A stretch of DNA of 64,000 nt, taken from assembly GCF_013177675.1 (NCBI RefSeq), contig NZ_CP042652.1, positions 682,001-746,000 on the forward strand. The letters are read 5' to 3'. Below are positions 1-64,000 of the stretch, one piece after another. Numbering within the stretch: the stretch's first letter is position 1; each line of letters opens with the position of its first letter. This DNA comes from Arcobacter acticola (GTDB lineage Bacteria; Campylobacterota; Campylobacteria; Campylobacterales; Arcobacteraceae). The notes beneath the pieces are model-generated. The model worked only from the letters and a program-made list of their open reading frames with translations. It searched no databases and was not told the origin of the DNA. Position numbers and translations under genes: made by a program.

Positions 1-240
1 AGCAGTTAGCATAATAATAGGAGTTTGATTATTTGAATCTCTTAGGCTTTTACAAACTTCTATTCCATCCTTTACGGGAAGTTGAATATCTAATAAAATC
101 AAATCATATTCATTTACACTTGCAAGATATAAACCCTCATCTCCATTTGTTGCACTATCAACAACATAACACTCTTCAACTAAGCCTTTTTTTAAAAAAC
201 TTACGATTTTTTCATCGTCTTCTATTATTAATATTTTCAT
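1..240 (-). CDS. Response regulator, N-terminal receiver domain (cut by window edge)
   Basis: The reading frame starts at ATG 240-238 and runs off the left edge, so only about 80 residues are visible. They form the first part of a CheY-like receiver domain: it begins MKILIIEDDEKI with the acidic pair that binds Mg2+, continues to the phospho-acceptor Asp in LILLDIQLP, and reaches the Thr of IIMLTA. The output domain is outside the window, so DNA binding is likely but unseen. It begins only a few bases after the stop of the metallophosphoesterase gene, so it is probably the last visible gene of the 6176-to-1 transcript. A sensor kinase may follow to the left. Confidence 0.88.
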   Translation of the reverse strand, partial: MKILIIEDDEKIVSFLKKGLVEECYVVDSATNGDEGLYLASVNEYDLILLDIQLPVKDGIEVCKSLRDSNNQTPIIMLTA

Positions 241-244
241 AGAA

Positions 245-973
245 TTATTTTACACTTTTTGCTATTAATTTAAGTAAGCTTATTTCATTATCTGCTTTAT
301 ATCTAAAATCCACACCCCAAGTTCCTAAACCTTTGTTTACATAGATTGCTGTTTGTCTTCTATAAAACAAACCTGCTAAAAATGGTTGTACAACTCTTAC
401 TAAATAGTGAAAAGGAAAAATTTGACCACCGTGTGTATGTCCGCATAAAAATAGATTTGCTTTCGAATTAAGAGCAATTTTGTAATCTTTTGGTTGATGG
501 GAAATGAAAATAGAAGGAGAGTTTAAAAGATATTTTTCTATTTGTTTTTCTTCTCTTTTTATTTTAAAAAACTTTGAAAATCTATCACTAAGTCCTGCTA
601 GATATATAATTTCATTTTTATAGATAAACTCTTTACAACTATTATCCATAAAAATAAAATTTGTTAACTCTTTTTTTAAATCCTCCAAACCATAAAACAG
701 ATCATGATTTCCACTTATATAATAAACTTCTTGTTTTAATCTATTTAATACTTGTAAATGCTCTTTTATAAACTTCACTTTTGTATCAATAATATCTCCT
801 GTAATAACAGCAATATCAAACTCTAAATCATTACAAACATCTATTAACTCTTGCATTTGTACTAATGAGCTTTTTTTATGTATATGTAAATCACTTAAGT
901 GAAGTATTTTAAGATTATGTAGTTTTTCATTTTCTACGAATATTTCTATTGATTTAGGTTTTGGAAGAGTCAT
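245..973 (-). CDS. Metallophosphoesterase (YkuE/LpxG-like calcineurin fold)
   Basis: This 242-aa protein carries the full two-metal phosphoesterase signature: SDLHIH (Asp28, His30), GDIID (59-63), GNHD (88-91), a His at 159 and GHTHGGQ (178-184). Family members act on membrane lipids such as UDP-diacylglucosamine or on other phosphoesters; the substrate here cannot be read from sequence. There is no clear signal peptide; the hydrophobic strand near residue 24 is part of the fold. Its ATG overlaps the stop of the upstream thioredoxin-fold gene (TAATG), and the response regulator follows within a few bases, so it is translationally coupled within a long operon. Confidence 0.88.
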   Translation of the reverse strand: MTLPKPKSIEIFVENEKLHNLKILHLSDLHIHKKSSLVQMQELIDVCNDLEFDIAVITGDIIDTKVKFIKEHLQVLNRLKQEVYYISGNHDLFYGLEDLKKELTNFIFMDNSCKEFIYKNEIIYLAGLSDRFSKFFKIKREEKQIEKYLLNSPSIFISHQPKDYKIALNSKANLFLCGHTHGGQIFPFHYLVRVVQPFLAGLFYRRQTAIYVNKGLGTWGVDFRYKADNEISLLKLIAKSVK

Positions 974-1428
974 TAGTGAAAAAACTTTTCTAATTCATTT
1001 TTTGATGAAATGTATTTAATATCATTTACCTGACCATTAAAAATAGAGTAAATTGTAGCTTTATTCTCTTTTTTTAAAAATTTAATACTATTATCATCAT
1101 AAATTAAAAGAATAGTATATTTATAATCTCTTAAATGAGGAATTGTAAACATTCTTGTAATAATTGTTGAACTTGAAGTAATATTACTTATAAACACAGC
1201 ATGTTTATCTTCTAAAAAATGTTCACTTTTTGACGATAAAAAATCATTTATCATCTCTAAAGTATCTTTTTGAAAAGTTACAATAATAGTGGAAATTCCA
1301 CTATTAATTGTATGAATTTTGTCAAATTGATCTGTTAGTGAAAAATTGCTTATTTTATCGTTTATTTTTAAGTTACTAGCAAATATTATTGCTGGAAATA
1401 GTATTGATAATATAAGTTCTTTTATCAT
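973..1428 (-). CDS. Periplasmic thioredoxin-fold protein without active-site cysteines
   Basis: This 151-aa protein has an N-terminal hydrophobic stretch (about residues 3-17) ending in FAS, likely a signal peptide. The mature part starts like an AhpC/TSA or YtfJ protein (ISNFSLTDQFDK, then a strand ending IIVTFQKD). No CxxC or peroxidatic Cys is present, so a redox role is doubtful; a binding or scaffold role is possible. It lies 5 bases downstream of the YceI gene and overlaps the metallophosphoesterase start by one base. I recognise only the fold, not a named family. Confidence 0.6.
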   Translation of the reverse strand: MIKELILSILFPAIIFASNLKINDKISNFSLTDQFDKIHTINSGISTIIVTFQKDTLEMINDFLSSKSEHFLEDKHAVFISNITSSSTIITRMFTIPHLRDYKYTILLIYDDNSIKFLKKENKATIYSIFNGQVNDIKYISSKNELEKFFH

Positions 1429-1433
1429 CTATT

Positions 1434-1955
1434 TTACTTATTTAATTGAATATTATAAGAGATGTCAATTTGATTTCTAACTGTTAAAAAGAACATTGTA
1501 GGTGGTTCTAAATTAAAATCTGTGAGATTAAAAGAGAATCCACCCTTTAGTAAAATAGCATCTTTATTATTTATTATTTCACCATTTGTTGTGATATTTT
1601 TAGTAATACCATTTAATGTTAAATCTCCATTTATATAATAGCCATTTTCATTTTTTACAATACTTGAGATATCAAAAGAGATATTTTTGTATTTTTGGAA
1701 ATTCAATAATTCATACATATTTGAATCCCTATCTCTTTTTTGGCTAATTAGTGTGATAGTATCAAAATAAATTTTACCTCTTATTGATTCTACTTCTTTT
1801 TGTATTGTTAAAAAAGTATTTATCTCTTTTGTACTTGGGTTAATTTGGCTATCACCAAAAACCTCAGTATGAGCTATAATTTCACCTTTTTTAATATTAA
1901 GACTTGAAGCAATTGCTGCTAGGCTTAAACATAATATTATTAATATTTTAGACAT
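1434..1955 (-). CDS. YceI family periplasmic protein
   Basis: This 173-aa protein has a signal peptide (about residues 1-17, ending AAIASS) followed by a YceI/lipocalin-like beta barrel. Recognisable strands include YKNISFDISSIVKNENGYYINGDLTLNGITKN split over residues ~85-120, typical of YceI proteins that bind isoprenoid-type lipids such as ubiquinone precursors. The start at 1955 overlaps the end of the upstream membrane-protein gene by 8 bases. Sitting between a heme-copper-oxidase-like gene and a lipid-type phosphoesterase, it may handle a quinone or lipid in the periplasm; that is inference from context. Confidence 0.85.
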   Translation of the reverse strand: MSKILIILCLSLAAIASSLNIKKGEIIAHTEVFGDSQINPSTKEINTFLTIQKEVESIRGKIYFDTITLISQKRDRDSNMYELLNFQKYKNISFDISSIVKNENGYYINGDLTLNGITKNITTNGEIINNKDAILLKGGFSFNLTDFNLEPPTMFFLTVRNQIDISYNIQLNK

Positions 1956-2919
1956 ATGTTATCTCCTTATTTTTTGGTAAATATTCCCTAGTCATTATTT
2001 TAATTAGTGCAATTAATAAAACAATAGGCACAAATAAAATTAGGTTTTCTAAAGCTACAAAAAGTCCAGCACCTGATGCTATCCATCCTATAAACACCAT
2101 ATAAAAGGTAATAGTTTTAAAATCCTTTTTACTAATTGTTTGCAATATCACTACATTGTAATATGAAATAACAAAAGGATAGATAAGAGATAAAATAAAT
2201 CCCTCTCTTAAAAAATAAAATAGATATGAAAGAGCAAAAAGTGTGATTATAAATAATTCTTTTTGATTTCTTTCTATTTTAAAATATAAAGCACAAACAA
2301 CACCAATGATATGAAATAGGGCGATTTCAAGTGTAAAACCATCTCTCCAAATTGAAACTGAAATATCTCTTGATAGTGATTCAAAAAGTGCTGAGTCTAA
2401 AAATACCCACAAAACCATCAAAAATAAAGAGTGTTTTGAATCAATTGACGTTTTACTCACAAAATTTTGTGGTAAAAATCTTGATGCTATTAATACTATA
2501 AGAGTTAAAGTAATAGCTATAAATCCTCTTTGAGATACATCATAGTTAAACAAAAATGTTCCAGTTACATAAGAGATACAAAGTGCAAATCCAAGCTCTA
2601 CTAAAGATGTTTTTTTAATCTCATTTATAATAAGTGGAGCTAAACTTCCAACAGCAATTCCTAAAATAAATAAAGTTAAGAAGTTATAGTGTGGATATAT
2701 AAAACTCATTAATAATTGAAGAGTTAAAAATATAGAAATTTTATTAGTATTCTCAATTTTTATATATGAAACCAATAAGGTACCAATAATTCCTCCAATA
2801 GGAAGTGGTGCAATTAAAAATATATTTGAAGAAAAATATTCAACAATTCCTGTTTGTGCAATTAGTAAATAAAAACATAATTCACAAGCTATAAAAAGTA
2901 TTAAAATTAATCTTTGCAT
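1948..2919 (-). CDS. Polytopic inner-membrane protein of unknown function (MFS-like)
   Basis: This 323-aa protein is almost entirely hydrophobic, with about ten predicted membrane segments and short charged loops (for example SKTSIDSKH near 155-160 and KIERNQKE near 215). The overall pattern resembles a small MFS-type or NnrS-like membrane protein, but I see no diagnostic motif. Its start overlaps the 3' end of the heme-copper-oxidase-like gene by 13 bases, and its end overlaps the YceI gene by 8, so the three are almost certainly co-translated. A role in assembling or serving that oxidase is plausible but unproven. Confidence 0.6.
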   Translation of the reverse strand: MQRLILILFIACELCFYLLIAQTGIVEYFSSNIFLIAPLPIGGIIGTLLVSYIKIENTNKISIFLTLQLLMSFIYPHYNFLTLFILGIAVGSLAPLIINEIKKTSLVELGFALCISYVTGTFLFNYDVSQRGFIAITLTLIVLIASRFLPQNFVSKTSIDSKHSLFLMVLWVFLDSALFESLSRDISVSIWRDGFTLEIALFHIIGVVCALYFKIERNQKELFIITLFALSYLFYFLREGFILSLIYPFVISYYNVVILQTISKKDFKTITFYMVFIGWIASGAGLFVALENLILFVPIVLLIALIKIMTREYLPKNKEITYV

Positions 2920-4490
2920 AAGATCTCCTTCTTAGATGGTTTTTGATAAAAAAAGATTAAATAAGCAAATACAAATGCTAAGTCAAATAGACAAATAGCA
3001 AGTGCTTCCATACCTAATTTTTCCGAAGCATAAAGGGCAAAAAACATAGAACTAGCAAAGACTCTTATTATAACTGTTAAATTTGTTAAAATGATTTGAC
3101 TCGATGGATTCTTTAAAGCCATATAGTGAATAATCCCTGTCATACATACAAATGTAAAAACAATATATTCATAAACTCCACTAAATGTAAAGCCGACAAT
3201 AGGATAAATAAAACTAGCAAGTAGTATTAAAAATATTCCTCCTAAGCCATCACTTAAAATTCCAGTAATATTATAAAGCTGCATTTTTGAGTAAGATTTT
3301 TTTATTTTTATAAAAGCAAATATAAAAACAAGAGCAAAACATCCAAAAACAGTTCTAAAAATCCACATAGTATGGCTTGGAATATTTATGATTCCTGCTT
3401 GTGTAAATCCTGAAATACTTAAAACTATGAATATTCCTAAAAGTGCAAATAGGTATGCATTTAAATAAATATCTTTTTGAAGCTCTTTTATACTATTTAT
3501 AAACATAGCAATAACCATAAAAAATACAGCAATTCCCATAGCCACATGAGCATGAGCTACTATTAAATCATTTCTATGAAATATCCATCTAATTTGGGGA
3601 ATGAAGATAATATTCCCTTCAATATCCACAAATAAAAAAGCAAGAATTGAAATTAATAAAGCCTTTTTTGCATGTGCTGAGATATTACTATCTTTGAACC
3701 ATCTATAAAGTAATGGAATATATAAAAGCGATAGATATTGTAAAAACCATTCTTGATTGTAAGATAGTGGTCCAATAATAATTCTATGTAATACAGAGCC
3801 AAAATAAAAGATTGTAGGAATTATCCAAAAGATATTCCAAGAAGCTTTGAATTCACCAATATTCAGTAGTTTAATTATTAGATAATAAATTGGAATTAAA
3901 GCTAAACTCATTCCAAGAGTATTATCTCCATGGGGACCTGATACTGTACTTTCAACTTGTCCAATAATTGGATTCATTAAAATTAATAGTGCAACTGGAG
4001 CAATAACTACAACTCGTAAACAAACTTTTATCCATAAAGGAAGGATTTTATAAAGTCTAATAAACTTATATAAAGCAATAATATAAAAAATACCAGCAAA
4101 GGCTAATAAAAAATTTAATTCATAGGCAAAATCATAAAAAGCTAAACCTCTGCTTTTTCCAAGGAGTAAAGAAAGAACCATAAATACTAAAAAAATATAC
4201 CAAAAAATAGTATACAAGTTTAAAAATCTAAGCCCTTCCTTATCAACTCCTACTTCTTTGTTTATTAGTAAAAATGGCAAATATGAAAGCATCAAAGGAA
4301 TAAAACCATAAAGCATCAAACTTATATGAATAGATCTCATATTTATAGGATTTAAAGTTTGTGAATCTATACTAAAGCCTAAAAGATTTATAGAATATAG
4401 TATTCCAAAAAAAAGTCCTAATGTAAAAAATGCAATAGATATTTTAAAATGTCTATTTATAAAATTATCAAAGTTATATAAGTTTTCCAT
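2907..4490 (-). CDS. Divergent heme-copper oxidase subunit I (CcoN/NorB-like)
   Basis: This 527-aa, ~12-segment membrane protein resembles the catalytic subunit of C-type heme-copper oxidases. A helix-II-like low-spin heme His is seen in MRSIHISLMLYG (His55). A helix-VI-like Cu/Fe-B His is seen in GPHGDN (His187). Helix X has HAH (His313, His315), the expected heme ligands. The helix-VII His pair is reduced to His235-Arg236 (SVLHRIIIGP), so the B-metal site is abnormal. No fused cytochrome c and no CcoO or CcoP gene lie nearby. It could be one of the unusual nitric-oxide-reductase-like families reported in Campylobacterota (gNOR type), or a non-oxidase homologue. It overlaps its neighbours on both sides. 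Confidence 0.7.
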   Translation of the reverse strand: MENLYNFDNFINRHFKISIAFFTLGLFFGILYSINLLGFSIDSQTLNPINMRSIHISLMLYGFIPLMLSYLPFLLINKEVGVDKEGLRFLNLYTIFWYIFLVFMVLSLLLGKSRGLAFYDFAYELNFLLAFAGIFYIIALYKFIRLYKILPLWIKVCLRVVVIAPVALLILMNPIIGQVESTVSGPHGDNTLGMSLALIPIYYLIIKLLNIGEFKASWNIFWIIPTIFYFGSVLHRIIIGPLSYNQEWFLQYLSLLYIPLLYRWFKDSNISAHAKKALLISILAFLFVDIEGNIIFIPQIRWIFHRNDLIVAHAHVAMGIAVFFMVIAMFINSIKELQKDIYLNAYLFALLGIFIVLSISGFTQAGIINIPSHTMWIFRTVFGCFALVFIFAFIKIKKSYSKMQLYNITGILSDGLGGIFLILLASFIYPIVGFTFSGVYEYIVFTFVCMTGIIHYMALKNPSSQIILTNLTVIIRVFASSMFFALYASEKLGMEALAICLFDLAFVFAYLIFFYQKPSKKEILCKD

Positions 4491-5097
4491 CTTTTACCTC
4501 ATAAGTTATATCAGTTTTTAAAGCTAAGTTTTTATCATGTGTTGCTACTATTATTGTTGTTCCTTTTTTTGCTAAAGTAGAAAAAAGTTCAAATACATTC
4601 AAAGAGTTTTTAGAATCTAAATTTCCAGTTGGTTCATCTGCAAAGATTACTTTTGGATTGTTAATCATAGCCCTTGCAATTGCAACTCTTTGTCTTTGTC
4701 CTCCTGAAATTTCATTTGGATATTTATCTATTAAATTTTCAATTCCTAAAAGCCTTAATAATTCAAAAATTTCTTCTTTACTTGCTTTTTCATTTGCAAG
4801 ATTTATGTTCTCTTTTACACTTAGATAATTTATTAGATAATGAAATTGGAAAATAAATCCAATATTTTCACGTCTAAAATTATCTATATTTTTTATGTTT
4901 TTATAATTAGTATCTTCATAAACTACCTCTCCACTACTAGGTTTAAGCAATGTTGATAAAACAGATAAAAGTGTAGATTTACCACTTCCACTCTCACCAA
5001 TGATTGAAACAAATTGAGCTTTTTTTATCTCTAAATTAATATCTTTAAGAGCTAAATCTTTATTATAATAGTGACTTAGATTTGTTACTTTTATCAT
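4474..5097 (-). CDS. ABC transporter ATPase (MacB/LolD type)
   Basis: This 207-aa nucleotide-binding subunit shows Walker A GESGSGKS (34-41), Q-loop FQF (83-85), signature SGGQR (131-135), Walker B VIFADE (150-155) followed by PTGNLDS, and a switch His in ATHD. DEPTGNLDS is characteristic of the MacB/LolD/FtsE clade, which drives mechanotransmission rather than solute import. It overlaps the permease gene upstream by 4 bases and the heme-copper-oxidase-like gene downstream by 17. The pair probably moves or extracts a lipoprotein or supports assembly of the neighbouring membrane proteins. Confidence 0.92.
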   Translation of the reverse strand: MIKVTNLSHYYNKDLALKDINLEIKKAQFVSIIGESGSGKSTLLSVLSTLLKPSSGEVVYEDTNYKNIKNIDNFRRENIGFIFQFHYLINYLSVKENINLANEKASKEEIFELLRLLGIENLIDKYPNEISGGQRQRVAIARAMINNPKVIFADEPTGNLDSKNSLNVFELFSTLAKKGTTIIVATHDKNLALKTDITYEVKDGKLI

Positions 5098-6176
5098 ATT
5101 TTATTTCCTTGAATTAATTCAACTGGATCTGTTTTAGAAGCATTTAGTGCGGGAATTATTGAGCCTATTATTGCCATGAAAATTGATGCTACAAAAATAT
5201 AAAATGCTAATTCATTTGAAATCTCACCATTTACATAACCTTGTAAAGATGAAGCATTTTTTATAAAATATAAAACTATATGTGAGATAATAAAAGCACT
5301 AATAAAACTAAAAACTCCTAATATAAAACTTTCAATCATAATTGAATATACGATTTTAGAAGTGCTAATTCCCAAAGCTCTTTTAATTCCAAATTCACTT
5401 TTTCTTTGGTTTATTGTAATACTCATTAAACTTGTAATGCCTAATAATCCCATACAAAAAGCAATCAGTGAAATAATATTTGATGAGGTTTTAATGATTT
5501 TAAATTGATTATAGTTATCTACGAAATTTTGAGTTGTTTTTGCATCAATTTGAGTATCTAGTTTTTTGATTTCTTTTATAACACTTTCAAGATTTGAATT
5601 TAAATTTGTATTTACCATAATCATTGAAGCTGATTTATTGAATATCTCTGCTGCATGTGTGATAGGCAAAACAACTCCACCATTTTCAAAACCAATTTCA
5701 CTTTTGAAAACTCCTGATATTTTAAAACTTTTATTTGCTATTTGAATTTCATTTTTATTAGTTAGTTGCTCAAATATAGATTTCCCAACAATCACTTCAT
5801 TTTGTTTAGGATAGTTTCCAAGTTCTAATTTGTAGTTTTTAAATCTATTTTGGCTTGCTCCATAAATTGCAACAATTGGAAGTTTTTCAACAGGACTTGC
5901 TCCCACAATTAAGGCTGATGATTCAATAACATCTGGGATTTTATTTATCTTTTGGATTAAATTTATATTTACATTTGAGAAAAAAGTATCTGATATATTT
6001 GATTGAGTGATAATAATATCTCCATCACTTTTTAGCATTGATGAGTACATACTAATTATTCCATTTGAAATAGAGCTAATTAAAAATATAGATATTATCG
6101 AAAAAATAAGGCTTAGATAAATAAGGATTGTTTTTAATTTATTGGCAAATAGTGCTTTTAGGGCAAATGGAATCAA
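5094..6176 (-). CDS. ABC transporter permease (MacB/FtsX type)
   Basis: This 360-aa permease has the MacB layout: one N-terminal membrane helix (about 15-40), a large periplasmic domain (about 45-225), then three C-terminal helices (about 235-350). The region NQRKSEFGIKRALGISTSKI (about 258-277) is the conserved FtsX-family coupling motif. It is the first gene of the minus-strand chain that runs to the left edge. Its ATPase partner overlaps it by 4 bases. It is shorter than full MacB because the ATPase is a separate protein. Its substrate is not evident. Confidence 0.88.
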   Translation of the reverse strand: MIPFALKALFANKLKTILIYLSLIFSIISIFLISSISNGIISMYSSMLKSDGDIIITQSNISDTFFSNVNINLIQKINKIPDVIESSALIVGASPVEKLPIVAIYGASQNRFKNYKLELGNYPKQNEVIVGKSIFEQLTNKNEIQIANKSFKISGVFKSEIGFENGGVVLPITHAAEIFNKSASMIMVNTNLNSNLESVIKEIKKLDTQIDAKTTQNFVDNYNQFKIIKTSSNIISLIAFCMGLLGITSLMSITINQRKSEFGIKRALGISTSKIVYSIMIESFILGVFSFISAFIISHIVLYFIKNASSLQGYVNGEISNELAFYIFVASIFMAIIGSIIPALNASKTDPVELIQGNKI

Positions 6177-6259
6177 AGATTATCCTTTATTTTTTGAAAG
6201 TTTAATCTTTGAATATGAATCTTTAATGAATTACATATGAACTTTTATTCATATTTACT

Positions 6260-7692
6260 TTAGATGTCTTTAAATTTTTCTCGTATAACTTTTATTTCTT
6301 CTATGTTTTCAAAAAATACATCAATAATTTTAGGGTCAAAATGCTCACCTTTTTCGCTATTAAATAGTTCAAATATCTTTTCATCTTCCCAAGCTTTTTT
6401 ATAAACTCGATCACTTCCTAAAGCATCAAAAACATCTGCAACTGCAGTGATTCTGGCAAAATATGAATTTCTTCACCTCTTAAACCTTTTGGATATCCTT
6501 TTGCATTGTATTTTTCATGATGTTCTCTTGCAACAATTGCAGCTGCTTGTAAAATTGGTTTTGTTGAGTGTTTTAACATCTCATAACCTAGTTGTGCATG
6601 GGTCTTCATAATCTCAAATTCTTCAAAGGTATGTTTTCCTGGTTTATTTAAAATATTATCAGGAATACCAACTTTCCCAATATCATGCATCGGGCTTGCT
6701 AGTTTTAACATTTCAGCTGTTTGTTCATCTAATCCTAATTTTAAAGCAAGAAGTTTTGAATACTCAGCAACTCTTTTTACATGATTTCCTGTTTCTTTAC
6801 TTCTTGTTTCTGCAATTTCACCCATGGTATAGATGATTTCTTTTTGGGTATTTATAATCTCATCGCTTAACGATTCAATTTTATTTATTCCATCTTTTAT
6901 AGATCCAGACATATTTCTCATAGCATATGATATTTCACCAAGTTCATCAGCTCTATTGATTATAGATGTGTTTTCATACTCACCTTTTTTAATATTTCCG
7001 ATATTATTTATAATAATTTTTGTATCTTCTTTTAATATTTTTCCAAACGTTATTGCTAAAATTACTGCTGAAATAATCATTAATAGACCTATATAAAATA
7101 CTTCTAATGTAACTTGAATATCAATAACCTTATCATGGTTATATCTTCCAATAATTAGTAATATTGTTATAATTGGTGTGATTGTAAAAATTAAAAAAGT
7201 TTCTAAAATTCTTTGAGAAATTTTTTCATTAAAAATTGTAAAAACTTTATTTCTTGAAAGTTCTTTATATCTTTTTTCAAAAATTATATATTCAAGTTGA
7301 GCTAAGATTCCAGCTCCAAGTGTTAAATAACTTGAAAATATTCTAAAATGACTTGACATTGGAAAATCAGGATATAAAACAGAATGAAGAATAAAAGCTG
7401 AAATTCCAGCCATAATCCAAGAAATAATACTTAAAAAATAAGCTTGTCTGGGAATTGATAATTTTTTCTTTGACTCTTTAAAAAAGCTATATAAAAACTC
7501 TCTATATACTAGTTGTAAAAGAAAAACTATAAATAGATTTCTAAATAATTTATCATGCTGTAAACCATCAATAAAAGGACAAACATTAGTACAAAAAGTT
7601 TGTAAAAAAATAATAGAACAAAATGATAATAAATAAATCCAAATTCTTGTTTTAAAATCGAAGAGATCTTTAATATTTATATTGTTTTGCAA
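6260..7692 (-). pseudogene. HD-GYP cyclic-di-GMP phosphodiesterase broken by a frameshift
   Basis: The open frame from 7692 encodes several N-terminal membrane helices (about 15-215), a HAMP-like linker and an HD-GYP domain with NHVKRVAEYS, MHDIGK and HHEKYNAKGYPKGLRG. After GEEIHI it shifts out of frame and stops at 6418. Adding one A to the A-run at 6458-6461 restores the conserved continuation FARITAVADVFDALGSDRVY and runs on to a stop at 6260-6262, giving about 477 aa. Family members hydrolyse cyclic di-GMP. The break removes the last ~64 residues, including the conserved D(V)FDAL helix, so the product is probably inactive, unless this is a homopolymer sequencing error or a phase-variable tract. 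Confidence 0.85.
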
Positions 7693-7811
7693 GGCTAAAC
7701 TCCAAAGAAATAATTATATTTTATCTAGTTATTGTTCATTTTTTATTAATTAATTATTAAAAGTTTTAAAAATCTTAGATAGAATACTAAAAAATTAAAA
7801 AAAGTGAACAT

Positions 7812-8585
7812 ATGAAAAAAGAATTAATAAAAATAATAAAAGAAGCAGGTGAAATCTTAAAAGAGGGATATTACACAAAAAAAGATATAACTTTTAAAGC
7901 AAAAAAAGATTTAGTAACACAGTATGATGTAGCTGTTGAGAATTTTTTAAAAAAGAAATTTTCAAAAAAATTCAAAGATTTTAATCTAATAGCAGAAGAA
8001 TCAGACAATGCAAATGTAGAGTTTAATAATTCAATAATAATAGATCCAATAGATGGAACAACAAACTTTGTAAATGGTGTTCCTCATACTGCTATTTCAG
8101 TTGGTGTTTATAAAAATAAAAAACCATATTTAGCAGTTGTTTATAATCCAATTTTAGATGAGTTATACACAGCAAAAATAGGTAAGGGTGCTTATTTAAA
8201 TGGTAAAAAATTAAAAGTAAGTAATGAAAATGATTTTCAAAAATCACTTCTAGCTACTGGTTTTCCATATACTAGCAATACAAATGAAGATGATTTGAAT
8301 GATGTTTTAAAAAAAATCAAGCTTATTTTACCTCTTTGTCAAGATTTAAGAAGATTAGGTGCGGCTTCACTTGACTTATGTTATATAGCAAAGGGAACTT
8401 TTGAAGGGTATTATGAAATGAATCTAAAAGCTTGGGATGTTAGTGCTGGAATTTTAATACTAACAGAAGCAGGTGGCGTGGTATCAAATATAAATGGAGA
8501 TGAATATACACTATTTGAAGACAAGTATCTTGTAGCCTCAAATGGTAAAATTCATAAAAAGTTTATAAAAAATTTAAATAAATAA
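7812..8585 (+). CDS. Inositol monophosphatase family protein (SuhB/CysQ-like)
   Basis: This 257-aa protein has the Mg2+-dependent phosphatase signature: Glu62-Glu63 in IAEESD, IIDPIDGTTNF (Asp78, Asp81, with GTT at 82-84), and a C-terminal AWDVSAG that supplies the third Asp. Family substrates include inositol phosphate, fructose bisphosphate and 3'-phosphoadenosine 5'-phosphate; which applies here is not resolved. It begins 119 bases downstream of the divergent HD-GYP gene and is followed by glmS in the same direction, 84 bases on, behind a separate -10-like element. Confidence 0.9.
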   Translation: MKKELIKIIKEAGEILKEGYYTKKDITFKAKKDLVTQYDVAVENFLKKKFSKKFKDFNLIAEESDNANVEFNNSIIIDPIDGTTNFVNGVPHTAISVGVYKNKKPYLAVVYNPILDELYTAKIGKGAYLNGKKLKVSNENDFQKSLLATGFPYTSNTNEDDLNDVLKKIKLILPLCQDLRRLGAASLDLCYIAKGTFEGYYEMNLKAWDVSAGILILTEAGGVVSNINGDEYTLFEDKYLVASNGKIHKKFIKNLNK

Positions 8586-8628
8586 AATAACAAAAAATGT
8601 TAAAAGCAGTTATTTAGTAATTGTTAAA

Positions 8629-8634
8629 TATAAT
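8629..8634 (+). promoter_or_regulatory. -10 element ahead of glmS
   Basis: A perfect TATAAT hexamer lies 35 bases before the glmS start, in the 84-base gap after the inositol-phosphatase-family gene. No convincing -35 hexamer is seen, as is common for sigma-70 promoters in Campylobacterota. A pure AT gap can hold this by chance. Confidence 0.45.
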
Positions 8635-8669
8635 ATTTATACTTAAAAATTGAAAAAAAGGTATGTCAT

Positions 8670-10472
8670 ATGTGTGGAATTGTTGGTTATATTGGGAAAA
8701 ATGATACTACGAAGATATTATTAGATGGATTAAAAGAGTTAGAGTACAGAGGTTATGATAGTGCTGGAATTGCTGTTTTAAAAAAAGATAAAATTGAAGT
8801 ATTTAAAGCTTTAGGAAAATTAGTAAATCTTGAAGAAAAAGTAAATGAATTTGCATCTGGTGATTATGAATTAGGAATAGGTCATACAAGATGGGCAACT
8901 CATGGTAAACCAACAGAATTAAATGCACATCCACATTTAGGTGAGTATTCTTATGTTGTTCATAATGGAATTATTGAAAATTATAAAGAACTAAAAGAAG
9001 AATTAACTTTAAAAGGTCATAAATTTGTATCTCAAACAGATACGGAAGTTATTGTTCACCTATTTGAAAATTTTTATAATATTTCAAATGACACTACACA
9101 AGCTTTCAAAAGTACAATTTCAAGATTAGAAGGTGCCTTTTCAATTCTTTTAATCACAAAATCAGATCCTACAAAAGTATTTTTCTTTAAACATGGAAGC
9201 CCATTAATCGTTGCAAAGGGAAATGAAGAAAAAGAAGTTTTATTTGCTTCATCTGATGCCCCTTTAATTGGTTTAGCTTCTAGTGTTGTTTACTTAGAAG
9301 ATGGAGTTGGTGGAATTGCTACTTCAGATAATATAGAGTTTTTTAATGATAATTATTCATGGTCAACACTTCCTTCTTCAAAACAATTTGCACAAAAAGA
9401 TGGATTTAGATTCTTTATGGAAAAAGAAATTTATGAACAAAGTGTAGTTGTTAGTGATTGTATGCTTGGAAGAATAAAAGATAATGAAATCTTATTTGAT
9501 GAGATTGATTCTTCAATTATGGATGGAATTAGAGAAATTAAAATATGTGCTTGTGGAACTTCATACCATGCAGGATTAACAGCTTCATATTTATTTGAAA
9601 GACTTTCAAAAGTTAAATGTAGTATTGAAGTTGCAAGTGAGTTTAGATATAAAGAACCTATTTTATCAAAAGACACTTTGTTTATCGTAATTTCTCAAAG
9701 TGGTGAAACAGCTGATACTTTAGAAGCATTAAAAATGGCAAAAGCAGCAGGTCTTAAAACTTTAGTGGTTTGTAATGTTGATAACTCTTCAATGACAAGA
9801 ACAGCTGATTATACAATTTTAACACGTGCAGGAATTGAAAAAGGGGTTGCTTCTACAAAAGCATTTTCAACACAAACAGTAGTACTTTGGATGTTATCTT
9901 TATATTTTGCAAAAGTAAAAAATGTAATTTCATCTGAAGTTTTACAAAAAGAATTGCATACTTTAAGAGAAGTTCCAAAGTCACTTTGCATTAGCGATAA
10001 AATTCATGAAAAAACAAAAAGATTATCAAAAAGATATTTACATGGACATGGATTTTTCTTTATAGGAAGAGATGTATTTTTCCCACTTGCCCTTGAAGGT
10101 GCTTTAAAATTAAAAGAGATTTCATATTTACATGCAGAAGGTTATCCAGCAGGTGAAATGAAACATGGACCAATTGCTTTAGCAGATCCAGAATTATTTA
10201 CAATTGCATTAATGCCACAAAATTTACTTTATGATAAAATTAAATCAAATGTAGAAGAGTTAAGTGCTCGAGATAGTACTATTTGTGCAATATCACCACT
10301 TGATTTTGATTTGGCAGATGATTTTATAAAAATAAATAAATGTGATCATTATATGTTAGAATTTTTTGAAATGCTAGTTGTTGTACAACTTTTCTCAATG
10401 GAAATTTCAGTAAGACTTGGAAATGATGTTGATATGCCAAGGAACCTTGCAAAATCAGTAACAGTTGAATAA
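8670..10472 (+). CDS. glmS: Glutamine-fructose-6-phosphate aminotransferase (isomerizing)
   Basis: This 600-aa protein makes glucosamine-6-phosphate from fructose-6-phosphate and glutamine, the first step toward UDP-GlcNAc for peptidoglycan and LPS. It starts MCGIVGYIG, so Cys2 becomes the N-terminal nucleophile of the glutaminase domain after Met removal. GIGHTRWATHG and LEYRGYDSAG are classic motifs of that domain (about 1-240). Two SIS sugar-isomerase domains follow, with ACGTSYHAG and ISQSGETADT in the first. The C-terminal NLAKSVTVE is the conserved GlmS tail. Length is normal. Its stop overlaps the next ATG by one base (TAATG). Confidence 0.97.
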   Translation: MCGIVGYIGKNDTTKILLDGLKELEYRGYDSAGIAVLKKDKIEVFKALGKLVNLEEKVNEFASGDYELGIGHTRWATHGKPTELNAHPHLGEYSYVVHNGIIENYKELKEELTLKGHKFVSQTDTEVIVHLFENFYNISNDTTQAFKSTISRLEGAFSILLITKSDPTKVFFFKHGSPLIVAKGNEEKEVLFASSDAPLIGLASSVVYLEDGVGGIATSDNIEFFNDNYSWSTLPSSKQFAQKDGFRFFMEKEIYEQSVVVSDCMLGRIKDNEILFDEIDSSIMDGIREIKICACGTSYHAGLTASYLFERLSKVKCSIEVASEFRYKEPILSKDTLFIVISQSGETADTLEALKMAKAAGLKTLVVCNVDNSSMTRTADYTILTRAGIEKGVASTKAFSTQTVVLWMLSLYFAKVKNVISSEVLQKELHTLREVPKSLCISDKIHEKTKRLSKRYLHGHGFFFIGRDVFFPLALEGALKLKEISYLHAEGYPAGEMKHGPIALADPELFTIALMPQNLLYDKIKSNVEELSARDSTICAISPLDFDLADDFIKINKCDHYMLEFFEMLVVVQLFSMEISVRLGNDVDMPRNLAKSVTVE

Positions 10473-12244
10473 TGAAAAAATATCTTTCATATATATTATT
10501 AATATTATTAGGATATTTATTATATGTAAATGAAGATTCAAAATATATAGTTGCAGGTGTTGGAATCTTCATAATTGGCATGCATTTTATGGAAGACGGA
10601 TTTAAGCTTTTTTCAGGAGGAATCCTAGAAAAGCTTATTTCTAAAAGTACCAATACTGTTTTTAAATCAGTTGGTCTAGGAATAACAGCCACTGCAATTC
10701 TTCAAAGTTCTTCTTTAATAGCTATCATCGTAATCTCTTTTTTATCAGCAAAAATCATCTCACTAGCAGGTGCTTTGGGTGTTGTTTTTGGATCAGCAGT
10801 TGGAACAACAGCAACTACTTGGATTGTTTCTACTTTAGGTGTTAAAATTAATATTGCTGCTTTTTCACTTCCTATGATTATATTTGGCGTAATTTTTAGG
10901 TTTTATAAACAAAAAAATCTTCAAGGAATTGGAAATATTTTATTAGGTTTAGGATTTGTTTTTCTTGGTATTGGATATATGAAAGATGGGTTTGAAGATC
11001 TAAAAAGTGGAATTGATTTAGCGCAATTTTCAGTAGATGGATATTTAGGAATTATTCTTTATGCTTTTATTGGAGCAATTGCTACTGTTATTATTCAATC
11101 AAGTAGTGCTACTTTAGCACTTACTATTACAGCACTTGCAACTGGACAAATTATATATTTAAATGCAATGGCAATAGCAGTTGGAGCAAATATAGGAACA
11201 GCAACAACAGCTGCTATGGGGGCGATGGTTTCAAATGCAAATAGTAAAAGAATGGCTGTTGGATTGTTTATATTCAAAGGTGTAACAGCTGTTATTACTT
11301 TGAGTTTTTTATATTTTATTGTTGATTTTGTTGATTATTTATCAGATGCATTTGGAATAGCACCTGATGATTGGGCTATGAAACTAGCAGTTTTTCATAC
11401 ATTTTTTAATCTAGCAGGTTTAATAATATTTTCATTTTTTATACCAAGATTAGTTATATTCCTGAAAAAGTTATTTGTTGAAGATGTTGAATCATATATT
11501 CAAAAACCAAAATATTTAGATTTAGCAGTTGCTGCTGTACCTTCAGTGGCTTTAGAAGCAACAAAAAAAGAAACTATTCACTTATATGATAATGCAAGTG
11601 AAGTTTTAAGTCATGCAATTATGCTTCATAGACATAGATATTTAGGTAAAAGTGATATTTCTTCAGTTGTAAAAGAATCAACAGATATTATTGAATTAAA
11701 TATAGATGATTTTTATCAAACAAGAATCAAATCACTTTATAGTGATATTATTGATTATTCAACTATTTTTATTAATGGATTAGAAGCTGATAAAAAAAAC
11801 TATTTATATGAATTAAGAACAGCTTGTAGAGATATTGCAGAAGCTGTAAAAAATACAAAAGAATTACAACAAAACATCTCAAGATATCTATTAAGTAATA
11901 ATGATTACATTAAAAATGAATATAATTATATTAGAGAAGCTATTGCTAAAACCATTAATACAATTAATGAAATTAAAACCAGTAAAGATGAATTAGATGT
12001 TTTATCTAAAGCTGAGTTACTAAAAGAGTATTTAAAAAGTTTAGATGTTATAGCAACTGGTAGAATTGATATTTTGATTAGAGAAAAAAGAATAGATAAA
12101 AAAATGGCAACTACTTTATTAAATGATAGTTCACACGCTTACAATGTAATCAATAAGTTAATAAATGTAGCTAAAATATTGTGGATTGAAGATTTTACTA
12201 TAAAAAAATTAGGAGAAGATTATGAAGCTGGAAAAAATCTATGA
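10472..12244 (+). CDS. Na/Pi cotransporter family protein with PhoU-like tail
   Basis: This 590-aa protein has an N-terminal transporter part (about 1-335) with the duplicated Na/Pi cotransporter repeat. The inverted-repeat QSSS signatures occur twice, in TAILQSSSLIA and TVIIQSSSATLAL, each followed by a GANIGTT-like segment (GSAVGTTATT and GANIGTATTA). The C-terminal ~200 residues are charged and helical, like a PhoU domain (about 355-575). The family imports phosphate, or may export it or balance it. It is coupled to glmS by a one-base overlap, and the small coiled-coil gene starts inside its 3' end. Confidence 0.88.
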   Translation: MKKYLSYILLILLGYLLYVNEDSKYIVAGVGIFIIGMHFMEDGFKLFSGGILEKLISKSTNTVFKSVGLGITATAILQSSSLIAIIVISFLSAKIISLAGALGVVFGSAVGTTATTWIVSTLGVKINIAAFSLPMIIFGVIFRFYKQKNLQGIGNILLGLGFVFLGIGYMKDGFEDLKSGIDLAQFSVDGYLGIILYAFIGAIATVIIQSSSATLALTITALATGQIIYLNAMAIAVGANIGTATTAAMGAMVSNANSKRMAVGLFIFKGVTAVITLSFLYFIVDFVDYLSDAFGIAPDDWAMKLAVFHTFFNLAGLIIFSFFIPRLVIFLKKLFVEDVESYIQKPKYLDLAVAAVPSVALEATKKETIHLYDNASEVLSHAIMLHRHRYLGKSDISSVVKESTDIIELNIDDFYQTRIKSLYSDIIDYSTIFINGLEADKKNYLYELRTACRDIAEAVKNTKELQQNISRYLLSNNDYIKNEYNYIREAIAKTINTINEIKTSKDELDVLSKAELLKEYLKSLDVIATGRIDILIREKRIDKKMATTLLNDSSHAYNVINKLINVAKILWIEDFTIKKLGEDYEAGKNL

Positions 12245-12449
12245 AAAAATTAAAAAATATTTAGAGTTAATTGAAGAAGAGGATATTGAAAAGAAAAAAG
12301 TTGATAAACTTAATGAAAAAATAGAAGACAAAATTTCTAAAATTAAAGAGAAAATAAAATCTTCTGATAATATTGAAGAAGAAAATAGATTAAGAGAAGA
12401 AATAGGAATTTTAAAAGAATTCAAAAAACAACTAAAAGAAAAAAAGTAG
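12222..12449 (+). CDS. Small charged coiled-coil protein
   Basis: This 75-aa protein is very rich in Lys, Glu and Ile and forms heptad-like repeats over nearly its whole length, so a coiled coil is expected. A good ribosome site (AGGAGAAG) lies just before the ATG at 12222, inside the last codons of the Na/Pi gene, which overlaps it by 23 bases. That supports real, coupled translation. I do not recognise a family. A role as partner or regulator of the upstream transporter's PhoU-like domain is speculation from position. Confidence 0.65.
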   Translation: MKLEKIYEKIKKYLELIEEEDIEKKKVDKLNEKIEDKISKIKEKIKSSDNIEEENRLREEIGILKEFKKQLKEKK

Positions 12450-12469
12450 TAAAAAATTAAAATCTTATA

Positions 12470-13372
12470 CTAGCTCTTAGATATTTTTTTCTTATTTTGC
12501 TGTTTTGTATTAATTGAATCTAATGAAAAAATTAATAATGCAATCCAAATAAGTGAAAATGTAATTAGTTTATCAAAATTTAACTCTTCATTGTAAATAA
12601 ATATTGCTACAAAAAAAGAACAACTTGGACCTATATATTGGAAAAATCCTAAAGTTGATAATCTCATTCTAGTTGCTGCTCCATTAAATAAAAGTAAAGG
12701 GACAATTGTGATTAATCCTCCTAAACTTAACATTAAATCAATATTCATACTAGAATGTAAAAATGAAATTTTATTTGTAGAAATCAAATAATAAATTCCA
12801 ATTAATGCAAAAGGCATTAAAATTAAAGTTTCAATAAATAAGCCAACAATAGAACCCACATTTATTTTTTTTCTAATCATTCCATAAAAAGCAAAACTTA
12901 AAGCAAGAGTTAGGGAAACCAAAGGAATAGTTCCCAATGTAAATATTTGATAAAGAACTGCAATAAAAGCAATAGAAATTGCAACATATTGATACTTTGT
13001 CATTCTCTCAGAAAAGAATAAATACCCTAAAAGCACACTTACTAATGGATTGATATAATATCCTAGTGAAGTTTCTATTATTTTATTATTTGCAACTGCC
13101 CAAATAAAAACTAACCAATTAATTGATATAAAAAAAGTAGAAATGGCTAAATATTTAATTTTTTTTGAATCTTTAATAATTGTTTTTAAAACATTAATTT
13201 GTTTTGTTATATATAATAGTGGAATAAGTAATAAAAATGACCAAAAAATTCTATGTATTAAAACCTCTATTGGCTCAACACTAGCCACTTGTTTAAAGTA
13301 AATAGGAGCAATTGCACCCCAAATAAAAAATGCTAATATTGCATAAATTTGTCCTAATTTTTCGTTATTCAA
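12470..13372 (-). CDS. rarD: RarD-type EamA/DMT transporter
   Basis: This 300-aa membrane protein has ten predicted helices and the EamA duplicated layout. It opens GQIYAILAFFIWGAIAPIYFK and contains EPIEVLIHRIFWSFLLL, SINWLVFIWAV and LGYYINPLVSVLLGYLFFSERM, all hallmarks of the RarD (chloramphenicol-sensitive protein) clade. Its substrate is unknown; related proteins export amino acids or other metabolites. It converges with the small coiled-coil gene and is divergent from metK across about 235 bases. Confidence 0.88.
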   Translation of the reverse strand: MNNEKLGQIYAILAFFIWGAIAPIYFKQVASVEPIEVLIHRIFWSFLLLIPLLYITKQINVLKTIIKDSKKIKYLAISTFFISINWLVFIWAVANNKIIETSLGYYINPLVSVLLGYLFFSERMTKYQYVAISIAFIAVLYQIFTLGTIPLVSLTLALSFAFYGMIRKKINVGSIVGLFIETLILMPFALIGIYYLISTNKISFLHSSMNIDLMLSLGGLITIVPLLLFNGAATRMRLSTLGFFQYIGPSCSFFVAIFIYNEELNFDKLITFSLIWIALLIFSLDSINTKQQNKKKISKS

Positions 13373-13592
13373 TATAAAGTCCTATAATTTATAATATATT
13401 TAAAAAAAGATATTAGCTAAGAATTAAATTTAAATCTAGAATAAAATTGCCTATTATAAAAATTAATTATTTATTAAAAAAACAAGATAAAAAAAGTAAA
13501 TAACAGCAATATTTAGTTAATATAACACACTTTTTGTCTTTAATGGCAAAATGAATTCTTTAAATTTTTATTTTAACTTTCTTAACAAACTA

Positions 13593-13686
13593 TAGAAAAC
13601 AAAAAAATGGAAAACAAAAGATGGAAAACAACTCAAGATTATTCTTGTGGAAAACAAAGGATGGAAAACAAAATGGAAAAACAAAC
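13593..13686 (+). repeat. Degenerate 14-bp repeats around the metK start
   Basis: Variants of (A/G)TGGAAAACAAA occur at 13607, 13621, 13647, 13661 and 13673, with a further TAGAAAACAAAA at 13593. Spacings are 14, 14, 26, 14 and 12 bases. Several copies create in-frame ATG or GTG codons upstream of the conserved MetK sequence. It looks like slipped duplication of the translation start region, possibly tuning initiation. Confidence 0.6.
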
Positions 13687-14881
13687 ACAATATTTATTTA
13701 CAAGTGAAGTAGTAAGCCCAGGACACCCTGATAAGTGTGCTGATATTATTGCAGATTCAATAGTTGACAGATTAATTATTGCAGATAAAAACAGCAGAGT
13801 TGCATCTGAAGTTTTTGTAGCAGGGAAACATGTTGTAATTGGTGGAGAAGTTAAATCAACTTGTCAATTATCAAATGAAGACTATGAGAAAATAGTAAAA
13901 GATGCCTTATCAAAAATAGGTTATGATGGAAAATCAGCTTTTACAAAAGAACAATGCCTACACCCAGATGATATAAAAGTTCAAGTATTATTAAATCAAC
14001 AATCTCCTGATATTTCTCAGGGAGTTGATCAATCAACTGGAGATATAGGTGCAGGTGATCAAGGAATTATGTTCGGTTTTGCTTCAAGCGAAACAGCAGA
14101 TTTAATGCCAGCTGCTATTACTTATGCTAGAATGTTATGTGATAAAGTGTATAATTACGCATTGAATCATAACCAAAAACTAGGAGTTGATATTAAAACT
14201 CAAGTTACTGTTGATTATGGAACAAAAGAGAATTTTGAGAATTGTAAACCTCAAAAAATTCACACTATTGTAGTTAGTGCACCTTCTGTTGAAGGTATGG
14301 GAATAGGTGAAGTGCGAGAATTAATTCAAGGTTTAATTGATGATTCAGGACTACCAACTTCTATGTATGATAAAAAAAGTACAATTATTCATATTAACCC
14401 AACAGGAAGATATGTTTCTCACTCATCATTACATGATAGTGGATTAACAGGAAGAAAATTAATCGTTGATTCATTTGGTGGATATTCACCAATTGGTGGT
14501 GGAGCTCAAAGTTCTAAAGACTATACAAAAGTAGATAGATCTGGATTATATGCAGCTCGTTGGATTGCAAAACATATAGTAGCAGCTGGACTTGCTAAAA
14601 AAGCAACAGTTCAAATTTCTTATGCAATTGGTGTAGCAAGACCTACATCTGTATCTGTAGATACTATGGGAACTTATACAAAATTTGATGATGATAAATT
14701 ATCTGATTTTGTAATGAACACTTTCCCATTAACTCCAAGATGGATTACAGAGAAATTTAAATTAGATAGTCCAAGCGAAAAAACATTTTTGTATGCAGAT
14801 GTAGCAGCTAGAGGTCAAGTTGGTCAAAGTGACTATCCGTGGGAAAAACTTGACGAATTAGAAAAATTTGATAATATTTAA
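13673..14881 (+). CDS. metK: S-adenosylmethionine synthase
   Basis: This enzyme makes S-adenosylmethionine from methionine and ATP. From the ATG at 13673 it is 402 aa: MEKQTQYLFTSEVVSPGHPDKCAD, with the conserved GHPDKCAD, then GAGDQGIMFG and GGGAQSSKDYTKVDRSGLYAAR. The last motif has the variant (AQSSKDY in place of AFSGKDP) that I associate with Campylobacterota MetK. I chose 13673 because MetK homology begins there and AAAGGA lies about 11 bases upstream. An in-frame ATG at 13607 would add 22 low-complexity residues and has no ribosome site. accD follows 20 bases later. Confidence 0.95.
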   Translation: MEKQTQYLFTSEVVSPGHPDKCADIIADSIVDRLIIADKNSRVASEVFVAGKHVVIGGEVKSTCQLSNEDYEKIVKDALSKIGYDGKSAFTKEQCLHPDDIKVQVLLNQQSPDISQGVDQSTGDIGAGDQGIMFGFASSETADLMPAAITYARMLCDKVYNYALNHNQKLGVDIKTQVTVDYGTKENFENCKPQKIHTIVVSAPSVEGMGIGEVRELIQGLIDDSGLPTSMYDKKSTIIHINPTGRYVSHSSLHDSGLTGRKLIVDSFGGYSPIGGGAQSSKDYTKVDRSGLYAARWIAKHIVAAGLAKKATVQISYAIGVARPTSVSVDTMGTYTKFDDDKLSDFVMNTFPLTPRWITEKFKLDSPSEKTFLYADVAARGQVGQSDYPWEKLDELEKFDNI

Positions 14882-14901
14882 ATATAGATTAAAGGATTAA
14901 A

Positions 14902-15768
14902 ATGGATTTAAGAAACCTATTTAGCAAAATATCTTTTGATAGTAATTCAAAAGAACAACCAACAAAAAAAGATGCACCAAGTCACTGGGTAAAATGTCCA
15001 GAATGTAATGCATTAATGTTTTTTAAAGAGGTAGAAAATCAAGATAATATTTGTCCAAAATGTAATTTTCATATGAGAATTGGGGCAAAAAGAAGAATTG
15101 AAATTTTAACCGATAAAGATAGCTTTGTTGAATTTGATGTAGAGTTAAAACCAAATGACCCTTTAAAATTTGTTGATAAAACTTCTTATAAAAAAAGAGT
15201 AGAAGAAGCACTTAAAACAACAGGAAGAACATCTTCTGTTGTAAGTGGAGAAGCTACGATAAATCAAATTCCAGTTCAAATGGTAGTATTTGATTTCTCA
15301 TTTATGGGAGGAAGTTTAGGTTCTGTTGAAGGTGAAAAAATTGTAAGAGCTGTAAATCGAGCTATTGAAAAGCATCAAGGTCTTATAATCGTTTCAGCTT
15401 CAGGAGGTGCAAGGATGCAAGAGTCTACATTTGCTTTAATGCAAATGGCTAAAACATCAGCTGCACTTAAAAGATTAGATCATGCAAAACTACCATATAT
15501 TTCAATTTTAACAGATCCTACTATGGGAGGAGTTTCTGCTTCTTTTGCATTTTTAGGTGATATTATTATGGCAGAGCCAGGTGCATTAATTGGATTTGCA
15601 GGTCAAAGAGTTATTAAGCAAACTATTGGAGCTGATTTACCAGCAGGATTCCAAAGAGCTGAATTTCTACTTGAAAAAGGTTCTATTGATATGGTTGTTA
15701 ATAGAGCTGCAATGAAACAAACATTAACAGATTTATTAAGTATGTTTCAAAAAGAAAAAATTTCTTAA
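14902..15768 (+). CDS. accD: Acetyl-CoA carboxylase carboxyltransferase subunit beta
   Basis: This 288-aa subunit transfers the carboxyl group from biotin to acetyl-CoA in the first step of fatty-acid synthesis, working with AccA. An N-terminal four-Cys zinc ribbon is present (Cys32, Cys35, Cys51, Cys54 in KCPEC and CPKC). The crotonase-like domain follows with SFMGGSLGSVEGEK, SASGGARMQE and LTDPTMGGVSASFAFLGD. Length is normal. It lies 20 bases after metK, and the thiE-like gene begins 3-6 bases after its stop. Confidence 0.96.
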   Translation: MDLRNLFSKISFDSNSKEQPTKKDAPSHWVKCPECNALMFFKEVENQDNICPKCNFHMRIGAKRRIEILTDKDSFVEFDVELKPNDPLKFVDKTSYKKRVEEALKTTGRTSSVVSGEATINQIPVQMVVFDFSFMGGSLGSVEGEKIVRAVNRAIEKHQGLIIVSASGGARMQESTFALMQMAKTSAALKRLDHAKLPYISILTDPTMGGVSASFAFLGDIIMAEPGALIGFAGQRVIKQTIGADLPAGFQRAEFLLEKGSIDMVVNRAAMKQTLTDLLSMFQKEKIS

Positions 15769-15773
15769 TATTG

Positions 15774-16382
15774 ATGTTAAGTAATTTTGAAAAAGCTTTG
15801 GGTTTTAAACTCGAAGCTTTTAACTATCTATATGTTTTATGTGATTATGAAACACTTCTTAAAAAAAATATATCTTTAGAAAAATTTGTGAATTTATGTA
15901 AAAAAAATGATGTAAAAGTTATTCAATACAGGGATAAAGTTTCTTCTTTAGAAGAGCAAAAAATAAACTTATTATATTTAAAATCAGAATTAAATATTCC
16001 AATAATAATAAATGATAAAATAGAATTAATTGAATATGCAGATGGTTTACATTTAGGTCAAGAAGATTTTTTGAAAATTCATAAAGATAAAAAATTAGCA
16101 ATAAAATTAATTAGATTAAAAATAAAAGATAAACTTCTTGGACTTTCAACACACAATGAATTGGAAATTTTAGAAGCTAATGAATTGGCTTTAGATATGA
16201 TTGGCTTAGGTGCTTATAAAAATACAAGTACGAAAAATGTATCTACAATTTTAGGTTCTAAAATTTCATATTTAGCAAAAATCTCAAAACATCCAGTTTG
16301 CGCAATTGGTGGAGTTCAAATAAAAGATAATATTGAAAATATTAGATTTAATGTTGTAGGGAATGCTTTTTATAATGAGTAA
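15774..16382 (+). CDS. Thiamine-phosphate synthase-like protein
   Basis: This ~202-aa TIM-barrel protein has ThiE/TenI landmarks: VIQYRDK (the QxRxK pyrophosphate site), IIINDKIELIEYADGLHLGQED, LGLSTHNELE, GLGAYKNTSTK and CAIGGV. ThiE joins the pyrimidine and thiazole phosphates to make thiamine phosphate. Sequence is more divergent than a housekeeping ThiE and the N-terminus is extended, so a TenI-like role is possible. A TTG at 15771 directly precedes the ATG at 15774; I prefer the ATG. rlmH overlaps its 3' end by 8 bases. Confidence 0.78.
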   Translation: MLSNFEKALGFKLEAFNYLYVLCDYETLLKKNISLEKFVNLCKKNDVKVIQYRDKVSSLEEQKINLLYLKSELNIPIIINDKIELIEYADGLHLGQEDFLKIHKDKKLAIKLIRLKIKDKLLGLSTHNELEILEANELALDMIGLGAYKNTSTKNVSTILGSKISYLAKISKHPVCAIGGVQIKDNIENIRFNVVGNAFYNE

Positions 16383-16833
16383 AATAAATATCTATTCAAT
16401 AATAAAACCATCAAAAGATGAATTTGATGTTTTAATAAAAGAGTTTATTAAAATGTCTTCGAAATATGCAAAAGTAGAAGTTTTTTATATTTTTAATAAA
16501 AATATAGCAAAAGCACAAACAATAGGTGAAAAAGAATCACAACAAGCATATAGTGATACTTATGAACCTTTATTAAAAGGTTATAATATTGCCCTTGATG
16601 TATTAGGAAAAAAGCTTGATACTTATGCTTTTTCATCATTGATTGATAATAAAAATGAAGTTAATTTCTTCATTGGTGGTGCATTTGGATTTCAAAGAGA
16701 GTTTTTAAATAAATGTGATAATGTTATATCACTTAGTGATTTAACAATGGCTCATAAAGTTGCTAATGTAGTTTTATGTGAACAAATATTTAGAGCACTT
16801 TGCATTCAAAATAATCATCCATATCATAAGTAA
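16375..16833 (+). CDS. rlmH: 23S rRNA pseudouridine-1915 N3-methyltransferase
   Basis: From the ATG at 16375 this is a 152-aa SPOUT-class methyltransferase that modifies pseudouridine 1915 in helix 69 of 23S rRNA. The C-terminal knot is clear: FFIGGAFGFQREF (SAM site), ISLSDLTMAHKVANVVLCEQIFRA and NNHPYHK at the end, the invariant RlmH tail. An in-frame ATG at 16363 would add MLFI, but MSKINIYSI fits the family start better. It overlaps the thiE-like gene by 8 bases, indicating coupled translation. Confidence 0.93.
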   Translation: MSKINIYSIIKPSKDEFDVLIKEFIKMSSKYAKVEVFYIFNKNIAKAQTIGEKESQQAYSDTYEPLLKGYNIALDVLGKKLDTYAFSSLIDNKNEVNFFIGGAFGFQREFLNKCDNVISLSDLTMAHKVANVVLCEQIFRALCIQNNHPYHK

Positions 16834-16849
16834 TTTATTATATTTTTTG

Positions 16850-16855
16850 TATAAT
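16850..16855 (+). promoter_or_regulatory. -10 element ahead of the membrane protein-dusB pair
   Basis: TTGTATAATG gives a perfect TATAAT preceded by TG, about 40 bases before the ATG at 16896, in the 62-base gap after rlmH. It would start transcription of the conserved membrane protein and dusB. Confidence 0.5.
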
Positions 16856-16895
16856 GAAAATATAAATAAAAGTTAGTTAAAAAAAAGGAAAGAAA

Positions 16896-17909
16896 ATGGG
16901 TTTTAAGAAATATGTTATTTTCTCAATAATTTTAATTATTGTAGTGTTTGGCTATGTGCATAGTCTAGAATTAGGTGATTATAATATTACAATACTTACT
17001 TATTCTCTTAGTTTGCCTGTGGCTGTTTGGATAGCTCTACCTCTAGCATTACTAGCTCTTGCTACTTACGTACACCTATTATTTTATGGGACATGTAGTT
17101 TCTTTAATTCAAGAGGGATTAATAAAGATCATGAAACAATGATTAATTTTATTAAATCTAATTTATTAGAAAAACCAGCTACAAGTAAATTTAAAACAAA
17201 AGATTTTAAAAATTTATATTCAATTCTTTCTCAATTAAAATTCAATGTGACTGACGATAGATTTACATCATCAGATGAAGAATTAAATAAAATTGTTGGT
17301 AATATTCAAGATATTAGAGATGGAAAATTTGTAAATGACAAATCATTTAAAATAAATGAAACTACACCTTTAGCAAATTTAAATATGTTAAATAAAGTAA
17401 ATGAGCAAATTGATTTTGCAGTTGATGTTCTAAAAAAACCTGAAAACTTCTCTTCAAATGTAGTAAGACAATCTTTTGAAAATGTATTAAAAGAAAAAAG
17501 TATGACTACTGTTAAAAAGCTTTATAAAAACATAAAATTAGATAAAGAATTAGCAACAAAACTTTTTGAAAAAGATGCTGCTAATAATGAATTTGGATTT
17601 ACACCTGATGAAATAATAAAAATTGTAAAAGATTTAGATTATAAAAAAGATGATTATTTAGCACTTGCAAAAAATTATGAAACAATTTTACAACCAGACC
17701 AAATAATTTCATTATTTGAAAAATTATCAGCTGAGTTAGAAGAAGCAACAGCTGCTTATTTACATGTTTTATGTGAGTATGAAATGATTGATAAAGTAAG
17801 AGAAATAATTTCTGCAACACCTGATAATGAATATACAGCATTTAAAGCTCTTTTAGATTTAAAAGAAGCTGGTAAATATTATAACTTAGAAGCGATATCT
17901 TATAAATAA
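16896..17909 (+). CDS. Conserved membrane-anchored protein of unknown function
   Basis: This 337-aa protein has two N-terminal membrane helices (about 5-22 and 38-65, the second ALPLALLALATYVHLLFYG) and a long charged, helical cytosolic part. The N-terminal arrangement resembles LapA/DUF1049 proteins, but the rest matches nothing I can name. It is preceded by AAAAAGGAAAG as ribosome site and ends in TAATG, sharing one base with the dusB start, so the two are translationally coupled. No catalytic motif is visible. Confidence 0.72.
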   Translation: MGFKKYVIFSIILIIVVFGYVHSLELGDYNITILTYSLSLPVAVWIALPLALLALATYVHLLFYGTCSFFNSRGINKDHETMINFIKSNLLEKPATSKFKTKDFKNLYSILSQLKFNVTDDRFTSSDEELNKIVGNIQDIRDGKFVNDKSFKINETTPLANLNMLNKVNEQIDFAVDVLKKPENFSSNVVRQSFENVLKEKSMTTVKKLYKNIKLDKELATKLFEKDAANNEFGFTPDEIIKIVKDLDYKKDDYLALAKNYETILQPDQIISLFEKLSAELEEATAAYLHVLCEYEMIDKVREIISATPDNEYTAFKALLDLKEAGKYYNLEAISYK

Positions 17910-18841
17910 TGAATAAAAAACTTGACTTTAGCCGACCCCTTATGGTGTTGGCTCCCCTTGCTGGATATACTGATTTACCTTTTAGATCAGTGGTTAAAAA
18001 ATTTGGCGCAGATTTAACTATTTCTGAGATGATTTCATCAAATGCATTAGTTTACAAATCTGCTCGAACACTTAAAATGATAGAAAAATCTCCAAGCGAA
18101 GATCCATATTTTGTACAAATAGCTGGAAATAGTGTTGAGTTAGTTCGTGATGCTGTTTTACTTTTAAATGAAGTTGAAGGTATTGATGGAATTGATTTAA
18201 ACTGTGGATGTCCTGCGCCTAAAGTATTTAATCATGGAAGTGGATCAAACCTTTTAGGTGATTTAAAAAAATTAGAAGAGATTCTTTCAACTGTAAAAAA
18301 ATACTCTAAAAAACAATATACATCAGCAAAAGTTAGAATTGGTGTAAATGATAAAATTCCAGTTGATATTGGAAAAGCTGTTGAAGCTTGCGGTGTGGAT
18401 TTTGTATCAGTTCATGGAAGAACACGAGCTGGAAAATATAAAGCTCCTGTTGACTATGATGCCATTAAAGCTATGAAAGAAGCTATTTCGATTCCTGTTA
18501 TTGCAAATGGTGATATTAAAGATTATGATAAAGCTAAAGAAGTATTAAAATATACCAATGCAGATGGAGTTATGATAGGTCGTGGAGCTATTGGAAAACC
18601 ATGGGTATTTTATCAATTAAAACACGGAGTTGATAATATTTCAGAGGAAATGAAAAAAGAGATAATTTTAGAACATTTTGACGCAATGTTGAAATTTCAT
18701 GGTCCCCATGGTGCTATAATGTTTAGAAAATTATTACACTCTTACTCAAAAGGTTATACAGGAGCTAACGAATTTAGGGATATTGTAAACAAAATCTCTG
18801 ATATTGATGTTATGCGAGATATAATAGACAACTTTTTTTAA
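17909..18841 (+). CDS. dusB: tRNA-dihydrouridine synthase
   Basis: This 310-aa flavoenzyme reduces uridine to dihydrouridine in tRNA D-loops. The N-terminal FMN-binding TIM barrel shows VLAPLAGYTDLPFR, SEMISS, and the catalytic Cys within DLNCGCPAPKV, followed by VRIG, SVHGRTRAG, IANGDI and DGVMIGRGAIGKPW. A small helical tRNA-binding domain forms the C-terminus. The DusB assignment rests on the DGVMIGRGA(I/L)G motif and length; another Dus subtype is possible. Start overlaps the preceding gene's stop by one base. Confidence 0.9.
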   Translation: MNKKLDFSRPLMVLAPLAGYTDLPFRSVVKKFGADLTISEMISSNALVYKSARTLKMIEKSPSEDPYFVQIAGNSVELVRDAVLLLNEVEGIDGIDLNCGCPAPKVFNHGSGSNLLGDLKKLEEILSTVKKYSKKQYTSAKVRIGVNDKIPVDIGKAVEACGVDFVSVHGRTRAGKYKAPVDYDAIKAMKEAISIPVIANGDIKDYDKAKEVLKYTNADGVMIGRGAIGKPWVFYQLKHGVDNISEEMKKEIILEHFDAMLKFHGPHGAIMFRKLLHSYSKGYTGANEFRDIVNKISDIDVMRDIIDNFF

Positions 18842-18933
18842 GCTTTTTTAATATGATTCAAAAGTTATTTGGATAAAATATTACACTTTATAAAATAAAG
18901 AAATTATAAACGATTTTTTAATAAGGGAAATAT

Positions 18934-19752
18934 TTGTCTAAATATTATTTTGAATTAACTCTCAAACCAGAAAATGACTATGAACTTTTTTTAGATTTAA
19001 TTGATTCTTTAACTACGGATGCACTTGAAGAAGATAACGGTGCTATAATTATTCGAAGTGAAGATGAACTTGGTGATTTAAAATTTGGAATAGAAGAATT
19101 TGCTAAAACACTTTCTATTAACTGTAAAATTACTTATGAAAAAAAAGAAAATATTGATTGGATAAAACAGTATCAAGAATCTGTTAAATCTGTAGAAATT
19201 GGAAATTTTTTTATAAGACCATCTTGGGAAGAAAAAAAAGAAGGAAAAATTGATATTATAATTAATCCAGCTTTATCTTTTGGTTCAGGTCATCATGAAA
19301 CTACATCATCTTGTGTTGAAGCTATTGATGAATATGTAAAAGAAAAGCAAACAGTTTTAGATGTGGGAACAGGAAGTGGAATTTTAGCAATTGCAGCTTC
19401 CAAAAAAGGTTGTGTTGTTGATATTTGTGATACAGATGAAGTTTGTGTTGTGGATACAAAATCAAATTTCCAATTAAATGGTGTGACATTTAACGACTCA
19501 TGGATTGGTTCAACAAATAAAGTAACAAAAAAATATGATGTAGTAATTGCAAACATTGTTGCAGATGTTTTAGTTATGATTGCTAGTGATTTAAAAAAAT
19601 GTATGAATGATAATGGATTATTAATAATCTCAGGAATTTTAGATAAACATATCAATAGAGTATTAAATAAATTTAAAGATTTAGAAGAGGTAAAACTTAT
19701 TCATAAAAATGAATGGGTAACTGTGATATTTAAAAAAAATAAGGAGTCTTAG
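18934..19752 (+). CDS. prmA: Ribosomal protein L11 methyltransferase
   Basis: This 272-aa SAM-dependent enzyme trimethylates L11. The SAM motif LDVGTGSGILAIAASKKG (about 139-156), upstream NPALSFGSGHHETT and downstream DVVIANIVADVL (the NxxxxxL active-site strand) are characteristic of PrmA. The start is TTG at 18934, with AAGGGA about 9 bases upstream and SKYYFELTL fitting the family N-terminus. ftsH starts 2 bases after its stop, so the two genes are co-transcribed. Confidence 0.93.
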   Translation: MSKYYFELTLKPENDYELFLDLIDSLTTDALEEDNGAIIIRSEDELGDLKFGIEEFAKTLSINCKITYEKKENIDWIKQYQESVKSVEIGNFFIRPSWEEKKEGKIDIIINPALSFGSGHHETTSSCVEAIDEYVKEKQTVLDVGTGSGILAIAASKKGCVVDICDTDEVCVVDTKSNFQLNGVTFNDSWIGSTNKVTKKYDVVIANIVADVLVMIASDLKKCMNDNGLLIISGILDKHINRVLNKFKDLEEVKLIHKNEWVTVIFKKNKES

Positions 19753-19754
19753 TT

Positions 19755-21827
19755 ATGGCTAAAAAACAAAATAATAACAACTTTAACAAAAATAATAGCA
19801 ATAACAACAGTAATGGGAATAACAATAACAATAATGGAAACAATAATTTTTTCAATAATAATCCATTAATGATTTTTGTAATTTTTTCAATTGTTACTAT
19901 TTTTGCATTTAAAGCAATTTTTCCAGAAGATCAAATGGGAAGTGCAACAAATTCAAATATGCAAGCTTATGGGCAAACTCAAAACAAAACAATTGCATAT
20001 TCAGATTTAAAAAAATTAATTAGTTCTGGAAAAATAGAATATGTAGGAATTGGAAATACTCAAATTAGAGCTGTTTCTAAAATGGGATCAGGTCAAGCAA
20101 CAACATATACTGCAAGACGTGTAATTCCTGATGAAACATTAATAAGTGCTTTAGAAGAAAATGGTATCAATTATGGTGGAATTAATGAAGAAAATATCTT
20201 AGCTGATATTTTATTTGGTTGGGTTTTACCTATTTTTATTTTCTTTGCTATTTGGATGTTTATTGCAAAAAGAATGCAAAAATCTATGGGTGGAGGTTCA
20301 GGTGGAATCTTAGGAATTGGTTCATCTAAAAAGATGATAAATTCTGAGAAACCAAATGTAACTTTTGATGATATGGCTGGAAATAAAGAAGCTAAAGAAG
20401 AAGTTCAAGAAATAGTTGACTTCCTAAAATCACCTGATAGATATGTAAGACTTGGAGCTCAAATTCCAAAAGGTGTTCTTTTAGTAGGACCTCCAGGTAC
20501 AGGTAAAACTTTACTTGCAAAAGCAGTTGCTGGTGAAGCAAATGTTGAGTTCTTATCTGTTTCAGGTTCTGCATTTATTGAAATGTTTGTTGGAGTTGGA
20601 GCTTCTAGGGTTAGAGATTTATTTGAACAAGCTAAAAAAGTTGCACCTGCTATTATCTTTATAGATGAAATTGATGCAATTGGTAAAAGTAGAGCAAGTG
20701 GTGGTCCAATGGGTGGAAATGATGAGAGAGAACAAACATTAAATCAGTTACTTGCAGAAATGGATGGATTTTCAACTGAACATGCACCTGTTATTGTACT
20801 AGCTGCAACTAATAGACCTGAAGTTCTAGATCCAGCACTTTTAAGACCAGGAAGATTTGATAGACAAGTTTTAGTTGATAAACCAGATTTCGAAGGTAGA
20901 GTTGAAATCTTAAATGTTCATATTAAAGAAGTAAAATTAGGCAAAAATGTTGATTTAAGAGAAATCGCAAAAATGACAGCAGGACTTGCTGGAGCTGATT
21001 TAGCAAATATCATTAATGAAGCGGCACTTCTTGCAGGGCGAGCTTCAAAAGATCAAGTAGATCCAAGTGATTTTAAAGAAGCTGTTGAAAGACAAATTGC
21101 TGGTTTAGAGAAAAAATCTAAAAGAATTTCTCCAAAAGAAAGAAAAATTGTAGCTTACCATGAATCTGGACATGCTTTAATTGCTGAAATCACAAAAGGT
21201 GCTAATAAAGTAAATAAAGTATCAATAGTTCCAAGAGGATTAGCAGCTTTAGGATATACATTAAATACTCCAGAAGAAAACAAATACTTAATGCAAAAAC
21301 ATGAGTTAATAGCTGAAGTTGATGTATTACTAGGTGGTCGTGCTGCTGAAGAAGTATTTATTGGTGAAATTAGTACAGGTGCTGGAAATGACCTTGAAAG
21401 AGCAACTGGAATTATCAAATCTATGGCTACTGTTTATGGTATGAGTGATATTGCTGGACTTATGGTTTTAGAAAAAAGATCTAATCAATTTCTTGGTGGT
21501 CAAACACAAAAAGACTTCTCAGATGCAATGGCTAAAGATTTAGATGATCATACTAAAAAACTTTTAAATGAAAGATATGAAATAGTTCTTCAAGAATTAA
21601 GAGATAATAGTGCTGCTATTGAGCAAATGACTGCTGAACTATTAGATATTGAAGTAATTTCAGGTGAAAGAGTTAGAGAAATTATCAAAGAAAATGGTGG
21701 AACTGTTTTTGAAGATGGTGACTTACATACTGATGCAATAGTGAGTGACGATAAAGTTAAAACAAAAACTGAAGAAACTCAAGAGCCAAAAATAGAAACA
21801 CAAGAAGAAAAAAAAGACAATGAATAA
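19755..21827 (+). CDS. ftsH: ATP-dependent zinc metalloprotease FtsH
   Basis: This 690-aa membrane protease degrades misfolded membrane proteins and regulators. Order: an Asn-rich cytoplasmic start (about residues 5-37), first membrane helix (about 38-54), periplasmic domain, second helix (about 150-168), AAA+ module with GPPGTGKT (245-252), FIDEIDAIG and [17 protein letters not shown], then the protease with HESGH (469-473). The C-terminal tail is acidic and Lys/Glu-rich. The Asn tract is unusual and looks like replication slippage on AAT/AAC codons. It follows prmA by 2 bases; a perfect hairpin overlaps its stop codon. Confidence 0.97.
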
Positions 21828-21851
21828 GAGAAAATAGAAATATTTTCTCTT
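21826..21851 (+). terminator. Perfect hairpin overlapping the ftsH stop codon
   Basis: AAGAGAAAATA, loop GAAA, TATTTTCTCTT forms a perfect 11-bp stem starting within the TAA of ftsH. It is followed by GGAAAAAAAC and not by a T-run, so it is not a classical intrinsic terminator on this strand; it may protect the 3' end or terminate weakly. Confidence 0.5.
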
Positions 21852-21868
21852 GGAAAAAAACAAAACTC

Positions 21869-21897
21869 TTGACAAATCCCCCTAAATTAATTATACT
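21869..21897 (+). promoter_or_regulatory. Consensus sigma-70 promoter of the leuA leader
   Basis: TTGACA (21869-21874), a 17-base spacer and TATACT (21892-21897) make a near-perfect sigma-70 promoter, rare in such AT-rich DNA. Transcription would start near 21904, just upstream of the leader peptide's ribosome site. Confidence 0.75.
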
Positions 21898-21929
21898 TGT
21901 GACAATTCAAAAATAACAAGGAGAGATAT

Positions 21930-22007
21930 ATGAAAATATTTAATATTTCAAATAACCATTTCATCAAAAGTGTTAACTCTCTTCTGCTTCTTTCTTTTTC
22001 TCTCTAA
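21930..22007 (+). CDS. leuL: Leucine leader peptide of leuA
   Basis: A 25-codon frame follows a strong ribosome site (AAGGAGAG, about 6 bases upstream). It encodes MKIFNISNNHFIKSV and then NSLLLLSFSL. Four consecutive Leu codons (CTT CTG CTT CTT, 21981-21992) and a final CTC are striking, because TTA is the usual Leu codon in this window and CTG/CTC are rare. Ile and Val codons also occur. Placed between a consensus promoter and leuA, it has the features of an amino-acid-sensing leader peptide that stalls ribosomes when charged tRNA-Leu is scarce. The symbol is by functional analogy; I cannot confirm homology. Confidence 0.72.
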   Translation: MKIFNISNNHFIKSVNSLLLLSFSL

Positions 22008-22068
22008 TAATAAATTTCTTATTATTACAATTTATAATAAATAATCAAAATTCTGTTTTTCTTTTTTT
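22006..22068 (+). promoter_or_regulatory. Attenuator-like alternative RNA stems before leuA
   Basis: Three arms can pair in two exclusive ways: AATAATAA (22006-22013) with TTATTATT (22019-22026), or TTATTAT with ATAATAA (22034-22040). A T-rich tract (22051-22068) follows. The first arm begins at the leader stop codon, so a ribosome that finishes the peptide would cover it, while one stalled on the Leu codons would not. The stems are pure A-U and weak, so the folding model is tentative. Confidence 0.5.
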
Positions 22069-22114
22069 CATATAAAAAAAGATATAATAATTAACATTTT
22101 AAAAGGTTTACACA

Positions 22115-23668
22115 ATGGATAAAAATAAAATTATAGTATTTGATACAACATTAAGAGATGGTGAGCAAAGCCCTGGCTGTTCAATGAACACTGAAGAAAA
22201 AATAAAAATTGCATTACAATTAGAAAAATTAGGTGTTGATGTAATTGAAGCTGGATTTGCAGCAGCTAGTCCTGGTGATTTTGATGCGGTTAGCCGAATT
22301 GCTGAAATGGTTAAAAACTCAAGCATTTGTTCTTTAAGTAGAGCAATTGATAACGATATTAAACAATCAGGTTTAGCAGTATCAAAAGCACCCAAACACA
22401 GAATCCATACATTTATTGCAACATCGCCAATTCATATGAAATATAAATTAAAAATGTCGCCAGATGAAGTAATTAAAAGAGCAATTCATGCGGTTGAATA
22501 TGCAAGAACATTTGTGGATGATGTTGAGTTTTCATTGGAAGATGCAGGAAGATCTGAAATTCCATTTATGAAAGAAGTTATGGATGCAGTTATAAATGCA
22601 GGTGCAAGAACTATTAACTTACCAGATACTGTAGGATATAGATTACCAAATGAATTAGGTGCAATGGTTAAAGAATTAAGTGCATATGCAGGAGATCGTG
22701 CAATTATTTCTGTTCATAATCATAATGATTTAGGATTAGCAACAGCTAATACTTTAGCTGCTGTTTTAAATGGCGCTAGACAAATTGAAGTTACAATCAA
22801 TGGATTAGGGGAGAGAGCTGGAAATTCAGCTTTAGAAGAGGCTGTTATGGCTATTAAAACTCGAAAAGATGCATTTGGAGATTTATATACAACTATTAAT
22901 ACTCCTGAAATTTATGCAACTTCAAGATTAGTTGCAACTGTAACTGGTGTTGAACCACAACAAAATAAATCAATTGTTGGTAAAAATGCATTCTCTCACG
23001 AAAGTGGAATTCACCAAGATGGTGTTTTAAAACATCAAGAAACATATGAAATCATGAAACCTGAAGATGTAGGTGTATTTAAAGAATCAACTTTAATTTT
23101 AGGAAAACACTCAGGTCGTGCAGCATTTAGAGATAAAATTGTTCATATGGGATTTGATAAAGTTAGTGATGAAGAATTAAATGCTGCTTTTGAAAGATTT
23201 AAAGTTTTAGCTGATAAGAAAAAAGATGTAACTGATGATGATATCAGAATGTTAATAACTGATGAGTCATTAAATCAAGATAAAACTTATGAATTAGTTG
23301 GATTACAAATATCTGATTGTACAGCTGGAGTTCCAACAGCAGCAGTTGCTATTAAATTCAAAGATCAAATTATGAAAGATGCAGCTATTGGTGATGGAAC
23401 GATGGATGCAATTTTTAAAACTATAGATAGATTAACGGGTTATAATGGAGAGTTAAAAGATTATAAAGTAACTTCTGTAACAGAAGGTAAAGATGCCTTA
23501 GCAAAAGTTACTACAAGAGTTTCTTTTGATGAAACAAGTCCAGCATTTGTAGGACATGGATTAAGTATCGATACAATGCTTGCAACTGCAAAAGCATATT
23601 TAGGTGCATTAAACTCATACCTTTCTCAAAAAGAAAGATTATCTAAAAATAGTGAACACCAAATTTAG
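22115..23668 (+). CDS. leuA: 2-isopropylmalate synthase
   Basis: This 517-aa enzyme condenses acetyl-CoA with 2-oxoisovalerate, the committed step of leucine synthesis. The N-terminal HMGL-like barrel shows [16 protein letters not shown] (metal and acid/base residues), [11 protein letters not shown], and the metal-binding [24 protein letters not shown] and LGKHSGR follow, and a C-terminal LeuA dimer/regulatory domain (about 370-505) is present, so leucine feedback inhibition is expected. Length is typical of the longer LeuA class. Upstream leader RNA suggests additional transcription control. No other leu genes lie downstream. Confidence 0.95.
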
Positions 23669-23674
23669 TAGAAG

Positions 23675-23699
23675 TGTAAAGTAGTTTAACTACTTTGCA
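23675..23699 (+). terminator. Terminator after leuA
   Basis: TGTAAAGTAGT, loop TTA, ACTACTTTGCA forms an 11-bp stem with one wobble or mismatch, 7 bases after the leuA stop, followed by TTTATT. The T-run is short but the position is right. Confidence 0.7.
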
Positions 23700-23920
23700 T
23701 TTATTAACTATAGTTAAGTTTATTATATCACTCTCATAAAATTTGTATATTATCTCTAATATATAAAATATTTCGATACTACAATAATTTTTTCTATCTT
23801 AGTTTCAGTGAGAAATTTGAATAAAAATACTAAAATAATGTTTAAATCAGCTAAAAAATTAGTGAAGAATTTATATTTAACTTACATTTTAATAAACATA
23901 AAAAAAACATAGGAGAGACA
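23700..23920. other. Intergenic region between leuA and the DUF1538 gene
   Basis: Very AT-rich DNA with no convincing gene. A 24-codon frame at 23838-23912 lacks a ribosome site. TATA-like hexamers are too frequent here to pick a promoter with confidence. The region ends at the ribosome site AGGAGAG (23911-23917) of the short frame below. Confidence 0.5.
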
Positions 23921-23992
23921 TTGCTTACAATTGGATATAAAGAAAATTTTGATAAATTTAACAGATATTTGAAAGGTGGTAGACTTAGATGA
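23921..23992 (+). CDS. Possible short uORF coupled to the DUF1538 gene
   Basis: A 23-codon frame starts at TTG 23921 behind AGGAGAG with 3-5 bases spacing. It encodes LTIGYKENFDKFNRYLKGGRLR after the initiator and stops at TGA 23990-23992, overlapping the ATG of the transporter gene (ATGATG). The ribosome site and overlap suggest translational coupling or a leader peptide. The TTG start and small size make it uncertain; no matching family is known to me. Confidence 0.45.
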   Translation: MLTIGYKENFDKFNRYLKGGRLR

Positions 23993-26013
23993 TGCAGTTT
24001 AACTTTTTTTTAAAACTTTTAAGGGAATCATTTCGAGATTTATTACCAATTATCATTGTAATACTTTTTTTCCAATTAGCAATTATTCAAAGTGTACCAG
24101 AAGGTTGGGTTGGAACAGCTATTGGTTTAGGAATTGTAGGTGTTGGTTTAGCTATATTTTTACAAGGTCTTGAAATTGGTGTATTTCCTGTAGGTGAAGG
24201 ATTAGCAAGAGATTTTGCAAAATCTGGTTGGACCTTATGGATTTTAGTATTTGGATTTTTAATAGGATTTGGTACAACTATTGCAGAACCTGCACTTGCA
24301 GTAATAGCTGATAAAGCAGCTTCTATTTCAAGTGGAAGAATTGATTCTACAATATTAAGATATGTGGTTGCAGGTTCTGTTGGATTTGCAATTTTTCTTG
24401 GTGTATTTAGAATCATAAAAGGTCATCCAATTCATTATTATATAATAGTTGGATATCTATTAGTGGTTTCGGTTACTTTTTTTGCACCACCTGAAATAAT
24501 TGGTTTATCATATGACTTAGGAGGTGTTACAACTTCCACTGTTACTGTTCCTTTAGTTGCAGCTCTTGGAATTGGACTAGCTTCAAATATAAAAGGAAGA
24601 AATCCTGTAATTGATGGATTTGGACTTATTGCTTTTGCTTCATTAACTCCAATGATTTTTGTTCAAATTTATGGAATTGCAGTTTATAATTTAGTTGATG
24701 CGGTTAGCGTTGCTGATGTAATAGTTGATGCAACAGTTTCTGTTCCAACAGCTGTTTCTATTTCAAGTGTAATAAGTGGATTAACATCTGTAGTTAAAGA
24801 TGTATTGCCAATTTTAGTAATTATTCTATTTTTTCAATATGCAGTTTTAAAAAAGCCTATTCAAAATATTAAAACAGTATTTTTAGGATTTATTTTAGTA
24901 ATCATTGGATTGTATGCATTTATTTTAGGTCTTGAAATGGGATTGTTTTCACTTGGTGAAACAATGGCTTATCAACTTACTAAGTCTGACTCTGTATTAA
25001 TGATTTATATCTTTGCTTTTGCAATTGGATTTTCAACTACTATGGCAGAACCTGCTCTTATGGCAATTGCTAAAAAAGCAAAAGAGATTAGTGATGGGAA
25101 AATAAATGACTTTGCTTTAAGACTTTTTGTTGCACTTGGTGTGGCTATTGGTATTGCATTAGGAGCTTTTAGAATAGTTGATGGTGGACATATTCATTAT
25201 TATATAATTGTGGGATATTTAGTTGTAATAATTTTAACTTTTATAGCTCCTAAATATATTATTCCAATTGCTTATGATAGTGGAGGAGTTACTACTTCAA
25301 CTGTTACTGTTCCTTTAGTTGCTGCATTGGGAATTGGTCTTGCTACAAATATTGAAGGAAGAGATCCTTTAATTGATGGATTTGGACTTATTGCTTTTGC
25401 TTCATTATTTCCCATGATTACTGTTATGCTTTATGGTATTTTAATTGAAAAATTTGAAGTTAAATCAAATACTCAAATTGAGGAAGAAGAATTATTACAT
25501 GATAAATTAGTTGATGCTGATAATATGGACTTAGCAACAGTTAATATTGATGGTTCAAACGTAAGACACTCTTTATCTTTAGAATTTTCTGCTGTTGTTA
25601 TTATTGTTCCAGCTGATAAAAAACTAGATGCTATTCAAGCAGCTCATAGAGCTGGCGCTTCAGGTGTAACTGTATTAAATGCAGATGGAATTGGACTTGA
25701 AGAAATGGCAAATTTCTATAGAACTTCTTTTGAAGCAAATGATGTAGTTTTATTATTTTTATTACCAAAATATTTGGTAAATGAGGTTTTAAAATCAGTT
25801 ATTCATTCACTTCATATTACAACAACGGGAAAAGGTGTTGCTTTTGCTTTCCCTTTATCTCATATGAAAGGTATATCTTTAACAAAAGAAGATATATTTA
25901 AAGAAAGAGCTTATCAAGTTAATTTAAATAAAAATAATCCAATTGAATGTGTTGGTGATGAAATAGAGGATGATTTTGAAAACAGTTCACAATCTACAAC
26001 AGATACAAAATAG
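23989..26013 (+). CDS. Two-repeat DUF1538 membrane protein with C-terminal PII-like domain
   Basis: This 674-aa protein holds two homologous membrane halves. Each has a LPI(I/L)VIILFFQ-like helix, a GLE(I/M)G(V/L)F segment and GGVTTSTVTVPLVAALGIGLA followed by DGFGLIAFAS, at about 15-240 and 260-490. The C-terminal ~110 residues (about 520-635) resemble a PII nitrogen-signal fold: VVIIVPADKKLDAIQAAHRAGASG, then KGVAFAFPL. DUF1538 proteins are presumed transporters of unknown substrate; the fused PII-like domain suggests nucleotide- or metabolite-gated activity. A second in-frame ATG at 23992 is equally possible as start. The thioredoxin gene overlaps its end by 44 bases. Confidence 0.85.
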   Translation: MMQFNFFLKLLRESFRDLLPIIIVILFFQLAIIQSVPEGWVGTAIGLGIVGVGLAIFLQGLEIGVFPVGEGLARDFAKSGWTLWILVFGFLIGFGTTIAEPALAVIADKAASISSGRIDSTILRYVVAGSVGFAIFLGVFRIIKGHPIHYYIIVGYLLVVSVTFFAPPEIIGLSYDLGGVTTSTVTVPLVAALGIGLASNIKGRNPVIDGFGLIAFASLTPMIFVQIYGIAVYNLVDAVSVADVIVDATVSVPTAVSISSVISGLTSVVKDVLPILVIILFFQYAVLKKPIQNIKTVFLGFILVIIGLYAFILGLEMGLFSLGETMAYQLTKSDSVLMIYIFAFAIGFSTTMAEPALMAIAKKAKEISDGKINDFALRLFVALGVAIGIALGAFRIVDGGHIHYYIIVGYLVVIILTFIAPKYIIPIAYDSGGVTTSTVTVPLVAALGIGLATNIEGRDPLIDGFGLIAFASLFPMITVMLYGILIEKFEVKSNTQIEEEELLHDKLVDADNMDLATVNIDGSNVRHSLSLEFSAVVIIVPADKKLDAIQAAHRAGASGVTVLNADGIGLEEMANFYRTSFEANDVVLLFLLPKYLVNEVLKSVIHSLHITTTGKGVAFAFPLSHMKGISLTKEDIFKERAYQVNLNKNNPIECVGDEIEDDFENSSQSTTDTK

Positions 26014-26305
26014 TATTGATACAGGAGAGCCTGTATTAGTTTATTTTTCAGGAGAAAATTGTTCTGTTTGTAAGGTTTTAAAACCTAAAATAGAAGAAGT
26101 TAGTAAAAACTTTCCAAAATTTCAACTTTTTGAAGTAAAAACTGATTTAGATAAAGAAATAACAAGCAATTTTACTGTATTTTCTATTCCAACCACTTTG
26201 ATTTTCTTTGATAAAAAAGAGTTCAAAAGATATGGAAGAAACATGAGTGTTGCTTTATTTATTGAAGAGTTAAAAAGACCATATAACTTGATGTGTGAGG
26301 AATAA
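25970..26305 (+). CDS. Thioredoxin family protein
   Basis: This 111-aa thioredoxin fold has the redox motif FSGENCSVCKVLKP (Cys31 and Cys34, CSVC rather than CGPC) and the cis-Pro in FSIPTTLIFF. It has no signal peptide, so it likely acts in the cytoplasm. It starts inside the DUF1538 gene and its stop overlaps the next ATG by one base (TAATG), so all three genes are translated from one message. CSVC in place of CGPC suggests a dedicated partner, not bulk thioredoxin. Confidence 0.87.
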   Translation: MILKTVHNLQQIQNSIDTGEPVLVYFSGENCSVCKVLKPKIEEVSKNFPKFQLFEVKTDLDKEITSNFTVFSIPTTLIFFDKKEFKRYGRNMSVALFIEELKRPYNLMCEE

Positions 26306-26727
26306 TGAAAAGAGCTTTATTTATTTTCTTAATAATCTTTATAGTGATGCAGTTTATTAGACCAGATAGAACTAATATAGCAGTTGAAAAAAGTATGGAA
26401 ATTCAAACTCCAGTAGAAGTTAGACAAATTTTTCAATCTGCATGTTATGATTGCCATTCAAACGAAACAAGATGGCCTTGGTATTCAGAAATTTCTCCAT
26501 TTGCATGGGTTATTTCAAACCATGTAACTCAAGGTCGAAAGGCTTTAAATTTTTCTATTTGGGAAAATTATAGTGAAGAAGAGAAAAAAGAGCATTTAAA
26601 AGATATTTACAGAACAGTTTATGCAGCAATGCCACTTCCAAGTTATATATTTGCCCATGAAGAAGCAAATTTAACAAAAGAGCAAAGAAGTACAGTTAGA
26701 GATTGGACGGGAGTTAGAGCTAAGTGA
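26305..26727 (+). CDS. Haem-binding domain protein (c-type heme site)
   Basis: This 140-aa protein has an N-terminal membrane anchor or signal (about 4-18) and a single CxxCH heme site, CYDCHS (Cys47, Cys50, His51), followed by NETRWPWYSEISPFAWVISNHV. That is the signature of the Haem_bd (DUF) family. It should sit in the periplasm with one covalent heme. Redox partner unknown. Its TGA overlaps the GTG start of the MutS gene (GTGA). Confidence 0.88.
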   Translation: MKRALFIFLIIFIVMQFIRPDRTNIAVEKSMEIQTPVEVRQIFQSACYDCHSNETRWPWYSEISPFAWVISNHVTQGRKALNFSIWENYSEEEKKEHLKDIYRTVYAAMPLPSYIFAHEEANLTKEQRSTVRDWTGVRAK

Positions 26728-29678
26728 GAGAAGAAGTAGCAGAACTTTTAGCTAATAAGAAAGATTTATTAACAATTACATATTTTAAACTTCAAAAATT
26801 GTTTGAAAAAAAGTATGGCAAAAATACAGTAGTTCTTATGGAAATAGGAACTTTTTTTGAAGTTTATGAAGTAAATAATGATGAAGATAAAATCGGAAAA
26901 GCAAAAGAAATAGCAGAACTTTTAAATATTCAATTAACAAGAAAAAATAAATCAATTTTAGAAAATTCAAAAGAAAATCCTATTATGGCAGGTGTTCCTG
27001 CTATTTCACTTGAAAAACATCTTGCACGAATAATCTCAGAGCAAAAATATACAGTTGTTTTAATCAAACAAAAGGGAATTCCCCCAAATGTTACAAGATA
27101 TTTAGACACAGTTGTAAGTCCTGGGACTAACTTTGATTTTGTACTTGACCAAGATGAAAATAATATAACTTCACTTTTAATTGATCAAATAAGAGGAATT
27201 TATTTAGTTGGTTATAGTGCTATTGATGTTACAACGGGAAAATGTTATTACAATGAAGTTCATGGAACCAGTGAAGATAAGTTTTTTGCACTTGATGAAG
27301 TATTTAATTATATGAATATGCACAAAACCAATGAAATAATTGTTAGTTTTGCAGATAAAAATATAAATCAAAAAGAGGTTCTTGATTATTTAGAACTCTC
27401 TTTAAAAACTTTTCATATAGGACATTTTAGACCAAAAATATCTTATCAAAATGAATTATTTAAAAATGTATTTAATATAGAATCTCTTTTAACTTCAATT
27501 GAACATCTTGATATGGAAAGGGTTCCTCTTAGTACTGAATCACTTGCAGTATTAATTGATTTTGTAATTGGTCATGATTCAAATATTATTCAAAAATTAT
27601 CACATCCTCAAAAACTTGATGTTAGTAGATACATTTATCTTGGGAACAATGCATTAGAGCAATTAAATGTAATAGAAACAACCCATAATCCAAGTTTAAT
27701 TAAACTAATAAACAACACTTCAACAGCAATGGGAAAAAGACTTTTAAAAGAGAGACTTTCTCATCCTGTAAAAGATAGTAAAGAGATTTTAAGACGACTT
27801 GCTCTTTCAAAAGAGTTATATGATTATCACGCTCCAATAGAAAATGAGTTGGCAAATATATATGATATTGAAAGATTAACAAGAAGAATAAAGCTAAATA
27901 GACTTCATCCTTTTGAGCTAAATTATTTATACGATTCATTACTTAGTATTAAAGAAGTTGTAACTTTTATGGAAAACTATAAGTTTATAACACCACCTTG
28001 TTCTAGTGCTGATTTAAGCTTATTTATACAATCTATTGATTCTACTTTTGATTTAAGTGTAAGTGGTAAATATATGCTAAAAGATGTTGAAGTAAATATG
28101 ATAAGTGAAGGAATAAATACTCAAATTGATGAGTTAAATACTCAAAATGATATTTTATACTCAAAACTTGAACTTTTACGAAATCATATTTTATCTTATG
28201 TTAAATCTGATGATGTAAATTATGTTGGAATAAATAGACTTGATAAAGAAGGTTTTTTTCTAACTTTAACAAAAAATAGATTCAATCTTATTAAACAAGA
28301 GATCATGACCTCACATTTGATTGTAGATGATGAGTTATATTTATTTAAAGATTTTACAATTAAAATTCAAACAAACTCTGTTAAGATTTTTTGTAAATTA
28401 ACAGAAGATATCTCAGATAAATATGTTCACAACTTGCGAAAAATAATAGAATTAAATAAACTAGTATTCAAAGAAAAAATTGCTGAATTTGAAAAGAAAT
28501 TTGCTATTTTACTTGAAGAATTAGTTCAATTTATTGCAGAAGTGGATTTAACAGTTTCAAATATAAAAACAGCTAAAAAATACAATTATTCATGCCCAAA
28601 AATTGTAAAAACAAAAGAGAATGAAAACTTTATTGAATTAATAGATTTGAGACATCCTATTATTGAAGCAAATGAAGAGCAGGGTATTTATGTACCAAAT
28701 GATATTATTTTGGGTGAATTATCATTGGCTTCTAAAGAATATAAAGATAATGTGATTATAAAAAATTCAAACCCTATAAATATGAATAATAACAAAATGC
28801 ATGGTGTTTTGCTTTATGGTATTAACTCTTCAGGAAAATCATCACTTATGAAAGCTATTGGAATTGCAGTTATTATGGCACAAGCAGGATTTTATGTACC
28901 TTGCAAATCTATGAGATTTTCTATTTTTGATGCAGTTTATACTAGAATTTCAGGAGCTGATAATATAGCAAAAGGATTATCATCTTTTGCTGTTGAGATG
29001 TTAGAACTTAAAAATATATTTAATAGAGCTAGTAAAAATTCACTTATTTTAGGGGATGAAATCTCACATAGTACTGAAACTATGAGTGGTTTAAGTATAG
29101 TTGCAAGTTCTATTTTAAAGCTTTCAAAACTTGAAGCAATTTTTGTTTTTGCAACTCATCTTCATCAACTTCCAGAGATTGAAGAGATACAAAAACTAAA
29201 AAATATTATAGCACTTCATTTATCTGTTATGTACAAAGATGAAGAAGACAAACTTATTTTTGATAGAAAACTTGCCTTTGGAAGCGGCTCTTCTATGTAT
29301 GGACTTGAATATGCAAAATCACTTCATATGGATAAAGAGTTTTTATCTGTTGCAAATGAAATTAGGAAAAAATTAACAGATGATTACTCTTCAATTGAAA
29401 GATTAACTCAAAGAAAAACTTCAAAATATAATAACAGCGTATTTGCTTCATCTTGTGTGATTTGTGGTAGAGCATGTGATGATGTTCATCATATAAAAGA
29501 ACAGGCACGTGCTAATAAAGATGGCTTTATAGGTCATATAAATGCGAATCATAAATACAATTTAGTGCCACTTTGTAAAGAACATCATAAAATGGTTCAT
29601 GATGGAAGCATAAATGTAAACGGGTTTATTTCAACTTCAAAAGGTTTGGAGTTACATTATACTATGGTTGAGAAGTAA
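26724..29678 (+). CDS. MutS7-type MutS with C-terminal HNH nuclease
   Basis: This 984-aa protein starts at GTG 26724. It has a MutS mismatch-recognition domain with the F-x-E motif (GTFFEVY, Phe44, Glu46), connector and lever domains, and an ATPase with Walker A GINSSGKS (699-706) and Walker B LILGDE (Asp778, Glu779). The tail is an HNH nuclease: CVIC (911-914), DVHHIKEQ (His922-His923), NLVPLCKEHHKMVH (His954-His955). Fusion of MutS to HNH is the hallmark of the MutS7 subfamily reported from Campylobacterota and octocoral mitochondria. It could both sense and cut DNA, which matters because no MutL is seen in this window. Confidence 0.9.
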   Translation: MREEVAELLANKKDLLTITYFKLQKLFEKKYGKNTVVLMEIGTFFEVYEVNNDEDKIGKAKEIAELLNIQLTRKNKSILENSKENPIMAGVPAISLEKHLARIISEQKYTVVLIKQKGIPPNVTRYLDTVVSPGTNFDFVLDQDENNITSLLIDQIRGIYLVGYSAIDVTTGKCYYNEVHGTSEDKFFALDEVFNYMNMHKTNEIIVSFADKNINQKEVLDYLELSLKTFHIGHFRPKISYQNELFKNVFNIESLLTSIEHLDMERVPLSTESLAVLIDFVIGHDSNIIQKLSHPQKLDVSRYIYLGNNALEQLNVIETTHNPSLIKLINNTSTAMGKRLLKERLSHPVKDSKEILRRLALSKELYDYHAPIENELANIYDIERLTRRIKLNRLHPFELNYLYDSLLSIKEVVTFMENYKFITPPCSSADLSLFIQSIDSTFDLSVSGKYMLKDVEVNMISEGINTQIDELNTQNDILYSKLELLRNHILSYVKSDDVNYVGINRLDKEGFFLTLTKNRFNLIKQEIMTSHLIVDDELYLFKDFTIKIQTNSVKIFCKLTEDISDKYVHNLRKIIELNKLVFKEKIAEFEKKFAILLEELVQFIAEVDLTVSNIKTAKKYNYSCPKIVKTKENENFIELIDLRHPIIEANEEQGIYVPNDIILGELSLASKEYKDNVIIKNSNPINMNNNKMHGVLLYGINSSGKSSLMKAIGIAVIMAQAGFYVPCKSMRFSIFDAVYTRISGADNIAKGLSSFAVEMLELKNIFNRASKNSLILGDEISHSTETMSGLSIVASSILKLSKLEAIFVFATHLHQLPEIEEIQKLKNIIALHLSVMYKDEEDKLIFDRKLAFGSGSSMYGLEYAKSLHMDKEFLSVANEIRKKLTDDYSSIERLTQRKTSKYNNSVFASSCVICGRACDDVHHIKEQARANKDGFIGHINANHKYNLVPLCKEHHKMVHDGSINVNGFISTSKGLELHYTMVEK

Positions 29679-31001
29679 TTATAGTGAAGTCACATTAGGA
29701 AGTTTTGAAGCCATATAAACTCCAATACATCCTATAATTGCAAGTAATAAAATTATCCCATTAAGTCCTATTATTGAACTTAAAACTCCAATAAAACCTG
29801 TAAATAGTAAAACAAAGCCAATAATGCTATTTGAAACAGCTACATAATCTGTTCTTTTGTTTCCACCAGCTAAATCTATTAAATAAGTCTTTCTTCCTAT
29901 TCTAATACCTTGATAACCAATTGTTAAAGCAAAATAGATTAGAGGCATTATCCAAATAGTAGAAAAAATATTTTCATAAAATGTATCTAAAAAATATACT
30001 AGAAATCCTAAAATAGATGTAATAGTAGCTCCTCTTATCATAGCTTTTTTACTTGATTTATCTGATAATTTTCCCCAAATAATTGATGAAAAGAAATCTG
30101 CACATCCACCTGCTAGTATAAAAAGACCAAGTAAGTAGTTACTTGAATTTGATTGTTGTTGAGCAAGAATTACAAAAAATGGAGCAGATAAAACTGAACA
30201 TAAAAAAAGTGCTCTTGATATTACAAAGTTTCTGAAGTCTTTATCGGTTTTTAAAAGAGAGATTTTCTTAAGAGCAACACTAATAGCATTTCCTCCACCA
30301 TCTGTTTCTCCTTCAAACTCTTTAATTCTTGAATAAACTAATCCTGCAATTATCCAGAAAATACCTGCTGTAAAAAGTATTACTCCAAAATTCTGAGGTG
30401 AAAAAGGTTTTTCTCCAACTAATAGAAAATAAATTCCAAGTCCAATAATTAAAAGACCTGCTAAGCTTCCAGAATAACCGCTTAATGTTCCACGTCTAGT
30501 CTTTGGAATTGTTTTACCAAGAACATCCTTTTCAGCAACAGAACTAAGCCCTCTTGCTAAAGAAAAAAGTATAATTAAAGTAATGATTGCAATTCCTGCA
30601 TTTAATCCTTGCATATTCCAAGCAACTATTCCAATACCTATCATTGAAAAAGCTTGTAAAAAAGCACCAATACTCCATACATATTTTCTTATTGGCATTT
30701 TTCTAACATAAGCAGCAATTAAAAGTTGAGGTAATAAAGAGCCTGATTCTCTAATGGGAACTAAAAAACTTATTAAAAATAAAGGAACTGAAAGTGACTC
30801 CATAATCCAAGGTATAATTACTTTTGTATTAGCAACAGAGTCTGCAAGTTTATTAAAAAAATAGCTGATAATTGTTAAAAAAAAGTTCCCAGGAACTACT
30901 TTGCAGGCATTTTCATCTATTGCTTTACAAACCCTTGCATCTTCTTCATTCATTATCTTTGCATAAGCAGATTCTGTTTTTTGTTTAATTTTTTCTTTCA
31001 T
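29679..31001 (-). CDS. MFS transporter
   Basis: This 440-aa protein has about twelve membrane helices after a ~55-residue charged N-terminal extension. MFS-type features include the loop RTRRGTLSGYSGSLAG-like stretch (KTRRGTLSGYSG near 170) and a second half opening with FRNFVISRALFL and IIWGKLSDKSSKK (the G-x-L-x-D-(R/K) type motif between helices). The substrate cannot be read. It converges with the MutS gene, stopping next to it, and is the last gene of the his-region transcript. Confidence 0.82.
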   Translation of the reverse strand: MKEKIKQKTESAYAKIMNEEDARVCKAIDENACKVVPGNFFLTIISYFFNKLADSVANTKVIIPWIMESLSVPLFLISFLVPIRESGSLLPQLLIAAYVRKMPIRKYVWSIGAFLQAFSMIGIGIVAWNMQGLNAGIAIITLIILFSLARGLSSVAEKDVLGKTIPKTRRGTLSGYSGSLAGLLIIGLGIYFLLVGEKPFSPQNFGVILFTAGIFWIIAGLVYSRIKEFEGETDGGGNAISVALKKISLLKTDKDFRNFVISRALFLCSVLSAPFFVILAQQQSNSSNYLLGLFILAGGCADFFSSIIWGKLSDKSSKKAMIRGATITSILGFLVYFLDTFYENIFSTIWIMPLIYFALTIGYQGIRIGRKTYLIDLAGGNKRTDYVAVSNSIIGFVLLFTGFIGVLSSIIGLNGIILLLAIIGCIGVYMASKLPNVTSL

Positions 31002-31155
31002 TATCTTTAATACTTTTTGTTTTAAGAATATTTCTAGCCATTAACAAAATAAAAAATAGGGCAATAGAAATATTTATATAAAAGCCTTGCATATTACCAT
31101 CTTGAAAAAAGGTATATGCTAAGGCTGTAAAAATTATGGAGATAATAAGACACAT
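30985..31155 (-). CDS. Small 56-aa membrane protein between hisA and the MFS gene
   Basis: A frame from ATG 31155-31153 to TAA 30985 encodes 56 aa with two hydrophobic segments (CLIISIIFTALAYTFF and FYINISIALFFILLMA) and a basic tail (RNILKTKSIKDNERKN). Its ATG overlaps the hisA stop (TAATG) and its end overlaps the MFS start by about 17 bases, the same coupling style as its neighbours. It may assist the MFS protein. No family recognised. Confidence 0.6.
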   Translation of the reverse strand: MCLIISIIFTALAYTFFQDGNMQGFYINISIALFFILLMARNILKTKSIKDNERKN

Positions 31156-31862
31156 TAAAGAGCCTTAAAGCCTTCTTCTAAGTCAAGTGTGCCTTCATAA
31201 AATGCTTTTCCTACGATAACACCTGCAATGTTTCCATTTGCTTTACAGTTAATGATGTCATTTATATCTTTTACGCCACCAGATGCAATTGTATCAATTC
31301 CTGAAGCTAGTGCTATTGATTCTGTGAATTCAACATTTACTCCGCAAAGCATTCCGTCTTTTGAGATATCTGTACAAATAATAGCTTGAACTCCTGCATT
31401 TGCAAACTCTTGTGCTAAATCAGTTGCTTTCATAGTTGAAACTTCAGCCCAACCTTCAACAGCAACCATTCCATTCATAGCATCAATTCCAACAGCGATT
31501 GGATACTTTGCAGCCATATCTTTTACGAATTGTGGGTTTTTCACAGCAATTGAACCAAGAATTAATCTGTCAACACCTAATTCAACATACATTTTGATAG
31601 TTTCTTCATCTCTAATTCCACCACCTAATTCTATTTTTAAATTACAGTTTTCTCTGATTTTCTTGATTTGTTCTAAGTTCGCAGGTTTACCTTCAAATGC
31701 TCCATTTAAATCAACAATATGTACCCATTTAGAACCTAACTCTTCAAATCTCTTAGCAACCATCCAAGGTTCATCTGAATAGATTTTTGCACTATCCATA
31801 AGTCCTTTACTAAGTCTTACTGCTTTCCCATCTTTTAAATCAATAGCTGGTAATATATCCAT
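31155..31862 (-). CDS. hisA: ProFAR isomerase (HisA)
   Basis: This 235-aa (beta/alpha)8 enzyme isomerises ProFAR to PRFAR in histidine synthesis. [17 protein letters not shown] carries the catalytic Asp (Asp8). [27 protein letters not shown](M) with the second Asp, and DISKDGM/SGGVKDI complete the phosphate-binding loops. Length is normal. It lies 25 bases downstream of the TIGR01777 epimerase gene, with hisH upstream of that, so part of the his pathway is grouped here. hisF is not in the window. Confidence 0.96.
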
Positions 31863-31886
31863 CGGTTATTTCTCTCCTTTAATTAT

Positions 31887-32735
31887 TCAAACTAGACTTT
31901 TTAGAGTCTCTTCTATATTGTTATATTTAAATTTAAAACCTAAATCTTGAAGTCTTTTAGGTATTGCATCTTGTCCATCTGTTAAAACTTTTGCACCTTC
32001 ACTAAATATAAGTTTAAGTACAAATTCTGGAACAGGAAAGATAGTTGGTCTTCTTAATGCTTTTCCTAAAGCTCTTGTAAAAAATAAATTTGTAGTTGGT
32101 TTTGGTGCGGTTAAATTAAATGTATCTTGAAGATTATTCTCAATAACATATTTATAAGCATTTAGTAAGTCTTCAATATGAATATATGAAAATGCTTGAT
32201 TTCCACTACCAATTATTCCCCCAAGTCCAAATCTAAATGGTGTAATCATCTTTGAAAATGCTCCACCATCTTTCCCTAAAACTATTCCAAATCTAAAAAT
32301 TGAAACTTTTACATTTTTAGATTTTGCTTTTAATGCCTCTTTTTCCCAATCTTGACAAAGGTTTGATAAGAAATCATTTGCGTAATTTCCTTTTTCATCG
32401 TAGGTTTCTCTGTTATCATAAATTCCAACAGCCGAAGTTGAGATTAAAAGTTTATTTTTGTCTTCTATTTTATTTAAAGCATCTACTATTTTTTTAGTAG
32501 TATCGATTCTACTTGTATACAATAATTCTTTATAAGCAGGTGTCCATCTATTTATTATGTTTGCACCAGCTAGATTTATAATAACATCACTTGAATTAAT
32601 AATTTCATCTAATTTTTCTTGATTATTTAAAACTTCTCTTGCAATTGGAATTATTTTATATCCCAAGTTAGAGAAGTATTTATTTAATCTTGTCCCTACA
32701 AAACCACTAGCTCCTGTTATTGCAATAGTTCTCAT
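31887..32735 (-). CDS. TIGR01777 family NAD(P)-dependent epimerase
   Basis: This 282-aa extended SDR protein begins MRTIAITGASGFVGTRL with the GxxGxxG nucleotide site (Gly8, Gly11, Gly14), has NLAGANII and SAVGIYD typical of the TIGR01777/SDR39U1 family, and ends in the DUF1731 tail (LVLTDGQDAIPKRLQDLGF-like, about 250-275). It has been linked to cell division or heme-related roles in other bacteria, but its substrate is unknown. It lies between hisH and hisA, probably a passenger in that operon. Confidence 0.88.
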   Translation of the reverse strand: MRTIAITGASGFVGTRLNKYFSNLGYKIIPIAREVLNNQEKLDEIINSSDVIINLAGANIINRWTPAYKELLYTSRIDTTKKIVDALNKIEDKNKLLISTSAVGIYDNRETYDEKGNYANDFLSNLCQDWEKEALKAKSKNVKVSIFRFGIVLGKDGGAFSKMITPFRFGLGGIIGSGNQAFSYIHIEDLLNAYKYVIENNLQDTFNLTAPKPTTNLFFTRALGKALRRPTIFPVPEFVLKLIFSEGAKVLTDGQDAIPKRLQDLGFKFKYNNIEETLKSLV

Positions 32736-32748
32736 AAGATATCCTTTA

Positions 32749-33357
32749 TTATTTTAAATTTATAAAATTCTTTAAAATTCTAAGGCCATTATCATGAGAT
32801 TTCTCAGGATGTGGTTGAAGCCCATAAATATTATCTTTGTTTACAGCGCTTACAAAATCATATCCATAAGTAGTCGTTCCTATGATATTTTTTTCACTTG
32901 TAACTGCGTGATAAGAATGCACAAAATATAAATAAGGATCTTTTAATCCCTCAAATAAAGGATTCTCTTTATTTTTTATTGTATTCCATCCCATGTGTGG
33001 AATTTTAAAGTCTTCATGCATTTTTGATTTATCAAATTTAATAACATGTCCATCAATTAATCCTAAGCCATCTGAATGACCAAACTCTTGAGAACTTTCG
33101 AATAATAGTTGCATTCCAAGACAAATACCAATCATTGGTTTACCTGTTTTTGCAAACTCATAAACAGCTTCATTCATACCTGTTTGAATTAGGTGCTCCA
33201 TTGCATCTTTATATGCACCAACACCTGGTAATATTACTCTATTGAATTTTTTTAAATCTTCAGGATTTTTAACAATTGTTGCATCTGCGTCTATTAATTT
33301 ACAAGCATTGTAAACACTTGCCAAGTTTCCCATATTGTAATCAATAATTCCAATCAC
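32749..33357 (-). CDS. hisH: Imidazole glycerol phosphate synthase subunit HisH
   Basis: This 202-aa class I glutamine amidotransferase feeds ammonia to HisF. The triad is visible: Cys79 in GICLGMQLLFE, and His/Glu in GLQPHPEKS near the C-terminus. ILPGVGAY forms the oxyanion loop. The start at 33357 gives MIGIIDYNMGN, the standard HisH opening. It is followed in the same direction by the epimerase and hisA. Confidence 0.96.
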   Translation of the reverse strand: MIGIIDYNMGNLASVYNACKLIDADATIVKNPEDLKKFNRVILPGVGAYKDAMEHLIQTGMNEAVYEFAKTGKPMIGICLGMQLLFESSQEFGHSDGLGLIDGHVIKFDKSKMHEDFKIPHMGWNTIKNKENPLFEGLKDPYLYFVHSYHAVTSEKNIIGTTTYGYDFVSAVNKDNIYGLQPHPEKSHDNGLRILKNFINLK

Positions 33358-33414
33358 GATGTTCCTTTAATTTGTTTTCCTAAGAGATGGAAAACCTTAT
33401 AGTTCGCAATTGTA

Positions 33415-34002
33415 CTAAAGTTTTGCATCAGCTAGGGTTAAAGAAAACAAAATCTGATTGTTTTTTTTCTCAAGAGCCTTTTTGGCTTCTTTAATTGTAG
33501 CACCTGTTGTGATTAAATCATCACATAGAATTGTCATTTGATTAGAAATATTTGTACATTTAAAGCGTCGAGGATTTTTTTGTCTAAATTCTAGGTCTTT
33601 TCCCGCATATTTTACAATATTACTAGCTTTTAAAGTGTTATATCTAGGTGTTATAAATTTTGATTCTAAATGCTTTGCTAAAATAGCAGTATGGGAAAAA
33701 TCATGTCTTACATGATCATCAATTGGAACAGCTATTACTTGATTTGTAAAAGTAAATTTTTGTGCAAATTTTGCAAAAGATAGTTTTGCTAGAATATTAA
33801 AAACTTTATCTCCATGAAAATAGTATTTTGAAGAGATTAAATCTTCGAGTTCTGATAGGGAATAAAAAGAGTAGTTGAAAAATCCATCTTCTATTTCTCT
33901 TTTGTGAAAAGAGGGGATTAATAGATTATTTTGACAATCTTTGCAGATTATTTGGAATGATAGGTTTTTGCAGGTTATACATAACATATAAAATAATATC
34001 AT
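33415..34002 (-). CDS. ComF family phosphoribosyltransferase-like protein
   Basis: This 195-aa protein has two short CxxC-type zinc pairs near the start (CITC and CKDC) and a type-I phosphoribosyltransferase motif TILCDDLITTGATIKEA near the C-terminus, the ComFC/GntX arrangement. ComFC proteins help single-stranded DNA uptake in natural transformation. A second in-frame ATG at 33987 (MLCITCK) may be the true start; neither has a clear ribosome site. It lies 57 bases upstream of hisH on the same strand. Confidence 0.88.
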   Translation of the reverse strand: MILFYMLCITCKNLSFQIICKDCQNNLLIPSFHKREIEDGFFNYSFYSLSELEDLISSKYYFHGDKVFNILAKLSFAKFAQKFTFTNQVIAVPIDDHVRHDFSHTAILAKHLESKFITPRYNTLKASNIVKYAGKDLEFRQKNPRRFKCTNISNQMTILCDDLITTGATIKEAKKALEKKNNQILFSLTLADAKL

Positions 34003-34008
34003 AAATTA

Positions 34009-34387
34009 TATATATTTCTTAGTAGTGATGCTTCTTTCTTTTCTTTTTAGTAAAGAAAAGAAACAAAAGATGTTAATCCTGCTTGCAGGTAAAAGCGTTC
34101 GCAAGGATTCAAAATAGCTAAAAAATGTATCTAAATTCTAAAATTTGAAAACTTGACTTCGTACCTCAGTCTTCAAACAGTTCAAATTTTTTTACGAATT
34201 TAGATAGATTTTTCTTTACGCTATTTTGAAAATGCTCACATTTTAAGAACACTAGTATAGTTTTGAAAATAGAGTTTTAGATTTTGAGTGAAGTTCAAGG
34301 AAAAGAAAGAATTTAAAGCGCAGCGTACTATAAGTACGTGAGCATTTAAATTATTGATTTGACGTAGAAATTCGCCAAAAGATGAAA
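34009..34387. repeat. Highly foldable non-coding element, probably a dispersed intergenic repeat
   Basis: This 379-base gap holds no gene but many inverted repeats. The centre can form one long imperfect hairpin: TTCAAAATAGC (34108-34118) with GCTATTTTGAA (34220-34230), ATCTAAATTC (34129-34138) with GAATTTAGAT (34196-34205), AAATTTGAA (34141-34149) with TTCAAATTT (34181-34189). Further pairs are TTTCTTTTCTTT/AAAGAAAAGAAA near 34035-34060, AATTTAAAGCG...GTACTATAAGTAC...GAGCATTTAAATT (34310-34352) and AAATGCTCAC (34230-34239) with GTGAGCATTT (34338-34347). G+C is higher than in ordinary gaps here. It could be a MITE-like repeat or a structured RNA. Confidence 0.55.
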
Positions 34388-36175
34388 TTATATTTTTAAA
34401 ACTGCCATAAATGCTTCTTGTGGTACATTCACCTTTCCTATGGCTTTCATTCTTTTTTTACCTGCTTTTTGTTTTTCTAGTAGTTTTCTTTTTCTTGTAA
34501 TATCTCCACCATAACATTTTGCAGTTACATTTTTACCTGTTGATTTTACAGTTTCTCTAGCAATTACATTATTTCCAATACTTGCTTGAATTGCTACTTC
34601 AAAAAGTTGTCTTGGAATTAACTCTTTTAAAGCTTTGATAAATTCTCTTCCTTTTGAAAGAGCTTTATTTTCAGGAACAATAATAGAAAGAGCATCTACA
34701 ACTTCTCCTGCAACTTTAATATCTAGTTTTTGTAAAACACCTGGTCTAAATCCAACTGGTTCATAATCAAATGATGCGTAACCTTTTGTTGTTGATTTTA
34801 ATTTATCATAAAAGTCCATTACGATTTCATTCATAGGGATATCATAATCTAGTAAAACTCTTTTACCTATATAATCCATTTTATTTTGAATAGCTCTTTT
34901 ATCATTAAGAAGTTTTATAACATTTCCTAAAAATTCATCAGGTACTAAAATAGTAGCTTTTACATAAGGTTCAAAAATTGTATCTATATAGTTTGGTGCT
35001 GGCATTTCACTTGGATTTTGAATCGAAATTTTTGTACCATCTGTTTTTAAGATTTCATAAATTACTGTTGGAGCAGTTGCAATCAAATCTAAATCAAATT
35101 CTCTTTCAAGTCTTTCTTTAATTACTTCCATATGAAGCATTCCTAAGAATCCTGTTCTAAATCCACTTCCTAAAGCTGCTGAACTTTCAGGTTCAAAAGA
35201 TATTGAAGAATCATTTAATTGAAGCTTATTTAAAGCATCTCTTAAATCTTCAAATTTATCTGTTTCAATTGGATAGATTCCTGCAAATACAAATGGTTTT
35301 GCAGGTTCAAATCCATCAATTGCTTCGGGTGTTGGGTTTTTTGCATCAGTCATTGTATCACCAACTGCAATACTATTTGTTGTTTTAAGACCTAAAACAA
35401 CAATTCCAATTTCACCTGTTTCTATAACATTTGTTTTTGTTGGTTTTCTTGGGTGTGGATACATTAAACTAAGAACCTGATGCTCTTCTTTTGTATTCAT
35501 CATTCTTAGCATTTGACCTTTTTTAATACTTCCATCATAAACTCTAACAAGCGCTAGTGCACCCAAGTAGTTATCAAACCAAGAGTCATAAATTAAAGCT
35601 TTTGTAGGAGCATCAGTATCTCCAACAGGAGGTGGAACTCTATCCACAATTGCATCAATTAAATCTTTTACTCCAACACCTGTTTTTGCACTAATTAAAT
35701 TGCTTTCAGTACAATCAATTCCAATAGCTTCTTCAACTTCTTCTAAAACTCTATCTGGATCAGCACTTGGAAGGTCAATTTTATTTACAACTGGAAGAAT
35801 TTCTAAATCATTTTCCATAGCAATATATACATTTGCAATAGTTTGTGCTTCAACACCTTGTGTAGCATCAATAATTAAAAGTGCACCATCAGATGATGCA
35901 AGTGAACGGCTTACTTCATAAGAAAAATCAACGTGTCCTGGAGTGTCAATTAAATTTAATATATAATCTTGACCATCTTTTACATAGTTCAATCTTACAC
36001 TTTGAGCTTTGATAGTAATACCACGCTCTTTTTCGATATCCATTGTATCCATCATTTGTGCACTTAAATCTCTATCAGCTACAGCTCCACACTCTTGAAT
36101 AATTCTATCTGCTAATGTTGATTTTCCATGGTCAATATGGGCAATAATACTAAAATTTCTAATATTTTTTTGCAA
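34388..36175 (-). CDS. lepA: Elongation factor 4 (LepA)
   Basis: This 595-aa translational GTPase is thought to aid back-translocation or ribosome assembly. [23 protein letters not shown] contains the P-loop; [12 protein letters not shown] and NKIDLPSAD are the G3 and G4 motifs. The LepA-specific C-terminal domain ends with [22 protein letters not shown] and the family tail near [13 protein letters not shown]. Length is normal. It follows the OmpA-family gene across a terminator, so it is probably transcribed separately. Confidence 0.97.
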
Positions 36176-36281
36176 GGTTTTTCCTATTGTTTTTTATTCT
36201 TATATTTATAATATCGCGAGTATATCTAAAGTTTAGTAAGTTTTTAGTTAAATTAGGTAAAAGTATTTTTAAGCAGAAAAA

Positions 36282-36307
36282 AAGATTTAGGACTAATCCT
36301 AAATCTT
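36282..36307 (-). terminator. Terminator of the first OmpA-family gene
   Basis: AAGATTTAGGA, loop of 4, TCCTAAATCTT gives a perfect 11-bp stem just after the minus-strand stop at 36315. On the minus strand it runs into a T-run (the A-run at 36277-36283), a standard intrinsic terminator. Confidence 0.85.
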
Positions 36308-36314
36308 CTAAATA

Positions 36315-37367
36315 TTATTTATTTACTAAAGCAGTAACTCTTCTATTAAGAGCTTTACCTTCTGCTGTATCATTAGAAGCGATAGGTTGAGATTCCCCAT
36401 ATCCTCTTGATGTTAATCTAGATGAATTCACATCTAGTTTTTTTAATTCATTTACAACAGCAATTGCTCTTCTGTCAGACAAAGTTTGATTATAAGCATC
36501 AGTTCCTTTAGAGTCTGTATGTGCTTCTATCACTGCAGTTAAAGATTTATTTTCTTTTAATATTTTTGCAAATGTTTCAATATTTTTCATATATTGGTCT
36601 TTTATTTGAACTGAATCATTATCAAAATTGATGTTCAAATTTACAACTTCAAAACAACCATCTTTGTTTACTTTTACACCAGTTGAAGTATTTGGACATT
36701 TATCAAATTCATTTAAAACACCATCTTTATCATCATCCATTGGTTCTGCTTTTATAGGTTCTGGCATCACTTCTTCTTGTACAACTGGCTCATTAACAAC
36801 TGGAACAGTAGCTGCTATTGTTTCAGTATATTTCTTACCAAGAGGTAAAGCTAATCCAAAAGTATATATTAAGCTATTTTGATTGTTTTTCAATGCAAGT
36901 AAATGTCTAACATCTCCTTTTAAAGCTATACCGTAATAAGGAATATCATATCTTAAACCAACCCCATAATTAAGAAGAACAGAGTCTTCATGGTCTCCTA
37001 ACTCTTGGCTAACATCTTGATACCCAGCTCCAGCTAGTCCATATGCTGATAATTTTTCAGTTAAAGCAAATTTTTTTACAGCATTTAAAAATGCTCTGTT
37101 TACATTTGTATTACCATCTGTAGCATCATATTCAAGACTATCGCTTCTCATATATGCTATTTCAACTTGATCGATGAAAGAATCATCAATATTTTTTCCT
37201 AATGCAATTCCTGCATTAAGATAGTTGTTATTGTCTAATCCAGCCTTACTATCTGTTAATATTCCAGATACAAAAGGTGTAACTTCATAACCATAAAGAT
37301 TGCTAGGATTACTTGCAGAGAAAAGTGATACAGAACATAACAACGATGTAAGTAAAATTTTTTTCAT
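36315..37367 (-). CDS. OmpA family outer-membrane protein (copy 1)
   Basis: This 350-aa protein has a signal peptide (about 1-18), an N-terminal beta-barrel domain (about 20-180), a short linker with VNEPVVQEEVMPEPIKAEP, a thrombospondin-type Ca2+ repeat (DDDKDGVLNEFDKCPNTS), and an OmpA C-terminal peptidoglycan-binding domain. In the last, IEAHTDSKGTDAYNQTLSDRRA and NRRV supply the conserved Asp and Arg. It would tether the outer membrane to the cell wall. A close paralogue lies 130 bases upstream, behind its own terminator. Confidence 0.9.
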   Translation of the reverse strand: MKKILLTSLLCSVSLFSASNPSNLYGYEVTPFVSGILTDSKAGLDNNNYLNAGIALGKNIDDSFIDQVEIAYMRSDSLEYDATDGNTNVNRAFLNAVKKFALTEKLSAYGLAGAGYQDVSQELGDHEDSVLLNYGVGLRYDIPYYGIALKGDVRHLLALKNNQNSLIYTFGLALPLGKKYTETIAATVPVVNEPVVQEEVMPEPIKAEPMDDDKDGVLNEFDKCPNTSTGVKVNKDGCFEVVNLNINFDNDSVQIKDQYMKNIETFAKILKENKSLTAVIEAHTDSKGTDAYNQTLSDRRAIAVVNELKKLDVNSSRLTSRGYGESQPIASNDTAEGKALNRRVTALVNK

Positions 37368-37449
37368 TATATTTCCTTTTCTAATAATTTAAAACATTAT
37401 AACTTATTTTTTTTTATTTGAGTTGAAAAGATATAATTTTTAGTAAAAA

Positions 37450-37480
37450 AAAAGGGTCAAGATACAATCTTGACCCTTTT
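37450..37480 (-). terminator. Terminator of the second OmpA-family gene
   Basis: AAAAGGGTCAAGAT, loop ACA, ATCTTGACCCTTTT is a perfect 14-bp stem 19 bases past the stop at 37500. On the minus strand it leads into a long T-run. Very strong intrinsic terminator. Confidence 0.92.
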
Positions 37481-37499
37481 AAGAAGAAAATTTAAGAAA

Positions 37500-38522
37500 T
37501 TATTTTCTGTTTAATACAGCATTAACTCTTCTGTTTTCTGCTCTACCTTCAACTGTGTCATTAGAAGCAACAGGTTTAGTTTCACCATAACCAACTGCTT
37601 TAATTTTTGCTGGGTCTACTTTAAGTGCTTTTAAAGCTTCAATTGTAGAAGCAGCTCTTTTTTCTGATAATTTTTGGTTGTATGCATTTGAACCAACAGA
37701 ATCTGTGTGTGCTTCAATAGTAGCACTTAATTTTGGATTTTGTCTTAACATACTTGCAAATTCAGCAATTTTTGGATTATAACCATTTTTAATAACTGCA
37801 GAGTTAGTATCAAAATTGATATCTAAGTTTACTAAAGTCATACATCCAACAGAGTCAACTTTTGCACCAGCCATTGTATTTGGACATTGGTCTAATTCAT
37901 CAATAACACCATCTTTATCTGAATCTTTTGGAGCTGGTTTTGGTTTTGGAGCAACAGGAGCAACTACAGGAGCAACTACAGGAGCTGGTTTAGAAACTTC
38001 ACCAAATGGAATAGCAAAACCTAAGTTATATAATAATGTACTATCACCATGGTCTGTTTCAATTAAATGTCTAACGTCTGCTTTTAAAGCAAATTGGTCA
38101 GCAATTTTATATTTAATTCCAGCACCATAATTTCCAAATGGACTATCTTCATTACCATTAGCTTCGTCATCAAAAACTTCAACACCAACCCCAGCTAATG
38201 CATATAAAGATATAGCAGAATTTAAATCATATTCTTTTACTAAGTTAGTGAAAACTCTAGTAATACCAGTATCATTTGCTGGTAAACCTGAGTATTCAAC
38301 ATCTTCTACTGATCTTAAGAAACCTAATTCTACTTGATCAATCATTGAATCTTGAAGATTGAAACCTAAAGCTAAACCAGCATTTACATAATTTCTATCT
38401 ATACCATGATTACCTTCAGCTAAAGCTCCTCCAACTAATGGAGTAATTTCGTATTTGTAATCACTATTTGCAGCTAACATCATAGTTGCACAAGCTATTG
38501 TTGACAATAATATTTTTTTCAT
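37500..38522 (-). CDS. OmpA family outer-membrane protein (copy 2)
   Basis: This 340-aa protein has the same plan as its neighbour: signal peptide (about 1-17), barrel, a Pro/Ala/Val-rich linker (VAPVVAPVAPKPKPAPKD, about 183-200), a Ca2+-type repeat (DSDKDGVIDELDQCPNT), then the OmpA peptidoglycan-binding domain with IEAHTDSVGSNAYNQKLSEKRA and ENRRV. The rigid Pro-rich linker differs from the acidic linker of copy 1. Tandem duplication followed by divergence is likely. Each copy ends in its own strong terminator, so expression can differ. Confidence 0.92.
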   Translation of the reverse strand: MKKILLSTIACATMMLAANSDYKYEITPLVGGALAEGNHGIDRNYVNAGLALGFNLQDSMIDQVELGFLRSVEDVEYSGLPANDTGITRVFTNLVKEYDLNSAISLYALAGVGVEVFDDEANGNEDSPFGNYGAGIKYKIADQFALKADVRHLIETDHGDSTLLYNLGFAIPFGEVSKPAPVVAPVVAPVAPKPKPAPKDSDKDGVIDELDQCPNTMAGAKVDSVGCMTLVNLDINFDTNSAVIKNGYNPKIAEFASMLRQNPKLSATIEAHTDSVGSNAYNQKLSEKRAASTIEALKALKVDPAKIKAVGYGETKPVASNDTVEGRAENRRVNAVLNRK

Positions 38523-38580
38523 GTTTCTTCCTTTATTTAAATAATTCCGAGAATTATACCATATTTATTTTATTTTAACT

Positions 38581-39513
38581 TTAAGCTATGAAGATTGAGT
38601 TCACAGACTCATTATTATGAATTCTTCTTATTGCTTCACCAATCATAGTTGATGCAGTTAAAATAGTTATCTTTTTAGCACTTTTTTGTGTAGGAATTGT
38701 GTCTGAGATTACAAGCTCGTCTAATTCACCTTTTTCTATTCTTTCATAAGCAGGTCCTGAAAGTACTCCATGTGTACAACATGCCATTACAGAGTTTGCA
38801 CCTTTTTTCTTTAAAACTTCAGCTGCTTTTACTATAGTTCCAGCAGTATCAATCATATCATCTACTAGAATTACATCTTTACCTTTTACATCACCAATAA
38901 TATTCATAACTTCTGACATATTAGCTTTTTCTCTTTTTTTATCAACAATAATTAAATCATAACCTAACTTATCAGCATAAGATCTAGCTCGTGCTACTCC
39001 TCCAATATCTGGACTTGCAATAATAGGGTTTTTTAAATTTTTTGATTTTATATAGTTTGCAAATAAAATAGAACCGAATAAATTATCAGCAGGAATATTG
39101 AAAAAACCTTGAATTTGAGCAGCATGTAAATCTACTGTTACAACTCTTGAAATACCAGCTGTTTCTAAAATATCAGCAACTAGTTTTGCAGTTATGGGAA
39201 CTCTAGGAGCTGCTTTTCTATCTTGTCTTGCATATCCATAGTATGGAATAACAGCTGAAATAGATTTGGCACTTGATCGTTTTAGTGCATCTACCATTAT
39301 TAATAATTCCATTAAATTATCGTTTGTTGGCGCACATGTTGGTTGGATAATAAATACATCTAATCCTCTCACACTTTCTGTGATTTGAACAGAGATTTCT
39401 CCATCACTAAATTTATTAAGCGTTGCACCTGATACTCTCATACCTAAATATTCCGCTACTTTTGTTGCAAATTCAGGATTAGCTGAACCACTAAAAAGCT
39501 TAAATGTTGACAT
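38581..39513 (-). CDS. prs: Ribose-phosphate pyrophosphokinase
   Basis: This 310-aa enzyme makes PRPP from ribose-5-phosphate and ATP, feeding purine, pyrimidine, His, Trp and NAD synthesis. The sequence matches class I Prs throughout: FSGSANPEFATKVAEYLG, KFSDGEISVQITESVRG, PYYGYARQDRK, the flexible loop, and the PRPP-binding ILVDDMIDTAGTI. Length is normal. It is divergent from the porin gene across about 270 bases. Confidence 0.97.
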   Translation of the reverse strand: MSTFKLFSGSANPEFATKVAEYLGMRVSGATLNKFSDGEISVQITESVRGLDVFIIQPTCAPTNDNLMELLIMVDALKRSSAKSISAVIPYYGYARQDRKAAPRVPITAKLVADILETAGISRVVTVDLHAAQIQGFFNIPADNLFGSILFANYIKSKNLKNPIIASPDIGGVARARSYADKLGYDLIIVDKKREKANMSEVMNIIGDVKGKDVILVDDMIDTAGTIVKAAEVLKKKGANSVMACCTHGVLSGPAYERIEKGELDELVISDTIPTQKSAKKITILTASTMIGEAIRRIHNNESVNSIFIA

Positions 39514-39609
39514 AAAAATTCCTTGGTTTTGATTATTGCTTGCATTTTATCTAAAGTGTACTTAATGAACATTAAGTTAATTGATTATTAAGTTAATATT
39601 TTATAATAT

Positions 39610-39628
39610 AATAATGATTATCATAAAT
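39610..39628 (+). promoter_or_regulatory. Fur-box-like operator
   Basis: AATAATGATTATCATAAAT matches the 19-bp Fur consensus GATAATGATAATCATTATC at 14 positions, and the core ATGATTATCAT is palindromic. It lies about 160 bases before the porin start and 95 before prs. AT-richness raises the chance rate, but the GAT-N-ATC core is specific. Confidence 0.5.
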
Positions 39629-39703
39629 ATTAAATAATATAAAAATAAATATTTTGTATATAATATATACAGATTGGTACTTTATTCTTATTTTTATAAT
39701 TGT

Positions 39704-39709
39704 TATAAT
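39704..39709 (+). promoter_or_regulatory. Extended -10 element of the porin gene
   Basis: TGTTATAAT contains TATAAT preceded by TGT, 78 bases before the porin ATG. No clear -35. The long 5' leader and AAGGAAAAAA ribosome site fit a highly expressed porin. Confidence 0.5.
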
Positions 39710-39787
39710 TTGGATGTTCTTCTAACTGAATAGATATCTAGTGCGAATTTATCTATTCATATAATTTTTATATTACAAGGAAAAAAA

Positions 39788-40876
39788 ATGAAAAACCTTT
39801 TAAAAGGTAACAAAGTTAGCTTAGTAGCTTGCGGATTATTATTAACTTCTTCTTTTGCTTTTGGTGCAAATACTATTGATTCTGCATTTAAAGAAGGTAA
39901 AGTTTCAGGTTCTTTAACAGCTTATGGTATTTCACATGATGGAAAAGGTGGAGAAGTAGATACAAATTCAGGTTATGGTACAGTTAATTTATCTTATGAA
40001 ACAGCTTCATTTATGGGTTTAAGCGCGAAAGCTGGATTTGAAGCTGGTCATGCTATGGCTGATGGAACATTAGATAATGATGCTCTAATGACTGAAGCTT
40101 ATGTTAAATATGTAAATGATATGTTTTCTTTAACAGCTGGTAGACAAGCTATTGATTTAGAATGGTTAGGAGATTACAATGAAGCTGTTGTTGCAGCAAT
40201 TACAGCTGTTCCTGATACTACAATTGTTTTAGGTTATACAAATCAACAAGCTGCAGCTGATGAAGATGAAATTGGTGATTTTACTGAACTTACTGAAGAT
40301 GGTGCATATGTTTTAGATATTAAATATACAGGTTTTGAAGGTATTGAATTTAATCCTTATGCATATTCAGCTCCAGATGCAGTGGATTTCTATGGTTTAA
40401 AAACTACATTTACTGCTGATATGTTTGGAGCAGTTGCACATTATGCTACAAGTAGTGTAGATGAAGTTACAGGTGCTAAAGATGGTTCAATTGGTCATGT
40501 TGAATTAAACACTACAATTGCTGGTATTTCTGCTGCTGTTGGATATATCAAAACTGATAAAGATGGTGGGATAGGACTTATGGATACATATGGTGATAAT
40601 ATTACACCATTTGATAATGGTGAAGATAATTATGCAACTGATGCTAAAACTGTTTACGGTTCTTTAGGTTATACAGTTGCTGGAGTTGATTTAGGTGTAT
40701 TATATGGTGAAACTGATTTTGATGTAAATTCTGAATCAAGTGAATTAAACTTAACAGCAGGATATTCAATAACTGATTCTTTATCTTTAGGATTATTATT
40801 TGTTAATTATGATTTAGATGCTTCTTCTGATTCAGATTATAAAGAGTATTCGGCTACCGTAGCTTACACATTCTAA
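39788..40876 (+). CDS. Outer-membrane porin
   Basis: This 362-aa protein has a signal peptide (about 1-26, LVACGLLLTSSFAFGA) and a beta-barrel ending in a terminal Phe (YSATVAYTF), the classical outer-membrane sorting signal. The repeated alternation of aromatic and small residues and TDTFSLTAGRQ-like strand (MFSLTAGRQAIDLEWLGDYNEA) resemble the Opr-type porins of Arcobacter and Sulfurimonas. Very acidic outer loops are typical of marine relatives. It is probably a major diffusion channel. A Fur-like site upstream suggests possible iron-linked control. Confidence 0.85.
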   Translation: MKNLLKGNKVSLVACGLLLTSSFAFGANTIDSAFKEGKVSGSLTAYGISHDGKGGEVDTNSGYGTVNLSYETASFMGLSAKAGFEAGHAMADGTLDNDALMTEAYVKYVNDMFSLTAGRQAIDLEWLGDYNEAVVAAITAVPDTTIVLGYTNQQAAADEDEIGDFTELTEDGAYVLDIKYTGFEGIEFNPYAYSAPDAVDFYGLKTTFTADMFGAVAHYATSSVDEVTGAKDGSIGHVELNTTIAGISAAVGYIKTDKDGGIGLMDTYGDNITPFDNGEDNYATDAKTVYGSLGYTVAGVDLGVLYGETDFDVNSESSELNLTAGYSITDSLSLGLLFVNYDLDASSDSDYKEYSATVAYTF

Positions 40877-40882
40877 CAAAAC

Positions 40883-40915
40883 TTATAATTTAGGAGATTA
40901 ACTCCTAAATTATAA
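40883..40915 (+). terminator. Terminator hairpin between the porin gene and mnmA
   Basis: TTATAATTTAGGAG, loop ATTAA, CTCCTAAATTATAA is a perfect 14-bp stem 7 bases after the porin stop. It can act in both directions for the convergent genes, although neither side carries a long T-run. Confidence 0.75.
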
Positions 40916-40927
40916 AACTAAATAAAT

Positions 40928-41962
40928 TTATTTAGTACTTTCTATCCAAGCACTTCCAACCACTTTTTGACCATCATAAAATACAGCTAATTGACCAGCC
41001 GCAACTCCAAATGCAGGTTCTTTTAGAGTTATATAAGCTTTTTCATTTTCAATTTTTACATGACATGGTGTTGAAGTTGATCTATATCTTAGTTTTACAG
41101 TACAATTAAAATCAATATCATCAATAAACATATTTAAATTGATTCCAATTACTTCATTTACTTCTAATGCTTCTTTTTCCCCAACAACAATAGTATTGTC
41201 TTTTGGATTTAATTTTGTAACAAAGTGAGGCTCATGAGCTCCATGAACTGTAAATCCTCTTCTTTTTCCTATTGTATAGTGTGCATAACCTTTATGCTCT
41301 CCTACAATATTTCCTTCTTCATCAAGAACACGTCCTGGCATATCTATATTTGAATGTCTTTTTATAACATCAGTATAAACAGTTTCGACAAAACATATTT
41401 CTTGTGATTCATTTTTTTCTGTAATTCTTTTGTAAGCAGAATCAAGTTCAGCTCCAAGTCTAACAATATCCTCTTTTTTATAAGTACTAAGTGGAAACAT
41501 CATAAAAGGAAGGGCTTCTTTATCAACTTGTGATAAGAAGTAGCTTTGATCTTTTGTTTTATCATCAGCTTCATAGAAAAATTTACCATCAGTTTTTGCA
41601 TAGTGTCCTGTTGCTAAATAGTTACATCCATTATCTTGAGCAAATTTTAACATAGCTCCAAATTTTATTTGTTTGTTACATTTTACACATGGATTAGGAG
41701 TTGTGCCTTCTAAGTATGATTCAACAAAGTAGTCATAAATTTCTGCTGTAAATTTATCTGCTAAATCTAGAATGTGATATTTGATATTTAAGAATTTAGC
41801 TACATCTTCTATGTGACCTAAATTTTTTTCGTGATAACCATCTGTTCTATTATGAAGTTTTAGATAAACGCCTTCAACTTCATATCCTTCTTTTTGTAGC
41901 ATATAAGCAGTTACTGATGAATCAATTCCACCGCTCATTCCTACCATTACTTTTTTATCCAT
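40928..41962 (-). CDS. mnmA: tRNA-specific 2-thiouridylase MnmA (native-type copy)
   Basis: This 344-aa enzyme adds sulfur to U34 of Lys, Glu and Gln tRNAs. The PP-loop MVGMSGGIDSSVTA binds ATP; Cys95 in NPCVKCNKQIKF and Cys190 in SQEICFVE are the catalytic pair; KDQSYFLSQV and YTIGKRRGF follow. It looks like the usual Campylobacterota form: shorter, and with an extra Cys92 next to Cys95. A decayed folK fragment ends immediately upstream, matching the folK-mnmA order of the other copy. Confidence 0.93.
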   Translation of the reverse strand: MDKKVMVGMSGGIDSSVTAYMLQKEGYEVEGVYLKLHNRTDGYHEKNLGHIEDVAKFLNIKYHILDLADKFTAEIYDYFVESYLEGTTPNPCVKCNKQIKFGAMLKFAQDNGCNYLATGHYAKTDGKFFYEADDKTKDQSYFLSQVDKEALPFMMFPLSTYKKEDIVRLGAELDSAYKRITEKNESQEICFVETVYTDVIKRHSNIDMPGRVLDEEGNIVGEHKGYAHYTIGKRRGFTVHGAHEPHFVTKLNPKDNTIVVGEKEALEVNEVIGINLNMFIDDIDFNCTVKLRYRSTSTPCHVKIENEKAYITLKEPAFGVAAGQLAVFYDGQKVVGSAWIESTK

Positions 41963-41964
41963 TA

Positions 41965-42205
41965 TTACATCCTTTTTAAAGGAATAATCACTGACTCTCT
42001 ACTTGCCCAATTTTTATGTGGAATAATTAAATTTTCTGCATTTATTTTTTATTATCAAAAAATATTATATTTATATCCAAGGTTTTAGGCGCATCTTGAA
42101 AGGATCGCTTTCTTCCGTATCTAACTTCTAATCTCTTCATATTTTTTAAAACTTATTAGGAAGAGATTAGTATATAGCGTGATTATATCATTTAAAATAC
42201 TTTTT
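41965..42205 (-). pseudogene. folK: Truncated, frameshifted folK remnant
   Basis: Read on the minus strand, this segment repeats the last ~75 codons of the intact folK at 43344-43835. It encodes LKNMKRLEVRYGRKRSFQDA, then PKTLDINIIFFDNKK, and after a one-base deletion at a run of A's it continues INAENLIIPHKNWAS and RESVIIPL, with TAA at 41965-41967. The 5' half of folK is missing. At the DNA level the stretch around GGCGCATCTTGAAAGGATCG (42089-42108) is identical to the intact copy. It cannot make active HPPK. It is a relic of duplication or of gene replacement. Confidence 0.85.
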
Positions 42206-42249
42206 CTTCTATAAGTAAGGCTTATTTTAAGTAAATTAAAATGGTATTT

Positions 42250-43347
42250 CTAATTATAATTACTTATAAATCCCCCACCTAGACAATAAACACCATCGTA
42301 TAAAACAAGACTTTGTCCCAAAGTCACAGCTCTTTGAGGCTTGTCAAATTCAACTAAAACTCTATGCTCATTTGCTTCTATTATGGTGCAAGCTTGCTTT
42401 TGCTGTCGATAACGTACTTGGGCCATTAATTTGTCACCAACCTTAGGTGCTTCATCTAATACCCAGTGCATATGAGTAGCTTCAACCTTTTGACTCATAA
42501 GTAATGGGTGATTTGTATCTTGAACAACTGTTAATGTATTATCTTCCATATTTTTTTTTGCTGAAAACCATGGCTTATGAGTACGATTAGCTGATTCAGT
42601 CTCTTTTATTCCACCAAGACCAATACCTTTTCTTTGACCTAAGGTATAACAAATAAGACCTTTGTGTTTTCCTAATACTTTTCCATTTTCATCAATAATA
42701 TCACCTGGAATTGCTTTTAAATGTTGTGTAATAAAATCATCAAATCTTTGGTTACCTATAAAACAAATTCCTGTACTATCTTTTTTATCACTAACTGGAA
42801 GATTGTGCTCTCTTGCTATTTCTCTAACTTCTTTTTTAGTTAAATCTCCAAGAGGAAACATAGCATGAGATAGTTGTTCACTTGATAGTGCGTGTAAAAA
42901 ATAACTTTGATCTTTTGAATTGTCTTTTGGAGTGTCAAGTACATAATGATCTTTATAAAAAGCTATTTTGGCATAATGACCAGTTGCAATCATATCTGCA
43001 CCCATTTTCTTTGCTTCATTCAAAAATACATTAAATTTGATTTCACGATTACATAAAATATCTGGATTTGGAGTAAGACCTTTTTTTAAACCTTCTAAAA
43101 ATACATCAAATACTTTTGTTCTGTATTCTTCAACAAAGTCTTTACCAATTACCTCTATTCCTATAAGTTCACCAACTTTTTTAGCATCTTCAAACTCTAT
43201 ACGGTTAGGACATTGGCTACCTTTTATTCCATACTCCCAATTTCGCATGAATAAGCCTACTACATCATAGCCTTGTTGTTTTAATAAAAGTGCAGTAACA
43301 GATGAATCAACTCCACCTGACATTCCAACAACTACTTTTTTTTTCAT
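42250..43347 (-). CDS. mnmA: Second MnmA 2-thiouridylase, gamma-proteobacterial type
   Basis: This 365-aa protein has the same fold and chemistry as the 40928-41962 copy, with PP-loop VVGMSGGVDSSVTA and catalytic Cys99 (NPDILCNREIKF) and Cys195 (STGICFIGNQRF). It resembles E. coli-like MnmA much more than its neighbour: GLFMRNWE, LTPNPDILCN, YFLHALSSEQ, DSTGICFIG, YTLGQRKGIGLGG and the ending VLYDGVYCLGGGFI are all gamma-type. It therefore looks horizontally acquired. It starts within the last bases of intact folK. Two functional MnmA enzymes are redundant unless their tRNA targets differ. Confidence 0.9.
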   Translation of the reverse strand: MKKKVVVGMSGGVDSSVTALLLKQQGYDVVGLFMRNWEYGIKGSQCPNRIEFEDAKKVGELIGIEVIGKDFVEEYRTKVFDVFLEGLKKGLTPNPDILCNREIKFNVFLNEAKKMGADMIATGHYAKIAFYKDHYVLDTPKDNSKDQSYFLHALSSEQLSHAMFPLGDLTKKEVREIAREHNLPVSDKKDSTGICFIGNQRFDDFITQHLKAIPGDIIDENGKVLGKHKGLICYTLGQRKGIGLGGIKETESANRTHKPWFSAKKNMEDNTLTVVQDTNHPLLMSQKVEATHMHWVLDEAPKVGDKLMAQVRYRQQKQACTIIEANEHRVLVEFDKPQRAVTLGQSLVLYDGVYCLGGGFISNYN

Positions 43348-43835
43348 TTATTTATCCTTTTCATCTCTATTAAAGGAATAATCACTGATTCTCTATTTGC
43401 CCAATCTTTATGAGGAACTATTAGGTCCTTCGTATTTATTTTTTTATTATTAAAAAATATGATATCTATATCTAGAGTTCTAGGCGCATCTTGAAAGGAT
43501 CGCTTTCTTCCAAATCTTTTTTCTAACCTCTGCATATTTTTTAAAAATTCATTAGGGGCTAGATTAGTTTTAAGTGCGATTATACCATTTAAAAAATCAC
43601 TTTGTTCTAAAAAACCAAAAGGGGGATTTTGTAATAATGGTGAAGTCATAAGTAAAGTAAATCTTGAATCTTTTTTTAAACATAAGATTAATTTATCAAA
43701 TATTTTTTTTGTATTTCCAATATTTCCCCCAATTCCTATTGTTACAGAATATTTCTTATTTGAAGTGCTATTGAATTTTTTAGGATAATTAGAAGTATAA
43801 AAAAGTGTTAGATTTTGTGTTAATTTTTTTTTCAA
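43344..43835 (-). CDS. folK: HPPK, 6-hydroxymethyl-dihydropterin pyrophosphokinase
   Basis: This 163-aa folate-pathway kinase transfers pyrophosphate from ATP to hydroxymethyl-dihydropterin. After a ~28-residue variable N-terminus comes VTIGIGGNIGNT, then LMTSPLLQNPPFG, NGIIALKTNL, RLEKRFGRKR and the diagnostic DAPRTLDIDIIFF with the two metal-binding Asp residues, then VPHKDWANRESVIIPL. It overlaps the second mnmA start by 4 bases. A broken second copy of its 3' half lies between the two mnmA genes. Confidence 0.93.
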   Translation of the reverse strand: MKKKLTQNLTLFYTSNYPKKFNSTSNKKYSVTIGIGGNIGNTKKIFDKLILCLKKDSRFTLLMTSPLLQNPPFGFLEQSDFLNGIIALKTNLAPNEFLKNMQRLEKRFGRKRSFQDAPRTLDIDIIFFNNKKINTKDLIVPHKDWANRESVIIPLIEMKRINK

Positions 43836-43906
43836 ATTTTTCTCTTTTTTAGTAAAAAATAAAACTTGATTTTTTACTCAAGTTCTATTTTTCTATATTT
43901 TTTCAT

Positions 43907-44932
43907 TTAAAGTATTACAGCTTTTCCATCTTGCATAACAACTGTATCTTCAATTCTAACACCAAATTCATTTGGTAAATAAATACCTGGTTCTATTGTA
44001 AATACCATATTATCTTCAATAATTACATCAGATTTTGAATTGATATTTGGAAATTCATGAATATCAAGACCAACACCATGACCAGTGCTGTGAATAAAAT
44101 ATTTTCCAAAACCAGCTTTTTCTATAACATCTCTAGTTAATTTATCAATTTCAGAAGCTTTCATTCCAACTCTTGCTTTTTCAATAGCATTTAATTGAGC
44201 TTTTAAAACAATATCATAGATTTTTTGATGTTTATCATTTTTGAATTTTTGCTCTCTTTTAAAAGAGAATTTTTCAAAATCAACAGCACTTGTACAAGTT
44301 CTATCTGAACAATATCTTTTATATTTTATTCCAGCATCCACAAGTAATAAATCATTTAATTTTAATTTTTTAGATGTTGGAAGAGCATGAGGTTTAGCTG
44401 CATTTTCATTAATTGCAATAATAGGTTCAAAAGAGATATCTAATTTACCTGTATGAGTCATTTTTTCAAAAGCTTTAAAATATAAAAATTCTTCACTTTG
44501 ATTAAATCCATTTTTTCTAATAAACTTTGCTAACTCTTTAAATCCTTCTCTACCTTTGATTGCTGCTTTTTTTAGTAGAACTATTTCTTTATCACTTTTG
44601 ATAATTCTTTTTAATTTAGAAAAATTTGCTTTTGGAATAAATTGTGTTTTTAGATTTTCACTTATATTTGTATATGCAGCATATGTAAAATCATTTGGAT
44701 CAAACATTAGTTTTTTTATTTTATTCTTTTTTAAAATCTCTTTTGCCGTATCTATTAGATTTGAAGATTCTATAATTTCGCATTTTTTTGCATACTCTTT
44801 TGCTTCAGTTGTATATCTAGCATCTGTTATAAAATATTTTTCATCACTTAAATTTAAATATATTACGTTATCACAAGAAAATTTGCACTCGTAATATATT
44901 GCATTTTCATCTCTAAGTATAAAGTTTTTCAT
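43907..44932 (-). CDS. M24 family aminopeptidase (Xaa-Pro peptidase, PepP/PepQ-like)
   Basis: This 341-aa metallopeptidase removes or cleaves N-terminal residues before proline. The pita-bread domain keeps all five metal ligands: Asp199 (LLVDAGIKY), Asp210 (YCSDRTCT), His282 (HSTGHGVGLDIHE), Glu311 (TIEPGIY) and Glu325 (GVRIEDTVV). A creatinase-like N-terminal domain (about 1-115) precedes it. It is cytosolic, with no signal peptide. It lies upstream of folK on the same strand and diverges from aroQ. Confidence 0.9.
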   Translation of the reverse strand: MKNFILRDENAIYYECKFSCDNVIYLNLSDEKYFITDARYTTEAKEYAKKCEIIESSNLIDTAKEILKKNKIKKLMFDPNDFTYAAYTNISENLKTQFIPKANFSKLKRIIKSDKEIVLLKKAAIKGREGFKELAKFIRKNGFNQSEEFLYFKAFEKMTHTGKLDISFEPIIAINENAAKPHALPTSKKLKLNDLLLVDAGIKYKRYCSDRTCTSAVDFEKFSFKREQKFKNDKHQKIYDIVLKAQLNAIEKARVGMKASEIDKLTRDVIEKAGFGKYFIHSTGHGVGLDIHEFPNINSKSDVIIEDNMVFTIEPGIYLPNEFGVRIEDTVVMQDGKAVIL

Positions 44933-44972
44933 TAAAAGCCTTCGATTTGGTATTGTTTAACATAAATTTAAT

Positions 44973-44978
44973 TATAAT
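44973..44978 (+). promoter_or_regulatory. -10 element ahead of aroQ
   Basis: TATAAT lies 30 bases before the aroQ start in the 76-base divergent gap with the M24 peptidase gene, followed by a ribosome site AAAAGGAA. No clear -35. Confidence 0.5.
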
Positions 44979-45008
44979 CTTACCTAAAATTTATAAAAGG
45001 AATATAAT

Positions 45009-45479
45009 ATGAAAATTGCCGTAATTCAAGGGCCAAACTTAAATATGCTAGGAATAAGAGAACAACACATTTACGGTCCTATGAGTCTTGATCAAATTCA
45101 CGAACAACTAAAAGGTGCAGCTTCACAAAATGGTGTAGAAGTAGAGTTTTTTCAATCAAATCTAGAAGGTGAAATTGTAGATAGAATTCAAGAATGTTTA
45201 GGAACTGTTGATGGAATTATGATTAATCCAGCTGCTTATTCACACACATCAATCGCAATTAAAGATGCATTAAGTGCAGTTGCAATGCCAGTTGTTGAAG
45301 TTCATATTTCAAATATTTATAAAAGAGAAGAATTTAGACAAAAATCAATTACTGCTGGGGCTTCAACAGGTGTGATTTCAGGATTTGGACCATTTGGTTA
45401 TCATATGGGATTAATTGCATTAATGCAAATTGTTTCTGAAATTAAAGCTGTTACTAACGCTCAACAAACTGCAGAGTAA
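45009..45479 (+). CDS. aroQ: Type II 3-dehydroquinate dehydratase
   Basis: This 156-aa dodecameric enzyme dehydrates 3-dehydroquinate in the shikimate pathway. [16 protein letters not shown] carries the catalytic Tyr22; [15 protein letters not shown] and [12 protein letters not shown], then [18 protein letters not shown] with the catalytic His and active-site Arg, match the family closely. Length is normal. The deaminase gene follows 12 bases later. Confidence 0.97.
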
Positions 45480-45491
45480 TTAACTTACTTT

Positions 45492-46715
45492 ATGAAAATA
45501 ATAAGCGCAGATTGGCTTGTGATTTGTGATGAAAATAATAGTATCATTCAAAATGGTGCTGTTGTTTTTACTGATAAAATTCAAGAAGTAGATACACTTA
45601 ATAATATAGAAAAAAAATATCCAAATATTGAAATAGAAAAACTAGCAAAAAATTCAGTTTTAATGCCAGGTCTAATAAACTCTCATATTCATTTAGAATT
45701 TTCTGGAAACACCACAACTTTAAAATATGGAAATTTTTATTCATGGCTAAATTCTGTTATAAAACATAGAGAAGATTTAATATCTAAAGCAAATACTAAA
45801 TTAATATTATCAAAACTAAGTAAGATGAAAAGAACAGGAACTACAACTATTGGAGCTATTTCTTCTTATTCATTTGATTTAGATGCTTGTGTAAAATCTC
45901 CTTTAAATAAAGTATTTTTTTGTGAAGTTATTGGAACCAAAGGTGATATGATTGATACTTTATTTGCTGATTTCAAAGATAGATTAAATATTGCAAAAAA
46001 ATATAAATCTGCAAATTTTATACCAGCTATTGCTATTCATTCACCATATTCAGTACATCCTTTTTTAGTAAGAGAAACTTTAAAATTAGCAAGGGAAGAA
46101 AACCTTCCTGTTACTTCACATTTTTTAGAATCACGTGAAGAGTTTGAATGGCTTCACAAAGATGAAGGAGCTTTTGTTGAATTTTTTAAGAATTTTTTAG
46201 GACAAGAACAATCAGTAACAAAACCTATGGAGTTTTTAAATCTTTTTTCAAATATTAAAAATTTATCATTTACTCATTGTGTTGAAGCTAGTTCTGATGA
46301 TTTTGAGAAAATTAAATCATTGGGTGCTAGTGTTAATCACTGTGTTACTTCAAATAGACTTTTAAATAATACAAAATTAGATTTAGAAAAACTAAAAGAT
46401 ATTCCTTTTACTATAGGAACAGATGGCCTTAGTTCAAATAACTCTTTATCTATGTTTGATGAGTTAAGAAATGTTTTAATGACTCATTATGATAAAAATA
46501 TTTTAGAGTTTTCAAATGTTTTATTAAAAGCAGCAACTATTAATGGAAGTAGGGCATTAGGATTAAATAAAGGCTCATTAGCTGAAGGATTAGATGCTGA
46601 TATCATAGCACTTACTTTACCTGATGAGATAGAAGAGAAAGAAGATTTAGCAATGCAAATTATTTTGCATACTAAATTTGTAGATAAAACAATAATAGGA
46701 GGAGAGTTTGTTTAA
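45492..46715 (+). CDS. mqnX: Aminodeoxyfutalosine deaminase-like amidohydrolase
   Basis: This 407-aa amidohydrolase-superfamily enzyme has VLMPGLINSHIHLEFSG (metal-binding His65 and His67), HFLESREEFEWL, SFTHCVE and FTIGTDGLSSNNSLSMFDELR with the catalytic Asp. Campylobacterota enzymes of this kind deaminate 6-amino-6-deoxyfutalosine in the futalosine route to menaquinone. The symbol rests on that family resemblance; a related aminohydrolase activity cannot be excluded. It is tightly placed between aroQ, whose shikimate pathway supplies chorismate to menaquinone, and sppA, with which it overlaps by about 8 bases. Confidence 0.78.
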   Translation: MKIISADWLVICDENNSIIQNGAVVFTDKIQEVDTLNNIEKKYPNIEIEKLAKNSVLMPGLINSHIHLEFSGNTTTLKYGNFYSWLNSVIKHREDLISKANTKLILSKLSKMKRTGTTTIGAISSYSFDLDACVKSPLNKVFFCEVIGTKGDMIDTLFADFKDRLNIAKKYKSANFIPAIAIHSPYSVHPFLVRETLKLAREENLPVTSHFLESREEFEWLHKDEGAFVEFFKNFLGQEQSVTKPMEFLNLFSNIKNLSFTHCVEASSDDFEKIKSLGASVNHCVTSNRLLNNTKLDLEKLKDIPFTIGTDGLSSNNSLSMFDELRNVLMTHYDKNILEFSNVLLKAATINGSRALGLNKGSLAEGLDADIIALTLPDEIEEKEDLAMQIILHTKFVDKTIIGGEFV

Positions 46716-47592
46716 TTTTTTTAGAATACTATTTTCACCTGTAATAGCAATTTTAGATTTTATAACTAAATATTTTAAAACAATAGTTTTTTTAACAATT
46801 ATGTATTTTATTTTGGTTGATACAAATGAAGGTTTAACAGATACAAATAGTTTTGCTAATTTACAAAAAATAGAGTTAAGTGGTCCAATAATGGATGTTA
46901 GTAAAACATTAGAAGATATTGAAAAAGCTAAACTTGATAAAAACATAAAAGGTATTATGCTAGTTGTAAATTCTCCAGGAGGTGCAGTTGCTCCTTCTGT
47001 TGAATTAGCATATGCTATTAAAGAACTAAAAGAAATTAAGCCAGTTGTTGTATATGCAAGTGGAGTGATTGCTAGTGGCTCTTATTATGCTTCTATTTGG
47101 GCAAATAAGATTATTGCAAACCCTGGAAGTATGGTGGGATCAATTGGTGTTATTATGCAAGGTGTTAATGCTGAAGAGTTAATGAGTAAAATAGGAGTAT
47201 CAACACAAACTGTAAAAGCTGGAAAATTCAAAGAATCAGGAACACCAACTAGAAAATGGACTGATTTTGAAGAGAAGCAACTTCAAAGTGTAATTGATGA
47301 TACATATAATATGTTTATTCAAGACGTTGCTTTTGCTAGAAACCTTGACATTAAAAATCATACACAATTTGCTGATGCAAAAATATTTACATCAAAACAA
47401 GCAAAAGAGGTTGGTTTAGTAGATGAGGTTGCAACAATATCTTTTGCACAAAATGAATTAGCTATTTTATCAAAAGTTGAGAATCCTATTTGGAAAAAAG
47501 AGGATAAGTTTGATAAATTTATGGATAGATTAGTTAGTGAAACAATTTCAAATGTTAGTATGAGTTTTGTTACTGGATTAAAAGCATATTAA
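46708..47592 (+). CDS. sppA: Signal peptide peptidase SppA
   Basis: This 294-aa membrane-anchored serine protease degrades leftover signal peptides. One N-terminal helix (about 20-37) is followed by the protease domain with NSPGGAVAPSVEL, the nucleophile Ser123 in VIASGSYYAS, and Lys in TVKAGKFKESG, the Ser-Lys dyad. SMVGSIGVIMQ is also diagnostic. The start is TTG 46708 behind a very strong GGAGGAGAG site; an internal ATG would cut the anchor. Single-domain length as in Gram-positive SppA. Confidence 0.92.
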   Translation: MFNFFRILFSPVIAILDFITKYFKTIVFLTIMYFILVDTNEGLTDTNSFANLQKIELSGPIMDVSKTLEDIEKAKLDKNIKGIMLVVNSPGGAVAPSVELAYAIKELKEIKPVVVYASGVIASGSYYASIWANKIIANPGSMVGSIGVIMQGVNAEELMSKIGVSTQTVKAGKFKESGTPTRKWTDFEEKQLQSVIDDTYNMFIQDVAFARNLDIKNHTQFADAKIFTSKQAKEVGLVDEVATISFAQNELAILSKVENPIWKKEDKFDKFMDRLVSETISNVSMSFVTGLKAY

Positions 47593-47624
47593 TATTAAAT
47601 AAGAAATATAAGAATACAGTATAT

Positions 47625-47660
47625 AAAAAAAGGGAGAAGATAAAATCTTCTCCCTTTTTT
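47625..47660. terminator. Bidirectional terminator between sppA and ackA
   Basis: AAAAAAAGGGAGAAGAT, loop AAA, ATCTTCTCCCTTTTTT forms a near-perfect stem with A/T runs on both sides, so it terminates both convergent genes. Confidence 0.9.
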
Positions 47661-47681
47661 ATTTGAAATAATTTTATGAAA

Positions 47682-48884
47682 TTATTTCTCAAGTCCTGAA
47701 ACGATTTTATAAGTATCATTAGCAATAACATACTCTTCATTTGTAGGAATAACAAAGATTCTAGCAGTTGAACTATTTGTAGCAATATCTCTTGGCTTAC
47801 CTGATCTTTTGTTATTTTTAGTTGGATCTATATTTAATCCCATACCATCAAGACCAGCACAAACAATTTCTCTAATTAATGATGAATTCTCACCAATCCC
47901 ACCTGTGAAACATAATGCATCAACGCCATCAAGTGCAGCAACATAAGCTCCAACATATTTTTTGATGTTATACGCAACCATTTCAACAGCTAGTCTACAT
48001 CTGTCATCACCATCTTGCATTCCTTGTAAAACTTCTCTTAAATCAGATGATTTTCCAGAAATTCCTAAGATACCAGATTTTTTATTCATAACATCAAGAG
48101 TTTGATCAATAGTCATTCCTTCTTGAGTCATCATATAAGAAATAGCTCCCGCTCCAACATCTCCGGCTCTAGTCCCCATCATTAAACCTTGAACAGGAGT
48201 TAGTCCCATAGAGGTATCAATACATTTACCATTTAGAACAGCAGATACTGATGAACCATTTCCTAAGTGACAAACAATAATTCTAGTATTGTGTTTTTTA
48301 TCTAACATTCCTCTTGCTTCATTTGAAACAAAGAAGTGTGAAGTTCCGTGGAATCCATATTTTCTAATACCATGTTTAGTATATTGATCATAAGGTAATG
48401 CATACATATAAGCATAATCAGGCATTGTTTGGTGGAATGCAGTATCAAATACAGCTACATTTGGTTTACCTGGCATTAAATCTTGACAAATTTCCATTCC
48501 CATAATATTTGCAGGGTTATGTAAAGGTGCTAATGGAATAAGTTTTTTCATAGTTTCAATAACTTTAGGAGTTACCATAACAGAAGATGCAAATTCTTCT
48601 CCACCATGAACAGCTCTATGTCCAACTGCATCAATATTATCAATAGAGTTGATTACTTTACCTTCTCCCTCAACTAATGTTTTTAATACTAATTCAATTG
48701 CTTCTTTATGCGTAGGCATCGAAACATCTAAAGTTAATTTCTTACCATCAGTAAATTCATGTTTTAAAACACCATCAATTCCGATTCTTTCACAAAGACC
48801 TGTAGCTAAAACCTCTTTTGAAACTGGGTTCATTAATTGATACTTTAAAGATGAGCTTCCTGCGTTTAAAATAAATACTAACAT
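47682..48884 (-). CDS. ackA: Acetate kinase (copy 1)
   Basis: This 400-aa enzyme interconverts acetate and acetyl phosphate with ATP. It opens MLVFILNAGSSSLKYQL and contains GHRAVHGGE, PLAPLHNPANI, DTAFHQTMP, YGFHGTSH, CHLGNGSSVSAV and CFTGGIGENSSLIR, the full acetate-kinase signature set. Length is normal. It lies 25 bases downstream of pta, so the classical pta-ackA pair is probably one transcript from the pta promoter. A second, diverged ackA lies 1.3 kb away. Confidence 0.97.
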   Translation of the reverse strand: MLVFILNAGSSSLKYQLMNPVSKEVLATGLCERIGIDGVLKHEFTDGKKLTLDVSMPTHKEAIELVLKTLVEGEGKVINSIDNIDAVGHRAVHGGEEFASSVMVTPKVIETMKKLIPLAPLHNPANIMGMEICQDLMPGKPNVAVFDTAFHQTMPDYAYMYALPYDQYTKHGIRKYGFHGTSHFFVSNEARGMLDKKHNTRIIVCHLGNGSSVSAVLNGKCIDTSMGLTPVQGLMMGTRAGDVGAGAISYMMTQEGMTIDQTLDVMNKKSGILGISGKSSDLREVLQGMQDGDDRCRLAVEMVAYNIKKYVGAYVAALDGVDALCFTGGIGENSSLIREIVCAGLDGMGLNIDPTKNNKRSGKPRDIATNSSTARIFVIPTNEEYVIANDTYKIVSGLEK

Positions 48885-48909
48885 ATATTACTTCCTTTTT
48901 TGAATTTAA

Positions 48910-49905
48910 TTATTTGATTTGAGTTGCTGTAATTGCAACTAAGTTTGCGATATCTTCTACTGAACAACCTCTTGATAAGTCATTAACAGGTTGATTTAAT
49001 CCTTGAACGATTGGTCCATGAGCTTCTGCTCCTGCGAATCTTTGAACTAATTTATATCCAATATTTCCAGATTGTAAATCAGGGAATACTAAAATATTCG
49101 CATGCCCCGCTACTTTTGAACCTGGTGCTTTTTTAGCTCCAATAGCTTCAACAATTGCAGCATCTGCTTGTAATTCTCCATCAAATGAGAAATCTACATT
49201 TCTTTCATCTAATATTTCACATGCATATTGAACTTTATCAACTAATGGATGTTTTGCACTTCCTTTTGTAGAAAATGATAACATTGCAACTCTTGGCTCA
49301 AGTCCAACTACACTTGCAGCAGTTGCAGCTGTTGCGCATGCAATATCTGCTAATTGCTCAGCATTTGGTTCAGGAATTACAGCACAATCTGCAAATAAAA
49401 TTAATCCATTGTCTCCAAATTTACCATCAGCTGTTTCCATAATAAATGTAGAAGAAACAGTATTAATACCAGGAGCAGTTTTAATAACATGGATAGCAGC
49501 TTTTAAAACATCAGCTGTTGGTGAGTTAGAACCTGCAACTAAACCGTCTGCATCTCCTAGTCTTACCATCATACAACCAAAAAATCTAGGTTCAGTAGTC
49601 ATAATTTCTGTAGCTTCTTCTCTTGATAGATTTTTAGTTTTTCTAAGTTCTACTAACTCATCAATGTATTTATCTATATTATCAAAATTCTTAGGATCAA
49701 CAATTGTTGCTCCTTCGATATTTGCACCACACTTAGCAGCATCCGCTTTAATAGTTTCAACATTACCGATTAAAATAACTTTTGCAGTTTTTTCTTCTAA
49801 TACTTGTTGTGTAGCTTTTAAAACTCTTTCATCTTCTGGCTCTGGAAGAACAATTGTTCTTAGTTGTAATTTGGCTTTTACTTTGATATTTTCAATTAAA
49901 CCCAT
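48910..49905 (-). CDS. pta: Phosphate acetyltransferase
   Basis: From ATG 49905 this is the short, 331-aa catalytic form of Pta, which interconverts acetyl phosphate and acetyl-CoA. MGLIENIKVKAKLQL and LPEPEDERVLKAT open it; DGLVAGSNSPTADVLKAAIHVI and LQADAAIVEAIG are conserved active-site parts, and the DRTGG regulatory domain of long Pta is absent. I chose 49905 because AAAGGA lies 9 bases before it; the open frame extends 27 non-conserved codons upstream into the promoter. A TGCTA direct repeat sits 57 bases upstream. Confidence 0.95.
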   Translation of the reverse strand: MGLIENIKVKAKLQLRTIVLPEPEDERVLKATQQVLEEKTAKVILIGNVETIKADAAKCGANIEGATIVDPKNFDNIDKYIDELVELRKTKNLSREEATEIMTTEPRFFGCMMVRLGDADGLVAGSNSPTADVLKAAIHVIKTAPGINTVSSTFIMETADGKFGDNGLILFADCAVIPEPNAEQLADIACATAATAASVVGLEPRVAMLSFSTKGSAKHPLVDKVQYACEILDERNVDFSFDGELQADAAIVEAIGAKKAPGSKVAGHANILVFPDLQSGNIGYKLVQRFAGAEAHGPIVQGLNQPVNDLSRGCSVEDIANLVAITATQIK

Positions 49906-49944
49906 GTGAGTTATCCTTTCTACTTTTGAAGTTTTTGTAGAAAT

Positions 49945-49977
49945 ATTATAAAAGAGAAACATAGCAATAAAATAGCA
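49945..49977 (-). promoter_or_regulatory. pta promoter with RR-type direct repeat
   Basis: On the minus strand a TATAAT -10 (49945-49950) is preceded, 11 bases upstream, by TGCTA-N6-TGCTA (49962-49966 and 49973-49977 on +: TAGCA). The half-sites are 11 bases apart, one helical turn, and cover the -35 position, as for OmpR-type activators. Three other promoters in this window share it. Confidence 0.7.
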
Positions 49978-50092
49978 ATTTTTCAAAAATAGTACATTAA
50001 AAAAAGAAAAAAGAGTGAAATATTAAAATATAGTATAAAAGATGATAAGTCAACGTGGCTGTTTAGTTTTAAAGTAGTTCAATTGATAGATA

Positions 50093-50111
50093 ATGTACAA
50101 AAATAGTACAT
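50093..50111. promoter_or_regulatory. ATGTAC inverted repeat between pta and the second ackA
   Basis: ATGTAC, spacer AAAAATA, GTACAT is a perfect 6-bp palindrome with 7-base spacer, and the right half with its A-run (AAAAATAGTACAT) recurs at 49985-49997. It could be an operator; no known regulator matches with confidence. Confidence 0.4.
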
Positions 50112-50150
50112 CATCCACAATTTTTTAATTATTTTCTAATTTGTAACAAA

Positions 50151-51344
50151 TTACTTGGTTTTTGTTAAAGCATAAGTATCTTTAGCAATAACTAATTCTT
50201 CATTTGTTGGAATAACATAGATTTTAGTTCTAGAAGATTTTTTACTTATTTCTCTATTACCTTTTTCTCTAATTTTATTTTTATCAGCATCTAATTCTAT
50301 TCCCATGAATTCAAGTCCATTACAAACTTTTTCTCTAATTAAATCAGAATTTTCTCCAATTCCTGCTGTAAAACAAATAGCATCAACTCCACCCATTAAT
50401 CCAGCATATGAACATAAATATTTTTTAATTCTATTGCATAACATTTCAATAGTTATTTTAGATCTAATATCTCCATCTTTTGAAGCTTTGATTACTTCTC
50501 TTAAATCAGAACTAATTCCAGAAACTCCTAAAATTCCAGATTTTTTATTTAAATAATCTAGAATTTGATTTGAAGTTAGATTTTTTTTCTCCATTAAATA
50601 AGGAATTACACCTGCATCTATATCTCCAGCTCTTGTTCCCATAATTAGGCCTTCAAGTGGAGTTAATCCCATTGAAGTACTTATTGATTTTCCATCTCGT
50701 ACAGCACAAACTGATGATCCATTTCCTAAGTGACAAACAATAATTTTTGAATCTTTTTTATTTAAAATCTTAACCATTTCATTTGATACATAATAATGAG
50801 AAGTTCCATGGAATCCATATTTTCTTAAATGATGTTCTGTATAATCTGCATAAGGAACTGCATATAAGAAGTTTTCTTTTGGCATAGTTTGATGAAATGC
50901 CGTATCAAATACAGCTACATTTGGAATTTTTGGCATTAATTCTTGGCAGATTTTTATTCCCATGATATTAGCAGGATTATGTAATGGTGCAAGAGGAATT
51001 AATTGCTCAATTTTTTCAATAACATCAGGAGTAACTATTGTAGATTCTTTGAAAAATTCTCCACCATGAACAATTCTATGTCCAATTGCTTGAATTTCTT
51101 TTATTGAATCAATTACTTTTGTTTCATCATTTGTTAAAATTCTTAAAACTAGTTCAATAGCTTCTTTATGTGTTGGAATTGGAAGTTCAAAAGTTAATTT
51201 CTTATTTTCTCCAACTTCATGTTTTAATATACCATCAATTCCTATTCTTTCTACTAATCCACTAGCTTTTAGTTCAGCTGTTTTAGCATTGATAAGTTGA
51301 TATTTTAGTGAAGATGAACCTGCATTTAATACAAATACTAACAT
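50151..51344 (-). CDS. ackA: Acetate kinase (copy 2)
   Basis: This 397-aa paralogue has every acetate-kinase motif of copy 1 (MLVFVLNAGSSSLKYQL, GHRIVHGGE, YGFHGTSH, CHLGNGSSV, CFTAGIGENSDLIR) but clearly diverged sequence, more Lys and Ile rich. One visible change is CFTAGIGEN where copy 1 has CFTGGIGEN. It might prefer another acid such as propionate or butyrate, or be expressed under other conditions. No TGCTA repeat lies upstream. It is 245 bases upstream of pta on the same strand. Confidence 0.95.
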   Translation of the reverse strand: MLVFVLNAGSSSLKYQLINAKTAELKASGLVERIGIDGILKHEVGENKKLTFELPIPTHKEAIELVLRILTNDETKVIDSIKEIQAIGHRIVHGGEFFKESTIVTPDVIEKIEQLIPLAPLHNPANIMGIKICQELMPKIPNVAVFDTAFHQTMPKENFLYAVPYADYTEHHLRKYGFHGTSHYYVSNEMVKILNKKDSKIIVCHLGNGSSVCAVRDGKSISTSMGLTPLEGLIMGTRAGDIDAGVIPYLMEKKNLTSNQILDYLNKKSGILGVSGISSDLREVIKASKDGDIRSKITIEMLCNRIKKYLCSYAGLMGGVDAICFTAGIGENSDLIREKVCNGLEFMGIELDADKNKIREKGNREISKKSSRTKIYVIPTNEELVIAKDTYALTKTK

Positions 51345-51516
51345 TAATTTTCCTTTGTAATTGTTGATATAAATTTTAACTAATATTATAGTTAATCTTA
51401 AATCTAAATTTCCTTTGAAAATTGATAGATAAATTCAATTTTAAGTTCAATCTCTAATTTGTAACAGTTTCCTTTTTATTAGTAAAAAATCTTATGACTT
51501 CAGATGAAGCTTTATT

Positions 51517-52137
51517 TTAATTTATTTTCACTTTTGGTAAGTTTTTTAATTTCAAAAAAATCATAGAAGTCATAATTGCATCATTATAAGCATCATGTTT
51601 TCCTAAACTTGGTATTTTAAGTTCATTCATTATAGTGTTAAATCTTAGATCAATATTTCCTTGAGGGATTCTTTCAATTTTATAATCATAGTAAATAGCT
51701 GAAACTTCTAATGCTTTATTTGGAAGTTTTATTCCTAATATAGGTTTTAGATATTTATTTATCATTGCAATATCAAACTCTAAAAAATATCCAACAAGTG
51801 TTCTACTTCCAATAAATTCTAAGAATTCTTTTATAACTTTATTTATATCTTCCGCATCTTGTAAATCACATTCTCTGATATGATGCACTTTAATTGCTTC
51901 AACTTGTAATTTTGTTTTTGGTTTTATAAATTTAACAAATTTTTTACTAGCAACTATCGTATTATTTTTTATTATAACTGCACCAATTGAAATTATGTCA
52001 TCTTTTTTTGGATCTAACCCTGTTGTTTCACAATCAAAACAAACATATTCTTCATTATTTGGTTCATCAAATAGATATAAATATTTTTTGTCTTTTAAAT
52101 TTCTCTTATTAAAATAGTTTTTTATATTTCTAAACAT
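51517..52137 (-). CDS. DEDDh 3'-5' exonuclease (module copy 1)
   Basis: This 206-aa protein is a DnaQ-like exonuclease: FDCETTG (Asp35, Glu37), FDIAMI (Asp122) and HDAYNDA (His181, Asp186) give the full DEDDh set. It has no polymerase-binding motifs known to me and is not DnaQ itself. It starts 8 bases inside the end of the nucleotidyltransferase gene (52130-53971), so the two are coupled. The same pair recurs at 58595-61047 with identical catalytic positions. Substrate (RNA, DNA or a nucleotide adduct) is unknown. Confidence 0.87.
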   Translation of the reverse strand: MFRNIKNYFNKRNLKDKKYLYLFDEPNNEEYVCFDCETTGLDPKKDDIISIGAVIIKNNTIVASKKFVKFIKPKTKLQVEAIKVHHIRECDLQDAEDINKVIKEFLEFIGSRTLVGYFLEFDIAMINKYLKPILGIKLPNKALEVSAIYYDYKIERIPQGNIDLRFNTIMNELKIPSLGKHDAYNDAIMTSMIFLKLKNLPKVKIN

Positions 52138-53971
52138 AATTTAACTTAAAGTGGAATTCTAATTTCTTCTTTAATTTACTCACTATTTTAAAAGAATCTT
52201 TTAATAAATCTTTTTCCATTGTATTTAAATTATCAGGATTTATATAATTATCAATAGCGATTTTTTTATCAAGTTTATCTAGATTTGATTTTAATTTTAA
52301 ATTTGTTAAAAAATTAAATGCCATCGTTAATTCTTTTGCAAGTTCTGGATCTAGTACATTTATTTCAGTTAACTTTGCTATTCTTTTTGCTGTACTTGTA
52401 TTTAATAATTTATGCTCTAAACTTAATGATCTTATTCCTTGAACTATAATAAAAATACCACCTTTTTTAATATCTATTTCATTTTTCTTTTTTTCATCTT
52501 TACTATTAAAAATAAAACCATCAAAAAAACCTAAAGGGACATTAAAACTACTAATTACTTTTGCAAAATGAGCATTAAATGTTTGAGAATTTCCAGCAAC
52601 TTTAAATAAATATTCTTTTAATTTTATAACTAAATCTATACTTCCCGAAACACAAACAGCATCATAAAAAATGGCGATATTCATAAAATTATCACCACTT
52701 GGTTCATTTACCCATTGATAAATCAGATTTTTAAAATCTGATTCTTTTCTACACCAATAAGGATTTGAAACCATAATATTACCTTCACATCTAGGAAAGC
52801 CAAAATCTACTAAGGTTTCTGTAAAGTCATGTGTGAACTTTTGTAAGTCTTCATTACTAATTGTGCAATCATCTTCTATTATCAAAGCATTGTCTTGATC
52901 AGTTTTTAGAATTTGTTCGCCTCTTCCCTCACTTCCCATTACAATTAAACATGATTTTGTATATAATTCTTCAGGTGCTAATAATTTATATAACTTATCT
53001 AAAAGTCTTTTATTTAATTGATTAACTAATCTAGCAATAAATTCTATTTTTACACCTTTTGCATTTAATGATCTAATAATTTTTATAAATGACAAGGATG
53101 CTTCTTTTAGTTCTTCAACAGTTTCTGCTTTTTGAATTTTATTTGAAACAGAAAAAGTATTAGTTGCGAAAAATGATGATAATGAGATTTGATCTAAAAT
53201 ACCAACAATAGTATCTTTATCATTTTTGACTACAACTCTTTTTAGACCATGTTTTGCCATGATTAATTGAGCATTAAATAAAAAATCATCTTCATTTACA
53301 TAAATTAAGCCCTTTGTAGCAATTTTTATAACTTTATCATCAAAATCCATTCTATTTAAAATTACTTTTTGTCTAAAATCAGAATCTGTAATAATGAACA
53401 TTTCATTATTGTTATCTTTTAAAAGAATTGTAGGAACTTTTTCTTTTTTTATAATAGTTGCAGCTTCATAAATTGATTTATTTTCATCTATGATTACAGC
53501 TTTATGAATAGTTGCATCTTTTACTTTGGCAATCATAATATTTGCCATTTCTTTATTCTTCTCATGGTGAATATTGTTATTTAATTTTTCAGATATAGAC
53601 TGAAAGAAATAAGTTTCTAAGTCAATATTTTCATGTAATGTTTTTATAAAAATACTTCTTGGAAGACTGTAACAAATAGTTTCTTCTGTTGTAATAAATG
53701 TATTTTTAGAATAATTTTCTATTAAAGAAATAGAGTCAAAGATTTCATTTTTCGAATAAATTGATAAAACTTCTTCTTCTTGCTTTTCTTGAACAAGTCC
53801 TTTTAAAATAAAAAAAAGAGATTCTGGATTTTTTCCTTGTTTTTGGATTATTTCATTTTCTTTAAAATAAACTATATCCATATTCTCTGCAAAAGTATCA
53901 AGTTGAGTAGCACTTAAACTTTCAAAAGGATGAATAGATGACAAAAATGCTTTTTGTTCTAATAGACTCAT
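52130..53971 (-). CDS. cNMP/CBS/GlnD-like nucleotidyltransferase (module copy 1)
   Basis: This 613-aa cytosolic protein has a cyclic-nucleotide-binding-like domain (about 15-135), two CBS domains (about 155-270), a DUF294 nucleotidyltransferase domain with GSEGRGEQ (346-353) and TDQDN (357-361), and a DUF294_C helical tail. The G-S-x-G-R then T-D-x-D pattern is that of GlnD-type enzymes that transfer a nucleotide to a protein. Proteins of this build occur beside acetate symporters in other proteobacteria. It probably senses a nucleotide or energy signal. The coupled exonuclease follows. Confidence 0.87.
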   Translation of the reverse strand: MSLLEQKAFLSSIHPFESLSATQLDTFAENMDIVYFKENEIIQKQGKNPESLFFILKGLVQEKQEEEVLSIYSKNEIFDSISLIENYSKNTFITTEETICYSLPRSIFIKTLHENIDLETYFFQSISEKLNNNIHHEKNKEMANIMIAKVKDATIHKAVIIDENKSIYEAATIIKKEKVPTILLKDNNNEMFIITDSDFRQKVILNRMDFDDKVIKIATKGLIYVNEDDFLFNAQLIMAKHGLKRVVVKNDKDTIVGILDQISLSSFFATNTFSVSNKIQKAETVEELKEASLSFIKIIRSLNAKGVKIEFIARLVNQLNKRLLDKLYKLLAPEELYTKSCLIVMGSEGRGEQILKTDQDNALIIEDDCTISNEDLQKFTHDFTETLVDFGFPRCEGNIMVSNPYWCRKESDFKNLIYQWVNEPSGDNFMNIAIFYDAVCVSGSIDLVIKLKEYLFKVAGNSQTFNAHFAKVISSFNVPLGFFDGFIFNSKDEKKKNEIDIKKGGIFIIVQGIRSLSLEHKLLNTSTAKRIAKLTEINVLDPELAKELTMAFNFLTNLKLKSNLDKLDKKIAIDNYINPDNLNTMEKDLLKDSFKIVSKLKKKLEFHFKLNYV

Positions 53972-54069
53972 AGTTACTCTTTATATTGGTATTCTAAATT
54001 ATATTTAATATTAAGTTAATTAATTATTATTAAATATAATTTATATAATAAAAAAAGATATATTATAAT

Positions 54070-54096
54070 TTATCAAAGGATGAAATCCTTTGATAA
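54070..54096 (-). terminator. Hairpin after the first actP
   Basis: TTATCAAAGGAT, loop GAA, ATCCTTTGATAA forms a perfect 12-bp stem 6 bases past the actP stop at 54103. The following bases on the minus strand are A/T mixed before a T-run, so it is a probable terminator. Confidence 0.75.
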
Positions 54097-54102
54097 GTTT
54101 GA

Positions 54103-55773
54103 CTAATGGTCAACAGCTCCTGCTGCACCAATACCAGTATTTGCTCTAATATTTTGAGCTCTAAATAATTGTCTTTCTTTTGCAGCTCTTTCTGAATTAT
54201 CTAGTTTTGAGAAAAACCAAATTGAAACAAATGCAACAGTTACAGAGAATATAGCAGGGTGAGCATAAGGGAAAATTGCTTTTTCATTTCCTAAAATCTG
54301 AACCCATACATTTGGTCCTAAGATTACTAATGTAACAGCCGTAATTAATCCCATAAATCCACCAATAAATGCACCTTTTGTTGTTAATCCACTCCAGTAA
54401 ATAGAAAGGAATAAAATAGGGAAGTTTGCACTTGCAGCAATACCAAATGCAAGCCCAACCATATATGCAATATTTTGTGATTCAAATGCAATTCCTAAAG
54501 TAACACCAATGATACCTACTAAAATAACAGTAATTTTTGAAATTTTAACAATTTTTTCATCACTTGCATCTGGATTAATAACATTTGCATAAATATCATG
54601 TGATATTGCAGATGCACCAGCTAGTGTTAATCCTGAAACAACTGCCAAAATAGTAGCAAAAGCAACTGCTGAAATAAATCCTAAGAATGCATTCCCACCT
54701 AACATATGTGATAAGTGAACAGAAGCCATGTTACTTCCTCCAAATAATGCACCACCATCCATATAAGCCTTAGCTTGATCAAAATATTGAGCACCTTCAG
54801 CAGAATTTAAAAATGCAATTGCACCAAATCCAACTACAGTAATAATTACCCAAAAATATGCAACAAATCCAGTTGCATAAACAACTGATTTTCTAGCTTC
54901 TTTCGCATTACCAACAGTAAAGAATCTCATTAAAACATGAGGAAGACCAGCAGTTCCAAGCATTAAAGCCATTCCTAAAGATATTGCTGAAATAGGGTCT
55001 GTAATAAATCCACCTGGACTTAAAATTGATTCTCCTGATTTATGATTTTCAACAGCTTTAGCAGCTAAAGACTCAAATGAGAAATCAAAATGATATAAAA
55101 CCATAATAGCCATAAATGAAACACCTGAAAGTAATAAACAAGCTTTAATTATTTGTACCCAAGTAGTTGCAAGCATACCACCAAAAGTAACATAAATAAT
55201 CATTAAGGCACCAACCATGAATACAGCATATTCATACTCCATACCAAATAAAACTTGAATTAATTTTCCAGCTCCAACCATTTGAGCAATTAGATATAAA
55301 ATTACAACTGATATAGAACCAAATGCAGCTAAAGTTCTAATCTCTTTTTGTCCTAATCTATATGCAGCAATATCGGCAAATGTAAATTTACCCAAGTTTC
55401 TTAATTTTTCTGCCATAAAGAATAAAATAATTGGCCATCCTACTAAAAATGAAACGGCGTAGATAACTCCATCGTAACCTTTCATATAAATAAGACCAGA
55501 AACTCCTAAGAAAGCAGCAGCTGACATATAATCTCCAGCGATTGCTAAACCATTTTGAAAACCAGTTATTCCTCCACCTGCTGTATAAAAATCACTTGCA
55601 GATTTCGTTTTTTTAGCAGCCCAAAAAGTAATACCTAAAGTCCCAGCAATAAAAATGAAAAACATAATAATCGCAGGTATATTAAGATCTCTTTTTACAG
55701 CTTCAAATGTTGCATCACCAGCAGCATATGCGCTTAGCGCAAAAATTGTAATTAGTGCTAATATTTTTAACAT
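54103..55773 (-). CDS. actP: Cation/acetate symporter ActP (copy 1)
   Basis: This 556-aa sodium:solute symporter has about 13-14 membrane helices after a signal-like start. [28 protein letters not shown] and [15 protein letters not shown] are the conserved SSS motifs that bind Na+ and acetate in ActP. It ends IGAAGAVDH, a conserved tail also present in copy 2. It overlaps its DUF485 partner by 1 base. Likely transports acetate and short-chain acids feeding AckA and Pta. A close paralogue lies at 56444-58093. Confidence 0.93.
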
Positions 55774-56087
55774 TACATCATATCCTTTACATCTTTTTTA
55801 ATTTCATTAGTTAAATTCTCAAATTCACCATTTGCTTTATTTACATAAATTAAAGTTGTAATAAAACTAATAACTAAAATTGCTAATGCAATAGGAAATG
55901 CAATTGTTGTTACGCCATCACCAATTTTTGCAGCCAATAATTCTTTGTTAAATGCAATAACTAAAATATACGCATAAAACATAACCAATACGAAAATACC
56001 TAGTTTAATTCCTAGACTATTTCTTTTTGAAACTAACTCTTTATACTTTGGATTAGATTCAATTTTTTCTACTAATTCTTCGTTCAT
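55773..56087 (-). CDS. DUF485 (YjcH-like) membrane protein (copy 1)
   Basis: This 104-aa protein has two membrane helices (about 26-48 and 58-82) and a hydrophilic N-terminus containing [16 protein letters not shown], the DUF485 signature. Members are always found next to ActP-type symporters and probably help their assembly. Its stop and the actP start share one base. The promoter repeat lies 85 bases upstream. Confidence 0.9.
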
Positions 56088-56171
56088 TGTGCTTCCTTTT
56101 TTTAATTTGATATAAAAAATTTATAAGATTTTATATCATTTCTCATATAAGCTTTTCTAATACTAAAATGG

Positions 56172-56187
56172 TAGCATTTAAATAGCA
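56172..56187 (-). promoter_or_regulatory. RR-type direct repeat upstream of DUF485-actP copy 1
   Basis: TAGCA at 56172-56176 and 56183-56187 (TGCTA on the coding strand), 11 bases apart, 85 bases before the DUF485 start. The matching -10 is poor (TATTAG or TTAGAA near 56155-56162). Confidence 0.6.
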
Positions 56188-56410
56188 AATGGAAAAAAGT
56201 AACTGATTATACATTCAATATTTAAGAAATGTGATTTTTTTTAAAGGTATTATGTATAATTTATGTAGATAATTGTAGATTTGTAACATAAAGTATAATT
56301 ATAAATTATTAATTTTAATAAATAAAGTTAAGAAATATTTAAGAAATAATGTTTGATAGCTAAAAAGCCATCAAACATGTATAAAAAAGTAATGAATTAT
56401 TATTCAGATG

Positions 56411-56438
56411 TTACTAAAGTGAAAGTTCACTTTAGTAA
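56411..56438 (-). terminator. Terminator hairpin after the second actP
   Basis: TTACTAAAGTGAA, loop AG, TTCACTTTAGTAA is a perfect 13-bp stem 6 bases beyond the actP stop at 56444. Confidence 0.75.
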
Positions 56439-56443
56439 AATTC

Positions 56444-58093
56444 CTAGTGATCAACTGCTCCATCAGCACCGATACCAGTTTCAGCTCTAACATTTTGAGC
56501 TTCATAAGCTTCAATTTCATTTTGAGCTTGAGCTGATTTATCAGTAATTGAGAAGAACCAGATTCCAATAAATGCTGCAGATACAGAGAATAATGCAGGG
56601 TGTTTATATGGGAAAATAGCTTCTGCATTTCCTAAGATTTCTACCCAGATAGTAGGACTTAAAATTACAAGAACTACTGCAGTGATAAGACCAATAAATC
56701 CACCAATAAATGCACCTCTAGTTGTTAATTTTTTCCAGTAAATTGAAAGGAATAAAATTGGGAAGTTAGCAGATGCAGCAATAGCAAATGCAAGACCAAC
56801 CATGAATGCAATATTTTGTTTTTCAAAAGCAATACCTAAAATAACTCCAACAACACCAATAATGATAACTGATCTTTTTGAAACTTTAATTTCATCTTCT
56901 TCACTAGCTTTACCTTTTCTCAACACGATTGCATAAATATCATGAGATATTGCAGAAGCACCTGCTAGTGTTAATCCAGAAACAACCGCTAAAATAGTAG
57001 CAAATGCAACAGCTGAAATAAATCCTAAGAAAATATCTCCACCAACAACATGTGATAAGTGAATCGCAGCCATGTTTCCACCACCGATTAATTTACCATC
57101 TGTATAGTATTGAGCACCTTCTGGTGAATTTAAGAATACAATAGCTCCTAAACCAATAACAGCAATAATTAAGTAGAAGTAACCAATAAATCCAGTTGCA
57201 TAAACAACAGATTTTCTTGCTTCCTTAGCATTACCAACTGTAAAGAATCTCATTAAGATATGTGGTAAACCAGCAGTTCCTAACATTAAAGCCATACCTA
57301 ATGAAATAGCAGAAATAGGATCTGTAATAAATCCACCTGGAGCCATAATAGCTTGACCTTTACTATGAGTTGCTACAGCTTGAGTTGCTAAATCTGTAAA
57401 AGAGAAGTTAAAGTGTGCTAAAACCATCATACCCATGAAAGTAACACCTGAAAGTAATAATACAGCTTTGATAATTTGTACCCAAGTAGTTGCAAGCATA
57501 CCACCAAAAGTAACATAAATAACCATCATAGCTCCAACTAAGATAACAGCGTATTCATAATCCATACCAAATAAGATTTGAATTAATTTTCCAGCTCCAA
57601 CCATTTGAGCAATTAAATATAATGTTACAACAGATAAAGAACCAAATGCAGCTAAAATCCTAATTTTAGTTTGATCTAATCTATATGCAGCAATATCTGT
57701 AAATGTAAATTTACCTAAGTTTCTTAATTTTTCAGCCATTAAGAATAAAATTACAGGCCAACCAACAAGGAATCCAACAGCATAAATTAAACCATCATAT
57801 CCACTTAAATAAATCATTCCAGAAATACCTAAGAACGATGCTGCTGACATATAGTCTCCAGCAATAGCCATACCATTTTGGAATCCTGTGATTCCTCCAC
57901 CTGCTGTATAAAAATCTGAAGCAGATTTTGTTTTACTTGCAGCCCATTTTGTAATACCTAAAGTTCCAGCAATAAAAATGAAAAACATTATAATTGCAGG
58001 AATATTTAAATCTCTTTTACCTGAGAATGTTGCATCTCCAGCAGCAAATAAACCAAGTGCAATTAAAGATAATATTGTAATTATTTTAAACAT
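56444..58093 (-). CDS. actP: Cation/acetate symporter ActP (copy 2)
   Basis: This 549-aa paralogue of the 54103-55773 gene shares the whole fold, [43 protein letters not shown] and tail IGADGAVDH. It lacks a few residues near the loop after helix 8 and differs mainly in loops. The two DUF485-actP pairs are clearly a tandem duplication; their upstream regions kept the same direct repeat. Copies may have different affinity or substrate, such as acetate versus propionate or pyruvate. Confidence 0.93.
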
Positions 58094-58407
58094 TATATAG
58101 CATCCTTTACATCTTCTTTAATTTGATTTGTTAAATCTTCAAATTCACTATTTGCTCTTCTTACATAAATTAATGTTGTAATAAAGCTAATAACAATAAT
58201 CGCTGCTCCAATTGGGAATGCTACAGTCATTACCCCATCACCTAATTTTGTTGCCAAAAGATCTTTGTTAAATGCAATAACTAAAATGTATGCATAAAAC
58301 ATTGCTAAAACAAAAATTGATAGTTTTAAAGAAAATGAACTTCTTTTTGAAACCAATTCTTGATACTTTGGATTAGATTTAATTTTTTGTACTAAATCAT
58401 TATTCAT
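58093..58407 (-). CDS. DUF485 (YjcH-like) membrane protein (copy 2)
   Basis: This 104-aa protein has the same length and layout as copy 1: [16 protein letters not shown] near the start, helices at about 26-48 and 58-82, and an acidic-basic tail ending KEDVKDAI. Start and stop overlaps match copy 1 (one base with actP). A GGAGG-type site (TTTAGGAGGCAAAC on the minus strand) directly precedes it. The direct repeat lies 58 bases upstream. Confidence 0.9.
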
Positions 58408-58464
58408 GTTTGCCTCCTAAAATAATTGTAATAAAAAATACATTGGAATGTTAAGCCACGAGAG

Positions 58465-58480
58465 TTGCAATAACATAGCA
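58465..58480 (-). promoter_or_regulatory. RR-type direct repeat upstream of DUF485-actP copy 2
   Basis: TTGCA (58465-58469) and TAGCA (58476-58480), 11 bases apart. An 11-base gap leads to TAACAT (58448-58453) as -10, the same geometry as at pta and DUF4212, although that hexamer matches only 4 of 6. Confidence 0.6.
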
Positions 58481-58594
58481 TTTTTTAAACATCGGAAAGC
58501 ATTGTAATAGAATTATACTTACGAGTGAATTTAGGAGGTTTAATTCATTATAAAAGAGAAAAAATTATTATTTTTTGTAACAATTTGAGTTTGA

Positions 58595-59227
58595 TTAATT
58601 TGTATAAAATGTAGTTTTTGCAGGAGTTACATCTTTCAATTTTAAAAATATCATTGAAGTCATTATTGCATCATTTAGTGCATCATGCTTACCAAGTGCC
58701 GGTATATTGAGATTTTTTAGAATAGTATCAAATTTTAAATCTATAAATTCATAATCACTTGATCTTTTTCTAGTTTTATAATACATTGATGAAACTTCAA
58801 TTGTTTCATTTGGTAACTTAATACCAATAAATTTTTTTGTATATTTTGAAATAATCGCTACATCGAATTTAATATAGTATCCAACGATAGGTCTTGAGCC
58901 AATAAAATCTAATAATTGATAAATAGCATCTTGTGGGTCCAATCCATTTTCCAAATCAATTGGTCTTATTTGATGAATTTTTATTGATTCTTCTGCAATA
59001 TGTTTTGAAGGTTTTACAAATACATAAAAAGTTTTTCGCATTAAGATTTTATTACCTTTTATATGAACAGCACCTATTGATAAGATTTCATCTTTTCTTG
59101 GATTTAATCCACTTGTTTCACAATCTAAGCATATATATTCATCTACTGTTGGTTCATGAAATAAAAAATCATATTTTTTATCTTTTAATTTTTTTCTATT
59201 CCAGTTTTTAAAGAAAGTTTCAAACAT
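58595..59227 (-). CDS. DEDDh 3'-5' exonuclease (module copy 2)
   Basis: This 210-aa paralogue of the 51517-52137 gene keeps all DEDDh residues at the same numbers: LDCETSG (Asp35, Glu37), FDVAII (Asp122), HDALNDA (His181, Asp186). Its start shares one base with the end of the nucleotidyltransferase gene, so the two are coupled. Being retained as a pair twice argues for a joint function. Confidence 0.87.
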   Translation of the reverse strand: MFETFFKNWNRKKLKDKKYDFLFHEPTVDEYICLDCETSGLNPRKDEILSIGAVHIKGNKILMRKTFYVFVKPSKHIAEESIKIHQIRPIDLENGLDPQDAIYQLLDFIGSRPIVGYYIKFDVAIISKYTKKFIGIKLPNETIEVSSMYYKTRKRSSDYEFIDLKFDTILKNLNIPALGKHDALNDAIMTSMIFLKLKDVTPAKTTFYTN

Positions 59228-61047
59228 TATGAAATCTTATCTATTCTAAATGTATAATTAATGAATTTTTTAAATTCAATAACAATTTTAAAAGAATCTT
59301 TTAATAAGTCTCTTTCTATCTTTCCTAAAGTGTGAGTATCTATCTCGTTATTTACTTCTTTATTATCTTGTATATCATCAAGTTGAGCTTTTAATCTAAG
59401 CGTATTTACTACATCAAAAGCTTCAAGCAATTCAGCAGCTTTACTTCTTTCTAAAATCTTTTTTTCTTCTAATATTTTTATTCTTTTTACTGTAGTTGTT
59501 TCTCTTATTTTTTCTCTTAGTGCTAAAGATCTAATTCCTTGAACTATAGGAAAAACAGCAGCTTTTTTTATATCTATATTATGAGATTTTGTCATAAAAT
59601 TAGCAATAGTATTTGGTGTATCAAATGTTAATGTAGCTTTTGCAAAATATGCCATAAATACATCTTTATCATGAAGTTTATTAAATAAGTCATCTTTTAA
59701 ATTTATTAATAAATCCTTATCTCCTGCAACTGCGAAAGAATCGAAGAATATTGCTAAATCCATATAGTTTTGCATATCAGGTGCTTCAATCCATCTTTTA
59801 GTTTCGTTTTTATATTCACTTACAGTTTTACACCAAAACGGATTTGAAACCATAATATTACCTTCACAAGGAGGATATCCAAAATCAATTAGATGTTTTG
59901 TAATCTCATTCATATAAGGTCTATATTGTTCTACATCTATTCCATCTTTTACTACAAGGGCGTTATCTTGGTCAGTTTTTATTATTTGCTCATTTCTACC
60001 TTCACTTCCCATTACTATTAAACAAGCGCCTTTTTGTAATTCTACTGGTAAAACTAAGTTATAAAGTTTTTGATAGACTTTTATATTTAATTGACCAATT
60101 AAGTTTGAAATATGATTTACTTTTACACCTTTTGCTTGAAGGCTTTTTATTATATTTAATAAATCTTTACTTGCAAATCTTAAATCAGCTATATTTTTAG
60201 CTTTTTTTATTTTTGAATCTACTACATATGTATGATTCGCAAAATGTGAAAGAATATTGATTTGTTCTAAGATACCAATCATTTCACCTCTTGAATTAGT
60301 TACTCCAATTCTTTTAATATTTTTTTTAATTAAAAGAGTTAATGCTTCAAACAAATAATCATCATTATGTACAGTAAGAAGTGGAAATATAGCAATATCT
60401 TTAACCGGAATGCTAAGATCTCTACCTTCTAAAAGTACTTTAATTTTTAGAAGTGAATCTGTAATAATTCCATATTGGCCATTTTCTTTTTTAACTATAA
60501 TTGTAGAAGTTTTAAATTCCATTGATTGTTCAATTGCATCCAATAATTTAGTATTTTCATCAACTATACAAGCATCGTGAATTAAAGTATCATCCACTTT
60601 TGCTATCATATAAGATGATAGTTCAGAGGTATATTCCTTATCTTTTAATGTTTGAATTTTATTAACTAAGTCTTTTAAAAAATAGTCTTTAAATTGTTGG
60701 TTTTGTTCAATTAATTTTAAAAAAGTATCTTTTTCTAATTCATAACAAATTAACTCTTCATGTACTTTAAAAGTATTATTGCATTTTCCATATATTAAAG
60801 AATTTGAATCAAATGAGTCTTCATGATGATAATCCATAACTACCATATTATCAGCAGAATACTCATAAACAGCACCTTTTATAATTATAAAAAAATGATC
60901 TGAAATCTTTTCAGGACTGATTAAAATGGAGTTTTTAGGATAGTATGCTATATCCATATGTTTAATACATTTGTCCATTTGAGCTGGAGTTAAAACTTGA
61001 AAAGGATGGATATTTGAAAGAAAAGCAGCTTGATCTTGAAGACTCAT
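59227..61047 (-). CDS. cNMP/CBS/GlnD-like nucleotidyltransferase (module copy 2)
   Basis: This 606-aa paralogue of the 52130-53971 gene has the same domain order: cNMP-like (about 15-130), CBS pair (about 155-270), nucleotidyltransferase with GSEGRNEQ (347-354) and TDQDN (358-362), helical tail. Asn replaces the second Gly of the core motif compared with copy 1. It lies directly downstream of the DUF4212-SSS pair, while copy 1 lies downstream of the DUF485-ActP pairs, suggesting one module per transporter type. Confidence 0.87.
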   Translation of the reverse strand: MSLQDQAAFLSNIHPFQVLTPAQMDKCIKHMDIAYYPKNSILISPEKISDHFFIIIKGAVYEYSADNMVVMDYHHEDSFDSNSLIYGKCNNTFKVHEELICYELEKDTFLKLIEQNQQFKDYFLKDLVNKIQTLKDKEYTSELSSYMIAKVDDTLIHDACIVDENTKLLDAIEQSMEFKTSTIIVKKENGQYGIITDSLLKIKVLLEGRDLSIPVKDIAIFPLLTVHNDDYLFEALTLLIKKNIKRIGVTNSRGEMIGILEQINILSHFANHTYVVDSKIKKAKNIADLRFASKDLLNIIKSLQAKGVKVNHISNLIGQLNIKVYQKLYNLVLPVELQKGACLIVMGSEGRNEQIIKTDQDNALVVKDGIDVEQYRPYMNEITKHLIDFGYPPCEGNIMVSNPFWCKTVSEYKNETKRWIEAPDMQNYMDLAIFFDSFAVAGDKDLLINLKDDLFNKLHDKDVFMAYFAKATLTFDTPNTIANFMTKSHNIDIKKAAVFPIVQGIRSLALREKIRETTTVKRIKILEEKKILERSKAAELLEAFDVVNTLRLKAQLDDIQDNKEVNNEIDTHTLGKIERDLLKDSFKIVIEFKKFINYTFRIDKIS

Positions 61048-61113
61048 TTATTTTCCTTAGCTTCTTTGATAGTATTTTTTTATATTAAAACTTTTAACAT
61101 AAAAAAATACTAA

Positions 61114-61137
61114 AAAGTATACCCGAAGGTATACTTT
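61114..61137 (-). terminator. Terminator after the SSS symporter gene
   Basis: AAAGTATACC, loop CGAA, GGTATACTTT gives a perfect 10-bp stem 15 bases past the stop at 61152. On the minus strand it runs to a T-run (A-run at 61101-61107). Confidence 0.8.
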
Positions 61138-61151
61138 GTTAGTTTGTTTTT

Positions 61152-63029
61152 TTAGTGATCTACTGCTTCACCAGCACCAGAAGGAATTCTAATGTTCTCA
61201 ACTAACTCTTGAATATGTTCAGGAGGCGGAGGAGTCATTCTAGATACAACGAATGCAACTATTAGGTGTAATAATGTACCAATAGTTCCTATACCAGTTG
61301 GATCAATTCCAAATAAGTAATCTTCTTTGCTTCCACCTAAGAATACAAAGTATACAATGTATCCAAATGTAAAGAATAGACCAACAAGGATACCTGCAAT
61401 TGCACCTTCTTTGTTCATTCTTTTATCAAATACCCCAAGGATAATTGTAGGGAAGAACGCTGCTGCTGCAAGACCGAATGCAAAAGCAACAACTTGTGCA
61501 ACGAAACCTGGAGGGTTGATTCCTAAGTAACCAGCAATTGCAATAGCAACTACAGCTGATACTCTTGCCCACATTAACTCAGTTTTTTCGTTTAATGTAG
61601 ATTTTCCAGTTTTTTTATCTTTAAATATAACTTGACCCATTAAATCGTGTGAAATAGCTGAAGCAATTACAAGTAATAATCCAGCTGCTGTTGATAATGC
61701 TGCTGCAAGACCACCGGCTGCAATAAATGCAATAACCCAGTTAGGTAAGTTAGCAATTTCAGGATTCGCAAGAACCATGATATCTACGTCAACATAAATT
61801 TCATTTTCAATTTTACCAGTGTTTTCAGCAGGTTTTGGATTAGTAGTTAATCTTTCACCATTTGTACCAACTTTAGTTCCATCAAATTCAGGTTTACCTT
61901 TAGCAGCTGTAAATGCATCACCTTTAGCATATTGAATTTTTCCATCGCCATTTCTATCAGTCCATGCTAATAATCCACCTTGTTCCCAAGTTTTGAACCA
62001 TTTACCATTGTTAGCATCACCATTTGGATGTTTTAACTCATTATTAACAAATGCGCTATACTCAACATTTTGAACGTTTTTAATTAAGTTGATTCTTGAG
62101 AAAGAAGCAACAGAAGAAATAGTTGTATACATAATTGCAATAAATACTAATGCCCAACCAGCAGATACTCTTGCATCTTTAACAGTTGGTACTGTAAAGA
62201 ATCTAACAATAACGTGTGGTAAACCAGCAGTTCCTAACATTAATGCAGTTGTTAACATAAACATGTTCCATAAGTTACCTGGCTTAGTATATTCTGCAAA
62301 ACCTAAGTCAACTAAAGATTGATCAAGTGCATGTAAAAGATAAGTTCCTTCAGGAATAACTTGTACACCATTACTAAATGCAAATGTAGTTGTAGCAAAA
62401 ATACCTAATTGTGGTAAGAATGTATCAGTTACTTGTAATGATAAGAAGATTGCAGGAATCATATATGCAAAAATCATAACAACATATTGAGCAACTTGTG
62501 TATATGTAATACCTTTCATACCACCAAGAACTGAGTAGAAGAATACAATAGCCATACCAATAAGTACACCTGTATTTACATCAACTTGTAAGAATCTTGA
62601 GAATACGATACCAACCCCTCTCATTTGTCCAGCAACATAAGTGAACGAAACGAAAATAACACCAATAACCGCAACTAATCTTGCCGTATCCGAATAATAT
62701 CTATCTCCAACGAAGTCAGGAACAGTAAATTTACCAAATTTTCTTAAATATGGAGCTAATAACATAGCTAGTAGAACGTATCCACCAGTCCATCCCATTA
62801 AGTAAGCACCACCATCAGAACCTTTAAAAGAAATGATACCTGCTAATGAGATGAAAGAAGCTGCTGACATCCAGTCTGCCGCTGTTGCCATACCATTTGC
62901 AACAGGGTGAACTCCACCACCTGCAACATAGAAATCCTTAGTTGAACCAGCTTTTGCCCAAAGTGCAATACCAATATAAACTGCGAACGAAACACCTACG
63001 AATAGGTAAATTAATGATTGTAATTCCAT
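61152..63029 (-). CDS. Sodium:solute symporter, VC_2705-type
   Basis: This 625-aa SSS protein has about 13 helices, with FYVAGGGVHPVANGMATAADWMSAASFI and [15 protein letters not shown]. It is longer than ActP because of an ~95-residue hydrophilic insert (about 318-412) that faces the periplasm. The insert contains DRNGDGKIQY (Asp358, Asn360, Asp362, Ile365), an EF-hand-like Ca2+ loop. The pairing with DUF4212 is typical of this subfamily, which takes up acetate or similar acids. Ends with the same AVDH tail as the ActP copies. Confidence 0.9.
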   Translation of the reverse strand: MELQSLIYLFVGVSFAVYIGIALWAKAGSTKDFYVAGGGVHPVANGMATAADWMSAASFISLAGIISFKGSDGGAYLMGWTGGYVLLAMLLAPYLRKFGKFTVPDFVGDRYYSDTARLVAVIGVIFVSFTYVAGQMRGVGIVFSRFLQVDVNTGVLIGMAIVFFYSVLGGMKGITYTQVAQYVVMIFAYMIPAIFLSLQVTDTFLPQLGIFATTTFAFSNGVQVIPEGTYLLHALDQSLVDLGFAEYTKPGNLWNMFMLTTALMLGTAGLPHVIVRFFTVPTVKDARVSAGWALVFIAIMYTTISSVASFSRINLIKNVQNVEYSAFVNNELKHPNGDANNGKWFKTWEQGGLLAWTDRNGDGKIQYAKGDAFTAAKGKPEFDGTKVGTNGERLTTNPKPAENTGKIENEIYVDVDIMVLANPEIANLPNWVIAFIAAGGLAAALSTAAGLLLVIASAISHDLMGQVIFKDKKTGKSTLNEKTELMWARVSAVVAIAIAGYLGINPPGFVAQVVAFAFGLAAAAFFPTIILGVFDKRMNKEGAIAGILVGLFFTFGYIVYFVFLGGSKEDYLFGIDPTGIGTIGTLLHLIVAFVVSRMTPPPPEHIQELVENIRIPSGAGEAVDH

Positions 63030-63041
63030 ATTTCCTACCCC

Positions 63042-63311
63042 TTATTCGTGAACGCCGTATTTTTCATCAATTCCTGTCATTACTTTTACGTAAACAAAAA
63101 TTAAAATAACAAATACATAAATTGCACCTTGTTGTGCAAACCAATAACCTAGTTTAACTCCACTTATTTCAATAGCGTTAAGTTCGTTGATAAATAAAAT
63201 TCCACAACCAAAAGAAACTACGAACCAAACTACAAGTAGTTTAATGATCATAGAAATATTTTCTTTCCAGTATGCTTGTGCTTTTTCTGGACTCATTTTG
63301 CTCTCCTTCAA
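63042..63311 (-). CDS. DUF4212 small membrane protein
   Basis: This 89-aa protein has a hydrophilic start (MSPEKAQAYWKENISMI) and two membrane helices (about 22-45 and 57-80), the DUF4212 pattern. It is the partner of VC_2705-type symporters in the way DUF485 pairs with ActP. It lies 12 bases upstream of the symporter gene. The AAGGAGAG ribosome site is strong. An internal ATG (MSPEK) at codon 6 could be the real start. Confidence 0.9.
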   Translation of the reverse strand: MKESKMSPEKAQAYWKENISMIIKLLVVWFVVSFGCGILFINELNAIEISGVKLGYWFAQQGAIYVFVILIFVYVKVMTGIDEKYGVHE

Positions 63312-63359
63312 AATTTTTCATATCAAACAAAATAAATTGTTTAATAAGTTAACATTGAA

Positions 63360-63392
63360 ATTATAATAGTAGTGAATAGCAAAAAGATAGCA
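63360..63392 (-). promoter_or_regulatory. DUF4212-SSS promoter with RR-type direct repeat
   Basis: On the minus strand TATAAT (63360-63365) is preceded, after 11 bases, by TGCTA-N6-TGCTA (+ TAGCA at 63377-63381 and 63388-63392). This geometry is identical to the pta promoter. Confidence 0.7.
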
Positions 63393-63453
63393 ATTGAATT
63401 TTTTTTATGAATTTTATGATTATTTTTTATGAATTAATGTTTTTAGTGAAGAT

Positions 63454-63475
63454 AAAGCCCTTTAAATAGGGCTTT
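63454..63475 (-). terminator. Terminator of the response regulator gene
   Basis: AAAGCCCT, loop TTAAAT, AGGGCTTT is an 8-bp GC-containing stem overlapping the regulator stop codon. On the minus strand it leads to ATCTTC, not a clean T-run. It insulates the DUF4212 promoter from read-through. Confidence 0.65.
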
Positions 63476-64000
63476 AAACAGAGTAGTATCTGTCTATTTT
63501 ATATCCAAGACCTCTTATGTTTTTTATGAAATCTTCTTTTAATGCTTTTTTTAACCTAGAAATTTCAGCTCTTATTGTTGGGTTGTCAATAATTTCTCCA
63601 TCCCAGATATCCATTCTGAATCTTTCAAAGTCTACAATCATATTAATATTAAGAGCTAAAATATGTATGATTTCTAACTGTTTTTTAGTTAAATTTTGAG
63701 GTTCTCCATTAAAATATAGAGTTTGTTTATCTTTTGCATAAGAATAATTTTCTGAAAACTTAATATGTGAAGTATTATTTTGTTCTTTTTTTAATATTTG
63801 ATTGATTTTAATGCCTAATTCACCAAGATGAAAAGGTTTTTTGATATATTCTCTACATCCAAGATTATATGCCTTACTAATATCTTCTATATCTATAAGA
63901 GCTGAAATAAATATAGTTGGAATATATATTTTTTGTCTATTTAATTCAGTTAATATTTCAAAACCATCTTTTGTTGGAACATTTATATCAAGAACCAATA
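63474..64000 (-). CDS. OmpR-type response regulator (5' end outside window)
   Basis: About 175 residues are visible. The frame enters at the right edge just before the phospho-acceptor Asp (LVLDINVPTKDGFEIL), then IPTIFISAL with the switch Ser, and the Lys of YIKKPFHLGEL. A winged-helix DNA-binding domain follows (NLTKKQLEIIHILALN, PTIRAEISRLKKALKEDF, IKNIRGLGYKID). It is OmpR/PhoB-type and activates by binding 11-bp-spaced direct repeats, which occur upstream of four neighbouring transcripts. Its kinase is probably to the right of the window. Confidence 0.93.
   Translation of the reverse strand, partial: LVLDINVPTKDGFEILTELNRQKIYIPTIFISALIDIEDISKAYNLGCREYIKKPFHLGELGIKINQILKKEQNNTSHIKFSENYSYAKDKQTLYFNGEPQNLTKKQLEIIHILALNINMIVDFERFRMDIWDGEIIDNPTIRAEISRLKKALKEDFIKNIRGLGYKIDRYYSV

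Follow-up and report, generated by a model that had tools for sequence, protein, structure and literature searches.

The locus studied here raises the question of how a short leucine-rich reading frame ahead of leuA might govern that gene, and which parts of the region selection has preserved. The window is a stretch of 64,000 nucleotides from Arcobacter acticola; all coordinates refer to it, and the features from P1 to leuA lie on its forward strand. The leader ORF leuL (21930-22007; 25 codons and a stop) encodes the peptide MKIFNISNNHFIKSVNSLLLLSFSL and is preceded by the Shine-Dalgarno sequence AAGGAGAG (21918-21925). It is flanked by a presumed ftsH-like gene at 19755-21827 and by a gene at 22115-23668 with the Shine-Dalgarno sequence AAAAGG at 22101-22106. 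The latter encodes a protein of 517 aa, presumably 2-isopropylmalate synthase; its name, leuA, is assumed from the look of the protein, which has relatives in other genomes.

The initial annotation described a 25-codon peptide with four consecutive Leu codons ahead of leuA, in a TTA-biased genome where CTG and CTC are rare, and both points held. Codons 18-21 (21981-21992) read CTT CTG CTT CTT, and a further Leu codon, CTC, ends the frame (22002-22004). In a sample of 124,598 codons from the same genome, CTG and CTC made up 0.9% and 0.8% of Leu codons, versus 59% for TTA. CTN codons accounted for 231 of the 251 Leu codons in the leaders that we compared, versus 34% in the genome's own genes. 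CTN codons are decoded by tRNA-Leu with GAG and UAG anticodons, and one of each was found within seven genome stretches holding long tRNA candidates.

A comparison with leuA upstream regions of relatives showed that the Leu-rich frame is conserved. A profile of 19 peptides of the window's kind (type A) gave a strong match (E ≤ 6.2e-8), one per genome, in 77 of 104 family genomes including that of the window (G000, 3.02 Mb), the profiles (A1 and A2) being built from genomes that are themselves among those searched. The other 27 genomes were without a strong match, and the remaining six matches had E-values of 1.8e-4 or worse. The family (f1) was taken as Arcobacteraceae, its nearest named records being Arcobacter and Aliarcobacter. 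A second match in the window's own genome (L002, 33 bases) was A/T-rich and was judged from its sequence to be due to chance.

For detailed comparison, 51 leaders, that of the window included, were drawn from 53 distinct upstream regions with LeuA at least 80% identical, among the matches listed (30 loci; best 80); L026, on a contig too short, and L071, with no frame, were left out. GGAGA of the leuL Shine-Dalgarno sequence was present in all 51 leaders and GGAGAG in 50. The terminal CTC was likewise present in all 51, adjoining the stop codon in 48, with AAA or AAATTT intervening in the other three. Searches of Pfam and NCBIfam with four leader peptides gave no family up to E = 1. A genuine Leu leader peptide before leuA is well supported by its conservation.

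Selection on the peptide was uneven along its length. We calculated pN/pS for the 50 leaders in register that have F at residue 11 (the anchor itself matched all 51). Codons 11-17, FIKSVN[ST] (FIKSVNS in the window, 21960-21980), gave a value of 0.11 with a bootstrap interval of 0.06-0.15, which is too narrow because the bootstrap resamples related sequences. Codons 6-10 gave 0.42 and the Leu run gave 0.38, so that the residues preceding the leucines are more conserved than the Leu run itself. Protein-level selection on FIKSVN[ST] was about as strong as that on LeuA, for which the control value was 0.12 (codons 11-70, 40 sequences); shifted frames gave 0.57 and 1.71 (10 and 13 sequences without stops). 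The low value in codons 11-17 suggests that LeuL is translated.

A second class of leader, type B, carries the motif K.LPKIEI[KR]N-x-Leu-Leu. We found it in 16 of 17 leuA upstream regions from families f4, f9, f18, f20 and f22, which were named after the motif had been noticed there, within a set of 60 order-level upstream regions hand-picked with several per family and not at random. In family f10 the motif occurred at one of six loci (L196-L201). Three genomes of that family (L196-L198) have yet another kind of leader before leuA, M[IV]AN[SG]KKIYIFIYKLSLLNLLCSSF, which fits neither class. At other order-level loci the frame that our filter gave was unrelated, or no frame rich in Leu was found.

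A profile of 19 type-B peptides matched 70 of 397 phylum genomes, with E ≤ 1.8e-9 and one match each, in families f4, f9, f10, f18 and f20. A further seven matches had E-values of 0.0027 or worse. Named records carrying type B include Hydrogenimonas and Nitratiruptor, and a search of plasmids with one type-B peptide gave no match. In all 30 fetched loci leuA lay downstream of the leader. The leader stop was 55-85 nt ahead of the matched leuA start in 15 of them; the other 15 were on the opposite strand, and their gene order was taken from coordinates. The distance from leader to leuA was 288 nt in one genome (L200). Of the Leu pair in 41 distinct type-B sequences, the first codon was mostly CTC (32) and the second without exception CTG (26) or CTA (15); the third positions of the LPKIEIKN codons varied freely. 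CTC (30%) and CTG (31%) are common codons in one type-B genome (G068). The first selection figures for type B are biased low because the search pattern fixes the motif, and a looser later anchor still fixes the N and the Leu pair. An N stood two residues ahead of the Leu run in 43 of 45 type-A windows; the type-B pattern fixes that N.

The usual account of amino-acid attenuation invokes codon content only. If codon content alone drove this leader, the nascent chain would be idle and the conserved residues would reflect RNA constraint or shared ancestry. Consistent with this, the relatives compared are not independent, and the centroid fold pairs the leuL Shine-Dalgarno sequence with the codons for N16-L18. 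Furthermore, all 51 leaders share the C at the third position of the terminal Leu codon although CTT is expected to be read by the same tRNA, which suggests some nucleotide-level constraint. However, synonymous changes are plentiful in both FIKSVNS and LPKIEIKN while the amino acids are fixed, and conservation is weaker in the Leu run than just ahead of it. We regard an idle chain as rather unlikely. The selection pattern is best read as reflecting a putative role for the nascent chain, and the conserved FIKSVN[ST], together with a second class of conserved peptide before leuA, suggests ribosome stalling assisted by the nascent chain.

The putative promoter P1, TTGACA-17-TATACT (21869-21897), matches 11 of 12 consensus positions and had been proposed from the window's own sequence. 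It is the only perfect match to the search pattern in the window, yet 28 of 100 shuffles hold one too, so the case for P1 is made by its conservation among leaders. Scores of at least 10/12 were obtained in 50 of the 51 leaders (window included), versus 4 of 51 when each was shuffled once. From this conservation, which bears out the earlier proposal, we infer that P1 is active as a promoter.

How the leader would be read out is a separate matter. The initial annotation placed a ribosome-dependent switch just after the leuL stop codon, with the arm 22019-22026 pairing either with 22006-22013 or with 22034-22040. RNAalifold on a MAFFT alignment of the 51 leaders gave no structure, so the hairpins were tested one by one. 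The first pairing stood: it belongs to a hairpin, H1 (22005-22027; stem 22005-22013/22019-22027), which begins at the stop codon; among the 51 leaders its fold z (median -3.5) was below -1 in 37 and did not get that low in 14. At six positions of its stem both A-T and T-A pairs were seen among relatives (29 folded of 49 distinct segments). The second pairing did not hold up. It reaches 7 bp in the window and in one near-identical relative; across the 35 hairpin-bearing leaders the longest such pairing averaged 4.37 bp, versus 4.46 in shuffles. A pairing of the Shine-Dalgarno sequence with the terminal CTCT was also considered, and its flanks agreed in 33 of 51 leaders (GT with A in 20, GA with T in 13); this agreement is clade-bound and was not counted as covariation.

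These results bear on whether leuA is controlled by attenuation of the classical kind known from the enteric leu operon, in which an antiterminator competes with an intrinsic terminator. H1 is conserved and lies at the stop codon, and the competing 7-bp pairing is present in this sequence. However, that pairing is at chance level in relatives, and a consensus scan of the window requiring three G-C pairs found no terminator-like site in 21600-22300, although such a scan would miss a terminator built entirely of A/T. There is no T run 3' of H1, and the whole leader folds no better than its shuffles (z -0.49). Spacers of type B lack structure: the median z was +0.63, and 2 of 44 fell below -2. 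In 21800-22200 a search of Rfam gave nothing credible, with no leucine leader among the matches up to E = 5. We consider a terminator-antiterminator switch highly improbable here, and the proposal of one did not survive the comparison.

If transcription is attenuated, Rho would be a likelier agent than an intrinsic terminator hairpin, because Rho is encoded in the genome and the spacers between leader and leuA are rich in C and poor in G (type A, C 358/G 178; type B, C 375/G 116). The composition of upstream regions in general was near parity in three sampled genomes, two of them type-B ones with C 568/G 610 and C 706/G 752. For the window itself, the spacer value was reached by 21% of upstream regions from the same genome. 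Its best rut-like window was reached by 12% of 134 such regions, and a search for rut-like windows of 78 nt gave no significant result for this leader. When two type-B spacers were compared with their respective genomes, one, with a C-G value of 6, exceeded the 95th percentile (5), and the other, with 3, missed the 90th (5).

Between H1 and leuA lies a palindrome, H3, TCTTTTTTT-CATAT-AAAAAAAGA (22060-22082), abutted by TATAAT (22083-22088), 32 nt upstream of leuA. The box, as TA[TC]AAT, was present upstream of leuA in all 51 leaders, at a distance from the start of 30-35 nt in 49 and of 46 and 54 nt in the other two, where the start used lies further in. A perfect stem of at least 7 bp abutted the box in 47 of 51 leaders, the box with the longest stem being taken where there were several; by the same measure L050 and L056 have no such stem. 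Among 72 TATAAT sites upstream of genes in the window's own genome, one had a stem of at least 6 bp, that of leuA itself, and the palindrome pattern occurs once in the 3.02-Mb genome. In family f6 (L182, L184, L189) we noted by eye a GC-rich inverted repeat, such as TACCC-N5-GGGTA, abutting TACAAT or TAAAAT upstream of leuA, a layout that resembles that of the window with different letters.

The TATAAT box is probably the -10 box of a second leuA promoter, P2; the palindrome may serve as an operator or as a hairpin within the P1 transcript. It could be argued that P2 chiefly drives leuA, with the palindrome as operator for a DNA-binding repressor or activator and the leader as a minor or separate layer. 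The near-constant pairing of box and palindrome, and the single occurrence of the latter in the genome, would suit such an arrangement. However, in L039, L048 and L064 the two arms have changed together, keeping symmetry with other letters, which is more hairpin-like than expected of a fixed binding site, and both P1 and the LeuL frame show conservation of their own. Control of leuA mainly through P2 seems to us unlikely. The palindrome with its TATAAT (22060-22088) and the conserved peptide ahead of the leucines are stronger features than those first described, and both had been missed.

We propose that leuL acts as a ribosome-mediated leucine sensor of leuA, with the nascent chain aiding the stall, premature termination more likely through Rho, and P2 as a bypass; on balance we hold this scheme to be probable. 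A short RNA would be made from P1 and LeuL translated from it. When charged tRNA-Leu is scarce, the ribosome would stall within the Leu run, and the nascent chain (FIKSVN[ST] here, K.LPKIEI[KR]N elsewhere), lying in the upper part of the exit tunnel, would make the stall long or specific. With the ribosome stalled, transcription would continue into leuA. When leucine is plentiful, the ribosome would finish and depart, and transcription would end before leuA, more likely by Rho than at an intrinsic terminator. P2 would provide expression that bypasses the leader. Several results tell against the scheme: the 27 family genomes that gave no strong match, the order-level loci at which a related Leu-rich frame was missing, the common CTC and CTG codons of G068, the unexceptional composition of the window's own leader, and an H1 that falls short in 14 leaders and has no counterpart in type-B spacers. 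Stalling, its dependence on leucine, the direction of the effect and the part of Rho are each what we infer from sequence comparison. More tentatively, and as a possibility short of probable, the LeuL peptides of Campylobacterota may be leucine-responsive arrest peptides of at least two nascent-chain classes, F[IL]KSVN[ST]-Leu and K.LPKIEI[KR]N-x-Leu-Leu; the stall would then depend on the chain and not on how many Leu codons there are, and Rho, in place of a terminator hairpin, would provide the read-out.

Among known systems, the leu attenuator of enteric bacteria offers the obvious comparison. E. coli leuL, like the leader here, is a short ORF just before leuA and carries a run of Leu codons. 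Enteric control relies on an intrinsic terminator together with an antiterminator; at the leuL of the window the run of cognate codons is present, whereas the scan requiring three G-C pairs found no terminator and the comparison of relatives no mutually exclusive antiterminator, and on these results the leader falls outside the class of classical terminator attenuators. TnaC, the leader peptide of the E. coli tna operon, is read out by Rho, a point mentioned by Seliverstov et al. Nascent residues are described as important for arrest in TnaC, as proposed here, and like such arrest peptides LeuL has nascent-chain residues that are conserved at the protein level. However, TnaC arrests at high tryptophan, whereas leuA is biosynthetic and the proposed stall should signal low leucine. 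The actinobacterial LEU element (Seliverstov et al. 2005, PMC1262725) also has a leuA leader peptide with a Leu run, in a distant phylum; its authors state that other parts of an attenuator are missing from it and describe a pseudoknot with a base stem, in which the Leu run is paired to the Shine-Dalgarno sequence of leuA.

Closest to the window's leader is the LeuL described in 2013 in C. jejuni and other Epsilonproteobacteria by Porcelli et al. (PMC3847290), from a survey of 40 genomes, three of them Arcobacter. Its proposed role is the same, and the leader of the window belongs to this kind, being an ORF of 20-35 aa that has a ribosome-binding site, lies upstream of leuA and encodes a peptide with several C-terminal leucines. 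In C. jejuni the leader RNA ends shortly past the leuL stop codon (PMC3847290), and LeuL is translated, its start codon having been mapped by ribosome profiling in 2025 (PMC11955535). The view in the initial annotation that little is known of such attenuation in Campylobacterota is out of date in the light of these two studies. In PMC11955535, tBLASTn matches to leuL are reported to be confined, as a rule, to C. jejuni or related Campylobacter, a narrow range that fits the differences between classes found here. The account of LeuL in the excerpted text of PMC3847290 turns on leucine content and rare codons, and that text does not include a nascent-chain motif, H1 or the palindrome with its TATAAT. 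Within the open-licence literature we recognised no paper on a conserved nascent-chain motif in LeuL, and an exact-motif search found none. What appears to be new here is that the pre-leucine residues FIKSVN[ST] are under stronger protein-level selection than the Leu run, and that there is a second class, K.LPKIEI[KR]N-x-Leu-Leu. Motifs so short and conserved make the nascent-chain idea directly testable by toeprinting, and a biosynthetic leader whose putatively tunnel-facing residues are about as conserved as its enzyme would place attenuators and arrest peptides on one scale.
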